DNA from: Virgibacillus sp. SK37
GTDB taxonomy: Bacteria > Bacillota > Bacilli > Bacillales > Amphibacillaceae
Reading direction: 5' to 3'
Assembly (NCBI RefSeq): GCF_000725285.1
Contig: NZ_CP007161.1
Span: forward strand, 2,828,213 to 2,892,212
Length of the DNA: 64,000 nucleotides
A model generated the notes under the pieces. That model worked only from the letters and a program-made list of their open reading frames with translations, ran no database searches and was not told where the DNA came from. This document shows positions 1 through 64,000 of the stretch, in pieces. Each line of letters begins with the position of its first letter. The first letter of the stretch is position 1. A program made the position numbers and the translations under genes.

Positions 1-167
1 ACTTTTTTAATTTACCTTATTTTCCTAAGGTTGTCAATGTGTTTGTTTGAATTTTTGAAAGCGGATTCGTGTGGAAAAGCCGTTTGTACAAGGAAGTAGT
101 TATAAATTTATATTTAATGGTAAAGATAAGACTACCTATATTATTAAACTATTAAGGAGGTAAGAAG

Positions 168-1052
168 ATGTCAGACAAGCATTCTGATAAAGGTAATAAT
201 GGCAAAACTACTACCGACCCAACTTCTAATTTACACGACCCTAGTCGTCGCCGATTTCTAAAAAATACAGGAATGGTAGCTGGAGGTGTAGTTGGTGGCT
301 CTTTGCTAGGAAGCTTGCTTACCAATCAATTTGCTACGGAAACCCCACCTAAAACAGATTCCCAACAGGAAACAGCTAATAATTATCAGGAAGCAAGGCA
401 ATTCTTTAGTCGATTGGAAGATTTTAAAGTATTAGAAGCTGCTACGGAGCGAATTTATCCTGAGGATGATAACGGACCTGGGGCAATTGGCCTTGGTGTT
501 CCCTATTTTATTGATAAACAACTGGCAGGCCCGTGGGGAATGAATGCAAGAGATTACCGACATGCGCCTTTCATTAAATATGATCAAGTGGAGAGTATGA
601 GAGGGAAAAGTGATGAAAAACTTCCTCCAAACCAACAGGGCGCACAAGGGGCGGATAATAAGCCTGAAACAGAATTACAACGTGATCAATCCCGTCTGAT
701 GAGAAGAGAAATCTTCTTACAAGGAATACGTCGGTTAAATACGGAAAGTCAAAAAAGGTTCAAAGTGGTATTTAATGAAGCTGAAGAAGAGCAACAAATT
801 GAACTACTCCAAGATATGGAATCAGGGAAAATTAAAATGAAGGGTGTCGCCTCCGAAAATTTCTTCATACTTTTACGACTGGCAACACTGGAGGGTGCTT
901 ATTCAGATCCGTTATATGGGGGCAATCGAAATATGGCTGGCTGGAAAATGAAGGAATTCCCTGGGGCACAAGCTTCCTATACAAACGTTATCGAAAAAGA
1001 TGAGTTCGCTAAATTGGATCCAATTAGCTTAAACAATTATCAAGGACACTAA
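168..1052 (+). CDS. Gluconate 2-dehydrogenase subunit 3 family protein (Tat-exported small subunit)
   Basis: Small subunit of a membrane-associated, FAD-dependent sugar/sugar-acid dehydrogenase of the gluconate 2-dehydrogenase type. Residues about 27-50 form a twin-arginine signal (SRRRFLKNTG followed by a glycine-rich hydrophobic stretch). The protein should therefore be exported folded, carrying the flavoprotein encoded next, which has no signal of its own. The conserved region with AATERIYPEDD (about 90-100) and the C-terminal GGNRNMAGWKMKEFPG is typical of the family. The ATG follows an AAGGAGGTAAGA ribosome site. The large subunit starts 21 bp downstream, so the two are surely co-transcribed. 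The cytochrome c subunit of the proteobacterial enzyme is not next to them here. The exact substrate cannot be told from sequence. Confidence 0.9.
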   Translation: MSDKHSDKGNNGKTTTDPTSNLHDPSRRRFLKNTGMVAGGVVGGSLLGSLLTNQFATETPPKTDSQQETANNYQEARQFFSRLEDFKVLEAATERIYPEDDNGPGAIGLGVPYFIDKQLAGPWGMNARDYRHAPFIKYDQVESMRGKSDEKLPPNQQGAQGADNKPETELQRDQSRLMRREIFLQGIRRLNTESQKRFKVVFNEAEEEQQIELLQDMESGKIKMKGVASENFFILLRLATLEGAYSDPLYGGNRNMAGWKMKEFPGAQASYTNVIEKDEFAKLDPISLNNYQGH

Positions 1053-1073
1053 ACTTATAAGGAGGGTTATAGA

Positions 1074-2831
1074 ATGGCAAAGAAGCTATCAAAAGTAGAT
1101 GCAGTAATTGTTGGCTCTGGTTGGGCCGGAGGAATTATTGCTGCCGAACTTGCTAAGAAAGGATACAAGGTAGTTGGACTTGAACGTGGAGAAAATAAAA
1201 AGCCGGAAGATTATATTGGCACGAAAGATGAATTACGTTTCTCCCGAAGATATGAAATGATGCAAGACCTAACAAAGGAAACAATAACTTCTAGAAAAAG
1301 AGATTCAGAAACGGCTTTACCAGTGCGCACGAATGAAAATGCCCTACTTGGAACGGATACAGGTGGAGCAGGGGTACATTGGAACGGTGTGAATTTTCGA
1401 TTCCTTCCATATGATTTTGAAATTTATAGCAAAACAGTAGAACGTTACGGTGAAGGGAAAATACCAAAAGATATGACTCTCCAAGACTGGGGAATTACAT
1501 ATAATGATTTGGAAAAGTATTACGACCAATATGAAAAAATGGCGGGAATTTCCGGGGAGAAAAACCCCATTGGACCAGAACGGTCAGATGATTATCCTAA
1601 CCCACCAATGAAGGATTCACCAGCCATCCGTCTTTTTAAAGAAGCAACCAAAAAGCTAGGTTATCACCCGTATCATATTCCAAGTGCCAATGTGTCCAAA
1701 ACATACGAGAACCCGGATGGGCAAACGATTAATGCTTGTATGTACTGTGCATTTTGTGAGACATATGGCTGTGATTTTGGCGCAAAATCGGACCCGTTAG
1801 TCACAGTTCTTCCTACAGCCAAGAAAACAGGAAACTATGAACTGCGGAATGGGGCTAATGTCACTCGTGTACTACACGATGGCAAACGTGCGACAGGTCT
1901 TTTATATACAGATAATACTACAGGGATAGAGTATGCACAACCAGCAGATATTGTCGTCCTTGCAGGGTTTATCTTTACCAATACCCGCCTATTATTATTA
2001 TCTGAGATTGGGACACCTTATAATCCCAAAAGTGGAAAAGGAATTATTGGCAAGAACTTCACCGGGCATTTTAATAACATTAATTATCTCGGGGCAAGAG
2101 GTTTCTTTGATGAGAAAAAATTTAATAACTTCGCTGGAGCAGGAGCGTTTGGGGCTACCATTGATGACTTCAGCGGAGATAATATCGACCATTCTCAATT
2201 GAAATTCCTTCATGGTTTTGAAGTTCAAATACAGACAACAGGAAACAGACCCATCGCTACTAATTTCGTTCCGAGCGGCACACCTTCCTGGGGAAAGGAA
2301 TTTAAAGATAAATCCTTGCATTATACCAATCGTAATCTATATGTAAATGCGTTAGCCGGTACGCTGCCATGGAAAAACAACTACATGGACCTTGATCCAA
2401 CGTATAAAGACTTCCTTGGTAATCCATTGTTACGGGTGACATATAAATATACAGATCAGGATAAAAACTTAATTAAGTATGCCATTGGAAAGTGTGAAGA
2501 GATTATGAAAGAAATGGGCGCAGATAAGGTCGAGCCTGATACCGTTCCGGATGACATAGACTTTAACAGTTCCTATACGACAGGGCACTTTGGGGGTGGC
2601 GTCATCATGGGAGAAGATCCTGACACCTCTGCGGTTAACAATTATTCTCAGATGTGGGATATGGACAATCTATTTGTTGTGGGTGCCTCTTCCTTCCCAC
2701 ACTTTCCAAACTATAACCCGACGGAAACTGTAGGTGCTCTTGCATACCGTGCCGCAGAGGGAATTGATAACTATTTAAGCAACGGTGGCGGTTTATTAGT
2801 AAATAGACAAAACAAAAGGAAAAATGCATAG
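1074..2831 (+). CDS. GMC family oxidoreductase, gluconate 2-dehydrogenase-type flavoprotein subunit
   Basis: 585-residue FAD-dependent oxidoreductase, the catalytic partner of the preceding subunit. The N-terminus has the dinucleotide-binding fold VIVGSGWAGGIIAAELAKKG (residues about 11-30). The C-terminus has the GMC-type FAD/active-site region with TTGHFGGGVIMG (about 503) and FPHFPNYNPTETVGALAYR (about 546). A cysteine-containing patch CMYCAFCETYGC lies at about 222-233, as in the gluconate dehydrogenase flavoprotein branch. Oxidation of a sugar or polyol would pass electrons to the respiratory chain. The ATG is preceded by AAGGAGGGTTATAGA. A terminator follows the stop directly, so this is a two-gene operon. 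Sorbitol, gluconate or another aldose are all possible substrates. Confidence 0.9.
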   Translation: MAKKLSKVDAVIVGSGWAGGIIAAELAKKGYKVVGLERGENKKPEDYIGTKDELRFSRRYEMMQDLTKETITSRKRDSETALPVRTNENALLGTDTGGAGVHWNGVNFRFLPYDFEIYSKTVERYGEGKIPKDMTLQDWGITYNDLEKYYDQYEKMAGISGEKNPIGPERSDDYPNPPMKDSPAIRLFKEATKKLGYHPYHIPSANVSKTYENPDGQTINACMYCAFCETYGCDFGAKSDPLVTVLPTAKKTGNYELRNGANVTRVLHDGKRATGLLYTDNTTGIEYAQPADIVVLAGFIFTNTRLLLLSEIGTPYNPKSGKGIIGKNFTGHFNNINYLGARGFFDEKKFNNFAGAGAFGATIDDFSGDNIDHSQLKFLHGFEVQIQTTGNRPIATNFVPSGTPSWGKEFKDKSLHYTNRNLYVNALAGTLPWKNNYMDLDPTYKDFLGNPLLRVTYKYTDQDKNLIKYAIGKCEEIMKEMGADKVEPDTVPDDIDFNSSYTTGHFGGGVIMGEDPDTSAVNNYSQMWDMDNLFVVGASSFPHFPNYNPTETVGALAYRAAEGIDNYLSNGGGLLVNRQNKRKNA

Positions 2832-2844
2832 TTACTATTTAGAG

Positions 2845-2880
2845 AAGGAAACGGAATATTATCGTTTCCTTTTCATTTTA
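2845..2880 (+). terminator. Intrinsic terminator after the dehydrogenase operon
   Basis: AAGGAAACG pairs with CGTTTCCTT across a 9-base loop and is followed by TTCATTTTA. It lies 14 bp past the flavoprotein stop. Confidence 0.8.
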
Positions 2881-3120
2881 TTAAATTGAGTTATTAAAAT
2901 GACCATGAATATCTTTAATGAAGCGCGTTACAATTGGCGGCAAGTATCTGTTTTTATTTGTCGCTAAATAGACTGTTCTTGAAAGGACAGGATCCTTCAT
3001 TCGCATAACACTTATCTTTTTAAGCGAATCCTCTTCTATATAATTCTGCGGTATTATTGTACTTCCCAAACCTTTTTCTACTAAACTGCAAGCCGTTTTA
3101 ATTGATGTATTTGCGATGCC
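2881..3120 (-). pseudogene. LysR-type regulator, C-terminal remnant
   Basis: The minus strand reads GIANTSIKTACSLVEKGLG, then STIIPQNY, and ends in YLPPIVTRFIKDI before a TAA at 2881. This is the last quarter of a LysR-family effector-binding domain: the VEKGLGSTIIP strand and the terminal helix. The reading frame begins abruptly at about 3120, with no helix-turn-helix domain upstream, so only about 80 residues of a normal 290-300 survive. No usable start is visible. It is probably the stump left by a deletion whose other end adjoins the GalNAc operon terminator. Confidence 0.7.
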
Positions 3121-3163
3121 AATTATTATTACAACGATTAATATGTTTAGTTAAAACTAAAGA

Positions 3164-3202
3164 AAAGAGCAGATTTTAGTTACACATCATCTGCTCTTTT
3201 TT
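3164..3202 (-). terminator. Terminator of the GalNAc operon
   Basis: AAAGAGCAGAT and ATCTGCTCTTTT form a stem just past the lacC-like stop codon. A T-rich tract is available in the minus-strand direction. Confidence 0.75.
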
Positions 3203-3216
3203 CTTTATCTTACATA

Positions 3217-4155
3217 TTAAATATTCATTTCTTCTACTTTTATTTCCTTCATACACCAGTCAATTTTAGTTGTGTCAATGTAACCTGTTTTTTCCTGCAT
3301 GGCATTCAAAACTCCCATAGTTAAACCATACTTTATGAGTTCCTCACCCCTAAGGTTTCTTGCTAAACCGGAAGCAAAGCCTGCAATGACAGAATCTCCG
3401 GAACCAACCGGGTTAACCGCCTTTACTTTTGGTATTTGTGCATAGTAAAGTGTGTTTGTATGTTTCACCACAGCTCCATCTGCACCCAAAGTAACCACTA
3501 TCCATGGTATATCTCGGAGTACATCTCGCTGCAGTGCTTCAGCCACAGCCACCTCCGTGGTCAATTCTCTTCCGATCAAGTCAGCTAATTCAGACTGGTT
3601 CGGTTTTATCAGGAAAGGCTTGGTCTCGTTTTCAAGTACACGCTTCAACAACTCTCCCTTTGTATCAAGGAGCACAGGGGTCTTCGTTTTTCCAGTAATC
3701 GTTAGTACATCATTATAATAACTGAATTTTAACCCCTTCGGCAAACTTCCTGAGATAGTAATATAATCAGCCTGGTGTAAATACTCTTCCATCTTATCCA
3801 GGAATATAGTTGCTTCTTCTTGAGAGATCTCCGGGCCACTTTCCAATATTTCTGTTTGCTGTCCTTCATGAAGAACAGCTATACAGTTTCTAGTTTGCCC
3901 AGCAATAGAAACATAAAAGTCCTTGACATCCATCGTTCTTAATTCTTCATGAATGAATTCACCCAGATTGCCACCAAGGAATCCCGTAGCAGCAACATCC
4001 TCTCCAAGCTGCTTCAACACCCTTGTCACATTTAGTCCCTTTCCACCAGCTGTTTTTGATACATCAGTGACTCGATTTACCGTATCCAATTTGAATTCAT
4101 CTGGAAGATGATAGCTAATATCTACAGAAGGATTTAAAGTAATTGTTAGAATCAA
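3217..4155 (-). CDS. lacC: Tagatose-6-phosphate kinase / 1-phosphofructokinase family kinase
   Basis: PfkB-family sugar-phosphate kinase of 312 residues. The N-terminus ITLNPSVDISYHL and the GGKGLNVTRVL motif (about 38-48) are the LacC/FruK substrate-side signature. The second PfkB signature NPVGSGDSVIAGFASG (about 246) carries the catalytic aspartate. Next to a LacD-type aldolase it most likely phosphorylates tagatose-6-phosphate to the 1,6-bisphosphate. 1-Phosphofructokinase activity cannot be excluded by sequence alone. It starts at TTG behind AAGGAGGAATG. It is the last gene of the GalNAc operon, 32 bp after lacD, and is followed by a strong terminator. Confidence 0.88.
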   Translation of the reverse strand: MILTITLNPSVDISYHLPDEFKLDTVNRVTDVSKTAGGKGLNVTRVLKQLGEDVAATGFLGGNLGEFIHEELRTMDVKDFYVSIAGQTRNCIAVLHEGQQTEILESGPEISQEEATIFLDKMEEYLHQADYITISGSLPKGLKFSYYNDVLTITGKTKTPVLLDTKGELLKRVLENETKPFLIKPNQSELADLIGRELTTEVAVAEALQRDVLRDIPWIVVTLGADGAVVKHTNTLYYAQIPKVKAVNPVGSGDSVIAGFASGLARNLRGEELIKYGLTMGVLNAMQEKTGYIDTTKIDWCMKEIKVEEMNI

Positions 4156-4187
4156 GCAGAATCATTCCTCCTTATTCCCCGCTTAAA

Positions 4188-5147
4188 CTAGTAGCCACAG
4201 CTAGAGGCCGTAAAATCGAGCACATCATTCAATTCAGTAATATTGTTTTTACCATCTTTTTGCAACCACTTTTCAGCTGCGTTTGTTCCTTCTTCTTTAT
4301 AGCGATGTGCTGCACCACTCCATGTTGCTCTACCACATAACACGCCATGGAAAGATGCTGATGCTTCTTTCGCAAATTTCAATGTTTCCTGGAATAATTC
4401 TGCACTTACGCCAGCACTTAGGAAAATATAAGGAATGTCACTTACTTCACTCTGTTGTTTAAAGTAGTTAGCTGCTTCCTCTTGTGTATGGATAACCTCA
4501 CCTTCAGCATATCCTTCTACAAAATTCATATTTACTGGGACTTCCATTTTAAGTACATCTACACCGAAGCGAGCTTGGGAAAAATGTCTCATTGACTCAA
4601 TAACTTTTCTTGGCTTTACTTTCGCATATTCTACTCCTTTAGCGTCAGAAATATTTTCATCATATGTAATGATTTCAAGGAAAAAAGGCACTTCCTCTGC
4701 ATTACATTCCGACCCAATCCGTTCTACAAATACATCTTTTTTTTCATTAATATCACTTGGATCGTCGATATCATGATAAATTAGTACCTTAATGCCGTCT
4801 GCACCTTTTTCTACTAAACGCTTAACAGACCATTCAGGCAGAAGACTTGGAAATCTTCCAGGCTCGGTAGTGTCATAACCCGTTTTTTCGTAGGCAACAA
4901 GCAAGCCACAATTTGCATCCTTTTCGTTCACCGCCGGCCAGCCGTATTCCGGATCTAATAGAATGGCAGATGCATATTTAGTAAGATTTCCTGATACAAG
5001 TGACTTAAAGTTTTCGATTTGTTCCTTTGAAGTATCCTCGCCCATCATACGTTTCAATGCTCCTCTTTGATCAATAGCCAATGCACTGAAATATCCGTTC
5101 TTATTCGTTAGTTTTTTTAAACGAGCTATTTTAGCTTCACTTTTCAT
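4188..5147 (-). CDS. lacD: Tagatose 1,6-diphosphate aldolase
   Basis: 319-residue class I aldolase of the LacD family (usual length about 325). It splits tagatose-1,6-bisphosphate into dihydroxyacetone phosphate and glyceraldehyde-3-phosphate. The N-terminus [18 protein letters not shown], the [11 protein letters not shown] segment (about 200, expected Schiff-base lysine) and the C-terminal [13 protein letters not shown] are family features. It sits between the deacetylase and the tagatose-6-P kinase with 26 and 32 bp gaps and is the lower half of the tagatose pathway. The start is ATG behind a GGAG-type site. Confidence 0.92.
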
Positions 5148-5173
5148 TGTTTTATTTCTCCTTACTTTTCAAA

Positions 5174-6319
5174 TTATTTTTCGTATACAATCGATCCATT
5201 AACTGCTGTAACAATGACCTCCATACTAGGACTTAGAACAACAAAGTCCGCAAACTTCCCTGATTGGATACTTCCTAGTTCATTATCCTTGTTAAGGCTT
5301 TTTGCAGGGGAAAGACTAGCAAGATGCCAGATTTCACTTAAATTCTTTCCAGTCCATTGTGAAAGGTTTTGCACCCCGTCCAATAATCGGAGAGTACTTC
5401 CAGCAAGGGATCCTGTTTCTGTTCGAGCAACTCCATTTTTCATCACTACAGGAAACTCACCTAAATGGTATTTTCCATCAGGCATTAATCCAGCTCGCAT
5501 GCAATCCGTAATTAGTTGCAACTTATCCCCTTTTAATTGATAAGCCATGGAGGCTACTTCTGGATGTACATGGAAACCGTCACAGATAATTTCAGCGAAA
5601 GCGTTTTTTAGTGTTAATGCTGCTCCTGCAACTCCTGGCGCCCGGTGATGTAACCCAGACATCCCATTAAATAAATGTACAAAATTACGTGCCCCTGCAT
5701 GCACAGCATCTACACAACATGTATAGCTAGCATCTGTGTGAGCAATGCTAGCCAGGACCCCGGAATTCGCAACCTTCTGAATAAATTGCTCAGCCCCTTC
5801 TCTTTCCGGAGCAAGTGCTATCTTTACAATTGAACCTTCAGCTAACTCTTGCCAATGGACAAACTCCTCAAGGGAAGGGTCAGAAAAGTAACTTGGGTTT
5901 TGTGCCCCTTTATGCTTCTCAGTGAAATAAGGACCTTCAAGAAAAATCCCTTCTGAAACAGCTCCAGGTAACCCCTCTGCAACTGCCTGTCTAACGGCTT
6001 TAATGGCTTTCACCAAATCACTTCTAGATGAAGTTAACGTTGTAGGAAGAAAACGTGTCACCCCTATTTTTGCAATCTCTTCTGATATATTAAGAACAGC
6101 TTCCTGCGTCCCATCCATAATGTCAAACCCAGCTATTCCATGAATATGCGTATCAAACAATCCCGGGGCAACAGTACAGTCGCCCCAGTCTTTTATCTCC
6201 ACACCACTTGGAACCTCATCAACAAAACCGGCAAATTTATGATCTTTGATAGCTAAGTAACCATCTGATTTCTCTCCGTCTTCAAGTAAAAAACGATCTG
6301 CTTTTATAATGTAATCCAT
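5174..6319 (-). CDS. nagA: N-acetylglucosamine/N-acetylgalactosamine-6-phosphate deacetylase
   Basis: Amidohydrolase-fold deacetylase of about 381 residues that removes acetate from GlcNAc-6-P or GalNAc-6-P. Visible features are the metal-binding GLFDTHIHG (about 55), EGPYF (about 130), HLFNGMSGLHHR (about 217), DGFHVHPE (about 247) and LITDCMRAG (about 272), where the aspartate is catalytic. I place the start at the ATG at 6319, behind AGAAGGTTT, rather than the TTG 9 bp upstream. With AgaS and LacC/LacD next to it and no NagB, the physiological substrate is probably GalNAc-6-P, so agaA could be the better functional name. Confidence 0.92.
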   Translation of the reverse strand: MDYIIKADRFLLEDGEKSDGYLAIKDHKFAGFVDEVPSGVEIKDWGDCTVAPGLFDTHIHGIAGFDIMDGTQEAVLNISEEIAKIGVTRFLPTTLTSSRSDLVKAIKAVRQAVAEGLPGAVSEGIFLEGPYFTEKHKGAQNPSYFSDPSLEEFVHWQELAEGSIVKIALAPEREGAEQFIQKVANSGVLASIAHTDASYTCCVDAVHAGARNFVHLFNGMSGLHHRAPGVAGAALTLKNAFAEIICDGFHVHPEVASMAYQLKGDKLQLITDCMRAGLMPDGKYHLGEFPVVMKNGVARTETGSLAGSTLRLLDGVQNLSQWTGKNLSEIWHLASLSPAKSLNKDNELGSIQSGKFADFVVLSPSMEVIVTAVNGSIVYEK

Positions 6320-6357
6320 TGATATCAAACCTTCTTTTATATAAATAGATTAATAGT

Positions 6358-7533
6358 TTATCCTTCATAATCATGGATGGTTACACCTTGTACTACTCGA
6401 TTTATCGTACCATCCGGGCTTGGATTATCAGGAGTAATACCGAGCTTCATTGATTTTTTCATTGCTAATACTTGTGCAAACATAATGTATAAGAATCCAA
6501 GCTCCAAATCAGTCGCTAAAGCTTCCCCATTAAAGTTTACGCTTATTACCCAGTCAGCCAGTTTTTTCACTTCATCATCTATTTTTTCAGTCACCGCAAT
6601 TACTTTCATTCCATTATTTGCGCTAGCAAGCTCTTTCAATATATCCAGATCGTACTTGCGGGTATATGCATTACTAGATAAGAAAACAACAACGAGTGAT
6701 TGGTTATTCACAATAGACTTAGGACCATGTCGGAATCCTAAGGAAGATTCATATAATGCCACTACATTGCCAGCTGTCAACTCTAACATTTTCAAAGATG
6801 CTTCATGAGCAAGCTGTCCTAATAAGCCAGAACCTAAGTAAATAATCCGATTAAAATCGAAGTTTAAAATATCATCTACTTGATCAGCGACACTTTCTCT
6901 AAGCTGCTCAGCGTTTGAAATAACTTTTGTTGTTTCTTCTCCCGTAAATGGTTGCGGATTAAATAGTTGATATGCTGCCAACATCATTGTTGAAAAGCTA
7001 CTTGTCATTGCCAATGATTTATCATTAGATTTTTCAGGCATAAGCAATAGAATACTATTATTGTCATTGCGGATATTCTGAGCAAGCTGTCCTTCCTTGT
7101 TACAAGTAATCACGACCTGATAGAAATTTTTGATCAGTTTCTGCCCCAACTCAACGGTAGCAACACTTTCGGGACTGTTCCCTGAACGTGCAAAGGAGAC
7201 CATAATAGTAGGGGTTTCTGCCTGTAAATATGCGGTCGGATTGGACACAATATTTGTGGTAGGTACCGCTTCAAAATGAACGTGATCCTTATTCAATCTA
7301 TTCAGTTCTGGTGCTAGCGTATCTCCAACAAAAGCGGAAGTTCCAGCACCTGTTAAAATAACGCGTACGTGAGGATGCTTTTGATAAATTGATTCTAAAA
7401 ACTCGTTATATCTCTCTTTATTCTTAAAAAATTCAGTTACCCATTCCTTCCATACCTCTGGCTGGTGATGAATTTCTGTGCAGGTATGGTTTGCACCCAT
7501 CTTTTCTATTTCGTGAGTATCTAAGTTAAACAA
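6358..7533 (-). CDS. agaS: AgaS-family SIS-domain sugar-phosphate isomerase/deaminase
   Basis: 391-residue protein with two SIS (sugar isomerase) domains. The first carries VILTGAGTSAFVGD (about 59) and SFARSGNSPESVA (about 116). The second carries IIYLGSGLLGQLAHEASLKMLE (about 229) and SSLGFRHGPKSIV (about 262). AgaS converts galactosamine-6-phosphate to tagatose-6-phosphate with release of ammonia, linking the NagA product to the LacC substrate. The start is probably TTG after a GAAGGGAAG site. It directly follows the operator palindrome at 7559-7576. Fructosamine deglycase relatives share the fold, but the tagatose genes alongside favour AgaS. Confidence 0.9.
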   Translation of the reverse strand: MFNLDTHEIEKMGANHTCTEIHHQPEVWKEWVTEFFKNKERYNEFLESIYQKHPHVRVILTGAGTSAFVGDTLAPELNRLNKDHVHFEAVPTTNIVSNPTAYLQAETPTIMVSFARSGNSPESVATVELGQKLIKNFYQVVITCNKEGQLAQNIRNDNNSILLLMPEKSNDKSLAMTSSFSTMMLAAYQLFNPQPFTGEETTKVISNAEQLRESVADQVDDILNFDFNRIIYLGSGLLGQLAHEASLKMLELTAGNVVALYESSLGFRHGPKSIVNNQSLVVVFLSSNAYTRKYDLDILKELASANNGMKVIAVTEKIDDEVKKLADWVISVNFNGEALATDLELGFLYIMFAQVLAMKKSMKLGITPDNPSPDGTINRVVQGVTIHDYEG

Positions 7534-7558
7534 CTTACCTACTTCCCTTCTTTTAAAA

Positions 7559-7576
7559 GGTTATGTTGTCATAACC
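7559..7576. promoter_or_regulatory. GntR-family operator (site 2)
   Basis: Perfect palindrome GGTTATG-TTGT-CATAACC in the gap between the gntR-type gene and agaS. It shares the GGTTAT/ATAACC half-sites with the palindrome ahead of gntR at 8368. That suggests a second binding site for the same repressor, controlling agaS-nagA-lacD-lacC. Confidence 0.7.
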
Positions 7577-7618
7577 AGTATTAGTATTTTAAAACTCTAC
7601 TTATTTTAAAATAGAGTT

Positions 7619-8350
7619 TTACTTCAATTCCACTGTGTAATCAAATTTATCACCACGTGCAATGCTGATAGTATATTCAATCAGATCATCCTGGTAATAA
7701 GCATAACGTCGAATAAGCATGGCCGGAAGTTCTAACTCAGCTTGCAAATAAGCAGCCTCTTGCTTTCGTACAGTAGTAGCCGAGAAACGCTCACGCGCTC
7801 TAGTGACAACAATTTGATATTCTTCCTGAAATAAATCATACATTGGTTTTTTTTCAAGCATCTCTTTTGTAAGATTAGGGAATAACCTGACTGGAAGGTA
7901 TGAAGTTTCATACATTAATGGTTCTTGATCTGCTAAACGCAGCCTTATAACCTGAAACACTTCTTCTAACGGTTGTAAATTCATCTTTCCAGCAAGCCTT
8001 TCATCTACAGGCATTTGCTGAAAGGAAATCACTTTTGTCGTCGGCACCTTCCCAAGTTCCTTCATCTGTTCCGTAAAGCTGTATAACTGTACCAAATTTT
8101 GATTGTACATCTTTGACGCAATAAAAGTACCTTTGCCATGCAACTTGTAGATATAGCCTTCTCTTTCCAATTCTTGTAGAGCCTGCCGGACAGTTATTCT
8201 GCTCAAATTATAAATTTCACATAATTCCCGTTCTGATGGCAGTTTTTCATGCTCTTGATACGTTTGGTTATTAATCTTTTTCACTAACTCATCCATTAAT
8301 TGCAAATAGAGCGGAATCCTGCTTTGTTTATCCAATGTTACTTCCACCAC
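7619..8350 (-). CDS. GntR family (HutC/UTRA) transcriptional repressor of the GalNAc operon
   Basis: 243 residues. Residues about 8-75 form a GntR winged helix (IPLYLQLMDELV, LPSERELCEIYNLSRITVRQALQELEREG split over two helices). Residues about 95-240 form a UTRA ligand-binding domain, which in NagR/AgaR-type regulators senses amino-sugar phosphates. It lies inside the operon between PP2C and agaS. Perfect palindromes flank the gene on both sides (8368-8385 and 7559-7576), so autoregulation plus control of the downstream genes is likely. The start is GTG at 8350 or TTG 15 bp further in. Confidence 0.88.
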   Translation of the reverse strand: MVEVTLDKQSRIPLYLQLMDELVKKINNQTYQEHEKLPSERELCEIYNLSRITVRQALQELEREGYIYKLHGKGTFIASKMYNQNLVQLYSFTEQMKELGKVPTTKVISFQQMPVDERLAGKMNLQPLEEVFQVIRLRLADQEPLMYETSYLPVRLFPNLTKEMLEKKPMYDLFQEEYQIVVTRARERFSATTVRKQEAAYLQAELELPAMLIRRYAYYQDDLIEYTISIARGDKFDYTVELK

Positions 8351-8367
8351 TTTCCCTTACTTTCCAA

Positions 8368-8385
8368 AAGTGGTTATAACCACTT
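8368..8385. promoter_or_regulatory. GntR-family operator (site 1)
   Basis: Perfect 18-bp palindrome AAGTGGTTATAACCACTT, 17 bp upstream of the GntR start. The core GGTTATAACC matches the half-sites of the palindrome at 7559. This is the layout expected of an autoregulated GntR/HutC repressor. Confidence 0.75.
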
Positions 8386-8436
8386 AAACTCATTATATAT
8401 TTTTAAACCTTGATTGTAAAGTTCATTGATAAAAGT

Positions 8437-9294
8437 CTACCATTTAAGCAAAATTCCTGTCTTATCATCTCTTTGCTTCAGCCTTGGATATATCCTGCAT
8501 TCTGCATCGTCCGATTCTCGTTTTTCCACTTCTTTGACCAATCCATCTAGTCCATGATCAAAAGCTAATTTAGCTGTTTGTCTCCAGCCTCTCTCTTCCT
8601 CTATTTTCTGTGGTAAAAGCAGTCCATCACTGACAAGCAGTATCCCCTTTACCTGGTGAAGAGGGACTCTTCCATGCGAAAGATAAGCAAGAGCATTCTC
8701 GCTTCCATCTAAGATGCCGTATCCTTCTGGTGTGTTTAGTAGTCCCCTATTGCGGAGGAGAATAGGATTGACTTTTTCCCTTACATCTTTCAGACTTATT
8801 TCTGGATTTTTCTCTCTTAAACGCACCATTTCCTCAACTGCAAGGCTGTCAAAATACTGAATAGCATCATGTGTAACACTGTATACTTCTTCGTTTTTAA
8901 ATTGGAGAAATAACATACAATCCCCTGTGTGAACGTATTCTAGCATGCTTTTTTGAGCATGCAGTTTTATCGTAGCAAGCCCTGTGGTACTCCGCTGCTT
9001 TTTAGGGATTTCGCGAAGTGAGCGGGATGCTATTTTTCCTATATTTGCTTCATAGTAATCAACCATTGTTCTGCCAAGTGTTTCATTAGCATTTTTGATC
9101 GTAGTATACAGACTGCTGTAATGCTTCATCTCCGTTAGTTGTTTGTGAAAAGTTTGGGAAGCTAGATATCCTGGAGTACCTCCAAGTCCTGTTGCTCCAT
9201 CAATCGCAGCAAAGACCTGTGCTTCTTCATTTACAACACAAGCATCTTCGTTCACTTGTTTGTCACCTTTGAGATATAATTTTTGTATTTTCAT
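8437..9294 (-). CDS. PP2C-family serine/threonine phosphatase
   Basis: 285 residues with the whole set of PP2C metal/phosphate motifs in order: NEDACV (about 15), FAAIDGATG (about 29), a TTGLATI segment (about 103), HTGDCMLF (about 122), LLVSDGLLLP (about 220) and a final DDKTGILL (about 276). It is therefore predicted to be an active Mn/Mg-dependent protein phosphatase without membrane segments or extra domains. It sits between a ROK kinase (23 bp upstream) and the GntR regulator inside the GalNAc operon, which is an unusual place for a PP2C. Its target is unknown. ATG is preceded by GTAAGGAGAACT. Confidence 0.85.
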   Translation of the reverse strand: MKIQKLYLKGDKQVNEDACVVNEEAQVFAAIDGATGLGGTPGYLASQTFHKQLTEMKHYSSLYTTIKNANETLGRTMVDYYEANIGKIASRSLREIPKKQRSTTGLATIKLHAQKSMLEYVHTGDCMLFLQFKNEEVYSVTHDAIQYFDSLAVEEMVRLREKNPEISLKDVREKVNPILLRNRGLLNTPEGYGILDGSENALAYLSHGRVPLHQVKGILLVSDGLLLPQKIEEERGWRQTAKLAFDHGLDGLVKEVEKRESDDAECRIYPRLKQRDDKTGILLKW

Positions 9295-9317
9295 ATAGTT
9301 CTCCTTACTATGTTTAT

Positions 9318-10217
9318 TTAATTAAACACACGTAAACCCGCTCCAATAATGCCCTGATCATTCTTAAGTTGACAGTTTTCAATCGCACGTACTATATGTT
9401 TTTGCTCATCTAGTAAATAGGGACGTAATTTATCCTTAATTAACTCTACCAACATTGGATTATAGATTGCTACACTTCCACCAAAGACAATTTTTTGGGG
9501 ATCTATAATACTATTTAGCATATATATTCCTTGGGCGATCGAAAAAGCTGCTTGCTCTACAACTTTCTGTGCTTTTGATTCTCCTTTGTAAAATAAATCA
9601 AATACATCAGCAGTTGTTAAATTATCATCGTTATATAGCTCTTGAGCCTTCCTTGCAATAACTGGGCCTGATGCTACTTTTTCCAATCGTTCTAATTTAC
9701 CTGCTACTTCCGATTCAACTACAGGTATTAGACCAAGCTCCCCAGCAAAGCCTGCCCCACGTATAAATTCTCCATTTTGTATAATCGAACAGGAAATACC
9801 TGTACTGATTGTAACATATACAAAAATACTGTCTTGAGGCATTTCCGCTTTCTTCCATTCGGCATATGCTGCCATGTAGACATCATTATCTATAGAAATA
9901 CGATCTACAGAAAATCGTTGCTGTAACCTTTCAGCTACTGGAAAATTGCTCCATGGCAAATTGTTTTGAAATATAGCCATGCCCTTGGCCGTATCAACTT
10001 TCCCGGGAACGCCTACCCCAATGCCATGGATGTCTGCTAAGGGTATACTAGAATGACCAAGTAAATTCTCTACACATGTACAAACTTGAGAAAACATATT
10101 TTCTCTATCTGAAGCATCACTTTCTATCATCTCCTTTTGGATCAAATCACCATTTTCATTTATTATTCCTGCAGCAACCTTCGTACCACCAATATCTATC
10201 CCCAATGCATTTCTCAT
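9318..10217 (-). CDS. ROK family sugar kinase
   Basis: 299-residue ROK protein without a DNA-binding domain, so a kinase rather than a repressor. The N-terminal ATP site GIDIGGTKVAAGI (about 5-17) and the sugar site SIDNDVYMAAYAEW (about 107) are present. The usual ROK zinc-binding cluster (CxCGxxGCxE) after GELG is replaced by a cysteine-free stretch ahead of EKVASGPVIARKA, so this protein belongs to a zinc-less branch. In this operon the likely substrate is GalNAc or another amino sugar, giving the 6-phosphate for NagA. Glucokinase-type activity is the alternative. The start is ATG behind AGAGGGAG. Confidence 0.85.
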   Translation of the reverse strand: MRNALGIDIGGTKVAAGIINENGDLIQKEMIESDASDRENMFSQVCTCVENLLGHSSIPLADIHGIGVGVPGKVDTAKGMAIFQNNLPWSNFPVAERLQQRFSVDRISIDNDVYMAAYAEWKKAEMPQDSIFVYVTISTGISCSIIQNGEFIRGAGFAGELGLIPVVESEVAGKLERLEKVASGPVIARKAQELYNDDNLTTADVFDLFYKGESKAQKVVEQAAFSIAQGIYMLNSIIDPQKIVFGGSVAIYNPMLVELIKDKLRPYLLDEQKHIVRAIENCQLKNDQGIIGAGLRVFN

Positions 10218-10294
10218 TCATTTCTCCCTCTTTCCTAAATTTTTATAAGTCTCCAGCTCGGTATTAATTTATAAGCTCACAAAAGAAGCCTTTT

Positions 10295-12727
10295 TTATTT
10301 TTCTAATGTAGGTTTAACTGGTCTTCCTGCAAACAATTGCTCTCCATCTGTATAACCCTCTTCTCGTCCTGCTAACTCGTGGATTAATTGACTTCTTCTA
10401 GCATTTATTTGTTTCTCATAGTTCGAATCGCCTGTTTTATTTGTTAGCTCATTAGGATCTTCAACTAAATCAAAAAACTGCTCATCTCCTGTTTGGGAAA
10501 ACCAAATATATTTCTCTCTGCCATCCGTTATATAATGATAACTTTTTATTCCATGTTCATGCTCCCCATGGATGTAATCCCGCCAATTGTTATGTTCATT
10601 TTTCCATAAGGATAGCAAACTATTTCCTTCAACACTTGAGGGAACTTCAATATCTGCTATATCTAACAGAGTCGGCATGATATCTCTTAACTCGGCAACT
10701 TGATCAATTTGTATATTTTTATTCAGACCTAAACTATTGCCTGGATCTGCTAGAATAAAAGGTACTTTTGCACTCCCCTCATATGGAAGCGTCTTTCTAT
10801 ATAAATTATGATCTCCCAATAGCTCTCCATGATCAGATACGAATAAAATAATGGTGTTATCGTATACTCCATATTCTTGCATCGCTATTAAAAAACGGCC
10901 AATTTGATGATCAATATGGGTAATTAAGGCATAATAGGCAGCTTGAGCACGTTTCAATCTCCATTTTGGCACAATTCCTTCAGAGGTGACAGGATTTAAG
11001 CCTGCTTTTGTATCATCTTCCTCGTTAGCCCAATTACCTACAGCGGGTGCAGGCAAATCAAGATCTTCAACCTCAGCCCACTTGTACTCATATTCCGGAC
11101 CTACAGCATTTGTTATAACTCCATTCAACTTAGGTGATACTAACTTAGCTGAGGCAGTTTGATAGACTGGTGCAATAGCGGCTGTATTGAGAAGAATTTT
11201 TTCCGCTTCAAGTAAAGCTTCATATCTCTCTACAGGCTTTGTTGCAAGTTCGCTTTGAGTTCTTGCAAGTATTTCATCGTATTTTTCAACAGAATAACCC
11301 ATCTTATTCGTGTTCTCATCTGTGATCCACATACCTAGAAAAGTAAATGGATCTTGATAATCAGGCGCCCACCCTGTGAACTGCAAATCATAATCCATGC
11401 TCTTATCCAGAGTAGTCAACTGCTCAAGGGGCACTCTCTTAATTGTTATAGACAGTCCAGGTAGATTCTTCTCTAGCTGGTTTGCCATATACTCACTTAT
11501 AAACTTCGAATCACCACTATCGCCTGATAGGTATTCCAATTCAACGGAATCCCTCCCTATCTCTTCCAAGCCTTTTTTCCATAACTCGCTAGCTTCTTCA
11601 GCATCGTACGTAACTAAATCCCCGTTTATATCCCGAAAATCCTTTCCATTCTCTGGATGTGCTGAAAACTTTTTAGGCACAAGCCCATTCGCTGCGATTG
11701 AACCGTTATTTAAAATGTTATCAACAAGCGCTTCCTTATCAAAAGCTCTGCTAATTGCTTTTCGAATATTACTGTTACCCAAAGCTTTTGTTCGTTCCTG
11801 GTTCATTTTCAAGTAAAAAACACTTGCTTCAGGAGTAGTTACAAAATCATCCCTTGATTGAAACTGATCTACTAAATCCGAAGACAACTCAGCCCGGTCA
11901 ATTTCTCCCTTTTCATATAAATCAACGATTAATTGATTATCTTTTGCCACATTATAATTAAATTCTTCTATTGAAACTTCTTCTGCATCCCAATAGGAAG
12001 CATTTTTCTCCAGCTTCCATGAATCTGAAGTACTTTCCCATTCCGTCAGTTTATACGGGCCATTAGAAAGAAGGTATTCGCTACTCGTCCCGTAATTGTC
12101 CCCTGATTTTTCAACAAACTCTTCATTTAAAGGCCAGTTAAATATCCCAAATGAAATTAATGATTCAAAGTACGGAATTGGCTTTTCGAGAGTAGCTACT
12201 AATGTATGATCATCCTTTGCTTCGATACCTAAATCGCTCACTTCTTTCTTACCTTCACTTATCGCTTTTGCATTCTTCACTACGCCATTCATTAAATATG
12301 GTCCATACTCTGAACCTGTATCCGGATTAATAGCCCTTTGCCATGCATAGACAAAATCATGTGCAGTGACAGGATCCCCATTTTCCCATTCGGCATTATC
12401 ACGAAGGTGGAACGTCCATTTCAGACCATCGTCACTAACTTCACTTTGTGTTGCAATACCTGGTACCTTTTCTCCCTTTTCATCTAAACGGAATAACCCT
12501 TCTGTTGTCATTGATAAAAATTGGTTGGAAACTTGATCATTTGCCAAAGTTAGATCCATTGTTGTAATTTGTTCACTTTTAGTTAAGTGTACTATCTGTT
12601 CATCAACATTACTAACCTTTCCATCATCTGTTGAAGATTCGGTAGCGCTATTGTTACATGCTGTAACCAAAACAAATAAGCCACATAAAACGATTAAAAA
12701 TAAAAAACTTTTTAATAAACGTAGCAT
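10295..12727 (-). CDS. Chimera: oligopeptide-binding lipoprotein fused to C-terminal half of a sulfatase
   Basis: 810 residues in one uninterrupted frame. Residues 1-24 are a lipoprotein signal ending in the lipobox VTAC. Residues to about 555 are a full OppA/DppE-type peptide-binding protein, alignable end to end with the paralogue at 18141-19826 (shared GDPVTAHDFVYAWQRA and final YEYKWA). From about 556 the sequence switches to the C-terminal part of an alkaline-phosphatase-fold sulfatase: AAYYALITHIDHQIGRFL, then VSDHGELLGDH with metal ligands, then EGSAKVPFI, FFDLVEDPNE and a terminal AGRPVKP. The N-terminal sulfatase half with the formylglycine CxPSR motif and the first metal aspartates is absent, so sulfatase activity is not expected. 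ATG follows GGAGGGATATC. It is 77 bp upstream of the ROK gene in the GalNAc operon. It was probably born by a deletion between an oppA and a sulfatase gene. Confidence 0.85.
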   Translation of the reverse strand: MLRLLKSFLFLIVLCGLFVLVTACNNSATESSTDDGKVSNVDEQIVHLTKSEQITTMDLTLANDQVSNQFLSMTTEGLFRLDEKGEKVPGIATQSEVSDDGLKWTFHLRDNAEWENGDPVTAHDFVYAWQRAINPDTGSEYGPYLMNGVVKNAKAISEGKKEVSDLGIEAKDDHTLVATLEKPIPYFESLISFGIFNWPLNEEFVEKSGDNYGTSSEYLLSNGPYKLTEWESTSDSWKLEKNASYWDAEEVSIEEFNYNVAKDNQLIVDLYEKGEIDRAELSSDLVDQFQSRDDFVTTPEASVFYLKMNQERTKALGNSNIRKAISRAFDKEALVDNILNNGSIAANGLVPKKFSAHPENGKDFRDINGDLVTYDAEEASELWKKGLEEIGRDSVELEYLSGDSGDSKFISEYMANQLEKNLPGLSITIKRVPLEQLTTLDKSMDYDLQFTGWAPDYQDPFTFLGMWITDENTNKMGYSVEKYDEILARTQSELATKPVERYEALLEAEKILLNTAAIAPVYQTASAKLVSPKLNGVITNAVGPEYEYKWAEVEDLDLPAPAVGNWANEEDDTKAGLNPVTSEGIVPKWRLKRAQAAYYALITHIDHQIGRFLIAMQEYGVYDNTIILFVSDHGELLGDHNLYRKTLPYEGSAKVPFILADPGNSLGLNKNIQIDQVAELRDIMPTLLDIADIEVPSSVEGNSLLSLWKNEHNNWRDYIHGEHEHGIKSYHYITDGREKYIWFSQTGDEQFFDLVEDPNELTNKTGDSNYEKQINARRSQLIHELAGREEGYTDGEQLFAGRPVKPTLEK

Positions 12728-12949
12728 GATATCCCTCCAGTAAATATTTTACTAAATAAATTATAATTGGTTAGGATTATACACGTTCTTTATTTATAAT
12801 GCATTATTTTTAAAAAATTTAATTTATTGATTATTTTTATTGTAATTAGCTTTATTTTAAACTATTATTAGTAATAATATAGTACAAGTAAAAGTTTATT
12901 TTTATAAATTAGGAAGTAAATTTTTCAGTAAATAAAAGGGGATTTAAAT

Positions 12950-14227
12950 ATGAAACCTACAACAGCCATTTTAATTGGCGCAGGAGATCGTGGAGCTAGA
13001 GCCTATGCGCCTTACGCTTTAAAAAATCCACATGAGCTTAACATTATTGGGGTTGCCGAACCAAACGAATTAAGAAGAGATAAGATGAAACAAGAGCATA
13101 ACTTGTCTACAGAGGACTGCTTTCATTCCTGGGAGGACTTGCTTGCAACAGAGAAAACAGCAGATATAGCCATCATTTGCACAATGGATAGAGAACACTT
13201 TGGGCCTACAATGAAAGCATTGGAGCTTGGATATCATGTCCTATTAGAAAAGCCAATGTCACCAGACCCCAAAGAATGCATCGCAATGGAGCAACAGGCA
13301 GAAAAGTATAATAGACAACTAACAATTTGCCATGTACTTCGTTATACAGACTTTTGGTCAACAATAAAAAAAGTTATTGAAGAAGGTAAAATTGGTGATG
13401 TGGCATCCATTCAATTAAATGAAAATGTTGAAGTTATGCACATGTCACACAGCTTTGTTCGCGGAAACTGGAAAAAGAAAGAAGACTCAAGTCCGATGAT
13501 TTTACAGAAATCCTGTCACGACATGGATATCATTCGTTATGTTATGAACAAAAAGTGCGAACGAGTTAGCTCTTATGGATCGCTCATGCACTTCCGCAAA
13601 GAAAACATGCCCACTGGAGCACCAAAACGCTGTCTTGATGGATGTCCAGCAGCTCAATCCTGCCCATTTCATGCAGGGAATTATTATCTTGGCGAAGGTA
13701 GAGGATGGGCAAGAAAGTTCACTGAAGACACATCAAACGAAGGCATTATTAAAGCTTTATACGAAACTGATTATGGAAAATGTGTCTATCAGCTTGATAA
13801 CGATGTTGTTGATCACCAGGTTGTAAATATGGAATTTGAAGATGGAGCTACAGCAACGTTCAGTATGTGTGGATTCACACGTGAGCAGACAAGAACTGTT
13901 CAGATCATGGGTACCAAAGGGGAGTTGCGTGGAAATATGACAGAAAATCAAATATCCTATTATGACTTCCTTACAAAGCATGAAACAATCATTAAATTTG
14001 ATCCGCCAACTGGCGGACATGGTGGCGGAGATTTAGGCATCATGCGTGACTTCTTAATCGACATTCAGCAAAGTGATAGAAGTAAAAGTGTTTCCTCTGC
14101 AAGTAATTCGTTAAGCAGCCATTTAATGGCATTCGCCGCTGAAGAATCACGTTTAAGCCATGGCACGTCCATCGAACTGGATACTTTCTATAATAATTTA
14201 TCAAAACAATACAGTGTGACGGAGTAA
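12950..14227 (+). CDS. Gfo/Idh/MocA family oxidoreductase
   Basis: 425-residue NAD(P)-dependent oxidoreductase. The N-terminal Rossmann motif reads AILIGAGDRGARAYAP (about 5-20). The EKPMSPDPKECIAM segment (about 99) holds the family EKP catalytic lysine. A C-terminal alpha/beta substrate domain follows. A cysteine-rich insert RCLDGCPAAQSCPF at about 224-238 is shared by a subgroup of carbohydrate-active members. The ATG follows AAAGGGGAT. It is divergent from the SBP-sulfatase gene (222-bp AT-rich spacer) and 50 bp upstream of a LacI regulator, so it probably acts on a sugar or uronate whose presence is sensed by that regulator. Substrate unknown. Confidence 0.88.
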   Translation: MKPTTAILIGAGDRGARAYAPYALKNPHELNIIGVAEPNELRRDKMKQEHNLSTEDCFHSWEDLLATEKTADIAIICTMDREHFGPTMKALELGYHVLLEKPMSPDPKECIAMEQQAEKYNRQLTICHVLRYTDFWSTIKKVIEEGKIGDVASIQLNENVEVMHMSHSFVRGNWKKKEDSSPMILQKSCHDMDIIRYVMNKKCERVSSYGSLMHFRKENMPTGAPKRCLDGCPAAQSCPFHAGNYYLGEGRGWARKFTEDTSNEGIIKALYETDYGKCVYQLDNDVVDHQVVNMEFEDGATATFSMCGFTREQTRTVQIMGTKGELRGNMTENQISYYDFLTKHETIIKFDPPTGGHGGGDLGIMRDFLIDIQQSDRSKSVSSASNSLSSHLMAFAAEESRLSHGTSIELDTFYNNLSKQYSVTE

Positions 14228-14256
14228 GTATGATAAAATAAATAGAAGAAACTTGA

Positions 14257-15257
<1,001 letters not shown>

Positions 15258-15275
15258 CCATGTTAGCTTATATAA

Positions 15276-16404
15276 TTATAATGTAATAATTAACTTACAA
15301 AGAAGGGTAGTACGCTCTGGAATTTCACTTGCCAAAATATGTTCATTTTTTGCATGAATTCCTTCTCCGACAGCACCAAGGCCGTCAAGGGTGGGAACTC
15401 CTAAGTTCGCAGTAAAATTACCATCACTTCCCCCTCCAACCGATGCCTCTTCCAACTCAAAATTAAGATCTTTAGCAATATGCTTTGCTACTTTAAAAAG
15501 CTTCCCTGTCCTTTTGCTCCTAACCATTGGCGGGCGGTTCATTTTTCCCTTTACTTTCAAAGTTACTCCCTCTGTTCTGGGCTGAAGATGGCGGATGAGT
15601 TGGTCCATTCTCTTTTGCTCCTTCAATGTCTTTACCCGTACATTTACTCCAAGGGTAGCAGAATCCGGCACAACGTTCAACTTACCCCCACCCCTAACAG
15701 TTCCTACATTTACTGTGGTTCCCGAAGCATAGTTTGTTAATTCTTCTAAAAGAATGATTAGATGTGCAGCTTCTTTTTGCACTCCTGCCATCTCTGTGAT
15801 GATTTCCAGCATGCGCTGCTTTGCCTTTTATATCGATTATATAGCGAGAAGAGCCTTTGCGTGCTGTTTTTAATGCACCAGTTTCTGCTACTGGTGGTTC
15901 CGTTACTAAAACAACCTTACTGTTTAAGGCTTCTTTCTCAATTATCGGCTTTGATGTAGGACTTCCTAGTTCTTCATCACTTGTACATAGAAATACTATT
16001 TTTTTATTTAGGGAGAGACCTAAATCCTTACAAGCTTTCAAAGCCCAAATTGCTTGAACCAATCCAGCCTTCATATCCAGGATTCCAGGTCCGTATACTT
16101 TGTCCCCTTTTACTTTATACCGAAGATCTCCCTTGTCCCAAACGGTATCAAAATGGGATAATAGGAGGAGCGTTTCCTCTCCCTCACCAAATTCAAACCG
16201 CAAATGATCTCCGTATTTTTTCTCTTTGATTACTGTTGCCTTATAGCCGAAATATCGCTGAAATAATAGTTGAATATTTGCTTTGCATATATCTGTTAAT
16301 TCTTTATTTATGGAGGGTGAATCACTTTCTACGAGTAGTTTTATATCCTCCAGAATTCTTTGTTGATTAACTTCCATGAATTTTTTTATTTGGTCCATCT
16401 CCAT
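15276..16404 (-). pseudogene. M20 family metallopeptidase, frameshifted (carboxypeptidase G2-like)
   Basis: Two overlapping minus-strand frames give one M20 peptidase. The upstream frame (16404 to about 15780) has LLLLSHFDTVWDKGD and YGPGILDMKAGLVQAI (metal ligands) and TSDEELGS (catalytic glutamate). The downstream frame supplies the dimerisation domain and GGGSDGNFTANLGVPTLDGLG. In the first frame the protein reads DGRSAK and in the second KEAAHLI. Removing one A from the minus-strand A5 run (plus-strand T5 at 15774-15778) joins them as GRSAKEAAHLI, which fits the family. A single +1 insertion in a homopolymer is therefore the only lesion. It may be a real null allele, phase variation or a sequencing error. 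Confidence 0.88.
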
Positions 16405-16446
16405 GTTTTGTCTCCCTTACCAATGAAAAACTGGCAGATTTAATGT

Positions 16447-16490
16447 AAAAAAGGAACACTTTCCAGATTAACAAAGAAGTGTCCCCTTTT
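16447..16490 (-). terminator. Terminator downstream of the LCP gene
   Basis: AAAAGGGGACACTTC (minus strand) pairs imperfectly with GAAAGTGTTCCTTTTTT, between the LCP stop and the M20 pseudogene. Confidence 0.7.
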
Positions 16491-16505
16491 CTTTAATTAT
16501 GCGTG

Positions 16506-17444
16506 TTAAATTCCCGATTCCACACCTGTTATCATTCCATGCACTTTCTCCACTTCTTCATCAGCAACAATTAGATAATAAATGCCATCCATCTTTGTGC
16601 CAGTTCCCTTCATCTGATAGTCAGTGAAGTTTTTTCGAGTACTTTTATACTGGGAGAGCATGTTTTTCATGTCATCAAAGTCCAGATTTGTTGCCATATT
16701 ATTACCAAGCACATCAATCATTCCATTGATTTTCGTAACAGAGCTTACAGATGCTCCTTTATTTACAATCCCTTGGATTACTTGACGTTGTCGCTTTGTT
16801 CTGCCAAAGTCACCATCTGGATCCTGTTTTCTCATACGAACAAAGTGCATCGTTTTATCTCCATCCATTTCGGTGGGGCCAAAACCAAATTCGTACTTCC
16901 CGTCATCCCATGCGATATCATTGTATACGGTGATGGAACCAAGTTGGTTAACTACTTCTTCCAATCCTTCCATATTCATTCTCACATAGTAATCCAGATC
17001 AATATCCAGGAAATTCTCCACGGTTGCAACTGACATATCACTGCCTCCAAATGCATAGGCGTGATTAATTTTATCTTCAATTCCTTTACCTACGATCTCT
17101 GTTCTTGTATCGCGCGGAATACTTACGAGCTGCATTTTATCATTTTTAGGATCCAAGGTTAAAACCATCATGGCATCCGAACGACCTTTGTCATTTTCAC
17201 GCTCATCTACACCTAACAGGAGTATATTTAATACTTCTGCATCTTTAATTTTGACCTTTGTCTTCTTAGTATCAATTGCTTTAACAGGTTCGTGCATTTT
17301 ATCATTTAATGTGGTTTTAGCATTATGGTATATCGAATAGGCGTAACCTCCGATACTTAATACTAGTAATAGAATTACTGCTATAGAAACTTTAAGCCAT
17401 AAACTTTTTTTCTTTTTTTTCTTACTCGTTCTTTTCTGATCCAT
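16506..17444 (-). CDS. LytR-CpsA-Psr (LCP) family cell-wall glycopolymer transferase
   Basis: Type II membrane protein of about 312 residues. It has a lysine-rich cytoplasmic N-terminus (KKKKKK), one membrane helix (SIAVILLLVLSIGGYAYSIY) and then the extracellular LCP domain with VLNILLLGVDERE, GRSDAMMVLTLDP, VSIPRDTR and KINHAYAFGG. LCP proteins transfer teichoic-acid-type polymers from undecaprenyl phosphate to peptidoglycan. I choose the ATG at 17444, 6 nt after GGAGAGAG. The longer frame to 17498 lacks a matching site at its first codon. It stands alone between terminators. Confidence 0.9.
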   Translation of the reverse strand: MDQKRTSKKKKKKSLWLKVSIAVILLLVLSIGGYAYSIYHNAKTTLNDKMHEPVKAIDTKKTKVKIKDAEVLNILLLGVDERENDKGRSDAMMVLTLDPKNDKMQLVSIPRDTRTEIVGKGIEDKINHAYAFGGSDMSVATVENFLDIDLDYYVRMNMEGLEEVVNQLGSITVYNDIAWDDGKYEFGFGPTEMDGDKTMHFVRMRKQDPDGDFGRTKRQRQVIQGIVNKGASVSSVTKINGMIDVLGNNMATNLDFDDMKNMLSQYKSTRKNFTDYQMKGTGTKMDGIYYLIVADEEVEKVHGMITGVESGI

Positions 17445-17589
17445 GTTTACTCTCTCCATTATTATATGTATTTCTCCAAAGCTCTTTCTATTATACACTA
17501 CTCTTTCAGTTTAGAATACTCCTATTTTTGACAGAATTTACATAATCAATTGCTTACTAGCAAACTTCAATTCTTGCGTAGTTGGAGGA

Positions 17590-17972
17590 AACTGCGACCT
17601 AACTAAGAATATAGAGACTGCGTAAATCACCGCTACGGGGAAATATTCCGCTTTCCGCGGGCGGCCTGCGAGCCTCCTCGAACTTCACTAACGTTCCGTT
17701 CTGTGGGGTCTCGCTAGTCTCGCTTTTCCCGCAGGAGTCTCCATATTTCCCCTTCGCTAAGGTGTAGATCTCAAAGCTATTTCAGATAAGAGCCACTTAT
17801 TCAATTCTTAAATACCTCAAATTAATCAATAGCACATACCAATTGATTGGAGCGGAAGGGGGCGACTCCTGCCGGAATAGCAAGAGCTGAAGACCCTGGA
17901 CGGAGCGTAGCGGAGGAGCGGCTGAAGCCTTGCCGGCGGAAAGCGTCCCCCTGCAGTGGAAATCAATGGGTC
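17590..17972. repeat. Composite interspersed repeat, copy A
   Basis: Two modules. Module 1 (17590-17759) is nearly identical to the reverse complement of 29158-29320: over its roughly 135-bp core I count two mismatches. It is GC-rich and contains CCGCGGGCGGCC and CCCGCAGGAG. Module 2 (17835-17972) begins CATACCAATTGATTGGA and ends TGGAAATCAATGGG. It shares these ends and an internal GACTCCTGCCGG with 28935-29127 reversed, but differs inside. No ORF is supported. Together they fill most of the 17499-18140 gene-free stretch. Confidence 0.85.
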
Positions 17973-18073
17973 CATTCACCTTCTTAAAATGAGATAAACT
18001 ACTACCAAGTTACGTCGGAGTTTATATATTTTACGACTTACTTTAAAACTCCACACATGTAGAAAACGCAAAA

Positions 18074-18122
18074 AATCATAGCTGATAGTTTCCCTATGTT
18101 AAAGGTAATACCAGCTATGATT
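18074..18122 (-). terminator. Terminator of the second oppA-type gene
   Basis: AATCATAGCTG and CAGCTATGATT pair. On the minus strand the stem is followed by a T6 tract. Confidence 0.8.
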
Positions 18123-18140
18123 CTAGTTATCATGAAAAAG

Positions 18141-19826
18141 TTATTCTGCTCCTACGTCTGCCCATTTGTATTCATATGTTGCTCCAAATGGATTTACATG
18201 GACACCTTTTACTTTTGGTGAAACTAATTGAGCACGAGATGCTTGATATAGTGGAGCTATAGCTGCATCTTCAAAGAGAATCTTTTCTGCTTCAAGGAAA
18301 TTCTCATAACGTGCCGGATTGTCTGTAGCTAGCTTTGTTGCTGTATCGCCAACTAGCTGATCATATTTAGAGTTAGAATAACCCATCTTATTATTTCCGC
18401 TTTCTGTTGTCCATAGATTCATGAAAGTAAATGGATCTAAGAAATCGGGACCCCAGCGAGAAACCTGTAACTCATAATCCATATTGTCGTTAAGATCCAG
18501 ACGTTGTTCCTTAGGTACTTGTTTTAGATTAATTGTTAAACCTTCAAGATTTGTAGACAACTGGTTTGCAAGGTATTGTACCATTGTTTTGGTTGTCTCA
18601 TCATCATCTGTTAATAATTCCAATTCAACTGAATCGGTACCAAGCTCCTCTAATCCTTTTTTCCATAGCTCTTTAGCTTCTTCTACATTATATGTGCTAA
18701 GATCGCCACTCACTTCCCTGAAATCTTCACCAGATTCAGGCATTGGAGTAAAGTCTACTGGAATTAGTCCGTTTGCTACAATCGAGCCATTGTTTAAGAT
18801 TTGATCTACTAATGCTTGCTTATCGAAGGCTCTGTTCATTGCATTTCTAATATTCTTATTTGCTAACGCTTCATTGGTAGTTTGATTATACTTCATAAAG
18901 TATACAAAGGTATCTGGTGAAATCACATAATCTTCATTCGTTGCGTATTGGTCAACTAGATCTGAAGTCAAATCAACACGATCTACTACTCCAGACTCAT
19001 ATAAATCTACTGCAGTTTGTGGGTCTTTTACGACTTCGAATTTTAACTGATTCATCTTTACTGAATCCGCATCCCAGTAATCTTCGTTTTTTTCTAACGT
19101 CCAAGAGCTGCTAGTGCTTTCCCAATCTGCCATCTTATATGGCCCATTAGCAAGCAATGCATCTGAGCTGGTTGCATATTTATCTCCCTGCTCTTCAACA
19201 AATTTTTGATTTAGTGGAAAGAAAGTACCAAATGTAGTCAATGATTCAAAATATGGAGTTGGATTTTCAAGTTCAACTACTAATGTATAATCATCTTCTG
19301 CTTTTGCACCTAATTCTTCAACTGCCTTCTCACCTGAACTGATGGCAGTTGCATTTTTAATAACACCATTCATCATATAAGGCCCATATTCTGATCCTGT
19401 GTCAGGATTAACTGCACGTTGCCATGCATATACAAAATCATGTGCTGTAACAGGGTCTCCATTTTGCCATTTTGCATCTTCCCTTAAATGAAACGTCCAT
19501 GTTAGACCATCATCACTAACTTCATGTTTTTTCGCGATTCCTTCTACCGGTTTCGCGTTTTCATCCAAGCGGTACAAGCCTTCTGTAGTTGCTGCTAAGT
19601 AAATAAAAGATGATTCATCTGTTGCAAGCGAGGAATCCATAGAAGGAATGGTTTCCGGGTTTATAAAGCTAAGAACTTTTTCACCTTCTGCGGCCGCTTC
19701 CTCGTTTACTTCACTGCTTGTCTCTTTTTCTCCTGATGTTTCTTCTGCTTTATCACCAGAACATGCTGCTAATACGCCTAGTAATAGACCTACTGCTAAT
19801 AAAATCATCCATTGCTTCAACTTCAT
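18141..19826 (-). CDS. Oligopeptide ABC transporter substrate-binding lipoprotein (OppA/DppE family)
   Basis: 561-residue SBP_bac_5 family protein. The signal peptide ends in the lipobox VLAAC, so it is a lipid-anchored receptor on the outer membrane face. Conserved features include GLTWTFHLREDAKWQNGDPV and TAHDFVYAWQRAVNPDTG, and the C-terminal YEYKWADVG. It is a clear paralogue of residues 1-555 of the chimera at 10295-12727. No permease or ATPase genes are adjacent, so it must use a transporter encoded elsewhere. ATG follows GGGGGGAATTTTTAC. Peptides are the family substrate; other ligands are possible. Confidence 0.92.
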   Translation of the reverse strand: MKLKQWMILLAVGLLLGVLAACSGDKAEETSGEKETSSEVNEEAAAEGEKVLSFINPETIPSMDSSLATDESSFIYLAATTEGLYRLDENAKPVEGIAKKHEVSDDGLTWTFHLREDAKWQNGDPVTAHDFVYAWQRAVNPDTGSEYGPYMMNGVIKNATAISSGEKAVEELGAKAEDDYTLVVELENPTPYFESLTTFGTFFPLNQKFVEEQGDKYATSSDALLANGPYKMADWESTSSSWTLEKNEDYWDADSVKMNQLKFEVVKDPQTAVDLYESGVVDRVDLTSDLVDQYATNEDYVISPDTFVYFMKYNQTTNEALANKNIRNAMNRAFDKQALVDQILNNGSIVANGLIPVDFTPMPESGEDFREVSGDLSTYNVEEAKELWKKGLEELGTDSVELELLTDDDETTKTMVQYLANQLSTNLEGLTINLKQVPKEQRLDLNDNMDYELQVSRWGPDFLDPFTFMNLWTTESGNNKMGYSNSKYDQLVGDTATKLATDNPARYENFLEAEKILFEDAAIAPLYQASRAQLVSPKVKGVHVNPFGATYEYKWADVGAE

Positions 19827-19939
19827 GTAAAAATTCCCCCCTGGTTGTTTTTTCTATATTCAAATAAATTGAATTATTAAGAGTTATTATATAGTTAATC
19901 TTATATAAAAGTAAAGAGTTTTTAGAATAATTTTGTAAA

Positions 19940-20166
19940 TCATACTCTCTTTTCCAGATTTTTCGCTGTAGCACTTTTTTCTACTTCTTTGTGATTTCGA
20001 TAGGTACCCATTGTTTTATCAATAGAGCTATGAGTAACTCCAAACCAATAATTCTCATTTTTGTAATGATGCCAAAGATGGATTTTTTTTAAGCTTTTTC
20101 CCTAATGTAGTGGATGGATGAATCGGTTTATGTGCTACATAATGCTTCCACTCATAATATTTATTA
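19940..20166 (-). pseudogene. Fatty acid hydroxylase/sterol desaturase family, C-terminal relic
   Basis: The minus strand encodes YYEWKHYVAHKPIHP and then, in the next frame, KIHLWHHYKNENYWFGVTHS and DKTMGTYRNHKEV, ending at TGA 19942-19940. The histidine pattern (HYVAH, HLWHH) and WFGVT...GTYR are typical of the fatty acid hydroxylase superfamily. The two parts are shifted at an A8 run (plus-strand T8 at 20083-20090); seven As would restore the frame. Upstream a TAA interrupts the frame and no further homology is recognisable. Only about 70 residues remain, so it is not functional. Confidence 0.75.
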
Positions 20167-20204
20167 GCTTAAGCCGTTGCCTTTATAGCTTTAAGCAAGA
20201 TCGC

Positions 20205-20885
20205 TTATCTTTCGTCTATACACCAATCCACTTCGGTTTGTCCTAATTTTTTCAAGTGTTGGTTTGTACGTGAAAAGGGCTTGCTGCCGAAAAAACCGCG
20301 TCTTGCAGAAAAGGGACTCGGATGGGGAGATTTAATAATAGAGTGTTTCTTAACGTTAATTATCTCTTCTTTACTTTGCGCTGCCCTTCCCCAAAGGATA
20401 TAAACGATTGGATGGTCCTTTTTGTTAAGAACTTCAATAACTCGGTTAGTAAATGTTTCCCAACCTTTATTGCGATGGGAGTGCGGCTCTCCTTTTTTCA
20501 CAGTCAGGACGGTATTTAGAAGCAATACCCCCTGCCTTGCCCACTTTGTTAAATCTCCATGATCAGGTCTTGTACATCCAATATCATTCTCTAATTCTTG
20601 AAAAATATTTTTTAAGGATGGCGGTACTTTTACATCTTTATTTACTGAAAAACTGAGGCCTTGCGCTTGATTGGGGCCATGATAAGGATCCTGCCCCAAG
20701 ATGACGACCTTCACATCTTTAAATGGAGTCAGATGTAATGCGTTAAAGATATCATCCATTGGTGGGTAAACAATATTATTATTGTATTCAACTTTTAAGA
20801 ATTCTCGCAATGTAATATAGTAGTCTTTCTCAAACTCTTCTGCCAGTAAATCAGACCAGTCGTTTTTCAATATTTGTTTTTGCAT
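20205..20885 (-). CDS. ung: Uracil-DNA glycosylase
   Basis: 226 residues, the normal length for bacterial family 1 UDG. It excises uracil from DNA as the first step of base excision repair. Motif [20 protein letters not shown] (about 60-80) holds the water-activating aspartate. The loop [13 protein letters not shown] (about 187) holds the catalytic histidine and the minor-groove intercalation loop. The ATG is preceded by AGAAGGAGAGAA. It is a single gene, divergent from the purine/pyrimidine permease. Confidence 0.96.
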
Positions 20886-21162
20886 TCCGTTCTCTCCTTC
20901 TATTAACTTCTCTATAAGTTTAACGTAGAACCCGTTAGTGAAGCTAATAACAACAAAAGCTAGTAATAAAACAAGAGTTTGTTACTAAACTTTTATAAGT
21001 AGAAAGATTTAATTTTAAACCGCTTTCTAGGATTCCGTTACTATTTATCACAATCTGATTAAATAAGGATGATTTTCCATGATCAATCTGATAAAGTAAT
21101 AGTATTATTTACACGGAATAGAGGTAATTTTCAATTATTAACCAGTGAGTGGGTGAAAGATA

Positions 21163-22530
21163 ATGAAGGAGTTACGCCTCCCTTCTAATTGGTTTGCAGG
21201 GATCCAATGGTTGTTCTTTATCTTTTCAAATATTATCGTTATCCCTATAACAATTGGTGCCGCGTTTGCCCTTTCACAGGAAGAAACCGTTCCATTGATT
21301 CAGCTTTCCTTTATAGTGACTGGGATTGCCTGTATCTTACAAGCTTTTTTTGGCCATCAACGCGCCATTATGGAAGGACAGTCAGGGCTGTGGTGGGGAG
21401 TAATTTTAACAGTAATCACAACTGCTTCTGCACAAGGTGCCTCTATGGAAGTAGTAGGTGGCAGTCTAACAGTAGGTGTTCTCCTATCCGGTGGTTTGAC
21501 TGTGTTGATTGGTTTAGCAGGATGGGGGCCAAGGTTAGCTTTATTGTTTAACTCCTCCGTAATGGGTGTGTTTATGTTTTTATTTGGCTGTCAGCTGATT
21601 GGGATTTTTATGAAAGGGATGCTAGGGATTCCTTTTGGACAGCAAACACCATCTGGGCATATTAATGTGCCTATATCGCTGTTATCAATTTTAATTGCTA
21701 TCATTGTTATTATTATAACGGTTAAGGCCCCAGCACCGATAAGTCGTTATAGTTTGCTAATTGGGATCATCGTGGGTTGGATTTTATACGAAATTGTTTT
21801 TAATCCGAACAATGGCATAAATTCAACACAATCGGGAAGTTATGAAATCTTTCCATTAGGTAGTCCAACATGGAATAGCGGCATTGTTATCACTGCTGTT
21901 TTAACCGGCTTATTAAATACAGCAAATACGTTTGGTGCACTAAAAGGCACGGATGAATTCTATGGCCGCCATACCACCAAGCGGCAATATCGTGCGTCTT
22001 TTACCCTCACAGGAATTTTCACTGGTATTGCAGGTTTATTTGGACTTGTTCCATACGCACCATACGTTTCATCCATCGGTTTTCTCAAACAGACATCGAT
22101 TTATAGAATTCTTCCCTTTGCCTTAGGAGGCGCCATGTTTTTAATGATGGGGCTAATTCCCATCATTGGGCAGTTCTTTTCCTTACTTCCACTAAGTGTT
22201 GGAAGTGCTGTGTTATTTGTCGCTTATCTTCAATTATTAGGTTCATCATGGAATTTCTTTAAAGAAGTAGAATTCAGTACAATGAATGTTTATAGGTTAG
22301 GTATACCTATTTTTTGTGGCATCATCATCATGACAATGCCCGAATACAATTTTGAAACACTACCTGACACAATACAACCATTAATTAGTAATGGCCTATT
22401 AGTCGGTATCATGCTTTCTTTAATAATGGAAAATGTGTTTAAGGAAAAAAAGAGTCAAAAGAAAAATGGCTCAAAAGACTTGCAAATTAAGGTTTCCAAT
22501 GAGTACAACAAAACGCAAGCCGGAAAATAA
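21163..22530 (+). CDS. NCS2 family uracil/xanthine-type permease
   Basis: 455-residue integral membrane protein with about 12-14 helices, of the nucleobase:cation symporter-2 family. An NCS2-like QSGLWWGVILTVITTAS region lies at about 73 and GLLNTANTFGALKGTDEFYGR at about 246. It imports a nucleobase (uracil, xanthine or another purine). The YbbY/UraA-like branch cannot be resolved further. ATG follows a GAAAGATA-type weak site after GTGGGTG. A terminator overlaps the stop codon. I see no purine or PyrR-type leader in the 277 bp upstream. Confidence 0.87.
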   Translation: MKELRLPSNWFAGIQWLFFIFSNIIVIPITIGAAFALSQEETVPLIQLSFIVTGIACILQAFFGHQRAIMEGQSGLWWGVILTVITTASAQGASMEVVGGSLTVGVLLSGGLTVLIGLAGWGPRLALLFNSSVMGVFMFLFGCQLIGIFMKGMLGIPFGQQTPSGHINVPISLLSILIAIIVIIITVKAPAPISRYSLLIGIIVGWILYEIVFNPNNGINSTQSGSYEIFPLGSPTWNSGIVITAVLTGLLNTANTFGALKGTDEFYGRHTTKRQYRASFTLTGIFTGIAGLFGLVPYAPYVSSIGFLKQTSIYRILPFALGGAMFLMMGLIPIIGQFFSLLPLSVGSAVLFVAYLQLLGSSWNFFKEVEFSTMNVYRLGIPIFCGIIIMTMPEYNFETLPDTIQPLISNGLLVGIMLSLIMENVFKEKKSQKKNGSKDLQIKVSNEYNKTQAGK

Positions 22531-22547
22531 ACTTCCGGCTTGCGTTT
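22511..22547 (+). terminator. Bidirectional terminator between permease and DUF1232 gene
   Basis: AACGCAAGCCGGAA pairs with TTCCGGCTTGCGTT, followed by TTAG on the plus strand and a T-rich flank on the minus strand. The permease TAA lies in the loop. Confidence 0.85.
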
Positions 22548-22996
22548 TAGATGTTGGGAGTTAGTTTCGTATCGATATCTTCCGTCTTCTCCAGGTAATG
22601 ATCTCCAAAAAGCTTCTTCATTTTTCTATCAGCTTGTCCTTTCACCTCATCGTCAATACTTGAGATTACTCGGTAAACAGCATAAAGAATGACACTTGCA
22701 TCATCTGCTAAACCTGCTACAGGGATAAAATCCGGAATTGCGTCCACCGGAAGAATTAAATAACCCAATGCCCCAGCAATTGTTAACTTATCCTTCTTTG
22801 AAGTTGCCGGACTTTTAAAGGCATAAAATAGTAATAAACTATAGTAAGAAATTTTAATTCCTAACTTTTTGGCATACTTTCCTAATTTATCTTTAAACGC
22901 ATGTTCCGTAAAATAAGAACTTTTGCCTTTAATCGCTTCCTCAGCGTTAAATTCTTCTAATTCTGGAGAGTGCTTTGCTTTTTTCTTTTTGAACAT
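22547..22996 (-). CDS. YkvA/DUF1232 family small membrane-associated protein
   Basis: 149 residues. The DUF1232 core spans about 55-120: YSLLLFYAFKSPATSKKDK, then AGALGYLILPVDAIPDFIPV, then AGLADDASVILYAVYRV. It has the family DxIPDxxP motif and two hydrophobic segments. The N-terminus is lysine-rich and charged. Function is unknown for the family. ATG follows AGGAGGGAC. It is divergent from rpoN with a 220-bp spacer. Confidence 0.85.
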   Translation of the reverse strand: MFKKKKAKHSPELEEFNAEEAIKGKSSYFTEHAFKDKLGKYAKKLGIKISYYSLLLFYAFKSPATSKKDKLTIAGALGYLILPVDAIPDFIPVAGLADDASVILYAVYRVISSIDDEVKGQADRKMKKLFGDHYLEKTEDIDTKLTPNI

Positions 22997-23218
22997 AATT
23001 GTCCCTCCTTCTTGCCAAGCTATTTCTATTATACCTGAATTTCGACATAAAAAAACATACCAGCTCGCAAGCTGTATTTTATAAAACCTAGCCTTCCTCC
23101 CTTATATCCCCCTATACAAAAAAGATAAAATTGTTTAGTATAATAATAGAATGATATACATATTATTTTCAATAACTATGTAAGCGCATACTTATCTTGA
23201 TACTTGGGAGGGTTAATG

Positions 23219-24541
23219 ATGGAACTAGGTCTTTTTCAAAAACAATCAATGAACTTAGTTATGACAACAGAGCTTAGGCAATCAATTGCCCTCTTACAAT
23301 ACTCAGCGTTAGAATTATCGCATTATATTCAGGAACAGGCTACGGAAAATCCATTAATTGAGTTGGAAGAACCAACGCTTTACACAGATGATTATTATGA
23401 AAAAGGCTATGCTGCTTCAAGGACAAGGAATTCACAAGACAACAATTTTAATCCTTTGGCATCTATTGCCAGCAAAAGCCCCAATCGGTGTGAGGACTTA
23501 CTTGAACAAGTAAATTACCTATCCATTACGGAACAAGAACAAAAAATAATGAAATATATCATTCTTAATTTGGATGATCATGGTTACATACCTATACAAG
23601 ATAGAAATATAGCTGAAGATCTTTCTATCTCGACAGATAAAGTGGCGAGGGTGATAGATAAATTGCAGCAACTGGAACCGATAGGCGTTGGGGCCCGAAA
23701 CCTGAAGGAATGCCTAACTATTCAGGCCAAACACTATTATCCGGATAAACCATTGCTTACGCTTGTCATTGCAGAATACCTTGACCTTTTAGCTGATAGA
23801 AAGTGGCAAGAACTAGGTAAACTGCTTCAAATCTCTAATGAAGAATTAAGTGAGTTAGTTAGTTCAATAACTTCCCTTCACCCCAGGCCCTATTCCGCAA
23901 CCATGGCTTCAGATACACAAGTACTTTATCCGGATGTCTCTATAGAGAAAGTGAATGGCGAATATACAATTATTTTTCATGACCCATTTATGCCAAACCT
24001 GAGAGTGAATGAAGGTTACCTTCACTTGAAGCAAACCCATTCAAAAGCAGGAGCTTATATAAGAGATAATTACCATAAGTACAAATGGTTGATAAAAAGC
24101 ATAGAGCAACGGAAGACTACCATTATAAATATTACAAAGGCTATTGTGGAAAGGCAGCAGCTTTTTCTTGAGAAAGGTTTTACTCACTTAAAGCCAATGA
24201 CCTTAAAAGAGATTGCTGACCAAATAGGAATGCATGAATCAACTATTAGTCGGGCAACAAGCAATAAAGTAATTCGTACACCGCTGGGTTGCTTTGAAAT
24301 GAGAAAGCTTTTCACCGCAAAAATTGGTGGCAATAATGGGACTGAGGTATCTGCGACTCAGATAAAACTCCGCTTAAAGCAATTAATACAACAAGAAGAC
24401 AGGAAAAAGCCCCTTTCTGATCAAAAGCTAGCCGATCATTTTAAGAAAGAGAATGGCATCACAATATCACGTCGCACGATTGCCAAATATAGAGAAGAAT
24501 TAAATATTCTTTCCTCATCCAAAAGAAAAACGATTGGCTGA
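23219..24541 (+). CDS. rpoN: RNA polymerase sigma-54 factor
   Basis: About 440 residues. The N-terminal Q/L-rich activator-interacting region reads LFQKQSMNLVMTTELRQSIALLQYSALEL. A core-binding central domain follows. The C-terminal DNA-binding part holds an HTH (MTLKEIADQIGMHESTISRATSNK) and the RpoN box ISRRTIAKYREELNI, where the family consensus is ARRTVAKYRE. Sigma-54 serves enhancer-dependent promoters, for instance levanase, amino-acid and acetoin genes in Bacillus (sigL). I choose ATG 23219, 6 nt after GGGAGGG; ATG 23216 and TTG 23204 are too close to it. A TATAAT-like -10 lies near 23140. No enhancer-binding protein is encoded nearby. Confidence 0.95.
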   Translation: MELGLFQKQSMNLVMTTELRQSIALLQYSALELSHYIQEQATENPLIELEEPTLYTDDYYEKGYAASRTRNSQDNNFNPLASIASKSPNRCEDLLEQVNYLSITEQEQKIMKYIILNLDDHGYIPIQDRNIAEDLSISTDKVARVIDKLQQLEPIGVGARNLKECLTIQAKHYYPDKPLLTLVIAEYLDLLADRKWQELGKLLQISNEELSELVSSITSLHPRPYSATMASDTQVLYPDVSIEKVNGEYTIIFHDPFMPNLRVNEGYLHLKQTHSKAGAYIRDNYHKYKWLIKSIEQRKTTIINITKAIVERQQLFLEKGFTHLKPMTLKEIADQIGMHESTISRATSNKVIRTPLGCFEMRKLFTAKIGGNNGTEVSATQIKLRLKQLIQQEDRKKPLSDQKLADHFKKENGITISRRTIAKYREELNILSSSKRKTIG

Positions 24542-24572
24542 CATCCTGTCCGTTTAGCCAATCGTTTTTTAA
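24525..24572 (+). terminator. Terminator of rpoN
   Basis: AAAACGATTGGCT pairs with AGCCAATCGTTTTTT across the stop codon region. Confidence 0.85.
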
Positions 24573-25556
24573 TTTATTTTCTCAGAGATGGTTATTTACG
24601 TTTTGACAGAAGCCCAATACATTAGTACTGAGCTCCCTGATTCCACTTTCGTTTCATTACTTCTTTCCTGGCATAAATCAACAGAATAATTGCAACTAAG
24701 CCTTCTGATATTGGCAATGCTAACCAAATTCCCATCGTGCCTAACCAAGCTGGCAGAATGAGCAATGAGGCAATTAATAGAATAAATCCTCTGAACAATG
24801 TAATCCAAATGGAAGGTCTTACATAACCGATGGATTGATAATAGGTCATATAAATGAAATTTGTCCCCATAAAAAGATAACCTATAAAGAAAAGCTTTAT
24901 TCCACTTATCGCGAGCTGGCGTATTTCCTCTGTTGCTACGCCGAATATAGAAACAAGGAAATCCGAGCCTACATAACCGATAAGAATAAACACAATACCA
25001 AGCCCAAATCCAGTTATTTCTGCAATTTTTACTGTTTCTTTAATGGCATTGTATTTTTTTGCCCCATAGTAATAACTGATCATTGGTTGAATGGAAGACC
25101 CTATTCCAATAAAGGCCAAAAACATAAAGGTATGCAAATAATTGATCACAGAAAATGCGGCGAGTCCAGTCGTACCAGCGTAATAGGCCATTCCAAGATT
25201 ATATCCCATTACAAACACGCCCGTACCTGCCTCAGAAAGAAAGTTTGGAAATCCGAGCTTGGAGATCGGACGAATGAGCGATTTTCTGAAACGTATTCTG
25301 GTAAATCGCAAACCTGCATCTTTATTGAAAAAATGCAGCAAATAAACGAATAAACCAGCAACTGTTGCTAGCACTGTTGCTAATGCTGCCCCTTTTACTT
25401 CCCAATCCAAAATAAATATCATCCAATAATTCAGGACAATATTTAGTACAGCGGACACAATAAGTCCAGCCATCGCCAGCTTTGGAGCTCCATCATTACG
25501 GAGAAAAATACTAACAACGTTTTCCCAGGCGATGATAACAGACGTTGAACTACCCG

Positions 25557-25590
25557 CCACTTATTTAACCTCGCGGTCAAATTGAAGTGG
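25557..25590 (-). other. Right-end hairpin of the TnpB element (probable omega/reRNA scaffold end)
   Basis: CCACTT pairs with AAGTGG, and an inner stem ATTTGACC pairs with GGTTAAAT around a GCGA loop. In characterised TnpB elements the RNA scaffold ends at the right end and the guide is the flanking sequence directly after it. Here the guide would be read from MATE sequence at about 25544 downward. Confidence 0.6.
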
Positions 25591-25629
25591 GGGATTCCTA
25601 AGTACAGAAACCCAACGGTCTCTACTTGA

Positions 25630-26790
25630 TTAGGCGATCTCCACAGTTCCTGCGGTTAAGAGGCGGAGTGCCGCGTTCAAGTCCCGGTCATGATGCGTTT
25701 GGCAAGAAGGACAGTCCCATTTACGCAAGGCAAGGTTTTTGATGTCCTTATGCTGATGACCACAGTTGGAGCATAATTGGCTGCTTGGGAATGTCTTTGA
25801 AACAACGACAACCTGCTTTCCGTACCATTCGGCCTTGTATTCCAGCATCGTACGAAAAGTCGACCAGCTTGCTTCACTGATTACCTTTGAAAGCTGTCTA
25901 TTTTGCAGCATATCTTTCACCTGCAAATCCTCAATTCCGATGATGTCGTGGTTTTTGACAATTTCGGTGGAGAGTTTATGCAGGTAATCGTTGCGTTTAT
26001 TCATGATTTGCTCGTGCAGGCGGGCGACTTTTCGGCGCTGTTTCTGGTAATTGTGAGCCTCTGCAAGTTTGCATTTGCGGCGGAGAGCACCTTTACGTCT
26101 TCTGGACAGGATCCGTTGTGCCTTGGCCAGCTTCTTCTCCAGTTTGCGTACATGCCGTGGATTTTCATGACGGGTTCCGTCTGAAAGAACGGCAAATTCC
26201 TTCAGCCCAACATCGATGCCGACCGCAGATCCTGTTTTCGGCAGTTCCGACACATTCGTTTCCACCAGAATGGAGACAAAGTATTTACCGGAAGGGTTGC
26301 GGCGAACGGTCGCATTTAAGATACGGCCTTCAACTTCACGGCTTTTTGCAAAACGGACAAGTCCAAGTTTCGGGAGCTTCACATGGTTGCCAACAATCGC
26401 AATATTACCGTTTGTATGCCGGGTGACATAGGACTGGACTGGATTGTTTTTCGATTTAAAGCGTGGCCGGTCATTCTGTTTACGGAAGAAGCGATCATAA
26501 GCATCCGCTAGGTTCTTCAATGCGGATTGCAGGGAAATGGAATCCACTTCCTTCAGCCAGATGGATTCTTTCTTTAGGACGGTAAGTGCTTTGGAACAAA
26601 GGCTATAGGTAAGGCCTGTACCCGTTTTTTCATAGGTTGTGTTCCATTCCTCAAGGAAATGGTTGAACACAAATCGACTACAGCCAAGTGTTTTGGCAAT
26701 CAATACCTCCTGTTGATGATTCGGAAAGATACGGAATTTATACGCTTTATGTACAGCGCCCACCTCCCTAATAAGAATATATGTTCCCAT
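25630..26790 (-). CDS. tnpB: TnpB, RNA-guided endonuclease of IS200/IS605 element
   Basis: 386 residues in the longest frame. The N-terminal OrfB helix-turn-helix reads [20 protein letters not shown]. The RuvC-like nuclease has a complete acidic set: [10 protein letters not shown] (D193), IIGIEDLQ (E287) and [10 protein letters not shown] (about 368-370). A CSNCGH...CPSC zinc ribbon lies at about 340-364. The nuclease is therefore predicted intact. The start is uncertain. An excellent AGGGAGGTG site is followed after 6 nt by GTA (26754-26752) where relatives begin with ATG/GTG and then HKAYKFR. The only upstream ATG (26790) lacks a ribosome site. Confidence 0.93.
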
Positions 26791-27312
26791 TATACTACAC
26801 TATCTTATTGGTTGGTAGGAGATGTCGAACAATTGAGGCAGCATACGCTGCCCCTTGTCCGAAGGCGATTCATCTCCCACCTACTCACTGGGCTGCGCCC
26901 TTCACGTTCCTTGAGGATGGGAGTATTCTCGCCTATTTTCGGATAAATTAGCCAATTGCTCTGAAGCTAAATAACTCACGCCCCCAATGATACTGATGCT
27001 AATCGTAATTAAGAGCATGGAAGTTGTGAATATTTGCTTCGCTTCTTCGCTCTTACCGGCACCCGTAGCCATAGAGTATAACGTACCTCCGCCAATGCCG
27101 ATTAACAAAGAGATTGATATAATGACTGACCACACTGGTACAGCAACGTTAATACTTGCAAGTGCAACAGAACCAATACCGTTTCCGACAAAAATGCCAT
27201 CAACCACAATGTTGACCGACATAAGCATCATTCCCAAGAGTGTAGGAATAAAATACTGAAAGAAACTTCTGACGACACCTTGAGAACCAAGTTTTTGCTC
27301 TGCGATACTCAT

Positions 27313-27645
27313 AATAACGTCTCCCCATCTCTCATAATACTGTCTATTTTAGAAGGTTTATAAAGGGAAGTCCATTTTGAGTGCTTTTCGGTAGATCGCA
27401 ACTACTTTTTGAATTGAGAAAAGGATTATTTTATAAAAAAGGTTAAACAGTAAAAGAAAGGGACATAGCTTAAGATAATATTTTATTATAATAAGTTATA
27501 CATTTGCCCAACGTGAAAGAGAAGAAAAAAGGTGTTATCATTTACTTGGATGCTCTTTTTCCTTTTAACGTGCAGGCAATGATGTAGGTAAAGAGTTAAT
27601 CAATTAAAATAGGCATCAGACGTAATGATGCATGGAGGATTTATT
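27313..27645. other. Intergenic region between the broken MATE gene and M24 peptidase gene
   Basis: About 310 bp of AT-rich sequence between divergent genes. It should hold promoters for both. I see no convincing riboswitch, operator or small ORF; a weak imperfect inverted repeat lies around 27510-27575. Confidence 0.4.
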
Positions 27646-28752
27646 ATGACTATCGACTACCAAGAAAGAATCAACCAACTAAAAAACAGTTTAACAGAAA
27701 AAAATATTGACATTGCTTTAATCACCGACCCATCCAATGTGTTTTATTACACTGGGTTTAACTCGGACCCTCATGAGCGTTTCATGGCCTTTGTTGTTGA
27801 TAATCGTACACAGGACTTAAAGCTTTTTGTGCCAGCACTAGATAAAGAAATGGCTGACCAGGGTTCAGTAATTAAAAACAGTATTCCTATTTCTGATGAG
27901 CAAGATCCCTTTGTTGTACTGAAAAGTGAACTCGGTGAAAATACCGACAAAATTGGTGTAGAAATGAAACATGTCACCATGTTACGTCACCAAAAGTTAC
28001 AAGGTGTTTTCCCTAAAGCTTCCTATGAGGACATACAGTCAAATATTAATCATCAGCGCCTGAAAAAATCCAGAGAAGAAATCAACTACCTTCAGGAAGC
28101 TGTAGATATTATTGAAAAAGTTCTTGAAGAAGGAATTAAGAAAGTAAAGATTGGCATGACAGAAGCTGAACTTGCAGCTGAACTCGAGTTTCTTATGAAA
28201 AAATTTGGAGCTTCTGGCCCTTCCTTTTCTACCATTGTATTAGCTGGTGAAAAGTCTGCCCTTCCACATGGTGTTCCAGGAGATCGGGAGTTCAAAAATG
28301 GTGACTTCCTCCTAATTGATTTTGGAGTAATTACACCAAAAGGATATTGTTCTGATATCACGAGAACGTTTGTGATTGGAGAGGCATCAGACAAACAAAA
28401 AGAAATCTATAATATTGTACTGGAATCCAACGAAGCAGGTATTCAAGCAGTAAAAGCTGGAGTGCCATTGAAAAACTTTGATATCGCTGCAAGAAACGTA
28501 ATTAATGAAAGTGGCTATGGAGATTATTTTCATAATCGAGTTGGACATGGTTTGGGAATCGAGGTACATGAAGAACCTTCCATTCATAGTAATAATGAAG
28601 AAATTGCAGAAGCCGGCCTCTTTTTCACAATTGAACCAGGCATCTATCTGCCGGAACTTGGTGGAGTAAGAATTGAAGATGAAGTGTTTATTAATGAGAA
28701 TGGTCAAAGAAAGGTTCTAACCTCCTTCCCGAAAGAGCTAAAAATATTATAA
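27646..28752 (+). CDS. M24 family aminopeptidase/Xaa-Pro dipeptidase
   Basis: About 368 residues. Residues 1-120 form the creatinase-type N-terminal domain (ALITDPSNVFYYTGF). The pita-bread catalytic domain follows with all five metal ligands in context: LLIDFGVITPKGYCSDITRTF, VGHGLGIEVHEEP, FTIEPGIYLPELGGVRIEDEV. It cleaves X-Pro bonds (PepQ/YpdF-like). I choose ATG 27646, 7 nt after TGGAGGATT, over the ATG 21 bp upstream. It is a single gene followed by a terminator. Confidence 0.92.
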   Translation: MTIDYQERINQLKNSLTEKNIDIALITDPSNVFYYTGFNSDPHERFMAFVVDNRTQDLKLFVPALDKEMADQGSVIKNSIPISDEQDPFVVLKSELGENTDKIGVEMKHVTMLRHQKLQGVFPKASYEDIQSNINHQRLKKSREEINYLQEAVDIIEKVLEEGIKKVKIGMTEAELAAELEFLMKKFGASGPSFSTIVLAGEKSALPHGVPGDREFKNGDFLLIDFGVITPKGYCSDITRTFVIGEASDKQKEIYNIVLESNEAGIQAVKAGVPLKNFDIAARNVINESGYGDYFHNRVGHGLGIEVHEEPSIHSNNEEIAEAGLFFTIEPGIYLPELGGVRIEDEVFINENGQRKVLTSFPKELKIL

Positions 28753-28754
28753 AG

Positions 28755-28792
28755 AGAAAGCTGCCCTTTGTTCGAAATGGGGCAGCTTTTCT
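28755..28792 (+). terminator. Terminator of the M24 peptidase gene
   Basis: AGAAAGCTGCCC pairs with GGGCAGCTTTTCT, followed by ATATTTTTT. Confidence 0.85.
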
Positions 28793-28934
28793 ATATTTTT
28801 TGCTGAACGTATTTATTTTTTAAGTAATTCGGATTATAGATAAACTTCGAAGTAACTATAAGTATTGTAAATTACTGTTTCTAAAAGGTACACTACTAAA
28901 ATATATCTTAATACGTTTTGATGATCATCAACCG

Positions 28935-29320
28935 CCATTGATTTCCATTGCAGATGAACGCTTTCACACCTCCGGGTACAAGTGCGACATCTGCTCGTTA
29001 CCTCGCAGTGTCTTCTTTGCCGCCCGGCAGGAGTCGTGGGCCAACAGGACGTTGGTCATGCAATCGTTGCCATAGGAGGTGGCGTTCTTAGATTGCCATC
29101 TTCCATTCCAATCAATTGGTATTGTTCTTTTATTTTAGAGAGTTAGAATACAGTCTATAGCGAAGGGGAAATATGAAGACTCCTGCGGGAAAAGCGAGAC
29201 TAGCGAGACCCCACAGAACGGAACGTTAGTGGAGTTCGAGGAGGCTCGCAGGCCGCCCGCGGAAAGCGGAATATTTCCCCGTAGCGGTGATTTACGCAGC
29301 CTCTATATTTTTAGTTAGTT
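28935..29320. repeat. Composite interspersed repeat, copy B (inverted relative to copy A)
   Basis: Module 2 (28935-29127) then module 1 (29158-29320), both as reverse complements of the copy at 17590-17972, so the whole composite is inverted. Module 1 is almost unchanged. Module 2 is longer here (about 190 against 140 bp) and keeps only its ends and a CCGGCAGGAGTC core. It fills the gene-free stretch 28793-29448. No coding potential was recognised. Confidence 0.85.
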
Positions 29321-29481
29321 CGCACTTTATTCCAACTCTGTAAGATTTGTTTGTATTAGATAACAGTTTGTAACTCTATCATTAAATCTGTTCTTGTATA
29401 GTGTAGCATTGCCGATCTTTCTGGTTTAACAGCCCTTTCTCATGGGAAATGCTCACTAACACAATTTTGAGGAGGGGTATT

Positions 29482-30042
29482 ATCAAACGATTTATAATGA
29501 TTTCCATTCTTTTTATTACAGCATTATTTATAACAGCTTGTGGCCAGTCAGAAAACGAAAATGCGGATGGGGAAAGTAACACAACTGGTTCCGAAGAGCA
29601 AAGTAATCAAACAGAAGACATGGAAAACGAGGATAATCAAGATACAGAAGCAGATAATAATGACCAACAGTCTTCTATTGATCCCAATGAGGAGGATATT
29701 AACAAAAAATTAGAGGACATAGATTACAATGAATTTGAACTTGAAGTTAATTATCCGGATAACAAAGAATATGAGGCAGAAATAGAGTATGATAATAAGC
29801 AGCTCACTGCCCAATTAAATAATGAATTGGAAGAGAACAATATGAATGGTAAGGCAGCATTTGATCAGCTTTACCCAAATGTTACAAAATTAACTATTAA
29901 TAAAGATACAAATAAAGATCAAGCTATTAAAGAAATTTTAGAGACGTTTGACTTGGATAAAGAGTACTTAGATTTTGAAGTACAATTAACTTTAAAAGAT
30001 GGAACTACCATTGAATACGAGGATGAGAAAACATCTTCTTAG
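29482..30042 (+). CDS. YusW-like domain lipoprotein, with likely non-AUG (ATC) start
   Basis: Secreted lipoprotein. A hydrophobic signal (MISILFITALFITAC) ends in the lipobox cysteine. About 60 residues of acidic N/E/D/Q-rich linker follow, then a C-terminal YusW-type domain (DYNEFELEVNYPDNKEYEAE to VQLTLKDGTTIEYED). Function is unknown. Start choice is odd. GAGGAGGGG (29469-29477) lies 4 nt before the codon ATC at 29482, giving (M)KRFIMISILF, a proper n-region with two basic residues. The first in-frame ATG (29497) is 19 nt from the site and would leave a signal peptide without positive charge. Either ATC is used as start or the start codon is mutated. Confidence 0.75.
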   Translation: MKRFIMISILFITALFITACGQSENENADGESNTTGSEEQSNQTEDMENEDNQDTEADNNDQQSSIDPNEEDINKKLEDIDYNEFELEVNYPDNKEYEAEIEYDNKQLTAQLNNELEENNMNGKAAFDQLYPNVTKLTINKDTNKDQAIKEILETFDLDKEYLDFEVQLTLKDGTTIEYEDEKTSS

Positions 30043-30072
30043 ATTAAAAGGTTGAGTATGGATAATCCTTAT

Positions 30073-30104
30073 GGAGCAACGATTTGCCGTTGCTCCTGTT
30101 TTTT
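30073..30104 (+). terminator. Terminator of the YusW-like gene
   Basis: GGAGCAACG pairs with CGTTGCTCC, followed by TGTTTTTTAT. Confidence 0.85.
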
Positions 30105-30163
30105 ATATCCACCATGCTATAATAAATATAGAAGATCGATTAAGATGAAAGGTGGAATAAACG

Positions 30164-30610
30164 TTGTCAAAAAAGGGCATAAAACGTCATGAGGTATTAA
30201 AACCGCTATCTCGACATCATATGATTGGTCTACATCTAGCATTAAAACTGAAGCGAGCCGGAACGAAAGAAAGCAGATGGACTGTCGATCAAATTATCCA
30301 GGATGCGGATCAATTCTGGAAGCCGGATGGACTTCGCCACTTTAAAGAAGAGGAAGAATTTCTTCTTCCCGCTTTTGCTGAAGCGGGCGACTTAGACCAC
30401 CCTCTCATCCAACTCATGCTTGAGGAGCATGAAAAAATCCGAGCAAATATGGATCTCCTTTTGCAGCATTCAATGAAGATATCTGAGATGCATGAACTCG
30501 GACACTTACTGGAGGAACACATCCGAAGAGAAGAGCGCGAAATTTTCCCTATGATAGAACAAGCTTTACCAGAAGATAAGTTACAACAACTTGCCCCTTA
30601 CTTACATTAA
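30164..30610 (+). CDS. Hemerythrin domain-containing protein
   Basis: 148-residue all-helical protein with the diiron hemerythrin ligand pattern: LSRHHMIGLHLAL (about 14-26), HFKEEEEFLLP (about 60-70), LEEHEKIRANMDLL (about 87-100) and LLEEHIRREEREIFP (about 118-132). Such proteins bind O2, NO or sense iron/redox state. The start is TTG behind AAAGGTGGAATAAACG. It is a single gene, convergent with the UbiB-like gene across a shared terminator. Confidence 0.88.
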   Translation: MSKKGIKRHEVLKPLSRHHMIGLHLALKLKRAGTKESRWTVDQIIQDADQFWKPDGLRHFKEEEEFLLPAFAEAGDLDHPLIQLMLEEHEKIRANMDLLLQHSMKISEMHELGHLLEEHIRREEREIFPMIEQALPEDKLQQLAPYLH

Positions 30611-30689
30611 ACTGGTAGCTATCTCACCAGTATTAGCTATTCTCACAAGTATGTAATTGATACGCTCAGTAGCTTTTTCCCTCATATGA

Positions 30690-30724
30690 GAAAGTGGCTC
30701 TATCGTTTGATAGAACCACTTTTA
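30690..30724. terminator. Bidirectional terminator between hemerythrin and UbiB-like genes
   Basis: AAAGTGGCTCTATC pairs with GATAGAACCACTTT around a GTTT loop. It overlaps the last codon of the minus-strand gene. Confidence 0.8.
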
Positions 30725-32392
30725 CATTCGTCCAGATTTTATAATAGTATAGATCATTAAAATAAACAATAACACTGCAATAACGGTTCCAATTTCGATA
30801 ATTGGCAAATCCCAGAGCATTGTCGTCTGGCCAGTGATGGCCGCTCCAATAATAAGGCCTGCCATTAAGATGCTAAATGACAGCAATATAATACTAAAGG
30901 AAAGGCGATTAATAATGCGATCCAGACGATGCATCACTGATTCCAATTGACTGACATTTATATCAAGCTTTACTTTACCTTTTTTTATAACAGACATAAT
31001 TTCTTTCATGTCTTTGGGTAAGTTCGTTAAAATATCAGCACTTTCCATCAGTTCCTTAATAGATCTTCCCATTAAATTCTTCGGATGGTAACGCCTTCTT
31101 ATCAGTTTTTTCGCATATGGTTCAACTGCTTTCATAATACTGAAATCAGAATCAAGTCGATTAATTACTCCCTCCAGAATGAGAATCACCTTGCTAAGGA
31201 TGGAAATTTCAGCTGGAATAGCAACTTTATGATGATAAGCAATCGTAAATATTTCCAGAATAATTTTACCCAAGCTACTTTGATTTGCCAATGTCTCTTC
31301 ATATTTTAACTGAAGATCATCTAAATCACGTTTCAAACGTTTTACATCTGTATCTTCATGCATTATGTCCATAGATGAAAAAGTTTTAATAATGGCATCT
31401 GAATTTCCATCCTGTAAATGGATTATGATGGAAGCGAAATGGTAATTTAATTCTTCACTAATTCGTCTTGCCATGCCAAAATCCAGAAAGGCTACGGTAT
31501 TTCCTGGCAGAACATAAATATTCCCCGCGTGAGGATCACCATGAAAAAATCCATGGTCTACAATTTGTTGGAGCATTGCATCAACGAGACGTTTTGCAAT
31601 TTGTTTGCGATCATAGCCTTGCTTATCTATTTCATCACATTTTGTTACTTTTATTCCTTTTACTAACTCCATCGTCAATACTTTCTCACTGGTAAATTCC
31701 CAATATATTTTCGGAATATAAACGGTTGGATCATTAGTGAACTGTTTGGCAATTCGTTCATTATTCCGCCCTTCCCTGATATAACTTAATTCATTGCGCA
31801 AGGAGTCTGAAAACTCTTCAATGATGTCCAGGATTCGGTATCTCCGTGCCCAACTTGTTCTTTCTTCCAATAATCGGCCAAGTCCTTGAACAATTTCTAA
31901 GTCTGTCTCCATTCGATGTTCAATATCAGGGCGTTGTACTTTGATAGCTACATCTTTTCCGTTATGTAATTTCCCCACATGTATTTGGCCAATAGAAGCA
32001 GTTGCCAGTGGTTCCTCATGTACATACTGAAACAGGTGGTCCATCGAATCCCCAAGTTCTTCCTCTACAATTCGTTGGACCTTATCAAATGAAAAAAACT
32101 GTACATCATCCTGCAACTTTTCAAGTTCTATAATGATTTCCTCAGGTAGGGCGTCATGTCGAGAACTTGCAATTTGACCAAGCTTGATAAAAGTTGGTCC
32201 AAGCTCTTGTAAGGTATTACGAAGCTTTCGACCAACATGTTGCAAATTAACATTAGCTGCTGTTTGTGTGTCTTTAGCTGCCCCTCTTTCCGTCAGACCA
32301 ATACGGAACAGTACGTGACTAAATCCATTACGAATAAGCGCATTAATAATTTCCTGATACCGCTTGGTGTGTCGAATTCTTTTTCCTAACAT
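30722..32392 (-). CDS. ABC1/UbiB/AarF-family atypical kinase-like protein
   Basis: About 556 residues. It has the KxGQ motif PTFIKLGQIASSR, the ATP-site lysine VAIKVQRP, the catalytic-loop HGFFHGDPHAGNIYV and the metal LDFGMARR, so the UbiB-type ATPase fold is complete. Two C-terminal membrane helices (SIILLSFSILMAGLIIG and IGTVIAVLLFILMIYTI) anchor it. In other bacteria UbiB homologues support isoprenoid quinone lipid metabolism; in menaquinone-using Bacillaceae the role is less clear. I choose the ATG at 32392 behind GGAGGAG over the 11-codon-longer frame. Single gene. Confidence 0.9.
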   Translation of the reverse strand: MLGKRIRHTKRYQEIINALIRNGFSHVLFRIGLTERGAAKDTQTAANVNLQHVGRKLRNTLQELGPTFIKLGQIASSRHDALPEEIIIELEKLQDDVQFFSFDKVQRIVEEELGDSMDHLFQYVHEEPLATASIGQIHVGKLHNGKDVAIKVQRPDIEHRMETDLEIVQGLGRLLEERTSWARRYRILDIIEEFSDSLRNELSYIREGRNNERIAKQFTNDPTVYIPKIYWEFTSEKVLTMELVKGIKVTKCDEIDKQGYDRKQIAKRLVDAMLQQIVDHGFFHGDPHAGNIYVLPGNTVAFLDFGMARRISEELNYHFASIIIHLQDGNSDAIIKTFSSMDIMHEDTDVKRLKRDLDDLQLKYEETLANQSSLGKIILEIFTIAYHHKVAIPAEISILSKVILILEGVINRLDSDFSIMKAVEPYAKKLIRRRYHPKNLMGRSIKELMESADILTNLPKDMKEIMSVIKKGKVKLDINVSQLESVMHRLDRIINRLSFSIILLSFSILMAGLIIGAAITGQTTMLWDLPIIEIGTVIAVLLFILMIYTIIKSGRM

Positions 32393-32560
32393 TTCATCAT
32401 TCTCCTCCACTTTGCAAGATACCATTGTACTAATTCCCTATACAGGTACATTGAAACAAATTATAGCTATTGAGAGATTTTTCTGAGGAAACAATATGCT
32501 GATTTTAGATTGCCAAGCACCCTACATTCATTCGTTCAAGTTAGTTTTCAGTTGCATTAC

Positions 32561-33778
32561 TTAGTCTGCATACCATTCCCTCACCTTTTGGTCGTTCGGG
32601 AGTAGAAAGGTCAATATCCCTAAAAGCGGGAAAAGAGAGATTGCTATCATTGTTGGGGTTAAGCCAACCCAATCGATTAGAGATCCAAGTGCTACCGAAC
32701 CAATGGCTCCCATACCAAATGCTAAACCAACGATTAACCCTGACATCATACCAATTTTCCCAGGCACCAATTCCTGTGCATATACAACGGTAACAGAGAA
32801 ACTGGACATAATAATAATCCCTAATAATCCAAGCAATATAATAGAAATAATAGGACCGGCATAAGGTAAAGCAATAGCAAGAGGGACTGCTGCCAAGAAA
32901 GACAATAAGATAACATTCCTCTTCCCAAATCGATCGGCAAATGGCCCCCCTAAAAAGGTTCCCACTGCACCCATAATCAGAAACGTAAAAATATAAATTT
33001 GGGATTTTGCGATAGATAGCCCATAGTTTTCAATAGCATAAAAAGCATAGAAATTAGAAATAGCGCTTGTATACCATGTGCGAGCAAAAACCAGAAATAC
33101 AAGGACAATTAAGGCATGCCGGATAGCAATAGAAGTCTTCTTGGAAGAACCGTCCTGCCTCTCCTTCTTTTTTGGAGCAGTGAAAACATGCATTTGTGCA
33201 GCATACCATCTCGCAATATGTATTAACAGGAAAACAGCAATCCCCGCTATGAGAGTGAACCAAATAGCGCCGAACTGTCCCAACGGCACAAGAACCAAGG
33301 CGGTTATAACAGGTGCCAGAGCCTGACCTGAATTTCCACCGACTTGATATATCGATTGTGCCAAACCTCTACGTGGTCCAGCAGCAAGATAGGCAACCCG
33401 GGACCCTTCAGGATGAAAGATAGCAGACCCTAAGCCAATAAATAATACACTAATTAATATTAATCCAAAATTTGGGGCAAGTGCCAACCCAGCCATTCCG
33501 AACATGCTGCTGGCAAGACCTATCGGTAAAGCATATGGACGTGGCTGTTTATCTGCATACATGCCTATTACTGGTTGCATGACAGAGGAAACCATATTTA
33601 AAGAAAAAGCAATAAAGCCTAACTGCGTAAATGTAAGGCCCATCGATTTCTCCAGTATAGGGAACATCGCTGGGATGACCGCTTGGAGCGTATCATTGAG
33701 TAAATGGCATGTTCCTATAATAAATAAAATTGGGTAGACTGTTTTATTCGTTAGTTGATTAGCAATTGTATTTCCCAT
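32561..33778 (-). CDS. MFS transporter, fosmidomycin-resistance (Fsr) type
   Basis: 405 residues, 12 membrane helices. The N-terminal LFIIGTCHLLNDTLQAVIPAMFP and the motif DKQPRPYALPIGLASSMFG match Fsr/major facilitator exporters. HPEGSRVAYLAAGPRRGLAQS, then VGGNSGQALAP, is the characteristic Fsr loop. It probably exports fosmidomycin-like phosphonates or other drugs. The natural substrate is unknown. ATG follows a GGGGAATAAG-type site. It is monocistronic, with repeats rather than genes downstream of its promoter side. Confidence 0.88.
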   Translation of the reverse strand: MGNTIANQLTNKTVYPILFIIGTCHLLNDTLQAVIPAMFPILEKSMGLTFTQLGFIAFSLNMVSSVMQPVIGMYADKQPRPYALPIGLASSMFGMAGLALAPNFGLILISVLFIGLGSAIFHPEGSRVAYLAAGPRRGLAQSIYQVGGNSGQALAPVITALVLVPLGQFGAIWFTLIAGIAVFLLIHIARWYAAQMHVFTAPKKKERQDGSSKKTSIAIRHALIVLVFLVFARTWYTSAISNFYAFYAIENYGLSIAKSQIYIFTFLIMGAVGTFLGGPFADRFGKRNVILLSFLAAVPLAIALPYAGPIISIILLGLLGIIIMSSFSVTVVYAQELVPGKIGMMSGLIVGLAFGMGAIGSVALGSLIDWVGLTPTMIAISLFPLLGILTFLLPNDQKVREWYAD

Positions 33779-33993
33779 CTTATTCCCCGTTCTATCAATT
33801 TCTTATTTTCGTTACATTATAGCATGTGTTTTAGGAAAAGAAAGTTAAGTATATAGAGATGAGCTACAAACTGTTTAGCTAATACGGGATGGGAATCGGG
33901 TCAGCATTTACTCACACAGCAATATAGTTCTCCAAGCTTTTGCTGACATAGAACCTGAAAGCGCGAAAATCTTTCCATGTCGAGGATTGATCA

Positions 33994-34201
33994 TATGATA
34001 GACATTCACAGGCATTGTCATAGCTTTAATGTCCGTCATTCGTTCTATGATAGACATTCAAGAGCAGTTTCATAGCTTTAATGTCCGTCATCCCCTCTAT
34101 GATAGACATTCAAGAGCAGTTTCATAGCTTTAATGTCCGTCATCCGCTTTATGATAGAGATTAACGAGCGTTTTTCTGGCTCCAATGTCCATCATTCATT
34201 T
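33994..34201. repeat. Four tandem 52-bp intergenic repeats with internal inverted arms
   Basis: Units start at 33994, 34046, 34098 and 34150, exactly 52 bp apart. The two middle units are nearly identical; the first and last have drifted. Each begins TATGATAGACATT and ends near AATGTCCGTCAT. These arms are almost complementary, so each unit can form a hairpin with a loop of about 25 bases. No spacers separate units and no reading frame is conserved. The array occupies the gene-free region 33779-34264. Confidence 0.9.
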
Positions 34202-34220
34202 TTTAATAGTGCTAAAAAAA

Positions 34221-34253
34221 ATAAAAGCGGAAGCAAGTGCTTTTCCGCTTTTA
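34221..34253 (-). terminator. Terminator of the Gly/Tyr-rich gene
   Basis: ATAAAAGCGGAA pairs with TTCCGCTTTTAT. A run of T follows on the minus strand (plus-strand A8). Confidence 0.8.
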
Positions 34254-34264
34254 TTCTTACATAA

Positions 34265-34582
34265 TCAATAATATCCTTTTCCATAACCTGGATATCCCCC
34301 ATAGCCAGGGTACCCACCATAATTACCTGAATAGCCATAACCTGGACCACCTGGATAGTAAGGACCATAACCATAACCAGGACCATACCCGCCATAGCCA
34401 GGCGAATAACCATATCCATAGTAACCTGGTCCATGATGAAACAGTTCTCCTCCTAAATAACCGAGACCAGCACCAATTAATCCAGCAGTAAGTGGAGTGA
34501 GACCGCCATAACCTGGACCGATAATTCTAGGATCGTTATGCTCGAACCCAGGTCCTCTGCTTCCATTGAAGTACATGCTCAT
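34265..34582 (-). CDS. Gly/Tyr/Pro-rich small protein, spore-coat-like
   Basis: 105 residues. A short ordinary N-terminus (MSMYFNGSRGPGFEHNDPRI) and a glycine-zipper-like hydrophobic segment (LTAGLIGAGLGYLGGELF) are followed by about 50 residues of degenerate GYG/GYGGYPG repeats. Composition resembles small insoluble coat, crust or envelope proteins of Bacillaceae, which cross-link through tyrosines. I know no specific family. ATG follows AAAGGAGAATGAGC, an excellent site, and a terminator follows the stop, so it is a real gene. Function is inferred from composition only. Confidence 0.75.
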   Translation of the reverse strand: MSMYFNGSRGPGFEHNDPRIIGPGYGGLTPLTAGLIGAGLGYLGGELFHHGPGYYGYGYSPGYGGYGPGYGYGPYYPGGPGYGYSGNYGGYPGYGGYPGYGKGYY

Positions 34583-34732
34583 TCTCCTTTATATACGACA
34601 TTGCTTTAGCCTATGTTTTTAATTAAAAATTGACTAGGCAACTGTCCTTAATAAGGAATTTTATTGAAAGAATGCATATTCATTTTAGGGGCGTTATCGA
34701 CTTTTGGAGGATAGTGCGACTTTATCTCGTGA

Positions 34733-34779
34733 AAAAACGTAGTAATACACCCAAATAACAGGTACATTACTACGCTTTT
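34733..34779 (-). terminator. Terminator of the sortase operon
   Basis: GCGTAGTAAT (minus strand) pairs with ATTACTACG and is followed by TTTTTTCA. Confidence 0.85.
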
Positions 34780-35388
34780 TCAACCTTCTATTAAATAAGC
34801 TTCTAATACAAACCGTTCCGGTGCTGCCCCAATATAATGAAATGGATAACAGGTGCTCACTGTTAAGGTAGCACGTGGTTTGGGTACAATTACTGTTCGG
34901 TCATCCGCATCCACAATTCTCGTTTTTCTCACCTTGTACGTAAATTTCCCTGCGGAAGTGGTAACAATCAATTCATCATTTACCCCCACTTCTCCAAGAC
35001 GACGGAATACGGTGTCCCGATGTCCGGATAATACCGAGTTATCAGCTTCACCAGGGAGTACACTGCCGGCGAAATGGCCAACTCCCTTTTCAAGTTCATC
35101 CTCATTTGTTCCATGATATATCGGTAATCTTGAATTTAGTTTAGGTATATATAATTCGCCGATTTCCTCACCCTCGGAAGGTTCTTTGGAGTATAATTGT
35201 TCTCTATCTTTCTTTTGCTTATCTACTAAAGCATCCTGCTGTATTTCCGGCTTAGTTGGTTGTTCTCCACCAAGGGCATATCCTTTCATGAAACTCCAAC
35301 CATTTAATAGAGTAAAAATAACTCCAATTCCAACTACTAATGCAGTGAGTATAAGCAGCGTATTTCTCTTCTTTTTACTCACTTGCAC
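34780..35388 (-). CDS. Class D sortase
   Basis: 202-residue membrane-anchored transpeptidase. An N-terminal helix (LLILTALVVGIGVIFTLLNG) is followed by the sortase fold with IGELYIPKLNSRLPIYHG, the catalytic histidine in VLSGHRDTVFRRLG (about 120) and the catalytic cysteine in ATLTVSTCYPFHYIG (about 181). The downstream arginine lies in AAPERFVLEA. It overlaps the end of the LPxTA-bearing surface protein gene by 14 bp, so the two form a dedicated enzyme/substrate pair that cleaves LPxTA and attaches the protein to the wall. Confidence 0.93.
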   Translation of the reverse strand: MQVSKKKRNTLLILTALVVGIGVIFTLLNGWSFMKGYALGGEQPTKPEIQQDALVDKQKKDREQLYSKEPSEGEEIGELYIPKLNSRLPIYHGTNEDELEKGVGHFAGSVLPGEADNSVLSGHRDTVFRRLGEVGVNDELIVTTSAGKFTYKVRKTRIVDADDRTVIVPKPRATLTVSTCYPFHYIGAAPERFVLEAYLIEG

Positions 35389-36751
35389 CCTTCCTAATCC
35401 TGCGTAAGCATAGTACTCCTACCAATGCTACGATCAACCAGCCTATACTTTTAGTACCATAATCGGTTGCAGTGGCTGGAAGTTTAGCGCCTTTCACAGT
35501 AGAAGTAGTTGCTGACGAATTAATTTTCTTCACAGGGGTACTTAAGGTTTGTTCCCTTTTTGGCAACCCATTGTTAAGTTTCCCACCAACATCATGCAAG
35601 GTACCAGACTCAACCATTTCCCCTGTTATAATTAAATCAGCTAGAAATTTACCTTGAAGATTATAAATGCTTATTTTTAAATCGGCATTAACAAGATCTT
35701 CCATCTTAAATAAATCATTTAGTGACAACGATGTTTCTTTTCCGGATTGGAGAAGCGTGTATTCTATTTTGACTTGAAAGATAGATACAAGTTCTTTGTA
35801 AATAGACAGTAATTCTATCGCTTGCTCTGCAGTAATTTCCGTTGCTGTATCAAATTCCTCAAACTCCATCAACCGGTATGATAAGTCGAATAATCTGTTT
35901 ATTGTCTCTTCCTTAACCAGTTCTTCTTCAATAGAGTAAAAGTGATTTTTCAGGTTTTCCAGTTCATCGGCAGAAAGTCCATATCCCTCCATAAGCTGAG
36001 CAAGCTCTTCTGCTAATCCTACCTCATCTATATAATCCAAATCATTCATTAAATCATCAATAAAAATATAATCATTTATATCCTGATCATTTTCTTTTAA
36101 TAGCTGCACTAACTGCTGTTCATTTAGATCATACATGTCATATATCCAATCCAAATTACTCAAGTCCTTACGTATTACTTCACCTAAATACTCACTTACA
36201 CGCTCAACGGTTTTAAAATTTTCAAGGGATTCTTCATAAATAGCTAAAGAAGCAATTATATGATCTCTTGTCACATTAAAACCTCTAACCCTACTTATCC
36301 CTTTTAGCCAAACATCCAGATTTTGATCAAATTCGGGATCTCGGACTACCTTTTCTTCCAGATAAAAAGCAATACTCTCGTATAAATCATCTATAAATAT
36401 ATAGTCCTCTAGCAATTCACCATGCTCTTGAAGAAGTGATACGATCTCCTCGTGTGTTAGACCAAATTCATCATACAGTTCTTGAATGTTACTGCTATCA
36501 GATTTAATGACTTCTCCTAAGAAACCCTTCAATTCATTTATATCTTCAAAATCACCCAGAGCCATCTCATAGAGCGTTAACGAATACTCTAAATCATCTT
36601 TGGTGACGGTCTGACCTCTTTTCTTACTGACTTCTTTTAGATACGTTTCAATATCTCTTTCAAATTGCTTATCTACCTTTGCCGCCGTTAAACTCGGCAT
36701 ACTAACAACCAACAACAAAAATACAATAATGATTGCTGTCCATTTTTTCAA
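35375..36751 (-). CDS. Processed acidic surface protein with LPxTA sorting signal
   Basis: 458 residues. Signal peptide 1-24 (IIIVFLLLVVSMPSLTAAKV). Two homologous repeats of about 110 residues follow: repeat 1 FERDIETYLKEVSKKRGQTV to DYIFIDDLYESI, repeat 2 FDQNLDVWLKGISRVRGFNV to DYIFIDDLMNDL. A third, more divergent acidic domain comes next, then a Ser/Thr linker. The C-terminal sorting signal is LPATATDYGTKS, a membrane helix and RRIRKG. It is highly acidic. It matches the protein family described as processed acidic surface protein with an LPXTA signal, paired with class D sortases. Function on the surface is unknown; expression around sporulation has been proposed for such systems. Confidence 0.88.
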   Translation of the reverse strand: MKKWTAIIIVFLLLVVSMPSLTAAKVDKQFERDIETYLKEVSKKRGQTVTKDDLEYSLTLYEMALGDFEDINELKGFLGEVIKSDSSNIQELYDEFGLTHEEIVSLLQEHGELLEDYIFIDDLYESIAFYLEEKVVRDPEFDQNLDVWLKGISRVRGFNVTRDHIIASLAIYEESLENFKTVERVSEYLGEVIRKDLSNLDWIYDMYDLNEQQLVQLLKENDQDINDYIFIDDLMNDLDYIDEVGLAEELAQLMEGYGLSADELENLKNHFYSIEEELVKEETINRLFDLSYRLMEFEEFDTATEITAEQAIELLSIYKELVSIFQVKIEYTLLQSGKETSLSLNDLFKMEDLVNADLKISIYNLQGKFLADLIITGEMVESGTLHDVGGKLNNGLPKREQTLSTPVKKINSSATTSTVKGAKLPATATDYGTKSIGWLIVALVGVLCLRRIRKGASE

Positions 36752-36919
36752 CTTGTTCTCCTCATTTCACTAAAATTGCGAATCTTATTAAAAGGATTAT
36801 ATCCATTATTTTCTTTTCTGGCAATCTTTATTTTTGGACATTGCTATTAAAGGTAGATTTACCCAAATAACTAATAGTGCAGTTTAATTTTTAATCTATT
36901 TCTATTTTCAATAAATCTA

Positions 36920-36984
36920 TTGACAAAAAAGCTGGCTTTCGTATAAAGTTTAATTGTAAACTTAAATTAAAAAAAGGTAAACAA
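36920..36984 (+). promoter_or_regulatory. bioY promoter with BirA-type operator
   Basis: The -35 TTGACA (36920-36925) and -10 TATAAA (36942-36947) are 16 bp apart. The imperfect inverted repeat TTGTAAACT...GGTAAACAA (36954-36984) matches the BirA consensus TTGTwAACC/GGTTwACAA with about one mismatch per arm. It lies over the transcription start, so biotin-loaded BirA would repress bioY. Confidence 0.8.
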
Positions 36985-37003
36985 TAGAGAGGAGAATTAC
37001 ATA

Positions 37004-37555
37004 GTGTCTGATTCAAGTTTAAAACTCAGAATGATGATTGTGACAGCTTTATTTGCTGCAATTATCGGCGTGTTAGCACAATTAACCATTCCCTTACCAC
37101 TTGTACCAATCACTGGGCAAACACTTGCAATTGGCTTAGCCGCTACTATTTTAGGATCACGTTACGGAACTTTATCCATTCTTTTATATTTAGCTCTTGG
37201 AGCAATCGGAGTTCCTGTTTTTGCACAAATGTCCGCAGGGTTGGGCGTTTTATTTGGACCTACAGGAGGGTATTTATTCAGTTTTATTCCTACTGCTTTG
37301 TTCATTGGTTTTTATCTGGAGAAAACAAGCTTCAACATCACAAATGCAATTATTGCCAATATCATAGGGATGTTTATTTCTTTACTGCTTGGAACGGTGT
37401 GGTTGAAATTTATAGCCGAACTTTCCTGGGGAGCTGCCTTTGCAAGTGGAGTTGCACCATTTCTCATTGTAGGTGTCATTAAAGCTGTGCTGGCAGCATG
37501 GATTGGCATTATGGTCAGACAACGGCTTGCCTCAGCAAATTTGTTATATGCTTAA
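37004..37555 (+). CDS. bioY: Biotin transporter BioY (ECF S component)
   Basis: 183 residues, six membrane helices. The N-terminus has QLTIPLPLVPITGQTLAIGLAATILG and then GPTGGYLFSF, the BioY signature. It captures biotin and works with an energy-coupling module (EcfA/A'/T) encoded elsewhere. Start is GTG at 37004 behind GAGAGGAGA. A BirA-type operator over the promoter supports biotin-responsive control. It is a single gene, ended by a strong terminator. Confidence 0.95.
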   Translation: MSDSSLKLRMMIVTALFAAIIGVLAQLTIPLPLVPITGQTLAIGLAATILGSRYGTLSILLYLALGAIGVPVFAQMSAGLGVLFGPTGGYLFSFIPTALFIGFYLEKTSFNITNAIIANIIGMFISLLLGTVWLKFIAELSWGAAFASGVAPFLIVGVIKAVLAAWIGIMVRQRLASANLLYA

Positions 37556-37607
37556 ACTTTCAATAAATACAAAAAGTTAACAAAGCTAAATCCAGTCTAA
37601 GTAATAG

Positions 37608-37650
37608 AAAATGGACAGCACTTTTCAATACGTGCTGTCCATTTTTTTCT
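37608..37650. terminator. Terminator of bioY (shared with the convergent DUF3892 gene)
   Basis: AAAATGGACAGCAC pairs with GTGCTGTCCATTTTTTT. Confidence 0.85.
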
Positions 37651-37661
37651 TATCCTTCTAA

Positions 37662-37970
37662 CTAAAATGTATCTAGATTAGACAAGTTATTCTCCTTCAC
37701 CCCATCAGGTTCACTGCGAATAATATCCCTGCCATATTTATGAAAGACATCAACATGTGCAAGCTTACCTGCTTTTGCTTCGTCAAGTGCAGTCAAGTAA
37801 TCCAGTTGTCTGCCGCTCTCCGTTTTAAAAGCAATAATGTCGCCATCCTCGTTTTTTCGAACAGCAATAATTTTCTCCTGATCACTTGCAGCCTGATTTG
37901 TATCCTGTTCTCCTTGACCTTCTCCCATACTTCTGTATTTTTCATATATTTGTTCAAAATTATTATCCAA
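37662..37970 (-). CDS. DUF3892-containing small protein
   Basis: About 102 residues. A hydrophilic N-terminus with QGEQDTNQAASDQ precedes a DUF3892-like domain: KIIAVRKNEDGDIIAFKTES, then GRQLDYLTALDEAKAGKLAHVDVFHKYGRDIIRSEPDG. Function unknown; similar short proteins are common in Bacillaceae. I choose TTG at 37970, 4 nt after AGGAGGGAGC. The longer frame to 38048 has no ribosome site. Confidence 0.75.
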   Translation of the reverse strand: MDNNFEQIYEKYRSMGEGQGEQDTNQAASDQEKIIAVRKNEDGDIIAFKTESGRQLDYLTALDEAKAGKLAHVDVFHKYGRDIIRSEPDGVKENNLSNLDTF

Positions 37971-38135
37971 CAAGCTCCCTCCTAAACAGAGGTAGTTTAT
38001 CCTTGATGGCTGCTTAGTATGTATGGGATAGTGTAGGTTTCCATACAATAAAGCTTTATTTACTTAGACTTTTTATTTTAAATCCTACACACACTATATC
38101 CTTTTGTAATGTTGGATTTCACTAAACAAAATTCG

Positions 38136-40490
38136 CTACACTTCCATCTCCAAATCTTCCACACGATCTTCTAAATAATCCACATCTTTTCGTGCATTAA
38201 ATCTTTCCGCCTTTTCCACTTTTACAGCAATACTGTATTGAGGTATCCCAGATGGCCCATCATACACTCCTTTTGGAATGAGGAAATTCCCTTCTGGAAA
38301 ATGCAGTCCTACATTGCCTTCCGTTATATCTGCAACGTGTGCCTTTCCCTGGAACACGCCATGCTGGTTATACAACACAATTGCTTCTCCATTCGTAATA
38401 TCCAGTTCTTTTGCATTTGTTGGATTAATTAATACATCGTAACGGCCTGCTTCATTAAATGGGTCTGTGTCTTTATATACCATCGAATTAAATTGTTTAC
38501 CACGTCGGGTCGTAATATAAAAGGTGCCTTCCGGTTTATCAAGGCGTGGTATATCGATGGCGATAAGGTTTCCTTTTCCATCCGGTGTCGGACACACGCC
38601 ACCTTCACAGAGCCAAGCACCACCCCATTGGAAGACATCTCCCTGCTTTTTCAAATGCTGGATTCCATCATAATCCCTGTTTGCGACTGCGATTTCATCA
38701 CGGATGGACTGCCCATCTTTGAAATCTACAAGTTGCGCTGTTTCTGGCTTGACTCGTCTTGCTAGATCAATATATATTTTCCATTCCGCACGAGCTTCCT
38801 TTACTTCTTGTTTATTCCCTTCAATCTCTGGGGAAAAATAGACCATTCTTTCTGTAGATGTGGAGGTTCCCCCACCCTCCTGTTCGTAGCGCGTTTTAGC
38901 AGGAAGAACAATAACCGCTTCCTTTGCTTCCACTAATGTAGACGTATTAAAGATAATATCCTGATGAACACGAATGTCCAGGCTGGTCAGTGCCTTTTCA
39001 ACAAAATCGGGGTTTGGCATTGTCTCCAGGAAATTTCCACCACTCATATAATATAATTTCAGTTTACGCTCATGATCATCCGGTAATGCGGCATTCTCAA
39101 GTGTTACTCCAACAATGTCTCCCTGCCATTTTGGAAGTTCAAAGTCCCAAACGTTTTCGATACGTTTTACATTTTCCTTATCCCATCCTCCACCAGGGAG
39201 AACAAACGGATCAGCACCCATTTCACCAGATCCTTGTACACTGGAATGTCCTCGAAATGGCATCAAGCCGGAATATTTACGACCTAAATGGCCTCTTAAA
39301 AGTGCTAAATTTGCAACCTGGGAAATGTTATCCGTAGCAAAGGAGTGCATTGTTAGACCTAATGCCCATGCATAAACAGCATTTTTACTTTTGGCTAATA
39401 GCTCTGCCAATTCAATAATCCTAGCTTTCTCCACTCCAGAGGAATCGACGATAGCTTCCCATGTTTGCTCCTCCACTTTCGCTCGTAATTCTTCATATCC
39501 ATTTACATGTTCTTCTACAAATGCATGATTAATGGCACTATGTGATTCGCGCTCTTCCATTTCGAACCAATGCTTCATTATTCCATGCATAAAAGCAATA
39601 TCTCCGCCAATGTTCACTTGATAGAAATCGTCCGCAAGTTTGGTTCCGAAAAGAGCAGATTCTACATTGGATGGCACCCAGTACTTATCCATTGCAGGCT
39701 CTTTGTATGGGTTGACTACAATGATCTTGGTGCCTTTCTTTTTTGCTGCCAACATATATTTCGTAGATACTGGCGAACTATTGGAAGCAACAGATCCCCA
39801 GAATAAAAGAACATCTGTACCAATCCAGTCCTGATAGTTTGCGCTGCTCGCCCCGATCCCCACGGACCGCTTTAATGCCGTCTTGGAAGGTGAGTGGCAG
39901 ATCCTCGAGGCATTATCAATATGATTTGTGCCTAGAAAACGAGCAACCTTTCCAGCAACATAGTAAGACTCATTGGTTATTCCCCTGGAAGTTAAATAAA
40001 AAGCATATTGTTTCGGGTCCAGCTTTTTCATTTTTTCAGCAATCAAATCCATTGCTTCATCCCAGCTTATGCGGGAAAATTTAGTTTCCCCTTTTCGGCG
40101 GATAAGCGGGTATGGGATACGACCCAATCCACGTAATTCTTTGCTACTATACTTTTTCAGTTCCTTAATATCGGCATGTACTACTTCTTCCTTCATCGCA
40201 GGCATTGTACTTAACCGGAGCACATTCAGCCTAGTTGTGCATAGATGCGGTCCTTGTAGTGTCTGATCCTGTAGGCCTGAAACACCTAACGCACAGCCAT
40301 CGCAAACTCCTTTTGTTAAAATATTTTTGGCATAATTTAAATTATCCTTGTTCTCCCACATAATCTTCATGGTGTCCCGGATGTGCTTTGGTTTTACTTT
40401 TCCCAACCCGAACGGTATTGGACTTACCCAATGCTCTGGTGCTGGTTTTTTAGAAATTTTTATTGGCCCCTGATGTTGTGTCTTTCCCAT
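38136..40490 (-). CDS. FdhF/YdeP family molybdopterin oxidoreductase
   Basis: About 784 residues, bis-MGD molybdoenzyme of the formate dehydrogenase-related YdeP branch. The N-terminal cysteine pair lies in GVCDGCALGVSGL. The Mo-binding domains follow (ISWDEAMDLIAEKMKKLDP, ICHSPSKTALKRSVG, SNSSPVSTKYMLAAKKKG) and a C-terminal dinucleotide domain has RRGKQFNSMVYKDTDPF. The four-cysteine Fe-S motif of classical FdhF is not fully present, as is usual in YdeP. In E. coli the homologue is linked to acid resistance; substrate not proven. ATG at 40490 follows AAGGGAGTGG. The DUF2294 gene lies upstream. Confidence 0.9.
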   Translation of the reverse strand: MGKTQHQGPIKISKKPAPEHWVSPIPFGLGKVKPKHIRDTMKIMWENKDNLNYAKNILTKGVCDGCALGVSGLQDQTLQGPHLCTTRLNVLRLSTMPAMKEEVVHADIKELKKYSSKELRGLGRIPYPLIRRKGETKFSRISWDEAMDLIAEKMKKLDPKQYAFYLTSRGITNESYYVAGKVARFLGTNHIDNASRICHSPSKTALKRSVGIGASSANYQDWIGTDVLLFWGSVASNSSPVSTKYMLAAKKKGTKIIVVNPYKEPAMDKYWVPSNVESALFGTKLADDFYQVNIGGDIAFMHGIMKHWFEMEERESHSAINHAFVEEHVNGYEELRAKVEEQTWEAIVDSSGVEKARIIELAELLAKSKNAVYAWALGLTMHSFATDNISQVANLALLRGHLGRKYSGLMPFRGHSSVQGSGEMGADPFVLPGGGWDKENVKRIENVWDFELPKWQGDIVGVTLENAALPDDHERKLKLYYMSGGNFLETMPNPDFVEKALTSLDIRVHQDIIFNTSTLVEAKEAVIVLPAKTRYEQEGGGTSTSTERMVYFSPEIEGNKQEVKEARAEWKIYIDLARRVKPETAQLVDFKDGQSIRDEIAVANRDYDGIQHLKKQGDVFQWGGAWLCEGGVCPTPDGKGNLIAIDIPRLDKPEGTFYITTRRGKQFNSMVYKDTDPFNEAGRYDVLINPTNAKELDITNGEAIVLYNQHGVFQGKAHVADITEGNVGLHFPEGNFLIPKGVYDGPSGIPQYSIAVKVEKAERFNARKDVDYLEDRVEDLEMEV

Positions 40491-40513
40491 ATTACCACTC
40501 CCTTTTATTTTCC

Positions 40514-40579
40514 ATAAAAAAACCACCGCAAATTAATTCGCACGGTACACATCCATGGAAATCATTTAAACGGTGGTTA
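40514..40579 (-). terminator. Terminator or attenuator between DUF2294 and ydeP-like genes
   Basis: On the minus strand AACCACCG pairs with CGGTGGTT, followed by T7. The interior holds a second small palindrome (GCGAATTAATTTGC). It ends 24 bp before the ydeP-like start, so it may act as an attenuator for that gene as well as ending the DUF2294 transcript. Confidence 0.65.
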
Positions 40580-40615
40580 AGCCTTAAGCAGGATCGCTAC
40601 CAAGTACCAAAACCA

Positions 40616-40975
40616 TTAATTATTAAATTTCTCTTCAATATTATCATTAAATATAAAAATTGACATACCAAAATCACGATCAATATCAATATCAACAAAT
40701 AAATCAACAAATTGGCAATCCAGAAATGCTTCCATCGCTTCTGGTGGATTTTTTCGGTACATTTCCTTCACCATTTCGGTTCTAGCTGCACGTAGTACCT
40801 GCTTCCCTTCATTGGCACCAGCGATAAACTTTTCTACAGGTGAAAGATTGCCTTCCATCTCACAGATCGCCCAATTTTTACAAAAAGTTGTTGTCACCTT
40901 GCTCGGACCTTTTCCCATATGTTTTTTTCGAAAAGCACGAACAAGATTGCTGAATTCTGCTTCATATTTATTCAT
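40616..40975 (-). CDS. DUF2294 family protein
   Basis: About 119 residues: YEAEFSNLVRAFRKKHMGKGPSKV, then EMEGNLSPVEKFIAGANEGKQVLRAARTEMVKEM, typical of DUF2294. It has no membrane segment or signal. The family has no firm function and is often found beside formate dehydrogenase-like molybdoenzymes, as here (126 bp ahead of the YdeP-type gene). I choose the ATG at 40975 behind CAGGGGGATAAC. Confidence 0.8.
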   Translation of the reverse strand: MNKYEAEFSNLVRAFRKKHMGKGPSKVTTTFCKNWAICEMEGNLSPVEKFIAGANEGKQVLRAARTEMVKEMYRKNPPEAMEAFLDCQFVDLFVDIDIDRDFGMSIFIFNDNIEEKFNN

Positions 40976-41155
40976 GTTATCCCCCTGCAATCCATTCAAC
41001 TGCATATACCTATATAGTATCATATCTTTTTAGCAAGATGAATAGGGATTATGCAATCATACATGTACAGAGTTGTACTATGGAGGGAATTTTCTGTCTT
41101 GGATAATTGTTTCCCGGCTAAATTTACTTACTTGTTTCCAAGGTAGGAATCGAAG

Positions 41156-41602
41156 TTATTCCCTTTTAAAAAACCATTTACTTTCCGGTCTTTGCCGTGG
41201 TGTAAGATTCATAATAAAGTAGCCGATTATTAGTAGCAAGATTACAATGGAATAATACATCGTACTAAGAGCATTATCATGTTCCACAATAATCAGGCGG
41301 ATCATTGCTGTTATACCTATATATAGAAAATAACGAAGCGGAAAATGATAATTTTCTTTAAAATATTTTACAATCATAGCTACAAATTCGAAATATAAAA
41401 AGAATATTAGGATACTGGCCAGATAGATTTGATAGTCCGTAGTTTCATTTTCTACCAGGATCCGACTGAACAAGAATAGCTCTTTTATCATTAGAAAACA
41501 TAAGATGATTGCCAGAAACACTAAAACGACATTCAACGTAACTTGAAGCAAATATGGAAAAAAATACAGAAAAAATGCGTACCCCTTTTTTAATGTTTGC
41601 AT
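41156..41602 (-). CDS. psiE: PsiE family (phosphate-starvation-inducible) membrane protein
   Basis: 148 residues, four membrane helices. The second loop and helix carry ILIFFLYFEFVAMIVKYF and then HFPLRYFLYIGITAMIRLIIVEH, the PsiE hallmark. The biochemical role is unknown. ATG is preceded by AACGGGGGCTG. Single gene with no phosphate-related neighbours in the window. Confidence 0.85.
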   Translation of the reverse strand: MQTLKKGYAFFLYFFPYLLQVTLNVVLVFLAIILCFLMIKELFLFSRILVENETTDYQIYLASILIFFLYFEFVAMIVKYFKENYHFPLRYFLYIGITAMIRLIIVEHDNALSTMYYSIVILLLIIGYFIMNLTPRQRPESKWFFKRE

Positions 41603-41845
41603 AGTGTGAACAGCCCCCGTTTAATAGGAATAAGTAATTCTATACAAAGCGTAGCACACAAAAAGGGTACTTCACGTTAATCAACGAAATCTTAACAAAA
41701 ACTTTTCAAACTCAAAGGGGGCGTTGAGAAAGTTAATGTTTTCACTGTATGATTATCCTTAATGGGTAGAATAATTAACACTAATGAAATTCTTATCCGA
41801 GATAATCTATTCTATTCAGCAGGCTTGTGTATAATGCACCCGCCC

Positions 41846-42403
41846 TTATGCTTTATTTGATATTACCGTCGTAAGCTCCTGCTTTTTAAGAATTTCAATA
41901 AAATAACTCAATTGTTTTTTCGTTCGGTTCCAAACATCCTCATCAATAATTGGGTTATCTTTTTGCTTATCTATCTGACTATCAAGCAAGTAAATACCTT
42001 TTAGCGTCTGTCCTTTCAATGTAGCGAGTAATGGCTTCAATGTATATTCGAGAGCAAGCATATGTGACGGACTCCCTCCTGTCATTAGCGGAAGGGCCGG
42101 TTTATGCTGTAATATGTCCTGTGGTAAAATATCGAGTAATGCTTTTAACACCCCCGAATATGCAGCTTTATACACAGGTGAACCTACAATGACACCACTT
42201 GCATGATTTAACGTATTAGCAACTTGTTGAACTGAAGGACTATCATAGTTTCCTTGAAACAAGTCATCTGAAGGAATATCCCTTATGGAAATATGCCTAA
42301 TGGTGAAATGCTCCCTCTCCAGCAATTCTCCTAAATACTTTAATACTCTATCCGATCTGGAAGACAAAGAAGGACTTCCAGAAATAATAACAACTTCACT
42401 CAT
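41846..42403 (-). CDS. NADPH-dependent FMN reductase (SsuE-like)
   Basis: 185-residue flavodoxin-fold reductase. It has the FMN phosphate loop VIISGSPSLSSRSDRVL (about 5-21), the GSPVYKAAYSGVLKALLDILP segment (about 74) and the GGSPSHMLALEYTLKPLL region (about 108) typical of SsuE. It would supply FMNH2 to two-component monooxygenases. This fits its place downstream of an LLM-class monooxygenase and an SSS symporter on the same strand, under a SAM-I riboswitch. ATG is preceded by AAGGGGGATGATCAC. Confidence 0.9.
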   Translation of the reverse strand: MSEVVIISGSPSLSSRSDRVLKYLGELLEREHFTIRHISIRDIPSDDLFQGNYDSPSVQQVANTLNHASGVIVGSPVYKAAYSGVLKALLDILPQDILQHKPALPLMTGGSPSHMLALEYTLKPLLATLKGQTLKGIYLLDSQIDKQKDNPIIDEDVWNRTKKQLSYFIEILKKQELTTVISNKA

Positions 42404-42477
42404 GTGATCATCCCCCTTTTTTGTTTTTCATGATACAGCATTTATCTTACCTTGCCCCTTTTCTCTAAACAAAACGA

Positions 42478-42582
42478 CTATTTAAAATACCACTTCCAAA
42501 GCGAAAAAACGACAACAATCAGAAAAAAGATAAAACCATATAACCAGATAGAAAGCATTGGATTCACAAAAATTTTTTTCAC
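42478..42582 (-). CDS. Tiny membrane protein, probable symporter accessory peptide
   Basis: 34 codons from GTG 42582 (or 29 from GTG 42567). The peptide is one hydrophobic helix with a short basic/aromatic end: start KKIFVNPMLSIWLYGF, middle FFLIVVVF, end SLWKWYFK. It begins 3 bp after the SSS symporter stop, and AGAGGGTG overlaps the first GTG, so translation is probably coupled. Very small membrane proteins after SSS-family symporter genes recur in bacteria as accessory subunits. I do not recognise this one by sequence. Confidence 0.55.
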   Translation of the reverse strand: MKKIFVNPMLSIWLYGFIFFLIVVVFSLWKWYFK

Positions 42583-42587
42583 CCTCT

Positions 42588-44090
42588 TCAATTAACTTTT
42601 AGTTGTTTACGTGCTTCTACATGTTTTGAGTCTTTTCTGAGAACAGCTGACAGAATAACAATGGTTCCAATTCCTATAAAGGTGGCGATAGCTCCTGCTG
42701 TCATCGTACTTGGCACAAGACCACTAAAATATAGCACCAAATAAGACAACAAACCAGTAACCATTGATAGCTCAGCCGCTCGTTTGGAAGCTTTCTTTTT
42801 TCCGTAAACTGCATATAGAATTGGCCCCATCGTACCTGCTGCCACACCAGAAATACCAATCCACATGACATCTCCCATATAAACTGGGGGACGGAGTACA
42901 ATTAAAAATGCAGTAAGGCCGACAAATGGCACAGAAAGACGACTAATTCGCAGTGCAATCTTTTCTGCCTTTTGATGAGTGACACGAATAATACCTTTTT
43001 TAACCAGAACCTTCAGAAAAATATCATTGGCAAAGACAGTGGAAATTGAGACAAATAAACCATCTGTTGTAGACATTGCTGCAGCGAGAATAACTACACC
43101 AATTATTGCCACAACTACTGCTGGAAAGGCCCAAACCGCGTATTCCATTAATGCTAAATCTGCCTCTGCCACTCCATTCCCCAAGGCTACCCGGCTGTAA
43201 ATCCCACCAAACAACACGACAAGGGAAAACGCTGTAGCGATCAGGTATGTCAAAATCATTTTACCGATATCCTTTTCATTTTTTAACCCAAGAACTTTAT
43301 TGAATAGATGTGGAGCGGAGGCGAATGCCCATTGAATTACAATTGCACCCACAACGACAGCACCGGAATAAAAGTGTGCGGATTCCGGGTTAAATACATC
43401 GACCAAATTAGTTTCTTGACTAGCAAGTCGATTCGTAATGCCCGTAAAGGTTGCTGTAATGCTTCCTTTCCAAAAAAGAACGATACCGGAAATAAAGATA
43501 AATGTACCGGCAATCCCCATCATAATCGACTGAACAGCATCTGTGTAAATATCTGCAAACGCCCCACCTGCAAAGACATAAAGTACGACAATGGTGGTGA
43601 TTAGCAAAAGACCACCAGTATAAGACATCCCTAGAAGATATTCAAAAATACGTGCACCTGCAACAAATTGGGCGGCAATATAAAAGATATTGAAAAGCAA
43701 AATAATACCACTGCCGACTCGTAAAATATCACTTTTATAAAAGTCGCCAAGCCAATCTGGTAGAGAAAGAGATTTTTGGCCCGTATTTAACTTTCTTACA
43801 CGCTTTGCTACCATTAGTACACCAATTGGTCCACCACCAATAATTGCTAGTAAGAGCCAAAGGTTGGAATAACCCCAGGCATGTGACCAGCCTGGATAAC
43901 CAAGGAACGTTGCAGCACTCAAGTATGTTGCCGAAAAAGAAAGACCAAGCACATAAGGGCCAAGACTCCCTCCACCAATAGCAAAATCACTTACATTTTT
44001 TGTTTTTCTTGCACTTATTAAACTGAGGACAAACATGATGGCAAGAAACGCACCAAAGCCTATCCACGTATAGAGTGTAACTATACCCAT
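42588..44090 (-). CDS. Sodium:solute symporter (SSS family)
   Basis: 500 residues, 13 predicted membrane helices. Family motifs include an N-terminal GGGSLGPYVLGLSFSATYLSA, GYSNLWLLLAIIGGGPIGVL, FVAGARIFEYLLGMSY, and the sodium-site region VILAAAMSTTDGLFVSISTVF. It is related to PutP/PanF/ActP-type carriers; the substrate cannot be assigned. Context (SAM-I riboswitch, FMNH2 monooxygenase, FMN reductase) suggests an organosulfur compound such as a sulfonium or thioether acid. ATG follows AAGGAGGTTAAGG, 42 bp after the monooxygenase gene. Confidence 0.88.
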   Translation of the reverse strand: MGIVTLYTWIGFGAFLAIMFVLSLISARKTKNVSDFAIGGGSLGPYVLGLSFSATYLSAATFLGYPGWSHAWGYSNLWLLLAIIGGGPIGVLMVAKRVRKLNTGQKSLSLPDWLGDFYKSDILRVGSGIILLFNIFYIAAQFVAGARIFEYLLGMSYTGGLLLITTIVVLYVFAGGAFADIYTDAVQSIMMGIAGTFIFISGIVLFWKGSITATFTGITNRLASQETNLVDVFNPESAHFYSGAVVVGAIVIQWAFASAPHLFNKVLGLKNEKDIGKMILTYLIATAFSLVVLFGGIYSRVALGNGVAEADLALMEYAVWAFPAVVVAIIGVVILAAAMSTTDGLFVSISTVFANDIFLKVLVKKGIIRVTHQKAEKIALRISRLSVPFVGLTAFLIVLRPPVYMGDVMWIGISGVAAGTMGPILYAVYGKKKASKRAAELSMVTGLLSYLVLYFSGLVPSTMTAGAIATFIGIGTIVILSAVLRKDSKHVEARKQLKVN

Positions 44091-44132
44091 CCTTAACCTC
44101 CTTCTTATTTTTATAGCATGTGAAGCATTTAG

Positions 44133-45509
44133 CTATTGAGTTGGTTGAATAATACCAAGCTTTCTTGCTGGGTGGTCTTCTGGAAGATGGCGTTTTCCTT
44201 TTCCAAACATATTTTCTCGAAGTGTTTCGCCCTCGTATTCCTTTCTGTAGATGCCTCGTTTTTGCAACTCCGGAATAACGTGATCTACAAATTCTGTAAA
44301 CGTACCTGGAGAATAGGTTTGGGCAATATTAAACCCATCTGCATCTCCTTCATTTGCCCATTGTTCAATTTGATCAGCAATTTGCTCAGGGGTTCCAATA
44401 AATTTCACAGTACCATTTCCAAGTCCGTGATTTATAATTGCTTCACGTAACGTCCATTTCTTATTCGGATCCTTAGTATACATATCGAGATTTCCTTGAA
44501 CCGCTTCGGTGTCCATATCCTTCAAATATTGGTCAGGATCATAGGCTGAAAAGTCAATTCCTGTGTGACCAGATAAAAGAGAGGCTGTTCCTTCATAGCT
44601 GACCTGGCTGGTTAGTTCCCGAAATTTGGCATTAGCTTCTTCCTCGGTTGAACCAATAATTGGGAGGATCATTGGGAATATAAGTACATGACGTGGATCT
44701 CGTCCTTGCTGCTGTGTACGTTTACGAATATCAGCGGTATAGCTTTTCAGTGCCTCCAATGAATGGTTCTTAGTAAAAACAGCTTCTGCATGCTTTGCGG
44801 CAAAGTCTCTTCCTTTCGGTGAAGCACCTGCCTGGAATAGTACAGGGGTCCGCTGCAGGGAAGGCTCCACCAAATGAGGACCAGGTACCCGGAAAAATTC
44901 ACCCACATGATTAATGGCATGTACTTTGGCTGGATCTGCAAATGTATCGTTTTTTCTATCATATACCACTGCATCTACTTCCCAGCTATGCTCCCACAAC
45001 TTATAGACAACTTCCAAAAACTCATCTGCACGATCATAACGGAGCTCTTTGGGTAGTCGACCGGAAAGTCCTAAATTAACTGCCTCACTCTCAAGATAGG
45101 AAGTGACTACATTCCAGGCAACTCTTCCTCCAGTTAAATGATCAAGTGTTGATAATTGCCTTGCCAGAGAATAGGGCTGGGCATAGGTTGTAGAAATAGT
45201 TGGTGCAAAACCTAAATATTTTGTTACAGCAGCCATTGCTGCAATGGGGATAACGGGATCATGGGCAGGTAACTGTACAGCATGTTTTACAGCTGCATCA
45301 TGGCTGTCTCCATAAACACTATACGTTCCAAGCACATCTGCAATAAACAATGCATCGAACTTTCCCCGTTCCAATGTTTTTGCAGCATCTATCCAGTAAG
45401 CTAATTGGTTATGCTCAGTCCCGTGGTCCTCCTCATGCTTTCAAAGTCCTGTGGAATGTGGAGAGGGTGAATTTTGAATGAATCCATTAAAATGAATTTG
45501 CTTTTTCAT
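44133..45509 (-). pseudogene. LLM-class FMNH2-dependent monooxygenase (NtaA/SnaA/DszA family) with internal TGA
   Basis: Read from ATG 45509, the frame gives MKKQIHFNGFIQ, then HSTGL, then TGA (45443-45441), then KHEEDHGTEHNQLAYWIDAA and the full remainder to TAG: 459 codons with one internal stop. Relatives have GLWxHPED here, so TGA replaces a TGG tryptophan by a single base. The rest looks intact: FDALFIADVLGTYSVYG, HLTGGRVAWNVVTSYLESEA, LFQAGASPKGRDFAAKHAEAVF. The family oxidises organosulfur or chelator compounds (nitrilotriacetate, dibenzothiophene sulfone, dimethylsulfide, S-alkylcysteine derivatives as in B. subtilis YxeK/YtnJ). It is the first gene behind a SAM-I riboswitch. It is either inactivated, read through, or a sequencing error. 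Confidence 0.85.
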
Positions 45510-45712
45510 GTAAACAAAACTCCTTTTTAAATTAGTTGACTGCAATAATAAAATAACTTTACCAATCGGTTTACTTGGTTTATTGAATAGACATGCCAAT
45601 ATAACTAAGCATTACTAAATTACTTGTGTGATGAATTGGCAACCAGTGATTTGGCCATCAACCATTTCTTGTTCAATTAGTAGTATCGTGTTGGCTAAGA
45701 CCCTAGTGTCCT

Positions 45713-45750
45713 AAAAAAAGAACCTCTTCCCGATGAGGAAGAAGTTCTTT
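45713..45750 (-). terminator. Riboswitch-controlled terminator ahead of the monooxygenase operon
   Basis: On the minus strand AAGAACTTCTTCC pairs with GGGAAGAGGTTCTT, then T7. It sits 10 bases downstream of the SAM-I aptamer as its expression platform. Confidence 0.85.
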
Positions 45751-45760
45751 AATATATCCA

Positions 45761-45869
45761 CCCATCTCATCTTTCAAGCTTTACGCTTGCTGGATTTAGC
45801 ACCTTGTTACATGTAACGGTTGCTGCGGGATCACGGGACCAGGTTCCTCCCCCGACTCTAGATAAGAAA
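45761..45869 (-). promoter_or_regulatory. SAM-I (S-box) riboswitch, monooxygenase operon
   Basis: The minus-strand sequence has the S-box order: CTTATCTAGAG, GGGGGAGG, GATCCCGCAGCAACC, AAGGTGCTAAATCCAGCA and GAAAGATGAGA. A terminator follows at 45713-45750. A consensus promoter lies upstream (45898-45926). SAM binding should end transcription, so the operon is on when methionine/SAM is low. The downstream genes are an LLM monooxygenase, an SSS symporter, a tiny membrane protein and an FMN reductase. Confidence 0.95.
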
Positions 45870-45897
45870 TGACCTATTCAATTTTTAGATTGTATTT

Positions 45898-45926
45898 ATC
45901 TTAACTATACAGCTGATTACTGTCAA
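45898..45926 (-). promoter_or_regulatory. Promoter of the first SAM-riboswitch operon
   Basis: Minus strand TTGACA (45926-45921), 17-bp spacer, TAAGAT (45903-45898). Confidence 0.8.
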
Positions 45927-45958
45927 GAGTGAATTTTATATTTTTTTAAAATATTACT

Positions 45959-47419
45959 TTATACCCAGCGTGTTGTTAATACCTTTTTTCTTGTATAGAA
46001 TTCAAGGCCATCTTTTCCATTAGCATGGAGATCACCATAAAACGAATCCTTCCAGCCTGAAAATGGGAAGAAAGCCATTGGTGCAGGTACCCCAATATTT
46101 ACGCCTAGCATCCCTGCATCAATCTTCTCACGAAATGTACGTACATGCCCACCATCTCTTGTAAAGAGGCAAGCACCATTTGCAAATCTTGATTTATTAG
46201 TTAAGTTAATAGCACTCTCCAAATCTTCCACTCTACTAATAGCCAATACTGGTGCAAAAATTTCATCCTGCCATATTTTCATCTCACTTGTTACATGATC
46301 AAAGATAGTTGGACCTACAAAATAGCCTTCGCGCTTCGTACTAGCATCCTCTCGACCATCTCGAATAAGTTCTGCGCCTTCCTTTTCTCCTGTTTCGATA
46401 TATTGTAGAGTTCTCTGCTTATGTTGCTCTCTAATCACCGGACCCAGGAATACTTCTTCGTCTAATCCGTTTCCAATTTTAAGCTCATTCGCTTTATTCA
46501 CAAGCTTTTCAATAAATTGATCTGCAATTTCCTCTTCAACAGCTACTACCGAACAAGCCATACATCGCTCTCCCGCTGAACCGAAGGCAGCAGAAATAAT
46601 CTGCGTGGCTGCATTTTCCAAATCTGCATCCTTTAGTACGATAGAGTGATTCTTTGCTCCAGCAAGCGCTTGAACCCGTTTCAAGTTGCTGGTGCCTTTT
46701 TTGTATACATATTCCGCTACTGGTTGAGATCCTACAAAAGAGATTGCTGCGACATCTTTATGGTCCAATAAACCGTTAACTACATCATGGCCGCCATGGA
46801 CAATATTAAACACACCTTCTGGAAGACCAGCTTCCTCAAGTAATTCAGCTAAACGATTTGCTAATAATGGCGTTCGTTCAGACGGTTTCAGTACAAACGT
46901 ATTCCCTGTCACAATCGCCATTGGGAACATCCAGGCAGGTACCATCATTGGAAAGTTAAAGGGAGTAATCCCACCTATGACTCCAATCGGGTAACGATAG
47001 ACACCAGATTCCAAATCCGTAGCTATCGAAGGAAGCTGTGACCCCATCATTAACGATGGTGCACCCGCTGCGTATTCTACACACTCAATTCCACGTTGTA
47101 CTTCTCCATACGCTTCCTTCACACTTTTTCCATTTTCTATGGTAATTAGCTCGGCTAATTCGTCCCAGTTGTCTACAAGCAATTGTTGATATTTGAATAA
47201 TATTCTTGCCCTTTTTGGTACAGCAATTTCCTTCCATGTTTGAAAAGCTTGGCTCGCTGTTTCAACTGCTTGGTCCACATCCTTCTGTGAAGAAATTGGT
47301 ACATGTGCAATTACTTCACCCGTTGCTGGGTTATAAATTTCCGCCGTCCGGTCGCTGCTTCCTTCCACCCATTTACCGCCAATATAATTCTTTAGCACAT
47401 CCACTTTCGTCTTCGTCAT
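45959..47419 (-). CDS. mmsA: CoA-acylating methylmalonate-semialdehyde dehydrogenase
   Basis: About 486 residues, ALDH superfamily, MmsA/IolA branch. It oxidises methylmalonate semialdehyde or malonate semialdehyde with CoA to propionyl-CoA or acetyl-CoA. Features are [39 protein letters not shown] (cofactor side), [13 protein letters not shown] (catalytic Cys) and [20 protein letters not shown], the branch signature. I choose ATG 47419, 6 nt after GGAGGGG, over the ATG touching that site. No iol or valine genes surround it. It is instead behind a SAM-I riboswitch. The same enzyme family supplies DddC in dimethylsulfoniopropionate degradation, which would give the sulfur link a reason. Confidence 0.93.
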
Positions 47420-47493
47420 TTGCATCCCCTCCACTTAATAACTTATGTACAACCTCACTACCAAGATGGGTAGGAGGAAATAACCTTGAAATA

Positions 47494-47524
47494 GAAAAGC
47501 CTCTCCACATTTGATGGAGAGGCC
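47494..47524 (-). terminator. Riboswitch-controlled terminator ahead of mmsA
   Basis: Minus strand GGCCTCTCCATC pairs with GTGGAGAGGC, followed by TTTTC. It lies 21 bases after the SAM-I aptamer and 74 bp before mmsA. Confidence 0.85.
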
Positions 47525-47545
47525 CTAGAAAAACAATATCAGGTT

Positions 47546-47664
47546 ACTCTCTCTCATCTTTCAAAACGAAACTGTTTTGCAGGATTTAGCACCTTTTTCT
47601 ATAAACATAGAACGGGTTGCCGGGCTTCACAGGGCCTGTCCCTCAGCCTCTCTTGATAAGAGAA
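47546..47664 (-). promoter_or_regulatory. SAM-I (S-box) riboswitch upstream of mmsA
   Basis: Minus strand: CTTATCAAGAGAGG, GAGGGACAGGCCC, GAAGCCCGGCAACC, AAGGTGCTAAATCCTGCA, GAAAGATGAGAGAG. All conserved S-box blocks are present in order, followed by a terminator at 47494-47524 and preceded by a consensus promoter. mmsA is the only gene before the next riboswitch, so it is the direct target. Confidence 0.95.
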
Positions 47665-47698
47665 TTATTAAAGATTGTTTAGTTAGTCAATTAACGGT

Positions 47699-47727
47699 AT
47701 TGTAATAAAAGCATACAAACATGTCAA
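47699..47727 (-). promoter_or_regulatory. Promoter of the mmsA transcript
   Basis: Minus strand TTGACA (47727-47722), 17-bp spacer, TACAAT (47704-47699). Confidence 0.8.
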
Positions 47728-47853
47728 TGGATAATCCGAAAAATATAAATATTCTTATTACTCTGAAAAAATTATATTCTAAGAGTTCAACCATTTTTAT
47801 GGCAAAGCGGAGTTTGTACGTTATTTAATGGGTGCTTGCGCTTTTAAACTTTT

Positions 47854-48747
47854 TTATCCCCACACTTGCAGCTCATGATTCCAGTTCCCAAAAAACTCTT
47901 CCTCCATAATGATCGTCTCATAGAGCGGACGTAGGAAGATTCGTATTGTTGCCATAATGGATTTAAAATTGACAGTTTCTTCATAGCCATTTGCTTTTAT
48001 AAAAGTTTCCCATTGTTTCTCTTTTTCAGATTCACTTGAAAATCCTTCAGTAAATAGTGGAAGCTCTTTAACTAAGTCTGTTCCTCTTTTTTGGAAGGTT
48101 TCACAAATCGCTTCTTGTAATACCCGTCCATCATAATTATATTCAAGTGCCAAGTGAAAAATTTTGTACAAATCATTCATCTTTGTGCGGTTGGAAACAC
48201 ATCTTTCCAACTTATCGGCAATCAGTGTTTCTGCCGGATATGTTGTTACTCTAATCGGTTTATTCGTCAATATCCCTTGATATAGCACGCTTTTCCGATT
48301 TGGTGTGAGAATGTCGCCAGTAAGTATAGTCATTTCCAAATGGTACTTAACTTTTCCAAGATATGCAGGGAGCAGAATATTTATCTCTTTTCCTTCCATG
48401 TCCCATTTTTCTGTCACTTCCATTTTATTATTATCAAAATAAACTTCGTCTTCTTTATTCAAAGGTGAACAGATTTTTCCAAAGACCTCTACAATGAAAC
48501 CGATCCCATGGTTCGTAAAAGAAGATAATAGTTTTAGCTTCGTGCTTTGCTCTGTTGGTAATTTGGTATTATAAAAAAAGATAGGATCCTCTTTCAATAC
48601 AAGACGGCCCCCGAACGGAGATGCAGCAAGACGATCCATGAATTTTTCCTGTAGGTATAAGCACATCACGGAGTCAAAGGTCCTTCCATTAATTTCAGCT
48701 ACCAGTCTTAATTTTTCCTCTATCTGTATACTATTAGTTTCCCCCAT
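47854..48747 (-). CDS. Orphan, degenerate AbiEii/AbiGii-like nucleotidyltransferase-fold protein
   Basis: 297 residues from ATG 48747 (7 nt after AAGGGGAA); a 25-codon-longer frame lacks a site. The arrangement follows AbiEii toxins: CLYLQEKFMDRLAAS, then GGRLVLKEDPIFFY, and later TYPAETLIADKLERCV and RTKMNDLYKIFHLALEY. However, the usual LVLKGGxxL is LVLKEDPIF and the following RxTxDxD motif is missing (PTEQSTKLKLL), so the catalytic glycine and metal aspartates appear lost. No AbiEi-type antitoxin gene is adjacent. It is therefore a divergent, probably non-catalytic relative. The length and clean frame argue that it is still translated. Function unknown. Confidence 0.65.
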   Translation of the reverse strand: MGETNSIQIEEKLRLVAEINGRTFDSVMCLYLQEKFMDRLAASPFGGRLVLKEDPIFFYNTKLPTEQSTKLKLLSSFTNHGIGFIVEVFGKICSPLNKEDEVYFDNNKMEVTEKWDMEGKEINILLPAYLGKVKYHLEMTILTGDILTPNRKSVLYQGILTNKPIRVTTYPAETLIADKLERCVSNRTKMNDLYKIFHLALEYNYDGRVLQEAICETFQKRGTDLVKELPLFTEGFSSESEKEKQWETFIKANGYEETVNFKSIMATIRIFLRPLYETIIMEEEFFGNWNHELQVWG

Positions 48748-48822
48748 AATAAATTCCCCTTTTTTCATATTCCTGGTCAAGTACCAGCATTTATCTACTT
48801 TATAGTTTAAATCAGGAGCCAT

Positions 48823-49283
48823 GGAGATTTATACCGGCAATATTTAGTAACAAGCCAATTCAATAAAAATAAATAACTAGATAATGATCGAATAACCTTT
48901 GTTAAGTATGATAAATCGTTTTATCAAGCAATATATTCTACTTTATAACCAATTATTGGCTGAACGATTTCTTTTATTTAGATAAGGAAAAGTATTGCTT
49001 AACAGAGAAATGATTTCTTATTTTATAGAAAAGCATCCAATGTATAGGAGAGTAGAGGGCGGAAGGAAGGTGTAGGTAGAGAATAGTAAATTAAAAACAT
49101 GCGTTTGAAAGAAAACAAAATTTACTCAGTTAAATATGCCCCTTTTCACGACAAAAGTTCTAGTTATATAGTAGTCCGAGTGTGGATTATTGTATAATTA
49201 GCTAATTTCGCCTTTCCACTACAATGACTGGGCCGCATAAGATATTGTAAGGATTCTGCTGGATAAGAAAGGAAGTGATTATA
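48823..49283. other. Gene-poor spacer upstream of the XhlA-like gene
   Basis: About 460 bp, AT-rich. I see no riboswitch, repeat or supported ORF. It should hold the promoters of the divergent flanking genes. Confidence 0.4.
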
Positions 49284-49577
49284 ATTAATAAGGATAACAA
49301 CCAGCATACGAGAACTGAGGCAGAGTTAAAAGAATTGAGGGAAAGGCTTAGCAATCTTGAGCAAGATAATGCCACTACTTCTGAAAAAAACATGTACTTG
49401 ACATTTGAACAGCTGATCAGAGATAAGCAATTAATTACAAAGGCCGAGCTTAAACACTATGAAGAAAAAATGCATGCACTCTTGCAAGAAAGTCAGTTAA
49501 AATTAATCAAGTGGATCGTCGGTACCGGTATTAGTACTATTGGAGCAATCACAGCAATTATCGGTCTCTTCTATTAA
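49284..49577 (+). CDS. XhlA-like coiled-coil protein with C-terminal membrane helix; likely ATT start
   Basis: About 97 residues. A heptad-like coiled coil (TEAELKELRERLSNLEQDN) is followed by a charged middle (FEQLIRDKQLITKAELKHYEEKMHALLQES) and one C-terminal helix (WIVGTGISTIGAITAIIGLFY). This is the layout of XhlA-type hemolysin-associated and small envelope proteins. Start: AAGGAAGTGAT (49269-49279) is a near-perfect anti-SD match, and the codon at proper distance is ATT (49284), followed by AATAAGGAT. The GTG at 49275 lies inside the site itself and is unlikely. ATT would be a rare start codon, or a mutated ATG. Confidence 0.65.
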   Translation: MNKDNNQHTRTEAELKELRERLSNLEQDNATTSEKNMYLTFEQLIRDKQLITKAELKHYEEKMHALLQESQLKLIKWIVGTGISTIGAITAIIGLFY

Positions 49578-49817
49578 GTAGTGTCCGTTATAAACCTAGC
49601 AGCCACATTCCTTTTCCACACATTAACAGCAGGATCCTCCTTTCCTTCTATTAAAATTTCTATTTACACTAATAGTTTTGAAGGTATACCAACTTATGGC
49701 GGTTCCTGTTTCCTATGTCCCCTCAGATAGGGTGGGATATTTTAGGCGCATTCATTTTAACATTGTAGTTTCATTGATATACTAGAATATAAGCAAATGT
49801 AAAGGAGAGGAACCCAC

Positions 49818-50279
49818 ATGAGCAAATCACTTTTAAAGCAGTTTGCGTTCACGAGAGACTCATTAATTAAAGAAATTAATAAGATTGATCCAGAAATTGC
49901 TGATGTACAACTCGACGGATATAACAACACCATTCATTGGCAAATTGGGCATATTCTTACAGTAGCTGAGCAATTTTTATTTGGTTTTCCACAGAAGGCC
50001 CAGCATTTACCGGGAAATTATGTTGAATTATTTGGCAACGGAACAAAGCCAGCCGACTGGCAAGGAGAGGTCCCATCTGTGGATAAGCTTACAAATGAGC
50101 TTCAAGAACAGGTCAAACGTGTAATGGAAATCCCGGAGGAACAATTTAATGTAAAGTTGGAAAAGCCCTTTTTAGGTCAGGAAACATTTGGTGGCCTCAC
50201 AACACTTGCAACTTACCATGAAGCACAGCACACAGGGCAAATCCATGCATTGCGTCTGCTTGCTGAGCACACAAAATAA
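49818..50279 (+). CDS. DinB family protein (putative metal-dependent, four-helix bundle)
   Basis: 153 residues, DinB/YfiT-like superfamily. The metal-ligand histidines appear in NNTIHWQIGHILTVAEQFL (about 35-54) and LATYHEAQHTGQIHALRLL (about 132-150). Members act in thiol-transferase or unknown reactions. ATG follows AAAGGAGAGGAACCCAC. Single gene with its own terminator. Confidence 0.88.
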   Translation: MSKSLLKQFAFTRDSLIKEINKIDPEIADVQLDGYNNTIHWQIGHILTVAEQFLFGFPQKAQHLPGNYVELFGNGTKPADWQGEVPSVDKLTNELQEQVKRVMEIPEEQFNVKLEKPFLGQETFGGLTTLATYHEAQHTGQIHALRLLAEHTK

Positions 50280-50299
50280 AAAATTAGACGAGTAGAAAG

Positions 50300-50335
50300 A
50301 GGAACGGAACATTTTTGTGGCCGTTCCTTTTTTTT
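50300..50335 (+). terminator. Terminator of the dinB-family gene
   Basis: AGGAACGG pairs with CCGTTCCTTTTTTTT. Confidence 0.85.
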
Positions 50336-50507
50336 GGAGAAAATAATATAGAGGAGCTTTTACGAAAGGCTGTGTCTCATTTGGATGTGGTTCTCTCTCC
50401 TATTTAAATATTTACTATAGTAAAGGTTGAGTATACAATTTTAATATAACTTCCTCTAAGTGGGAATATATTAAAGATAGAATTGGATGTGTAAGGAGAG
50501 AATCAAT

Positions 50508-51284
50508 ATGTACGAAAAAATACAAATGACGCTTGAATCTCTTGAAGATAGGCATCACATAAAAATACCTTACGCTTGCGAAGCGGGAAGCAGAGCATGG
50601 GGACTTGCCAATGAGAAAAGTGATTATGATGTTCGCTTTCTCTATGTCTATCCGAAGGTAGCCTATTTACGTATTGATCCAGTGGGTAACCGGGAATTTC
50701 CAGAGGTAATAGAAAAGCCCATAAGCGAGTCTTTGGATATAGGCGGCTGGGAGCTCACTAAAGCGCTGCGTTTATTCAGAAAATCCAATCCGTCCTTACT
50801 CGAGTGGATCAATTCACCTGTCGTTTATAAAAACGATGATTTTCTTATAAAACAAATGAAAGACATTCTCCCATCGGTTTTTAACACAAAAGCCTGTATC
50901 ATGCACTATACAAAAATGGCGAAGGGCAATTTACACAGATACCAAAAGAATCTACACCCTAAAACTAAGGATGTACTTAACATAATTAAACCAATTGTTT
51001 CAGCAAAATGGATTGATAATTATCAAGAATTTCATCCAGTTAATTTTTCAATGATGGTGGAAGATTTTTATTCAGGAGAAATTAAGAATACCTATTTACA
51101 ATTAGCTAAAGAGAAAAAGCTTGATCTGCAACTGACAATAGATACTAATCAGCTATTAAAACATGCAGCGACAGAAATTGCTGCACTGGAAACTTCTGCA
51201 AAGAAGCTTCAACCCGAGAAAATAGAAGAGACAAAAAAGTTGGACGAGTTATTCCGTAATTCTTTAGAAAGAACTTGGGGATAG
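50508..51284 (+). CDS. Nucleotidyltransferase (YcgL-like)
   Basis: 258 residues from ATG 50508, 9 nt after AAGGAGAGA. The polymerase-beta-type core reads IPYACEAGSRAWGLANEKSDYDVRFLYVYP (given here as the GSRAWG and SDYDVRF motifs, about 22-42), with the GS and DxD-type catalytic residues intact. Later helices include LEWINSPVVYK and HYTKMAKGNLHRYQKNL. It is homologous to B. subtilis YcgL and to phage T4-type RNA-repair-linked nucleotidyltransferases; the substrate is unknown. Confidence 0.85.
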   Translation: MYEKIQMTLESLEDRHHIKIPYACEAGSRAWGLANEKSDYDVRFLYVYPKVAYLRIDPVGNREFPEVIEKPISESLDIGGWELTKALRLFRKSNPSLLEWINSPVVYKNDDFLIKQMKDILPSVFNTKACIMHYTKMAKGNLHRYQKNLHPKTKDVLNIIKPIVSAKWIDNYQEFHPVNFSMMVEDFYSGEIKNTYLQLAKEKKLDLQLTIDTNQLLKHAATEIAALETSAKKLQPEKIEETKKLDELFRNSLERTWG

Positions 51285-51390
51285 GATACACTATTAATAT
51301 TTAACTTTTTCCAGATATCTTCTAGTACCCAACGTATTTACGAATATGTTATAATTTACCCACATTAATCAGACAGGAGGTGAATACAGA

Positions 51391-51756
51391 TTGTTCGAGT
51401 TAATTAATGATTTGTTTCTGGAAGCTTCGCCTATTTATATGTATGTGAGTATCATTGTGACTGTCTTCAGCACGTATCAGTTACTTCATTTAAACGCTAG
51501 ATATTGGGGAGTAGATAATAACGTCTATACCCTTCAATTACATGCCAAGGAAGCAATTATTTTGCCAGCACAAAAGGTAAATCTAACAACAGAAGAAGAG
51601 AAGAATTGGATCTACCGAAAATATGTCCGTTGCACCAATCAGGATGATGAATCAGAACCGGTTTCCCCTCGTAGTTTAAATCCTAGACAACAATTACGAG
51701 GAGGAATTTTGTGGGACAATCTGTATTCACATTTATTAATAAACATAAGAAATTAA
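51391..51756 (+). CDS. Candidate MifM-like translation-arrest leader peptide upstream of yidC
   Basis: 121 codons from TTG 51391, behind CAGGAGGTGAATACAG. One N-terminal membrane helix (ASPIYMYVSIIVTVFSTYQL, about 12-31) is followed by a hydrophilic tail. Residues 72-89 read NWIYRKYVRCTNQDDESE. From memory, the B. subtilis MifM arrest region reads TWIRKVFRMNSPVNDEED, with the same W-I, R-K, R and acidic-run order at the same distance. MifM also sits directly before yidC2 and senses membrane insertion. Just after the acidic codons the mRNA forms a hairpin masking the yidC ribosome site (51667-51701). The ORF runs 46 nt into yidC in another frame. As an ordinary protein it has no recognisable family. 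Confidence 0.75.
   Translation: MFELINDLFLEASPIYMYVSIIVTVFSTYQLLHLNARYWGVDNNVYTLQLHAKEAIILPAQKVNLTTEEEKNWIYRKYVRCTNQDDESEPVSPRSLNPRQQLRGGILWDNLYSHLLINIRN
51667..51701 (+). promoter_or_regulatory. Hairpin sequestering the yidC ribosome-binding site
   Basis: CCTCGTA (51667-51673) pairs perfectly with TACGAGG (51695-51701), covering the first half of the yidC site GAGGAGG (51698-51704). The 5' arm lies 10-24 nt after the candidate arrest codons of the leader (51643-51657). A ribosome stalled there would melt the stem and expose the site. Confidence 0.8.
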
Positions 51757-52511
51757 TGCTTTTATCTTTACTTGTTTTAACTCTAAGCGGCTGCTCTGCT
51801 GCTACAAATGAGCCACTAAACCCGGATCAATTGGACGGTATGGAGTATTTAGTTTATCCATTTACATTGCTAATTAAATCCATTGCGAAGGTTTTCAATG
51901 ACAATTATGGTTTTTCCATTATCTTGATTACATTAATTATTCGATTGTTACTTTTACCATTTATGGTTAAACAAATGAAATCGAGTATGGACATGAAGGA
52001 TAAAATGGATCAAATGAAGCCTGACTTAGATGCATTAAAGGAGAAGTACAAAGATAAAAAAGACCAGGAATCCATGCAAGCACAGCAAAAAGAGATGATG
52101 GAGCTCTATCAAAAACATGGTACCAACCCTTTTGCTATGTTCGGAGGCTGCTTGCCATTATTGATTCAAATGCCAATATTACTTGGATTTTATTACGCTA
52201 TCCGCAGAACGCCTGAAATTGCTACACATGACTTTTTATGGTTCAGTTTGGGGGGAACAGATATCGCCCTGACGTTGATTGCTGTTGTCATTTACTACTT
52301 CCAATTTAAGGTTTCTCAAATGGGGATGGATGAAAAACAAAAAAAGCAAATGGCTTTTATGGGGGTTCTATCGCCGATCATGATTGGTGTTTTCTCCATA
52401 AGCTCTCCAGCTGCCATTCCGCTATATTGGGCAACAGGCGGATTATTTTTAATGCTACAAACATGGCTTACAAAGAAAATATTATATGCAAAAAAAGAAA
52501 CTACATCATAA
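51711..52511 (+). CDS. yidC: Membrane protein insertase YidC/OxaA/SpoIIIJ family
   Basis: 266 residues. Lipoprotein signal with lipobox LSGC (about 20-23). The YidC core has five helices: VYPFTLLIKSIAKVFNDNYG, SIILITLIIRLLLLPFMVKQ with the conserved hydrophilic-groove arginine, and NPFAMFGGCLPLLIQMPILLGFYYAI. It inserts and folds membrane proteins, alone or with SecYEG. Start is GTG 51711, 6 nt after GAGGAGG. It looks like the YidC2/YqjG-type second copy because of the arrest-peptide-like ORF overlapping its start; a housekeeping spoIIIJ would normally sit by rnpA. Confidence 0.93.
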   Translation: MGQSVFTFINKHKKLMLLSLLVLTLSGCSAATNEPLNPDQLDGMEYLVYPFTLLIKSIAKVFNDNYGFSIILITLIIRLLLLPFMVKQMKSSMDMKDKMDQMKPDLDALKEKYKDKKDQESMQAQQKEMMELYQKHGTNPFAMFGGCLPLLIQMPILLGFYYAIRRTPEIATHDFLWFSLGGTDIALTLIAVVIYYFQFKVSQMGMDEKQKKQMAFMGVLSPIMIGVFSISSPAAIPLYWATGGLFLMLQTWLTKKILYAKKETTS

Positions 52512-52531
52512 ACTCGTTGTTTCTCTCTATT

Positions 52532-52572
52532 AAAAAAGGCTGTCAGGGATTAAATCTCCTGGCAGCCTTTTT
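52532..52572 (+). terminator. Terminator of yidC
   Basis: AAAAAAGGCTGTCAGG pairs with CCTGGCAGCCTTTTTT, one mismatch. Confidence 0.85.
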
Positions 52573-52634
52573 AATTTAATTAAGTTACCGTTGCTTTGTT
52601 AATAAAAGAAGTACATTGTATCTTGAGACAATTT

Positions 52635-52842
52635 TATTGGACAGTTTTAATGGTTCGTGGCTGCTTTTGTCCATTAGAGCTCTCCTATTGGACAGTTCTA
52701 ATGACTTCTAGGCTCTTTTTGTCCATTACGGCTCTCCTATTGGACAGTTCTCATGACCCCGAGGTGGTTTTTTGTCCATTAGAGCTCTCCTATTGGACAG
52801 TTCTCATGTCCCCGAGCCTACTTTTGTTTATTAGAGCGCACA
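52635..52842. repeat. Four tandem 51-53-bp intergenic repeats with TGGACA/TGTCCA arms
   Basis: Units start at 52635, 52686, 52738 and 52791. Each opens TATTGGACAGTT and has TTTTGTCCATTA about 35 bp later, so TGGACA and TGTCCA form a stem in the first three units. The arm has decayed to TTTATTA in the fourth. Units are joined by GAGCTCTCC. It shares unit length and hairpin logic, but not sequence, with 33994-34201. It lies between the yidC terminator and the convergent subtilase gene. Confidence 0.88.
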
Positions 52843-52889
52843 GAAAACTTGGAGCTTATTAACTTAGAATCCAGAAACCTCAAATTCAC

Positions 52890-54839
52890 CTAAAACACTT
52901 GAGCAAGTGATTGAAAGATGGAACGGAATAGGTCACCTATCCAGGTGAAGATTTTAATAAACCAGTTTTTGTCATTATCTTCGTCCTTGTTTACTTCTTC
53001 GATAGCTGGTGAAGCACTATGCTCCTTTTTATTACTATCTTTACTCACACCGCTCTCTTTAATTTGTGACTCTTTTTCAGTTTTGTCTTTATCAGTTGAT
53101 CCAGAAGCTGCTAAGCTATCTTCCTGTTTAGATTCTCGCTCTTTTTCACTAGTTCCACTGCTCTGTGCTGGGTTTGTATGCTCTGAATGCTCCTTACTAA
53201 CAGGAGCTTCTTTTACTGGGGCAGGAATTGAAATACCAGGTTGCTTTCTTTCATCCTTATTCTCTTCATCAGCTGGAGGTGTTATATCCTTTTCTGGCGC
53301 TTTATTCTTTTGGTCTTGCTCATTTGATTCTTCTTCTTGCTCCTCTTTTACTGGTCTTTCCTGTTCAGATTTATCGCCATTGTCCTGTTGAGACTCTTCT
53401 TGTTTCTCGGAGATAATTAATCCAGACTTTTTCGTTGTTACAGTTTGTATAACACCTTTTGAGCGGTTACCATAAATATCTTCTGTATAAATAGCAACCT
53501 CATATGCTGTATTGGTTTCCAGCTCCGTAAATGTGTAGGAGGTTTCTTCCCCATTTACCTTTTCTGCAGCCAAACTATCATTCAAATAAATAATAGCTTT
53601 ATCAAAATCTTCATCTTCTGGATTTCTCCATTGAATAGAGAATGCCTCGGGTCCCGTTTGATGAATCTGCAAGTCTGCTATTTCATCAGGAGCTGTAAAA
53701 TCTGTTATATAACTGATGCGTCCAAAGCCAAATAATGGATCTCTTCCTACCTCACCTAAATCTTGTACGTAATCTGTTAAAGCTGCTCGTCGTTCTTCAG
53801 GACTTTTATCTGGTAACTTTTGCTGCAAAAGAGCAAGCATTCCGGTTATATGCGGACTCGCTTGGGAAGTACCACTTGCAATACCATAGTTTCCATCTAA
53901 ATAGGTGCTAATAATATTCGTACCGGGCGCTGAAAATTCTACCTCAGGCCCAGTGGAGGCAAATGGGGCGGAATGAAACTGTTCATCTACTGCAGAAACA
54001 GCAATTACCCGATCATACTTGGCAGGATAGATTACCTTTCCATCACCTTCGCCATTTCCACTTGCTCCAACTACCAAGGTACCCGCATCATAAGCCTGCT
54101 TTATTATTTTTTCTAATGCGTCACTATGGAATTCAGTACCTAAGGATAGATTAATAATGTCCATTTCATGCTGAATAGACCATTCAATCGCTTTTAATAA
54201 CGCATCCATATCTCCTTCACCATTACTATCCAAGGCCTTAACTGCATAAATAGATGCGTCTGGGGCAACACCGACAACACCAAAACCGTTCCTTTCTGCC
54301 CCGATGATACCAGCAACATGGGTTCCATGTCCGTTATCATCCTCCCATTTTTCCGTATAGTCCACAGTGGAAACACCTCCTGCAACTTGCAGGTCGTCAT
54401 GTGGGGAAATACCTGTATCGATTACCGCAACTTTTACACCTTTACCGGTAAACCCTTCCTCCCATGCATACGAAAATCTGGATGAGCGAAGGTTCCATGT
54501 TTCCCCTTCTACTAACGTGTCCCCATTTTTTATCTCATTTATAGAGTTAGCGCTGTTGGATAGGGTAACTGGGACATTTTCTTCTATATATGTAATATGT
54601 TCATTTCCTTTATATATTTCAACATCATTTGCATCTATGCTCACAGCATAAGCAGATAAGCTTTTAAAGTGATTATCTATGCTTTTACTTTGTTTAACAA
54701 TAAGCTGCTTTCCTACATCATCTTTATATCCAATAATTACATCTTTTGTGGAGGTCTCTACTCCTTGTGAAGTTACAGGCTGCCATAATATACATACCAA
54801 ACCGGCAAACAGTAGAAAAATGATACGTTTAACATTCAT
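52890..54839 (-). CDS. Secreted subtilisin-like (S8) protease with Fn3 domain and long charged tail
   Basis: 649 residues. Signal peptide 1-25, then an inhibitor-type prodomain (about 30-95). The S8 catalytic domain has Asp141 (VAVIDTGIS), His171 (NGHGTHVAG), Asn262 (GASGNG) and Ser325 (SGTSQASPH), all intact. A fibronectin type III domain spans about 383-470. Then about 140 residues of E/K/Q/S/P-rich low complexity, and an amphipathic, aromatic C-terminus (WFIKIFTWIGDLF) rather than an LPxTG signal. The tail may span the wall or bind the membrane. ATG is preceded by AGGAGAAGATAGAAT. Single gene. Confidence 0.9.
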   Translation of the reverse strand: MNVKRIIFLLFAGLVCILWQPVTSQGVETSTKDVIIGYKDDVGKQLIVKQSKSIDNHFKSLSAYAVSIDANDVEIYKGNEHITYIEENVPVTLSNSANSINEIKNGDTLVEGETWNLRSSRFSYAWEEGFTGKGVKVAVIDTGISPHDDLQVAGGVSTVDYTEKWEDDNGHGTHVAGIIGAERNGFGVVGVAPDASIYAVKALDSNGEGDMDALLKAIEWSIQHEMDIINLSLGTEFHSDALEKIIKQAYDAGTLVVGASGNGEGDGKVIYPAKYDRVIAVSAVDEQFHSAPFASTGPEVEFSAPGTNIISTYLDGNYGIASGTSQASPHITGMLALLQQKLPDKSPEERRAALTDYVQDLGEVGRDPLFGFGRISYITDFTAPDEIADLQIHQTGPEAFSIQWRNPEDEDFDKAIIYLNDSLAAEKVNGEETSYTFTELETNTAYEVAIYTEDIYGNRSKGVIQTVTTKKSGLIISEKQEESQQDNGDKSEQERPVKEEQEEESNEQDQKNKAPEKDITPPADEENKDERKQPGISIPAPVKEAPVSKEHSEHTNPAQSSGTSEKERESKQEDSLAASGSTDKDKTEKESQIKESGVSKDSNKKEHSASPAIEEVNKDEDNDKNWFIKIFTWIGDLFRSIFQSLAQVF

Positions 54840-55049
54840 TTATTCTATCTTCTCCTCTTAATCTATGATTGCTTACAATATAAATTTTATCAGTAGAATC
54901 GAAGTTTGTATGTAGGAAATAGAAACTATTTACAATTATTTGTAGAAATATATCAAAAAATAACGCATCTCAAAAGAAAATGACTTTATCCTTCTTTTTC
55001 CTCTCCAATTATGTATAATATTCTTACAACAGTTAAGGAGGAATTAACA

Positions 55050-55106
55050 ATGCAAAAAAACTTCACATTTTTTTCATACCAACAACCAGGGGTGAAAAAG
55101 CTATAA
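55050..55106 (+). CDS. 18-residue regulatory leader peptide upstream of MFS gene
   Basis: MQKNFTFFSYQQPGVKKL, starting at ATG 55050 directly behind AAGGAGGAATTAAC, one of the strongest ribosome sites in the window. A TATAAT -10-like box lies at 55014-55019. It ends at TAA 55106, 81 nt before the MFS start, and its stop codon lies in the first of several alternative hairpins. This is the layout of translation-attenuation leaders in front of drug-resistance genes (ermC, tet(L), bmrB, vmlR types). The peptide itself has no recognised family. Confidence 0.7.
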   Translation: MQKNFTFFSYQQPGVKKL

Positions 55107-55179
55107 TAATTTGTTTGACCAATTATTAGTGAATGCTCACTCCTGTTTGTTTATTAACCGAGTAAACAATTACAGGAGG
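55087..55179 (+). promoter_or_regulatory. Attenuator: mutually exclusive hairpins masking the MFS ribosome site
   Basis: Stem A: TAATAATT (55104-55111) with AATTATTA (55121-55128). Stem B: AGTGA (55128-55132) with TCACT (55137-55141). Stem C: CTCCTGTTTGTTTA (55140-55153) with TAAACAA-TT-ACAGGAG (55163-55178), covering the GGAGG of the MFS gene. Alternative stem D: CAGGGGTGA inside the leader (55087-55095) with TCACTCCTG (55137-55145), one G-U pair, which excludes stem C. Ribosome position on the leader should decide which stems form. Confidence 0.75.
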
Positions 55180-55187
55180 ATAAAAAA

Positions 55188-56402
55188 TTGAAAACAGGTA
55201 CATTAGCAGCCCGGAATATTCGAATTTTATTTTGGGCAGAATTATTCGGGAGCATTCGCTTCCTCCAACCGGTACTCGCTTTATTTTATTTTGCTCGCGG
55301 TTTGGATGAAGCCCTTATATTGTGGGTTATGATTTTTTGGAGTACTGGTGTGTTAGTGGGGGAAATTCCTACAGGCATGTTCGCCGACAGATACGGAGCA
55401 AAGCTTTCGTTTATTATTGGGGCTATTTTAAGTATTATCAGCCATAGTTTGCTTATCTGGGCATACGACCCTTGGGTGTTTTTTTCGAGCAGCATACTTA
55501 GCGGTCTCGCTGTAACTTTCTTTAGTGGAGCGGATGAAGCTCTAATCTATGAATCTTTGAAAGAATCCAATGAGGAAGATAAGATGGATCACGCCCTCGG
55601 AATCATCCAGTCTGCTCAATTTGTGGTAACCATCGGTGTCCTAATTATAGGCTCCATAATTGCAAAGGATTTAACGAATAACCAATTTAACTTACTTATT
55701 TTATTGGGAATAGCTTTTCAATCCGTCCAAGTCGGCTTGCTATTTTTTGTACAAAATCCGTCCAACCACGGAACATATCAGGAAAAGCCATTTCAACAAG
55801 TAAAAGAAGGATTACATGTCATCAAAAAATCTCCACAGGTTTTGTGGATGTTTCTCAATATTACGCTTGTATTTATTCCAACAGCAGCTATTTTTGATAA
55901 ATTTAGTGATAAATTACTTAGTGATGCGGGTTTGCCAGTTTATCTAATTGGAACAATATTCGCGTGTCTGGCTATACTAAGCTTTTTTATCTCTCGCTCG
56001 ATTGGTTGGATGACTGCAAGGATATCACGAGTTACGCTATTGTATGCAACTGGCGGCTTAGGTGTCAGCAGTTTAGTGTTTGTTGCCTTATATCGAGAGT
56101 CATTGTGGGTGCTTCTTCTCATGATGATACTGCTTCGTTTTATCCGAACAGTCAGGTACCCTGTGTATGCACAATTGGCGAACGACATTATCCCATCACA
56201 TGTACGAGCAACCACAATCTCGTTGCTCTCAATTATTGATTCTGTCTGTGACCTGGTTATATTTGCAAGCATTGCCGGAATTGCTGTGTATGGATTCGAA
56301 AAGATGTTTCTGGCTGCAGCTGGAATAGCGTTAATCGGATGTCTTCTTCCTATTCGTGCTAATTTTAAAAGGGATAGTAAAGAAAAACAGCAAAGCTTAT
56401 AG
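55188..56402 (+). CDS. MFS transporter, probable drug exporter
   Basis: 404 residues, 12 helices. The motif-A region reads GEIPTGMFADRYGAKLSFIIGAIL (about 62-85) as in drug/proton antiporters, and the TM5 side has AISFFSGADEALIYESLKE-like residues (FSGADEALIYESL). The nearest broad group is the MFS exporters of Firmicutes with a short N-terminus. Start is TTG 55188, 8 nt after AGGAGG. That site is buried in a hairpin behind an 18-codon leader, so expression is probably induced by an inhibitor that stalls ribosomes, pointing to antibiotic efflux. The substrate is unknown. Confidence 0.85.
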   Translation: MKTGTLAARNIRILFWAELFGSIRFLQPVLALFYFARGLDEALILWVMIFWSTGVLVGEIPTGMFADRYGAKLSFIIGAILSIISHSLLIWAYDPWVFFSSSILSGLAVTFFSGADEALIYESLKESNEEDKMDHALGIIQSAQFVVTIGVLIIGSIIAKDLTNNQFNLLILLGIAFQSVQVGLLFFVQNPSNHGTYQEKPFQQVKEGLHVIKKSPQVLWMFLNITLVFIPTAAIFDKFSDKLLSDAGLPVYLIGTIFACLAILSFFISRSIGWMTARISRVTLLYATGGLGVSSLVFVALYRESLWVLLLMMILLRFIRTVRYPVYAQLANDIIPSHVRATTISLLSIIDSVCDLVIFASIAGIAVYGFEKMFLAAAGIALIGCLLPIRANFKRDSKEKQQSL

Positions 56403-56471
56403 TACCCATTAAAAATAGGGCAATTTATAGAGAGTATAGCAAGATTTCACATTAGAAAGGAGGCTAAATCA

Positions 56472-57527
56472 ATGAAGGTATTCCCCACATTTGATGGACA
56501 TAATGACACGCTGCTTCGATTACAAGAGAACGAATCAAAAGGGCTTCAACAATTCTTTGAAGAAGGAACAACTGGACATATTGATTTACCTAGATCGCAA
56601 AAAGGAAAATTTGGTGGGGGATTTTTTGCAGTTTTTACACCTAATACAAATTATGAAGTCGCTCCGGAGAAATTTGTAACAAATAACAGCTATGATTTAC
56701 CTCTTCCTCCACAAATTGATCAGCAAACTGCCTTATTCTTTACAAGTAGTTTAGCAGCCAAATTGTTTAAACTAGAAAGGGAATCATCAGGTAAAGTAAA
56801 AGTAGTGAAAAACACGGATGAGCTAACCTATTGTCTAAAGCACAATATCCTTGCTACCATTTTTCATATAGAAGGAGCAGAAGCAATTGATACAAATTTT
56901 GACACACTTCATCTTCTCTATAAGGCTGGCCTTCGCTCCCTTGGTATTACATGGAGTAGACCGAACATTTATGGAGAAGGGGTGCCATTTCGTTATCCCT
57001 CCACACCTGATATTGGGCAAGGTCTCACAGATCACGGAAAAGCACTCGTCCGCGAATGTAATGATTTGGGAATTATGGTTGATACAACACATCTAAATGA
57101 AAAAGGCTTTTGGGATGTCGTAGAACTTAGTGATTCACCTATTGTTGCAACTCATTCCAATGTTCACGCCATTTGTCCCATTTCAAGAAACCTGACAGAT
57201 AAGCAATTACGAGCAATTAAGGAGACAAACGGTGTGGCGGGCATTAATTATGCGATTAATATGCTTCGTGAAGATGGAGGATTTGATACAAATATCTCCC
57301 TTGAAATCATTGTAAAACACATTGCGTATATAGCAGAAAATTTCGGTATTGATCATGTGGCACTCGGATCTGACTTTGATGGCACAACCGTACCAGATTC
57401 CATGAAGGATGTTCAAGGGTTGCCTGATCTACAATATGCTCTGCGTGAATATGGATTTACGAATGAAGAAATTGAAAAAATCGCCTATAAAAATTGGGTG
57501 CGTGTATTAGGAGATACTTGGAAATAG
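56472..57527 (+). CDS. Membrane (renal) dipeptidase family M19
   Basis: 351-residue zinc dipeptidase. Metal ligands appear in FDGHNDTLLRL (about 8-18), FHIEGAEAID (about 135), ATHSNVHAI (about 219) and the substrate/metal region HVALGSDFDG (about 295). It hydrolyses dipeptides including D-amino-acid-containing ones. ATG follows AAAGGAGGCTAAATCA. It stands between the MFS gene and a strong terminator. A MenC/dipeptide-epimerase-type gene lies convergent downstream, so the two may share peptide substrates. Confidence 0.92.
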   Translation: MKVFPTFDGHNDTLLRLQENESKGLQQFFEEGTTGHIDLPRSQKGKFGGGFFAVFTPNTNYEVAPEKFVTNNSYDLPLPPQIDQQTALFFTSSLAAKLFKLERESSGKVKVVKNTDELTYCLKHNILATIFHIEGAEAIDTNFDTLHLLYKAGLRSLGITWSRPNIYGEGVPFRYPSTPDIGQGLTDHGKALVRECNDLGIMVDTTHLNEKGFWDVVELSDSPIVATHSNVHAICPISRNLTDKQLRAIKETNGVAGINYAINMLREDGGFDTNISLEIIVKHIAYIAENFGIDHVALGSDFDGTTVPDSMKDVQGLPDLQYALREYGFTNEEIEKIAYKNWVRVLGDTWK

Positions 57528-57555
57528 AAAACAATAGTATAGGGAGTGCATTGTA

Positions 57556-57599
57556 GGAGAACAGCCGGATCATTCGTTCAAATGATCCGGCTGTTCTCC
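57556..57599. terminator. Long perfect inverted repeat, bidirectional terminator
   Basis: GGAGAACAGCCGGATCATT pairs with AATGATCCGGCTGTTCTCC, 19 bp with a short loop. It sits between convergent genes. The T tract is weak, so it may also act as an RNA-end protector. Confidence 0.75.
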
Positions 57600-57720
57600 A
57601 TTTAAAATTTGAGCTTTACAATGGAACTAGGCACCATCTTGCATATTTCCCGGGCAATATTCGACGAGGAAACATATTTTTCGCATACTTTTTTTGTTGT
57701 ACAAAGAAATAGTTATTTGT

Positions 57721-58839
57721 TTAATGAAAATCAAATGTCTTTACCCCAACAGTAGCCTTCTTCAATGCCTCTCCATCTATTTCATAACCAATTCCAGGCT
57801 TGTCTGGAACATGAATCATCCCTTGTTCCACTTCCACCTCTGGACGAATAATATCTTCTTGCCAATAATGTGATGACCCCGCTGTATCACCAGGCAATAT
57901 AAATTGGGGCAGCGTAGTTAATGCCACGTTATGTGCTCTGCCGACACCTGCCTCCAGCATCCCGCCACACCAAACAGGAATATTATACTTTTCACAATAA
58001 TCGTGAATACGTTTTGCTTCCGTTATTCCCCCAACTCTGCCTATCTTAATATTAATTATTTTACAGCTACCAAGTTGGATGGCCTTCTTCACGTCATCAA
58101 GAGAGTTAATGCTCTCATCCAGGCAAATTGGGGTCTCGATGGCTGCCTGCAATTTTGCATGATCCACTATATCATCGTGTGCCAATGGCTGTTCCAGCAT
58201 CATTAAATCTAACTCGTCCATTTTTTTGAGATGTTCCACATCTTTGAGTGTATAAGCAGAGTTAGCATCAGCCATGATTGAGAGTTCCGGAAAGTGGAAA
58301 CGTACTTCTCTTAAAACATCAATATCTCTGCCAGGCTTTATTTTAATTTTTACTCGCTTATATCCTTCTTTTACATATTTCTCTATTACGTGAAGCAAAT
58401 CTTGAATTGTCGGTTGAATGCCAATACTAATTCCGACATCAATCGTTTTTTTAGTACCTCCGAGTGCTTCTGAAAGCGACATATTCTCACGTTTTGCATA
58501 TAAATCCCAAATCGCACCTTCTATGGCTGCTTTTGCCATATTGTTTCGACGGATGGAAGAAAACAAGTTGGAAACTTCATCAGGGTGAGCGATCTCGTTT
58601 TTCTGAAGTATTGGTATTAAAAAATCTTCCATTACATGCTCATTTGTCTTTACAGTTTCCTCTGTATACCATGGGCTAGTAAACGCAACAGATTCCCCAA
58701 ATCCACGCTTCCCATCCTTATCTACAGCTTCTATAATAAAAAATTCTTTGTCCTGTAAGGTACCAAAACTCGTCATAAATGGATTGTTTAATCGCATGCT
58801 TAATTTATGAAGTTTAACTTGCTTAATTGGAATGGACAT
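57721..58839 (-). CDS. menC: o-Succinylbenzoate synthase / N-succinylamino acid racemase (MenC family)
   Basis: 372 residues, enolase superfamily. The KxK pair is in [10 protein letters not shown] (about 163). Metal ligands follow in [20 protein letters not shown] and [11 protein letters not shown]. The opposite lysine is in [11 protein letters not shown] (about 264). Capping-domain [15 protein letters not shown] at the N-terminus is typical of the OSBS/NSAR group. No other men genes are near, so the racemase/epimerase role (N-succinyl amino acids or dipeptides) may be the physiological one, in line with the M19 dipeptidase beside it. ATG is preceded by GGAGGTCTTTAAAA. Confidence 0.85.
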
Positions 58840-59150
58840 TTTTAAAGACCTCCGTGACCAAGTGTATTCTTACCAATTATAAATGAAACGCTATATTTTT
58901 TAATGATAAAGGCTCTAAGTATTGAACAAAACTATGCTATGCCTTATAAAACCACCTATATATTTGTGTATTTTTCACCTTTAATGAAGGAAATTTTTTT
59001 GCTAACTAATCTAAAAGCAATAGTTAACTGAATTTTGGGATATTTGACTTATTGTAATTTACCAGAAAAGTAGATAAGCTTTAGAGCAAGTAGTGCATGC
59101 AGTCGAATAAAGCAAAGTAAAAACAACTATTCTATAAGGAGGAAGTAAGG
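58840..59150. other. Divergent promoter region menC / S8 protease
   Basis: 311 bp of AT-rich DNA with no repeat, riboswitch or ORF that I can support. Confidence 0.4.
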
Positions 59151-60446
59151 ATGACGGAGAGGAAACAAGTATGGTTTGAAGAAGCCAATTCCAGACTAGA
59201 TCCAGGATTAGTAGGACAGTTGATGAAAAAAAGAAAAGAAGACCCAAATGAAACAAGTGAGGACACGCTACCAGTAATTGTGAAAGTTTACCAGAATTGC
59301 ACAAAGGATATGAAGGAAGATTTGTTAAAAACATGTGAGGGAGATTCTTGTAATACGTTAAATGATGATATGGAAATTTTACACTCGTTGTATGGAGATT
59401 TAACACCCAAAAAGATCAGAGAACTAAAAAATCATGAGGCAGTGGAACGTATTTTTTATGACCGAGATGTAACGGCGTTTCTTGATGTGGCTACAAAAGA
59501 AATAAATGCAGTAGAAGTACAACAAGATCTTGGTTTAACTGGGAAAGATATTACTATCGCTGTCATTGATTCCGGAGTATTTCCGCATCCTGATTTAACA
59601 AAACCGGAGAATAGAATTGTAGCTTTCAAAGATTTTGTTAATAAGCAGGAAGAACCTTATGATGATAATGGCCATGGGACCCACTGTTGTGGAGACGCTG
59701 CAGGAAATGGACACCATTCTAATGGAAAGTATACGGGCCCAGCACCGGCTGCTTCAATTGTTGGGGTTAAAGTCTTAAATGAAAAAGGCGGCGGGAAGCT
59801 TTCCACTATTATACGAGGGATAGAATGGTGTATGAAGCATCGAGAAAAGTATGGTATACGAATTATTTCTCTATCTCTAGGTGCTGAAGCATATGAATCT
59901 TACCGTGACGACCCACTCACCCAGGCAACCCAAAAAGCCTGGCATAGCGGTATAGTTGTATGTGCTGCAGCCGGAAACGACGGTCCATCACGCAGCACCA
60001 TTAGTACGCCTGCCATTGATCCATTCATTATTACAGTTGGTTCTGCGGATGATCAAAACACAGTAACTCGATCAGATGCTGTTATTTCCAAATTTTCGAG
60101 TCGTGGTCCAACCATTGATGAATTAGTCAAACCAGATATTTACGCACCTGGTTCAAATATTATTTCTCTATTATCTCCCGGATCGGCGCTAGAAAAACAA
60201 ATACCTGAGCGTGTAATAGATGAAAATTATGTATCACTATCTGGCACTTCGATGGCAACACCTATTTGTGCAGGAGTTATCGCTCTAATGCTTGAGGCAA
60301 ATCCTCAGCTAAGTCCAAATGACATAAAAAGTATTTTACAAGCAACATCACAACCAACACTTGCAGATAAATGGGGATATATACATGCTAAGACTGCCGT
60401 AGAGATGGCAAAAGATTACGTACAGCAGGTGCAGAAAGTGAATTGA
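59151..60446 (+). CDS. AprX-like intracellular subtilisin-family protease
   Basis: 431 residues, no signal peptide. An N-terminal region of about 120 residues (PVIVKVYQNCTKDMKEDLL) is prodomain-like. The S8 domain has Asp140 (IAVIDSGVF), His175 (NGHGTHCCGDAAG), Asn276 (AAAGNDGPS) and Ser367 (SGTSMATP), all intact. The length and the cysteine after HGTH match B. subtilis AprX (442 residues), a cytoplasmic stationary-phase protease. ATG follows TAAGGAGGAAGTAAGG. Tandem short repeats begin 23 bp after the stop. Confidence 0.88.
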   Translation: MTERKQVWFEEANSRLDPGLVGQLMKKRKEDPNETSEDTLPVIVKVYQNCTKDMKEDLLKTCEGDSCNTLNDDMEILHSLYGDLTPKKIRELKNHEAVERIFYDRDVTAFLDVATKEINAVEVQQDLGLTGKDITIAVIDSGVFPHPDLTKPENRIVAFKDFVNKQEEPYDDNGHGTHCCGDAAGNGHHSNGKYTGPAPAASIVGVKVLNEKGGGKLSTIIRGIEWCMKHREKYGIRIISLSLGAEAYESYRDDPLTQATQKAWHSGIVVCAAAGNDGPSRSTISTPAIDPFIITVGSADDQNTVTRSDAVISKFSSRGPTIDELVKPDIYAPGSNIISLLSPGSALEKQIPERVIDENYVSLSGTSMATPICAGVIALMLEANPQLSPNDIKSILQATSQPTLADKWGYIHAKTAVEMAKDYVQQVQKVN

Positions 60447-60469
60447 TTGAATGAGGTGGTTGAGGAGCC

Positions 60470-60544
60470 CTCTCATCTTGGGGAGCGTTCTCTCATTTGA
60501 ATGGTGGAGTCTCTCATCTTGGAGCCAGGTTCTCTCATTTGGCA
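60470..60544. repeat. Short tandem repeats based on CTCTCAT
   Basis: CTCTCAT recurs at 60470, 60490, 60511 and 60532 (20-21 bp spacing). The alternate continuation CTTGG / TTG makes a real period of about 42 bp, two units. It lies between the aprX-like stop and the convergent carboxypeptidase terminator. Confidence 0.7.
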
Positions 60545-60587
60545 TTTGATTATGTCCGCTTCAAAATTTGTTACCCGTCCATTAAAA

Positions 60588-60616
60588 AAGAACATCTCCT
60601 ACGGGGAGATGTTCTT
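60588..60616 (-). terminator. Terminator of the PBP4-type carboxypeptidase gene
   Basis: GAACATCTCC pairs with GGAGATGTTC around a TACGG-type loop; T6 follows on the minus strand. Confidence 0.85.
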
Positions 60617-60619
60617 CCT

Positions 60620-62170
60620 TTATTTTCCAAAGCTGTGCTCTGCTAATGCTGTCACAATTGCATCTTGAATTTGTGGCATGGAGCCTTGGATATAATTGTT
60701 CATCATAATGGAGAAGATTAACTTTTCCCCATCCTTGTTTGTTACATAACCCGATAATGTATTTACTCCGGTTAAGGAACCGGTTTTAGCATGCACGTTC
60801 CCTTTCGTTGCCTCCCCTGTTAAGCGGTAGCGCAATGTTCCACCAACCATTCGCTCAGGCTCTCCGCCAACAGGAAGTGCCTGTTCAAACACTGGGAACC
60901 AGCTTTCATCTTGAATTTCAAACAGTAGTTTTGACAACTGATTTGCTGGCAGCAAATTCTTGTGAGACATTCCCGCACCATCACGAAGTCGAATCGTATC
61001 CATCGCCAATCCATTGCTTGAAAGGACATCCTCCACAACGTCAATCCCTTTATCCCAACTACCTTCTTCCTTTATTACCCGGCCCATTTCCTTCACTAAA
61101 ATTTCTCCATGTCCATTGTTACTTAATTTCAAGAATGGGACAAGGAGCTCTTTCAATGGCATGGAGTCCTTTTTTGCAAGTATTTCTGCATCTTTTGGTG
61201 TCTTTCCAACAGTTGGTTTACTGTTACCAATCAATGCAATTCCTTGCTTTTCCAAGGATTTACGAAATACATCAACAACATAGCCAGTTGGCTTCCATAC
61301 TGCAATCCAAGATTTAGAGGAGGAATCTAGCGGAAGATTTCCACTTATAGTAATCGTATTTGTGCCATGGTCCCGCTGAACGGAAATATTTTTTGAAGTC
61401 CCTTTTGCTGTCGTTTTAGCTTTATTGTTAATTGTAACGTAATCGGTATCTGGTGATAGCACTACTTTAGGTTGGTCACCAGCTTTTTCACCAGGGAGCA
61501 CTTGAACGATTACCGTACCTGAGTCGTAGTCCGTATTCGGTGAAAGAGTTAGTGCGGAAATTTGCGCTGCGGTATAATTACTTTCATCATCCCAGTTAAT
61601 ATCAGTTGCTAGTCGCACGTCATCAAACCAATTGTCGTCCCCAACTAAGTTTCCTTTTATTTTACGAATGCCCTGCTCCTTTAATTGTTTGGCAAAATGA
61701 TCTAAGTCATCCTTTAGCAAGGTGGGATCCCCTTTCCCCTTCAAATAGAGGTTTCCATGTAACACCTTTCCTCTTAATTTTCCACCTGTCAGTACTTCTG
61801 TGGAGAATCGATAATCTTCTCCCAACGTTGATAAAGCTGCAATTGCTGTGAGAATTTTCTGGTTGGAGGCTGGATGTAAACGCATTTCGCCAGAATGGTT
61901 GTATAGTAATTCACCATCACTTGCCTTACGGATGCTTACCCCCGTGGATGTTCCTTGCAACTGACTTTTGTGTAAAATAGCATCAAGCTTCTCTTGAAGT
62001 TCTGTAGCGGTCATGGAGACTTTTTCATTCGGTTGTTTACTGTCCACTTTCGTAATCTGATCAGATGCTACTACGTTGGAGTTGCTTTCTTTGATGACAA
62101 ACGGAATACATACAAGTGCAATAATAAGTACTGTAAAAAGAATGTTCCTCATCTTTTTGCTAAAACACAT
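60620..62170 (-). CDS. dacC: D-alanyl-D-alanine carboxypeptidase/endopeptidase, S13 (PBP4/DacC) family
   Basis: 516 residues. N-terminal signal/anchor (ILFTVLIIALVCIPFVI). Penicillin-binding motifs: SxxK in HPASNQKILTAI (about 105), SxN in LKLSNNGHGE (about 352) and KTG in HAKTGSLTGV (about 465). The large insert between the first two motifs is the S13 hallmark. It trims D-Ala from peptidoglycan stem peptides. ATG is behind AAGGAGGACAGGCTA. Single gene. Confidence 0.93.
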   Translation of the reverse strand: MCFSKKMRNILFTVLIIALVCIPFVIKESNSNVVASDQITKVDSKQPNEKVSMTATELQEKLDAILHKSQLQGTSTGVSIRKASDGELLYNHSGEMRLHPASNQKILTAIAALSTLGEDYRFSTEVLTGGKLRGKVLHGNLYLKGKGDPTLLKDDLDHFAKQLKEQGIRKIKGNLVGDDNWFDDVRLATDINWDDESNYTAAQISALTLSPNTDYDSGTVIVQVLPGEKAGDQPKVVLSPDTDYVTINNKAKTTAKGTSKNISVQRDHGTNTITISGNLPLDSSSKSWIAVWKPTGYVVDVFRKSLEKQGIALIGNSKPTVGKTPKDAEILAKKDSMPLKELLVPFLKLSNNGHGEILVKEMGRVIKEEGSWDKGIDVVEDVLSSNGLAMDTIRLRDGAGMSHKNLLPANQLSKLLFEIQDESWFPVFEQALPVGGEPERMVGGTLRYRLTGEATKGNVHAKTGSLTGVNTLSGYVTNKDGEKLIFSIMMNNYIQGSMPQIQDAIVTALAEHSFGK

Positions 62171-62418
62171 TAGCCTGTCCTCCTTATTGAAATTAGATTA
62201 TTCAGAATTATACCACTATATAACAGCATCTCCTATGGATTACAAAAAAAGGGTTCTAAGTACCCAATGTAGTTTTGACCAGTCAAACCAATTCAATACT
62301 TTCAGCATATGTAAAAAAAGAAACAACAATAACCTTTTGTGCAAAGGATTTAATTTTTTTACTATTGTTTCCATTCTGTCTAACAGGACAAGCACATATA
62401 ATTAGAAGGGGTGCTCCT

Positions 62419-62505
62419 ATGGATGCATGGAAAAACAAGATCACAAACGATACAATGGTAATGCTTAATACTTTACTAACTTCCAAAAAAATTTACGGAA
62501 ATTAA
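62419..62505 (+). CDS. Putative 28-residue small protein
   Basis: ATG 62419 follows AGAAGGGGTGCTCCT, a good site. The peptide starts MDAWKNKITNDTMVML and ends TSKKIYGN; it is not clearly a membrane peptide. No family is recognised and there is no terminator. It could be a real small protein, a leader, or a truncated gene start. Confidence 0.35.
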   Translation: MDAWKNKITNDTMVMLNTLLTSKKIYGN

Positions 62506-62659
62506 AAGACTTACAAAAAATTTATTTACGAAACTTAGTTTAAATTGAATTAACAAATTTCATTTTCCACTGTGCGAATCAAAACTCAGTACTTTTGTTT
62601 ATGTTAAAATTAAATTAATGAGTAAGAAATACATAAATTCTTTTTAAGGGGTCTATCGA

Positions 62660-63526
62660 ATGAGGGAACATACCAAACAAAAAAGCAGGATTTCAATTAT
62701 ATTTAAATACATACAAATGATTGCAGGTGCAGCCATTACAGCTGCCTCCCTTGAATTATTCCTCATACCTAATTCGATTATCGATGGAGGGATTATTGGA
62801 ATATCGTTATTAATCAATCATTTATCGGGACTGAATTTTGGTATTCTTATCTTAATTATTAACGCTCCCTTTCTTGTGGCAGGATACAAACACATAGGAA
62901 AAAGCTTCTTTATTGCTTCCATTCTCAGTATTGTTGCTCTATCCATTCTTGAAGCTCCTCTAGAGCATGTTGCCCCAGTGACAAATGAGCCCCTTTTAGC
63001 TACTGTTTTCGGCGGGTTGATTCTTGGGATTGGTGTCGGTACGGTCATTCGGGCTGGAGGTGCACTCGATGGGACTGAAATACTTGGAATACTTCTGACG
63101 AAAAGGCTTCCTTTTTCTGTTGGGGAATTTGTTATGTTTCTTAATGTATTCATCTTTGGTTGGGCCGGATTCGTGTTAGGATGGGAACAGGCAATGTACT
63201 CCATTCTAACGTATTATATTGCTGCAAAAGCAATCGATGCGGTTGGGCAAGGCTTCACCGGTGATACAAAAGCTGCAGTAATTGTCTCTAATGAATATGA
63301 AGAGGTTGCCTCTGCAATTAATGACAGACTTGGCCGGATGGTTACGAAGCTACACGGTCAAGGTGGCTATATAGAGAAAGATAAGGATGTTATTTTTGTA
63401 GTTGTAACACGTCTGGAGCTTTCAAAATTAAAAACAGTTGTACATGATATTGATGAAAAAGCGTTTATTACAATTATGGACGCCCAAGAAGTCCACGGTG
63501 GCAGATTTAAATCAGCTATACACTAA
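62660..63526 (+). CDS. YitT family membrane protein (DUF2179)
   Basis: 288 residues. Five to six membrane helices fill residues about 15-185 (ITAASLELFLIPNSIIDGGIIGISLLI is the YitT N-terminal signature, shown by LIPNSIIDGGIIG). A cytoplasmic DUF2179 domain comes at the C-terminus (KAAVIVSNEYEEVASAINDRL to TIMDAQEVHGGRFK). Function unknown; several paralogues are normal in Bacillaceae. The ATG is preceded by AAGGGGTCTATCGA. Convergent with the quinone oxidoreductase gene across a terminator. Confidence 0.9.
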   Translation: MREHTKQKSRISIIFKYIQMIAGAAITAASLELFLIPNSIIDGGIIGISLLINHLSGLNFGILILIINAPFLVAGYKHIGKSFFIASILSIVALSILEAPLEHVAPVTNEPLLATVFGGLILGIGVGTVIRAGGALDGTEILGILLTKRLPFSVGEFVMFLNVFIFGWAGFVLGWEQAMYSILTYYIAAKAIDAVGQGFTGDTKAAVIVSNEYEEVASAINDRLGRMVTKLHGQGGYIEKDKDVIFVVVTRLELSKLKTVVHDIDEKAFITIMDAQEVHGGRFKSAIH

Positions 63527-63532
63527 GAAAGA

Positions 63533-63558
63533 GAAGGATAGGGAATCCCCTATCCTTC
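63533..63558. terminator. Bidirectional terminator yitT / quinone oxidoreductase
   Basis: GAAGGATAGGG pairs with CCCTATCCTTC around AATC. Confidence 0.85.
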
Positions 63559-64000
63559 TTCATTTACTTTAAGTATGATCTTACCAATATTTTTATTTTC
63601 CTCCATATGCCTGTGTGCTTCCTGCACATCCTCTAATTTAAAAACCTTATCAATAATTGGCTTTACCTTATTCTCTTTAATTAATGGAAGTACTTTTCTA
63701 GAGAAACCTTGCGTTAATTGCTGTTTATATGCATCGCTTCTAGGCGTCAAAAGCGTCCCTTTTAGTTGCACTCGTTTTAACATGAGATGCATCAAATTTA
63801 CTTTTTCGATTTCTGTTCCACCAAGTACCCCGATCAGAATCCAGCGTCCATCCGTTCGGATACTTTGCAAATTTTTCTCCCAATACGATCCACCAATGAA
63901 GTCCAGAATGAGATCTGCCCCTTGGTCATTTGTAGCTTTTAGTACTTCTTCTGGAAAAGATTCTCCTTTATAATTAATACAAACATCTGCACCTAGCGAT
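63550..64000 (-). CDS. NAD(P)H quinone oxidoreductase / zinc-independent MDR family, partial (C-terminal part)
   Basis: The frame is open to the window edge. The visible 149 residues run from SLGADVCINYKGESF and GADLILDFIGGSYWEKN through DGRWILIGVLGG, NLMHLMLKRVQLKGTLL to a final EENKNIGKIILKVN. This is the C-terminal half of the Rossmann domain and the last part of the catalytic domain of a medium-chain reductase close to quinone oxidoreductase PIG3/QorA. The start lies beyond 64000. A terminator overlaps the end. Confidence 0.88.
   Translation of the reverse strand, partial: SLGADVCINYKGESFPEEVLKATNDQGADLILDFIGGSYWEKNLQSIRTDGRWILIGVLGGTEIEKVNLMHLMLKRVQLKGTLLTPRSDAYKQQLTQGFSRKVLPLIKENKVKPIIDKVFKLEDVQEAHRHMEENKNIGKIILKVNEEG

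Follow-up and report, generated by a model that had tools for sequence, protein, structure and literature searches.

Does an open frame in which a peptide-binding lipoprotein runs on into half of a sulfatase represent a new kind of protein, or is it the trace of a gene loss? The question is raised by a stretch of 64,000 nucleotides from Virgibacillus sp. SK37, hereafter the window. A sequence-only reading of the window had left both answers standing: a deletion scar that is still translated, or a new lipid-anchored protein in which a dead sulfatase domain binds sulfated glycans for a GalNAc operon. We compared the locus with that of Virgibacillus halodenitrificans JCM 12304 (G001, contig NZ_BAZS01000020.1, locus L039), the only other genome of the genus compared, and with the sulfatase loci of more distant relatives. 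We are highly confident that the frame is a recent in-frame deletion scar and not a new kind of protein.

The fused frame and its parts

The fusion occupies an 810-codon frame on the minus strand (window 12727 to 10295) with no internal stops. Its first 553 codons (11069 to 12727, minus strand) encode a complete family-5 solute-binding (OppA-type) lipoprotein, with a full SBP_bac_5 domain (Pfam PF00496; residues 88 to 474 match profile positions 3 to 367 of 368, E 1e-78) and 57% identity over residues 5 to 553 to the paralogue at 18141. A VTAC motif in the translation at residues 21 to 24 (12656 to 12667), read as a lipobox, follows a hydrophobic stretch. A genome search recovered seven clear OppA paralogues, six at 44 to 59% identity and one at 32%, along with three weaker binding-protein matches at 24 to 30%. 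The open frames of the paralogues and binding proteins listed span 545 to 623 residues, and among them only the copy in the window carries a sulfatase tail.

That tail comprises codons 555 to 810 and the stop (10295 to 11065, minus strand) and is the C-terminal half of a sulfatase, devoid of both a signal peptide and a formylglycine site. It matches only positions 200 to 301 of the 301-position Pfam Sulfatase profile, together with positions 1 to 148 of 154 of SGSH_C, so that a whole sulfatase domain (PF00884) is absent. The translation agrees with the earlier reading that the formylglycine motif is missing and that SDHGELLGDH is present; the metal-segment residues of SDHGE that are kept, D632 and H633 (10829 to 10834, minus strand), correspond to D304 and H305 of the intact enzyme. 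The in-frame joining of an OppA lipoprotein to half a sulfatase, as first described from the letters, is thus borne out by 810 codons free of stops and by Pfam domains of both parents.

A deletion of 7,875 bp relative to V. halodenitrificans

In a search of 100 related genomes, the closest match to the tail (86%) lies in V. halodenitrificans, where the two parent genes are intact, separate, and in the same order and on the same strand. The oppA orthologue (L039:8584-10254; 556 aa, 88% identical) stands upstream of the sulfatase (L039:17438-18883; 481 aa), which retains a CVPAR formylglycine motif and is followed by a ROK kinase as in the window. The DNA that separates them encodes an AraC-family regulator (on the other strand), the binding protein and two permeases of a carbohydrate ABC transporter, and a 726-aa 1,3-beta-galactosyl-N-acetylhexosamine phosphorylase. 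In a blastn comparison the colinearity of the two breaks off at L039:10240 (window 11068) and resumes at L039:18116 (window 11065), so that the window lacks 7,875 bp present in V. halodenitrificans.

The junction falls in a mixed codon, 554 (E; 11066 to 11068, minus strand), and is resolved to 2 bp, bases 11067 to 11066 matching neither parent gene unambiguously. The OppA of V. halodenitrificans ends WAEI-GSSD-stop and the fusion reads WAEV-E-DLDLP; the last four natural OppA residues are gone, and the sulfatase resumes at D227 of 481, so that the tail equals residues 227 to 481 of the V. halodenitrificans enzyme. The junction had been placed exactly at the end of the binding protein, with the sulfatase starting at about residue 556. 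It does lie near that end, but the sulfatase begins at D555, codon 554 is mixed, and the last four codons of the binding protein have been replaced.

No extended repeat was found at the breakpoints; in G001 the sequences within 40 bases of the two have no word longer than six bases in common, and this one is out of register. We rejected a repeat-mediated deletion on the grounds that the breakpoints lack extended identity and that the dispersed repeat within the lost segment lies ~1 kb from the nearer one. Compared as they are at sister-species divergence, the breakpoints would fit illegitimate recombination as the route of deletion.

The dispersed repeat itself is intergenic, up to about 300 bp long, and present in several copies in both genomes (for example L110 and L112, G000:C1:3359045-3359329 and 11752-11976), including inside the segment of G001 that corresponds to the loss. 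Parts of it match the Rfam Bacillaceae-1 RNA, one part above the gathering score.

Distribution of the architecture

When the same architecture was looked for in other genomes, it was found once only, in the window. At a threshold of E 1e-60, the tail has close matches in 17 of 159 family genomes (this one included), at 19 places in all, and no other fusion occurs among them: all 18 of the other places are frames of 486 to 543 aa, compared with 817 in the window. In a named genome set of 36 loci, which overlaps with the 159 family genomes, sulfatase frames of 476 to 538 aa are present at 35 loci. A cysteine-type formylglycine motif occurs at 34 of the 36 (32 C-x-P-x-R and two C-x-A-x-R); at L099 only the serine form was matched, and that match may be spurious.

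Within the DNA of each of the 36 loci, an OppA match at E 1e-8 near the sulfatase was obtained only in V. halodenitrificans, with the proviso that upstream DNA at L080, L091, and L095 is well under 9 kb and a more distant oppA could be missed there. Outside this set, G041 also has an OppA-type gene (55% identity to the OppA part), but it is unfused and is located some 1.5 kb past the sulfatase, on the opposite strand, and not upstream. A second truncated copy seemed to be offered by L100 (Cohnella ginsengisoli), and we rejected it, as that locus has ~100 residues of a sulfatase C terminus and no OppA match better than E 0.6. We likewise reject the fusion as a recurrent architecture, given its absence from the 36 named-genome loci and from the other close places in the 159 family genomes. 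No literature was found on binding-protein/sulfatase fusions in the Bacillaceae, and among the matches listed for the V. halodenitrificans genome and sulfatase, for galacto-N-biose phosphorylase with sulfatase, and for deletion fusions, this locus was not met.

At the level of DNA, then, the proposal of a deletion scar holds: the sister species has each parent as an undamaged gene of its own, the window lacks 7,875 bp of that arrangement, and no other genome searched shows the fusion. Separate adjacent genes in relatives and no other fusion had been named as the mark of a simple deletion; the genes are indeed separate and no other fusion was seen, but the parents stand about 7 kb apart and are not adjacent.

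The lost segment and the polarity of the change

The lost DNA was sought throughout this genome, which is rated 100% complete. With 40 of 103 first-look candidates scored, the 7,875-bp query matched nothing here but copies of the dispersed repeat described above and a single 64-bp stretch (77%); the AraC regulator and the permeases were sought only within this query. By protein search, the phosphorylase has no match in this genome and is found in three of three relatives, and the transporter binding protein has a best match of 27% here versus 100% and 75% in the two relatives searched. The V. halodenitrificans phosphorylase scores 1070 bits against TIGR02336, for which the cut-off is 560.

The three Lentibacillus loci L067, L068, and L070 encode the AraC regulator, the binding protein, two permeases, and the phosphorylase in the same order, followed by the ROK kinase and then the sulfatase, the last two being reversed relative to V. 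halodenitrificans; a similar module stands upstream of the sulfatase in G041 (L043). Because the module is present in other genera, loss in this genome, and not gain in V. halodenitrificans, is the derived state. It is also improbable that the full-length frames at 35 of 36 loci descend from half a sulfatase, which again makes the state of the window the derived one.

In the relatives, the combination of importer, phosphorylase, and sulfatase suggests that (sulfated) galacto-N-biose or lacto-N-biose is taken up, desulfated, and cleaved by phosphorolysis. This putative substrate is suggested by TIGR02336 and by the described LnbABC-LnbP route (PMC5583593).

Decay or constraint of the tail

A long-dead tail should carry many more substitutions than this one does. 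Seven genes were compared with their V. halodenitrificans counterparts, and the tail has the highest dN/dS, at 0.145 (the others: oppA part, 0.103; ROK, 0.079; LCP-like, 0.058; LacI, 0.054; second oppA, 0.050; Gfo/Idh, 0.034). If the tail had been neutral over the whole branch, well over 100 amino-acid-changing differences would be expected (rough arithmetic from a dS of 0.48 and 588 sites), and 39 are observed, both lineages together. So large a shortfall implies either that the deletion is recent or that the tail is still constrained.

Derived changes do not single out either lineage. With L067, L068, and L070 as outgroups, four fall in this lineage and five in the sister, 27 being undecided (not significant); with L067 alone, 12 fall here and eight in the sister (p 0.5); and with all ten outgroups, two fall here and one in the sister (not significant). 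Of 98 columns invariant in the ten outgroups, none has changed in either lineage. The data fit both a recent deletion and continuing constraint, and we prefer the former as the simpler reading of these substitution counts. An undecayed tail is compatible with selection on the fusion as well, and the tail's dN/dS and the lean toward this lineage with L067 alone also weigh against our reading.

A proposed course of events

We propose that ~7.9 kb was deleted recently, with no extended repeat at its ends, and that the deletion would have taken the AraC regulator, the ABC transporter (binding protein and two permeases), the phosphorylase, and the first 226 codons of the sulfatase, and that by chance the end of oppA met the remainder of the sulfatase gene in the same reading frame. 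That the junction is in frame so near the oppA stop would be a coincidence, unless OppA function was selected. The product, if made, would be a lipid-anchored OppA with a catalytically dead tail of 256 residues outside the membrane, a tail that is probably inert and that proteases may clip. With no more than its last few residues altered, the OppA part would be expected to go on binding peptides.

The AgaS-, NagA-, LacD-, and PfkB-type genes are kept in this genome and the entry steps are lost. The cell has the downstream GalNAc-type catabolic genes but would no longer import galacto-N-biose/lacto-N-biose and split it by phosphorolysis along this route. The next gene, for the ROK kinase, would have been placed behind the oppA promoter.

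Gene neighborhood and possible promoter capture

The ROK-family sugar kinase gene (9318 to 10217, minus strand; assigned by Pfam ROK and synteny) lies 77 bp downstream of the fusion, just as it follows the intact sulfatase in V. halodenitrificans. Beyond it on the same strand (3217 to 9294) are genes for a PP2C-like protein, a GntR-type regulator, an AgaS-family isomerase, a NagA-like deacetylase, a LacD-like aldolase, and a PfkB/LacC-like kinase, together the amino-sugar (GalNAc-type) catabolic genes. PP2C, AgaS, LacD, and PfkB/LacC were named by Pfam and NCBIfam, the NagA-like gene by Pfam Amidohydro_1, and GntR by eye from its N terminus. On the other side (12950 to 15243, plus strand) a Gfo/Idh/MocA oxidoreductase and a LacI-family regulator are divergently oriented, and this flank is syntenic with V. 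halodenitrificans.

It is conceivable, though unlikely, that the deletion was itself selected for taking away the former operon promoter together with the AraC regulator and bringing the ROK gene, and perhaps the genes beyond it, under the oppA promoter, the change in expression being the benefit. The fused gene is on the same strand as ROK, neither the AraC regulator nor the former upstream region is left, and no terminator-like match was found between the fusion and ROK, so the kinase gene possibly now lies behind the oppA promoter. Promoter capture by in-frame deletion fusions has also been documented in experimental evolution (PMC4395868). Against this reading, promoter-like matches in the region are in no excess over shuffled sequence (32 versus 33.5), and the agaS genes are preceded by a GntR-type regulator gene of their own and, at 8420 to 8392, by a promoter-like site, so that only ROK and PP2C would clearly rely on read-through.

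Several other features of the neighborhood were recorded. ROK and PP2C adjoin in the window (9294 to 9318) and are separated by ~23 kb in V. halodenitrificans (L116 and L117, G001 C20:43844-66938), where the intervening block contains two further sulfatase genes, a possibly frameshifted polysaccharide lyase family 8 gene, and, by eye, another sugar transporter. A degenerate ROK remnant precedes PP2C there, and the 23-kb block may be an insertion in that species. Some 2.5 kb away from the fusion, a frameshift breaks an M20-type peptidase-like gene (by eye; 15276 to 16404, minus strand) into two frames that overlap; the same gene is one 374-codon frame in V. halodenitrificans, to which the pieces are 93% and 91% identical, and the split reflects either a second damaged gene or a sequencing error. 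Farther out on the minus strand, also by eye, a frame at 25630 to 26790 resembles an IS200/IS605-type OrfB/TnpB with zinc-finger-like CxxC pairs, and a 312-codon frame at 24622 to 25560 resembles the C-terminal part of a MATE-type transporter and is possibly truncated at its start.

Possible selection for the fusion and the possibility of a false join

A broader form of selection, in which the fusion is kept because an unused galacto-N-biose pathway has been silenced and an amino-sugar kinase rewired to the oppA promoter, with half a sulfatase tolerated or used as a metal- or glycan-touching extension, strikes us as very unlikely.

The fusion is known from one assembled genome, and a mis-join or an event specific to the culture could also have given rise to it. 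We regard a false join, with the 7.9 kb still present in the organism, as barely plausible. The assembly does consist of four contigs, but a mis-assembly driven by repeats is made less likely by the breakpoints, which offer an assembler no repeat to collapse, and the missing DNA, the phosphorylase, and the binding protein were not found elsewhere in a genome rated complete.

Catalytic status and fold of the tail

We take D11, Q12, C51, R55, K100, H102, H212, D304, H305, and K317 of the intact enzyme to be the usual metal and catalytic positions of sulfatases. Seven of the ten (D11, Q12, C51, R55, K100, H102, and H212), all of them invariant in 29 aligned enzymes (from 29 of the 36 loci), are lost, including the formylglycine cysteine of C-x-P-x-R (C51); D304, H305, and K317 are kept as D632, H633, and K645 of the fusion. 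Judged by these residues, a working formylglycine sulfatase is excluded for the tail, and, because most pocket residues are in the lost half, glycan binding by it is unlikely.

The parent enzyme begins MKPNVLLIMVDQ and has no visible signal peptide, and the fusion would therefore place half of a cytosolic protein outside the cell. The mean AlphaFold2 confidence is 71 for the tail alone and about 86 when it is predicted as part of the intact enzyme (mean of blocks, residues 231 to 480), weak evidence that the tail is not a free-standing domain as modeled; the metal loop is poorly predicted in both, so that the models are uninformative about it. The alignments behind both models cover 29 of the 36 loci (L080, L091, L094, L095, L099, L100, and L101 were left out).

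A functional new lipoprotein, whose tail would act outside the cell as, for instance, a binder of sulfated glycans (the idea put forward from the letters) or of metal that serves the peptide-binding domain, would draw on the open frame, the lipobox, the pristine tail, and its three kept residues, but the loss of most of the sulfate pocket, the apparently cytosolic origin of the tail, its lower predicted confidence when modeled alone, and the single occurrence of the architecture leave this reading a negligible chance.

Comparison with known systems

An odd-looking gene is explained here as a gene loss that can be traced to the base, and it serves as a warning against naming a new lipoprotein-sulfatase family. 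Half of a cytosolic enzyme would be set outside the cell, and whether such chimeras are tolerated or selected is a testable question.

Deletion fusions with promoter capture have been documented, which makes this a known kind of event. Three loci are described in Pseudomonas fluorescens wrinkly spreaders (PMC4395868) at which deletions produced in-frame fusions (PFLU0184-PFLU0183, PFLU4305-4306, and PFLU4313-4308), four genes being removed in one, with possible promoter capture and with transcripts up 23- and 219-fold in two fusions and a nonsignificant 3.9-fold in the third. As in those cases, the deletion of intervening genes in the window joins an upstream gene to a downstream one. The P. 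fluorescens fusions, as presented there, were selected and kept an active catalytic domain, whereas the downstream half in the window is dead and its joining is put down to chance.

Each half of the fusion can be set beside its own family. Residues 1 to 553 constitute a full member of the OppA-type lipoproteins (PF00496), 88% identical to the OppA of the sister species, but the gene lacks a stop codon of its own and continues through a mixed codon into 256 foreign residues. The tail resembles NCBIfam NF010322 'arylsulfatase' (PRK13759), being the C-terminal half of an enzyme whose V. halodenitrificans form (86% identical over that half) scores 702 bits against a cut-off of 481, with 9koq_A as the nearest solved chain. 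Unlike that family, the fusion is without residues 1 to 226 and the formylglycine cysteine, and at 326 bits it falls below the same cut-off.

The locus also provides a natural case in which the importer, first enzyme, and regulator of a pathway were deleted while the downstream catabolic genes stayed. Like the LnbABC-LnbP system for the import and phosphorolysis of galacto-N-biose (PMC5583593), the segment still present in V. halodenitrificans combines genes for a sugar ABC transporter with one for a phosphorylase; unlike that system, the module is gone from the genome of the window, and only the downstream amino-sugar genes are left.
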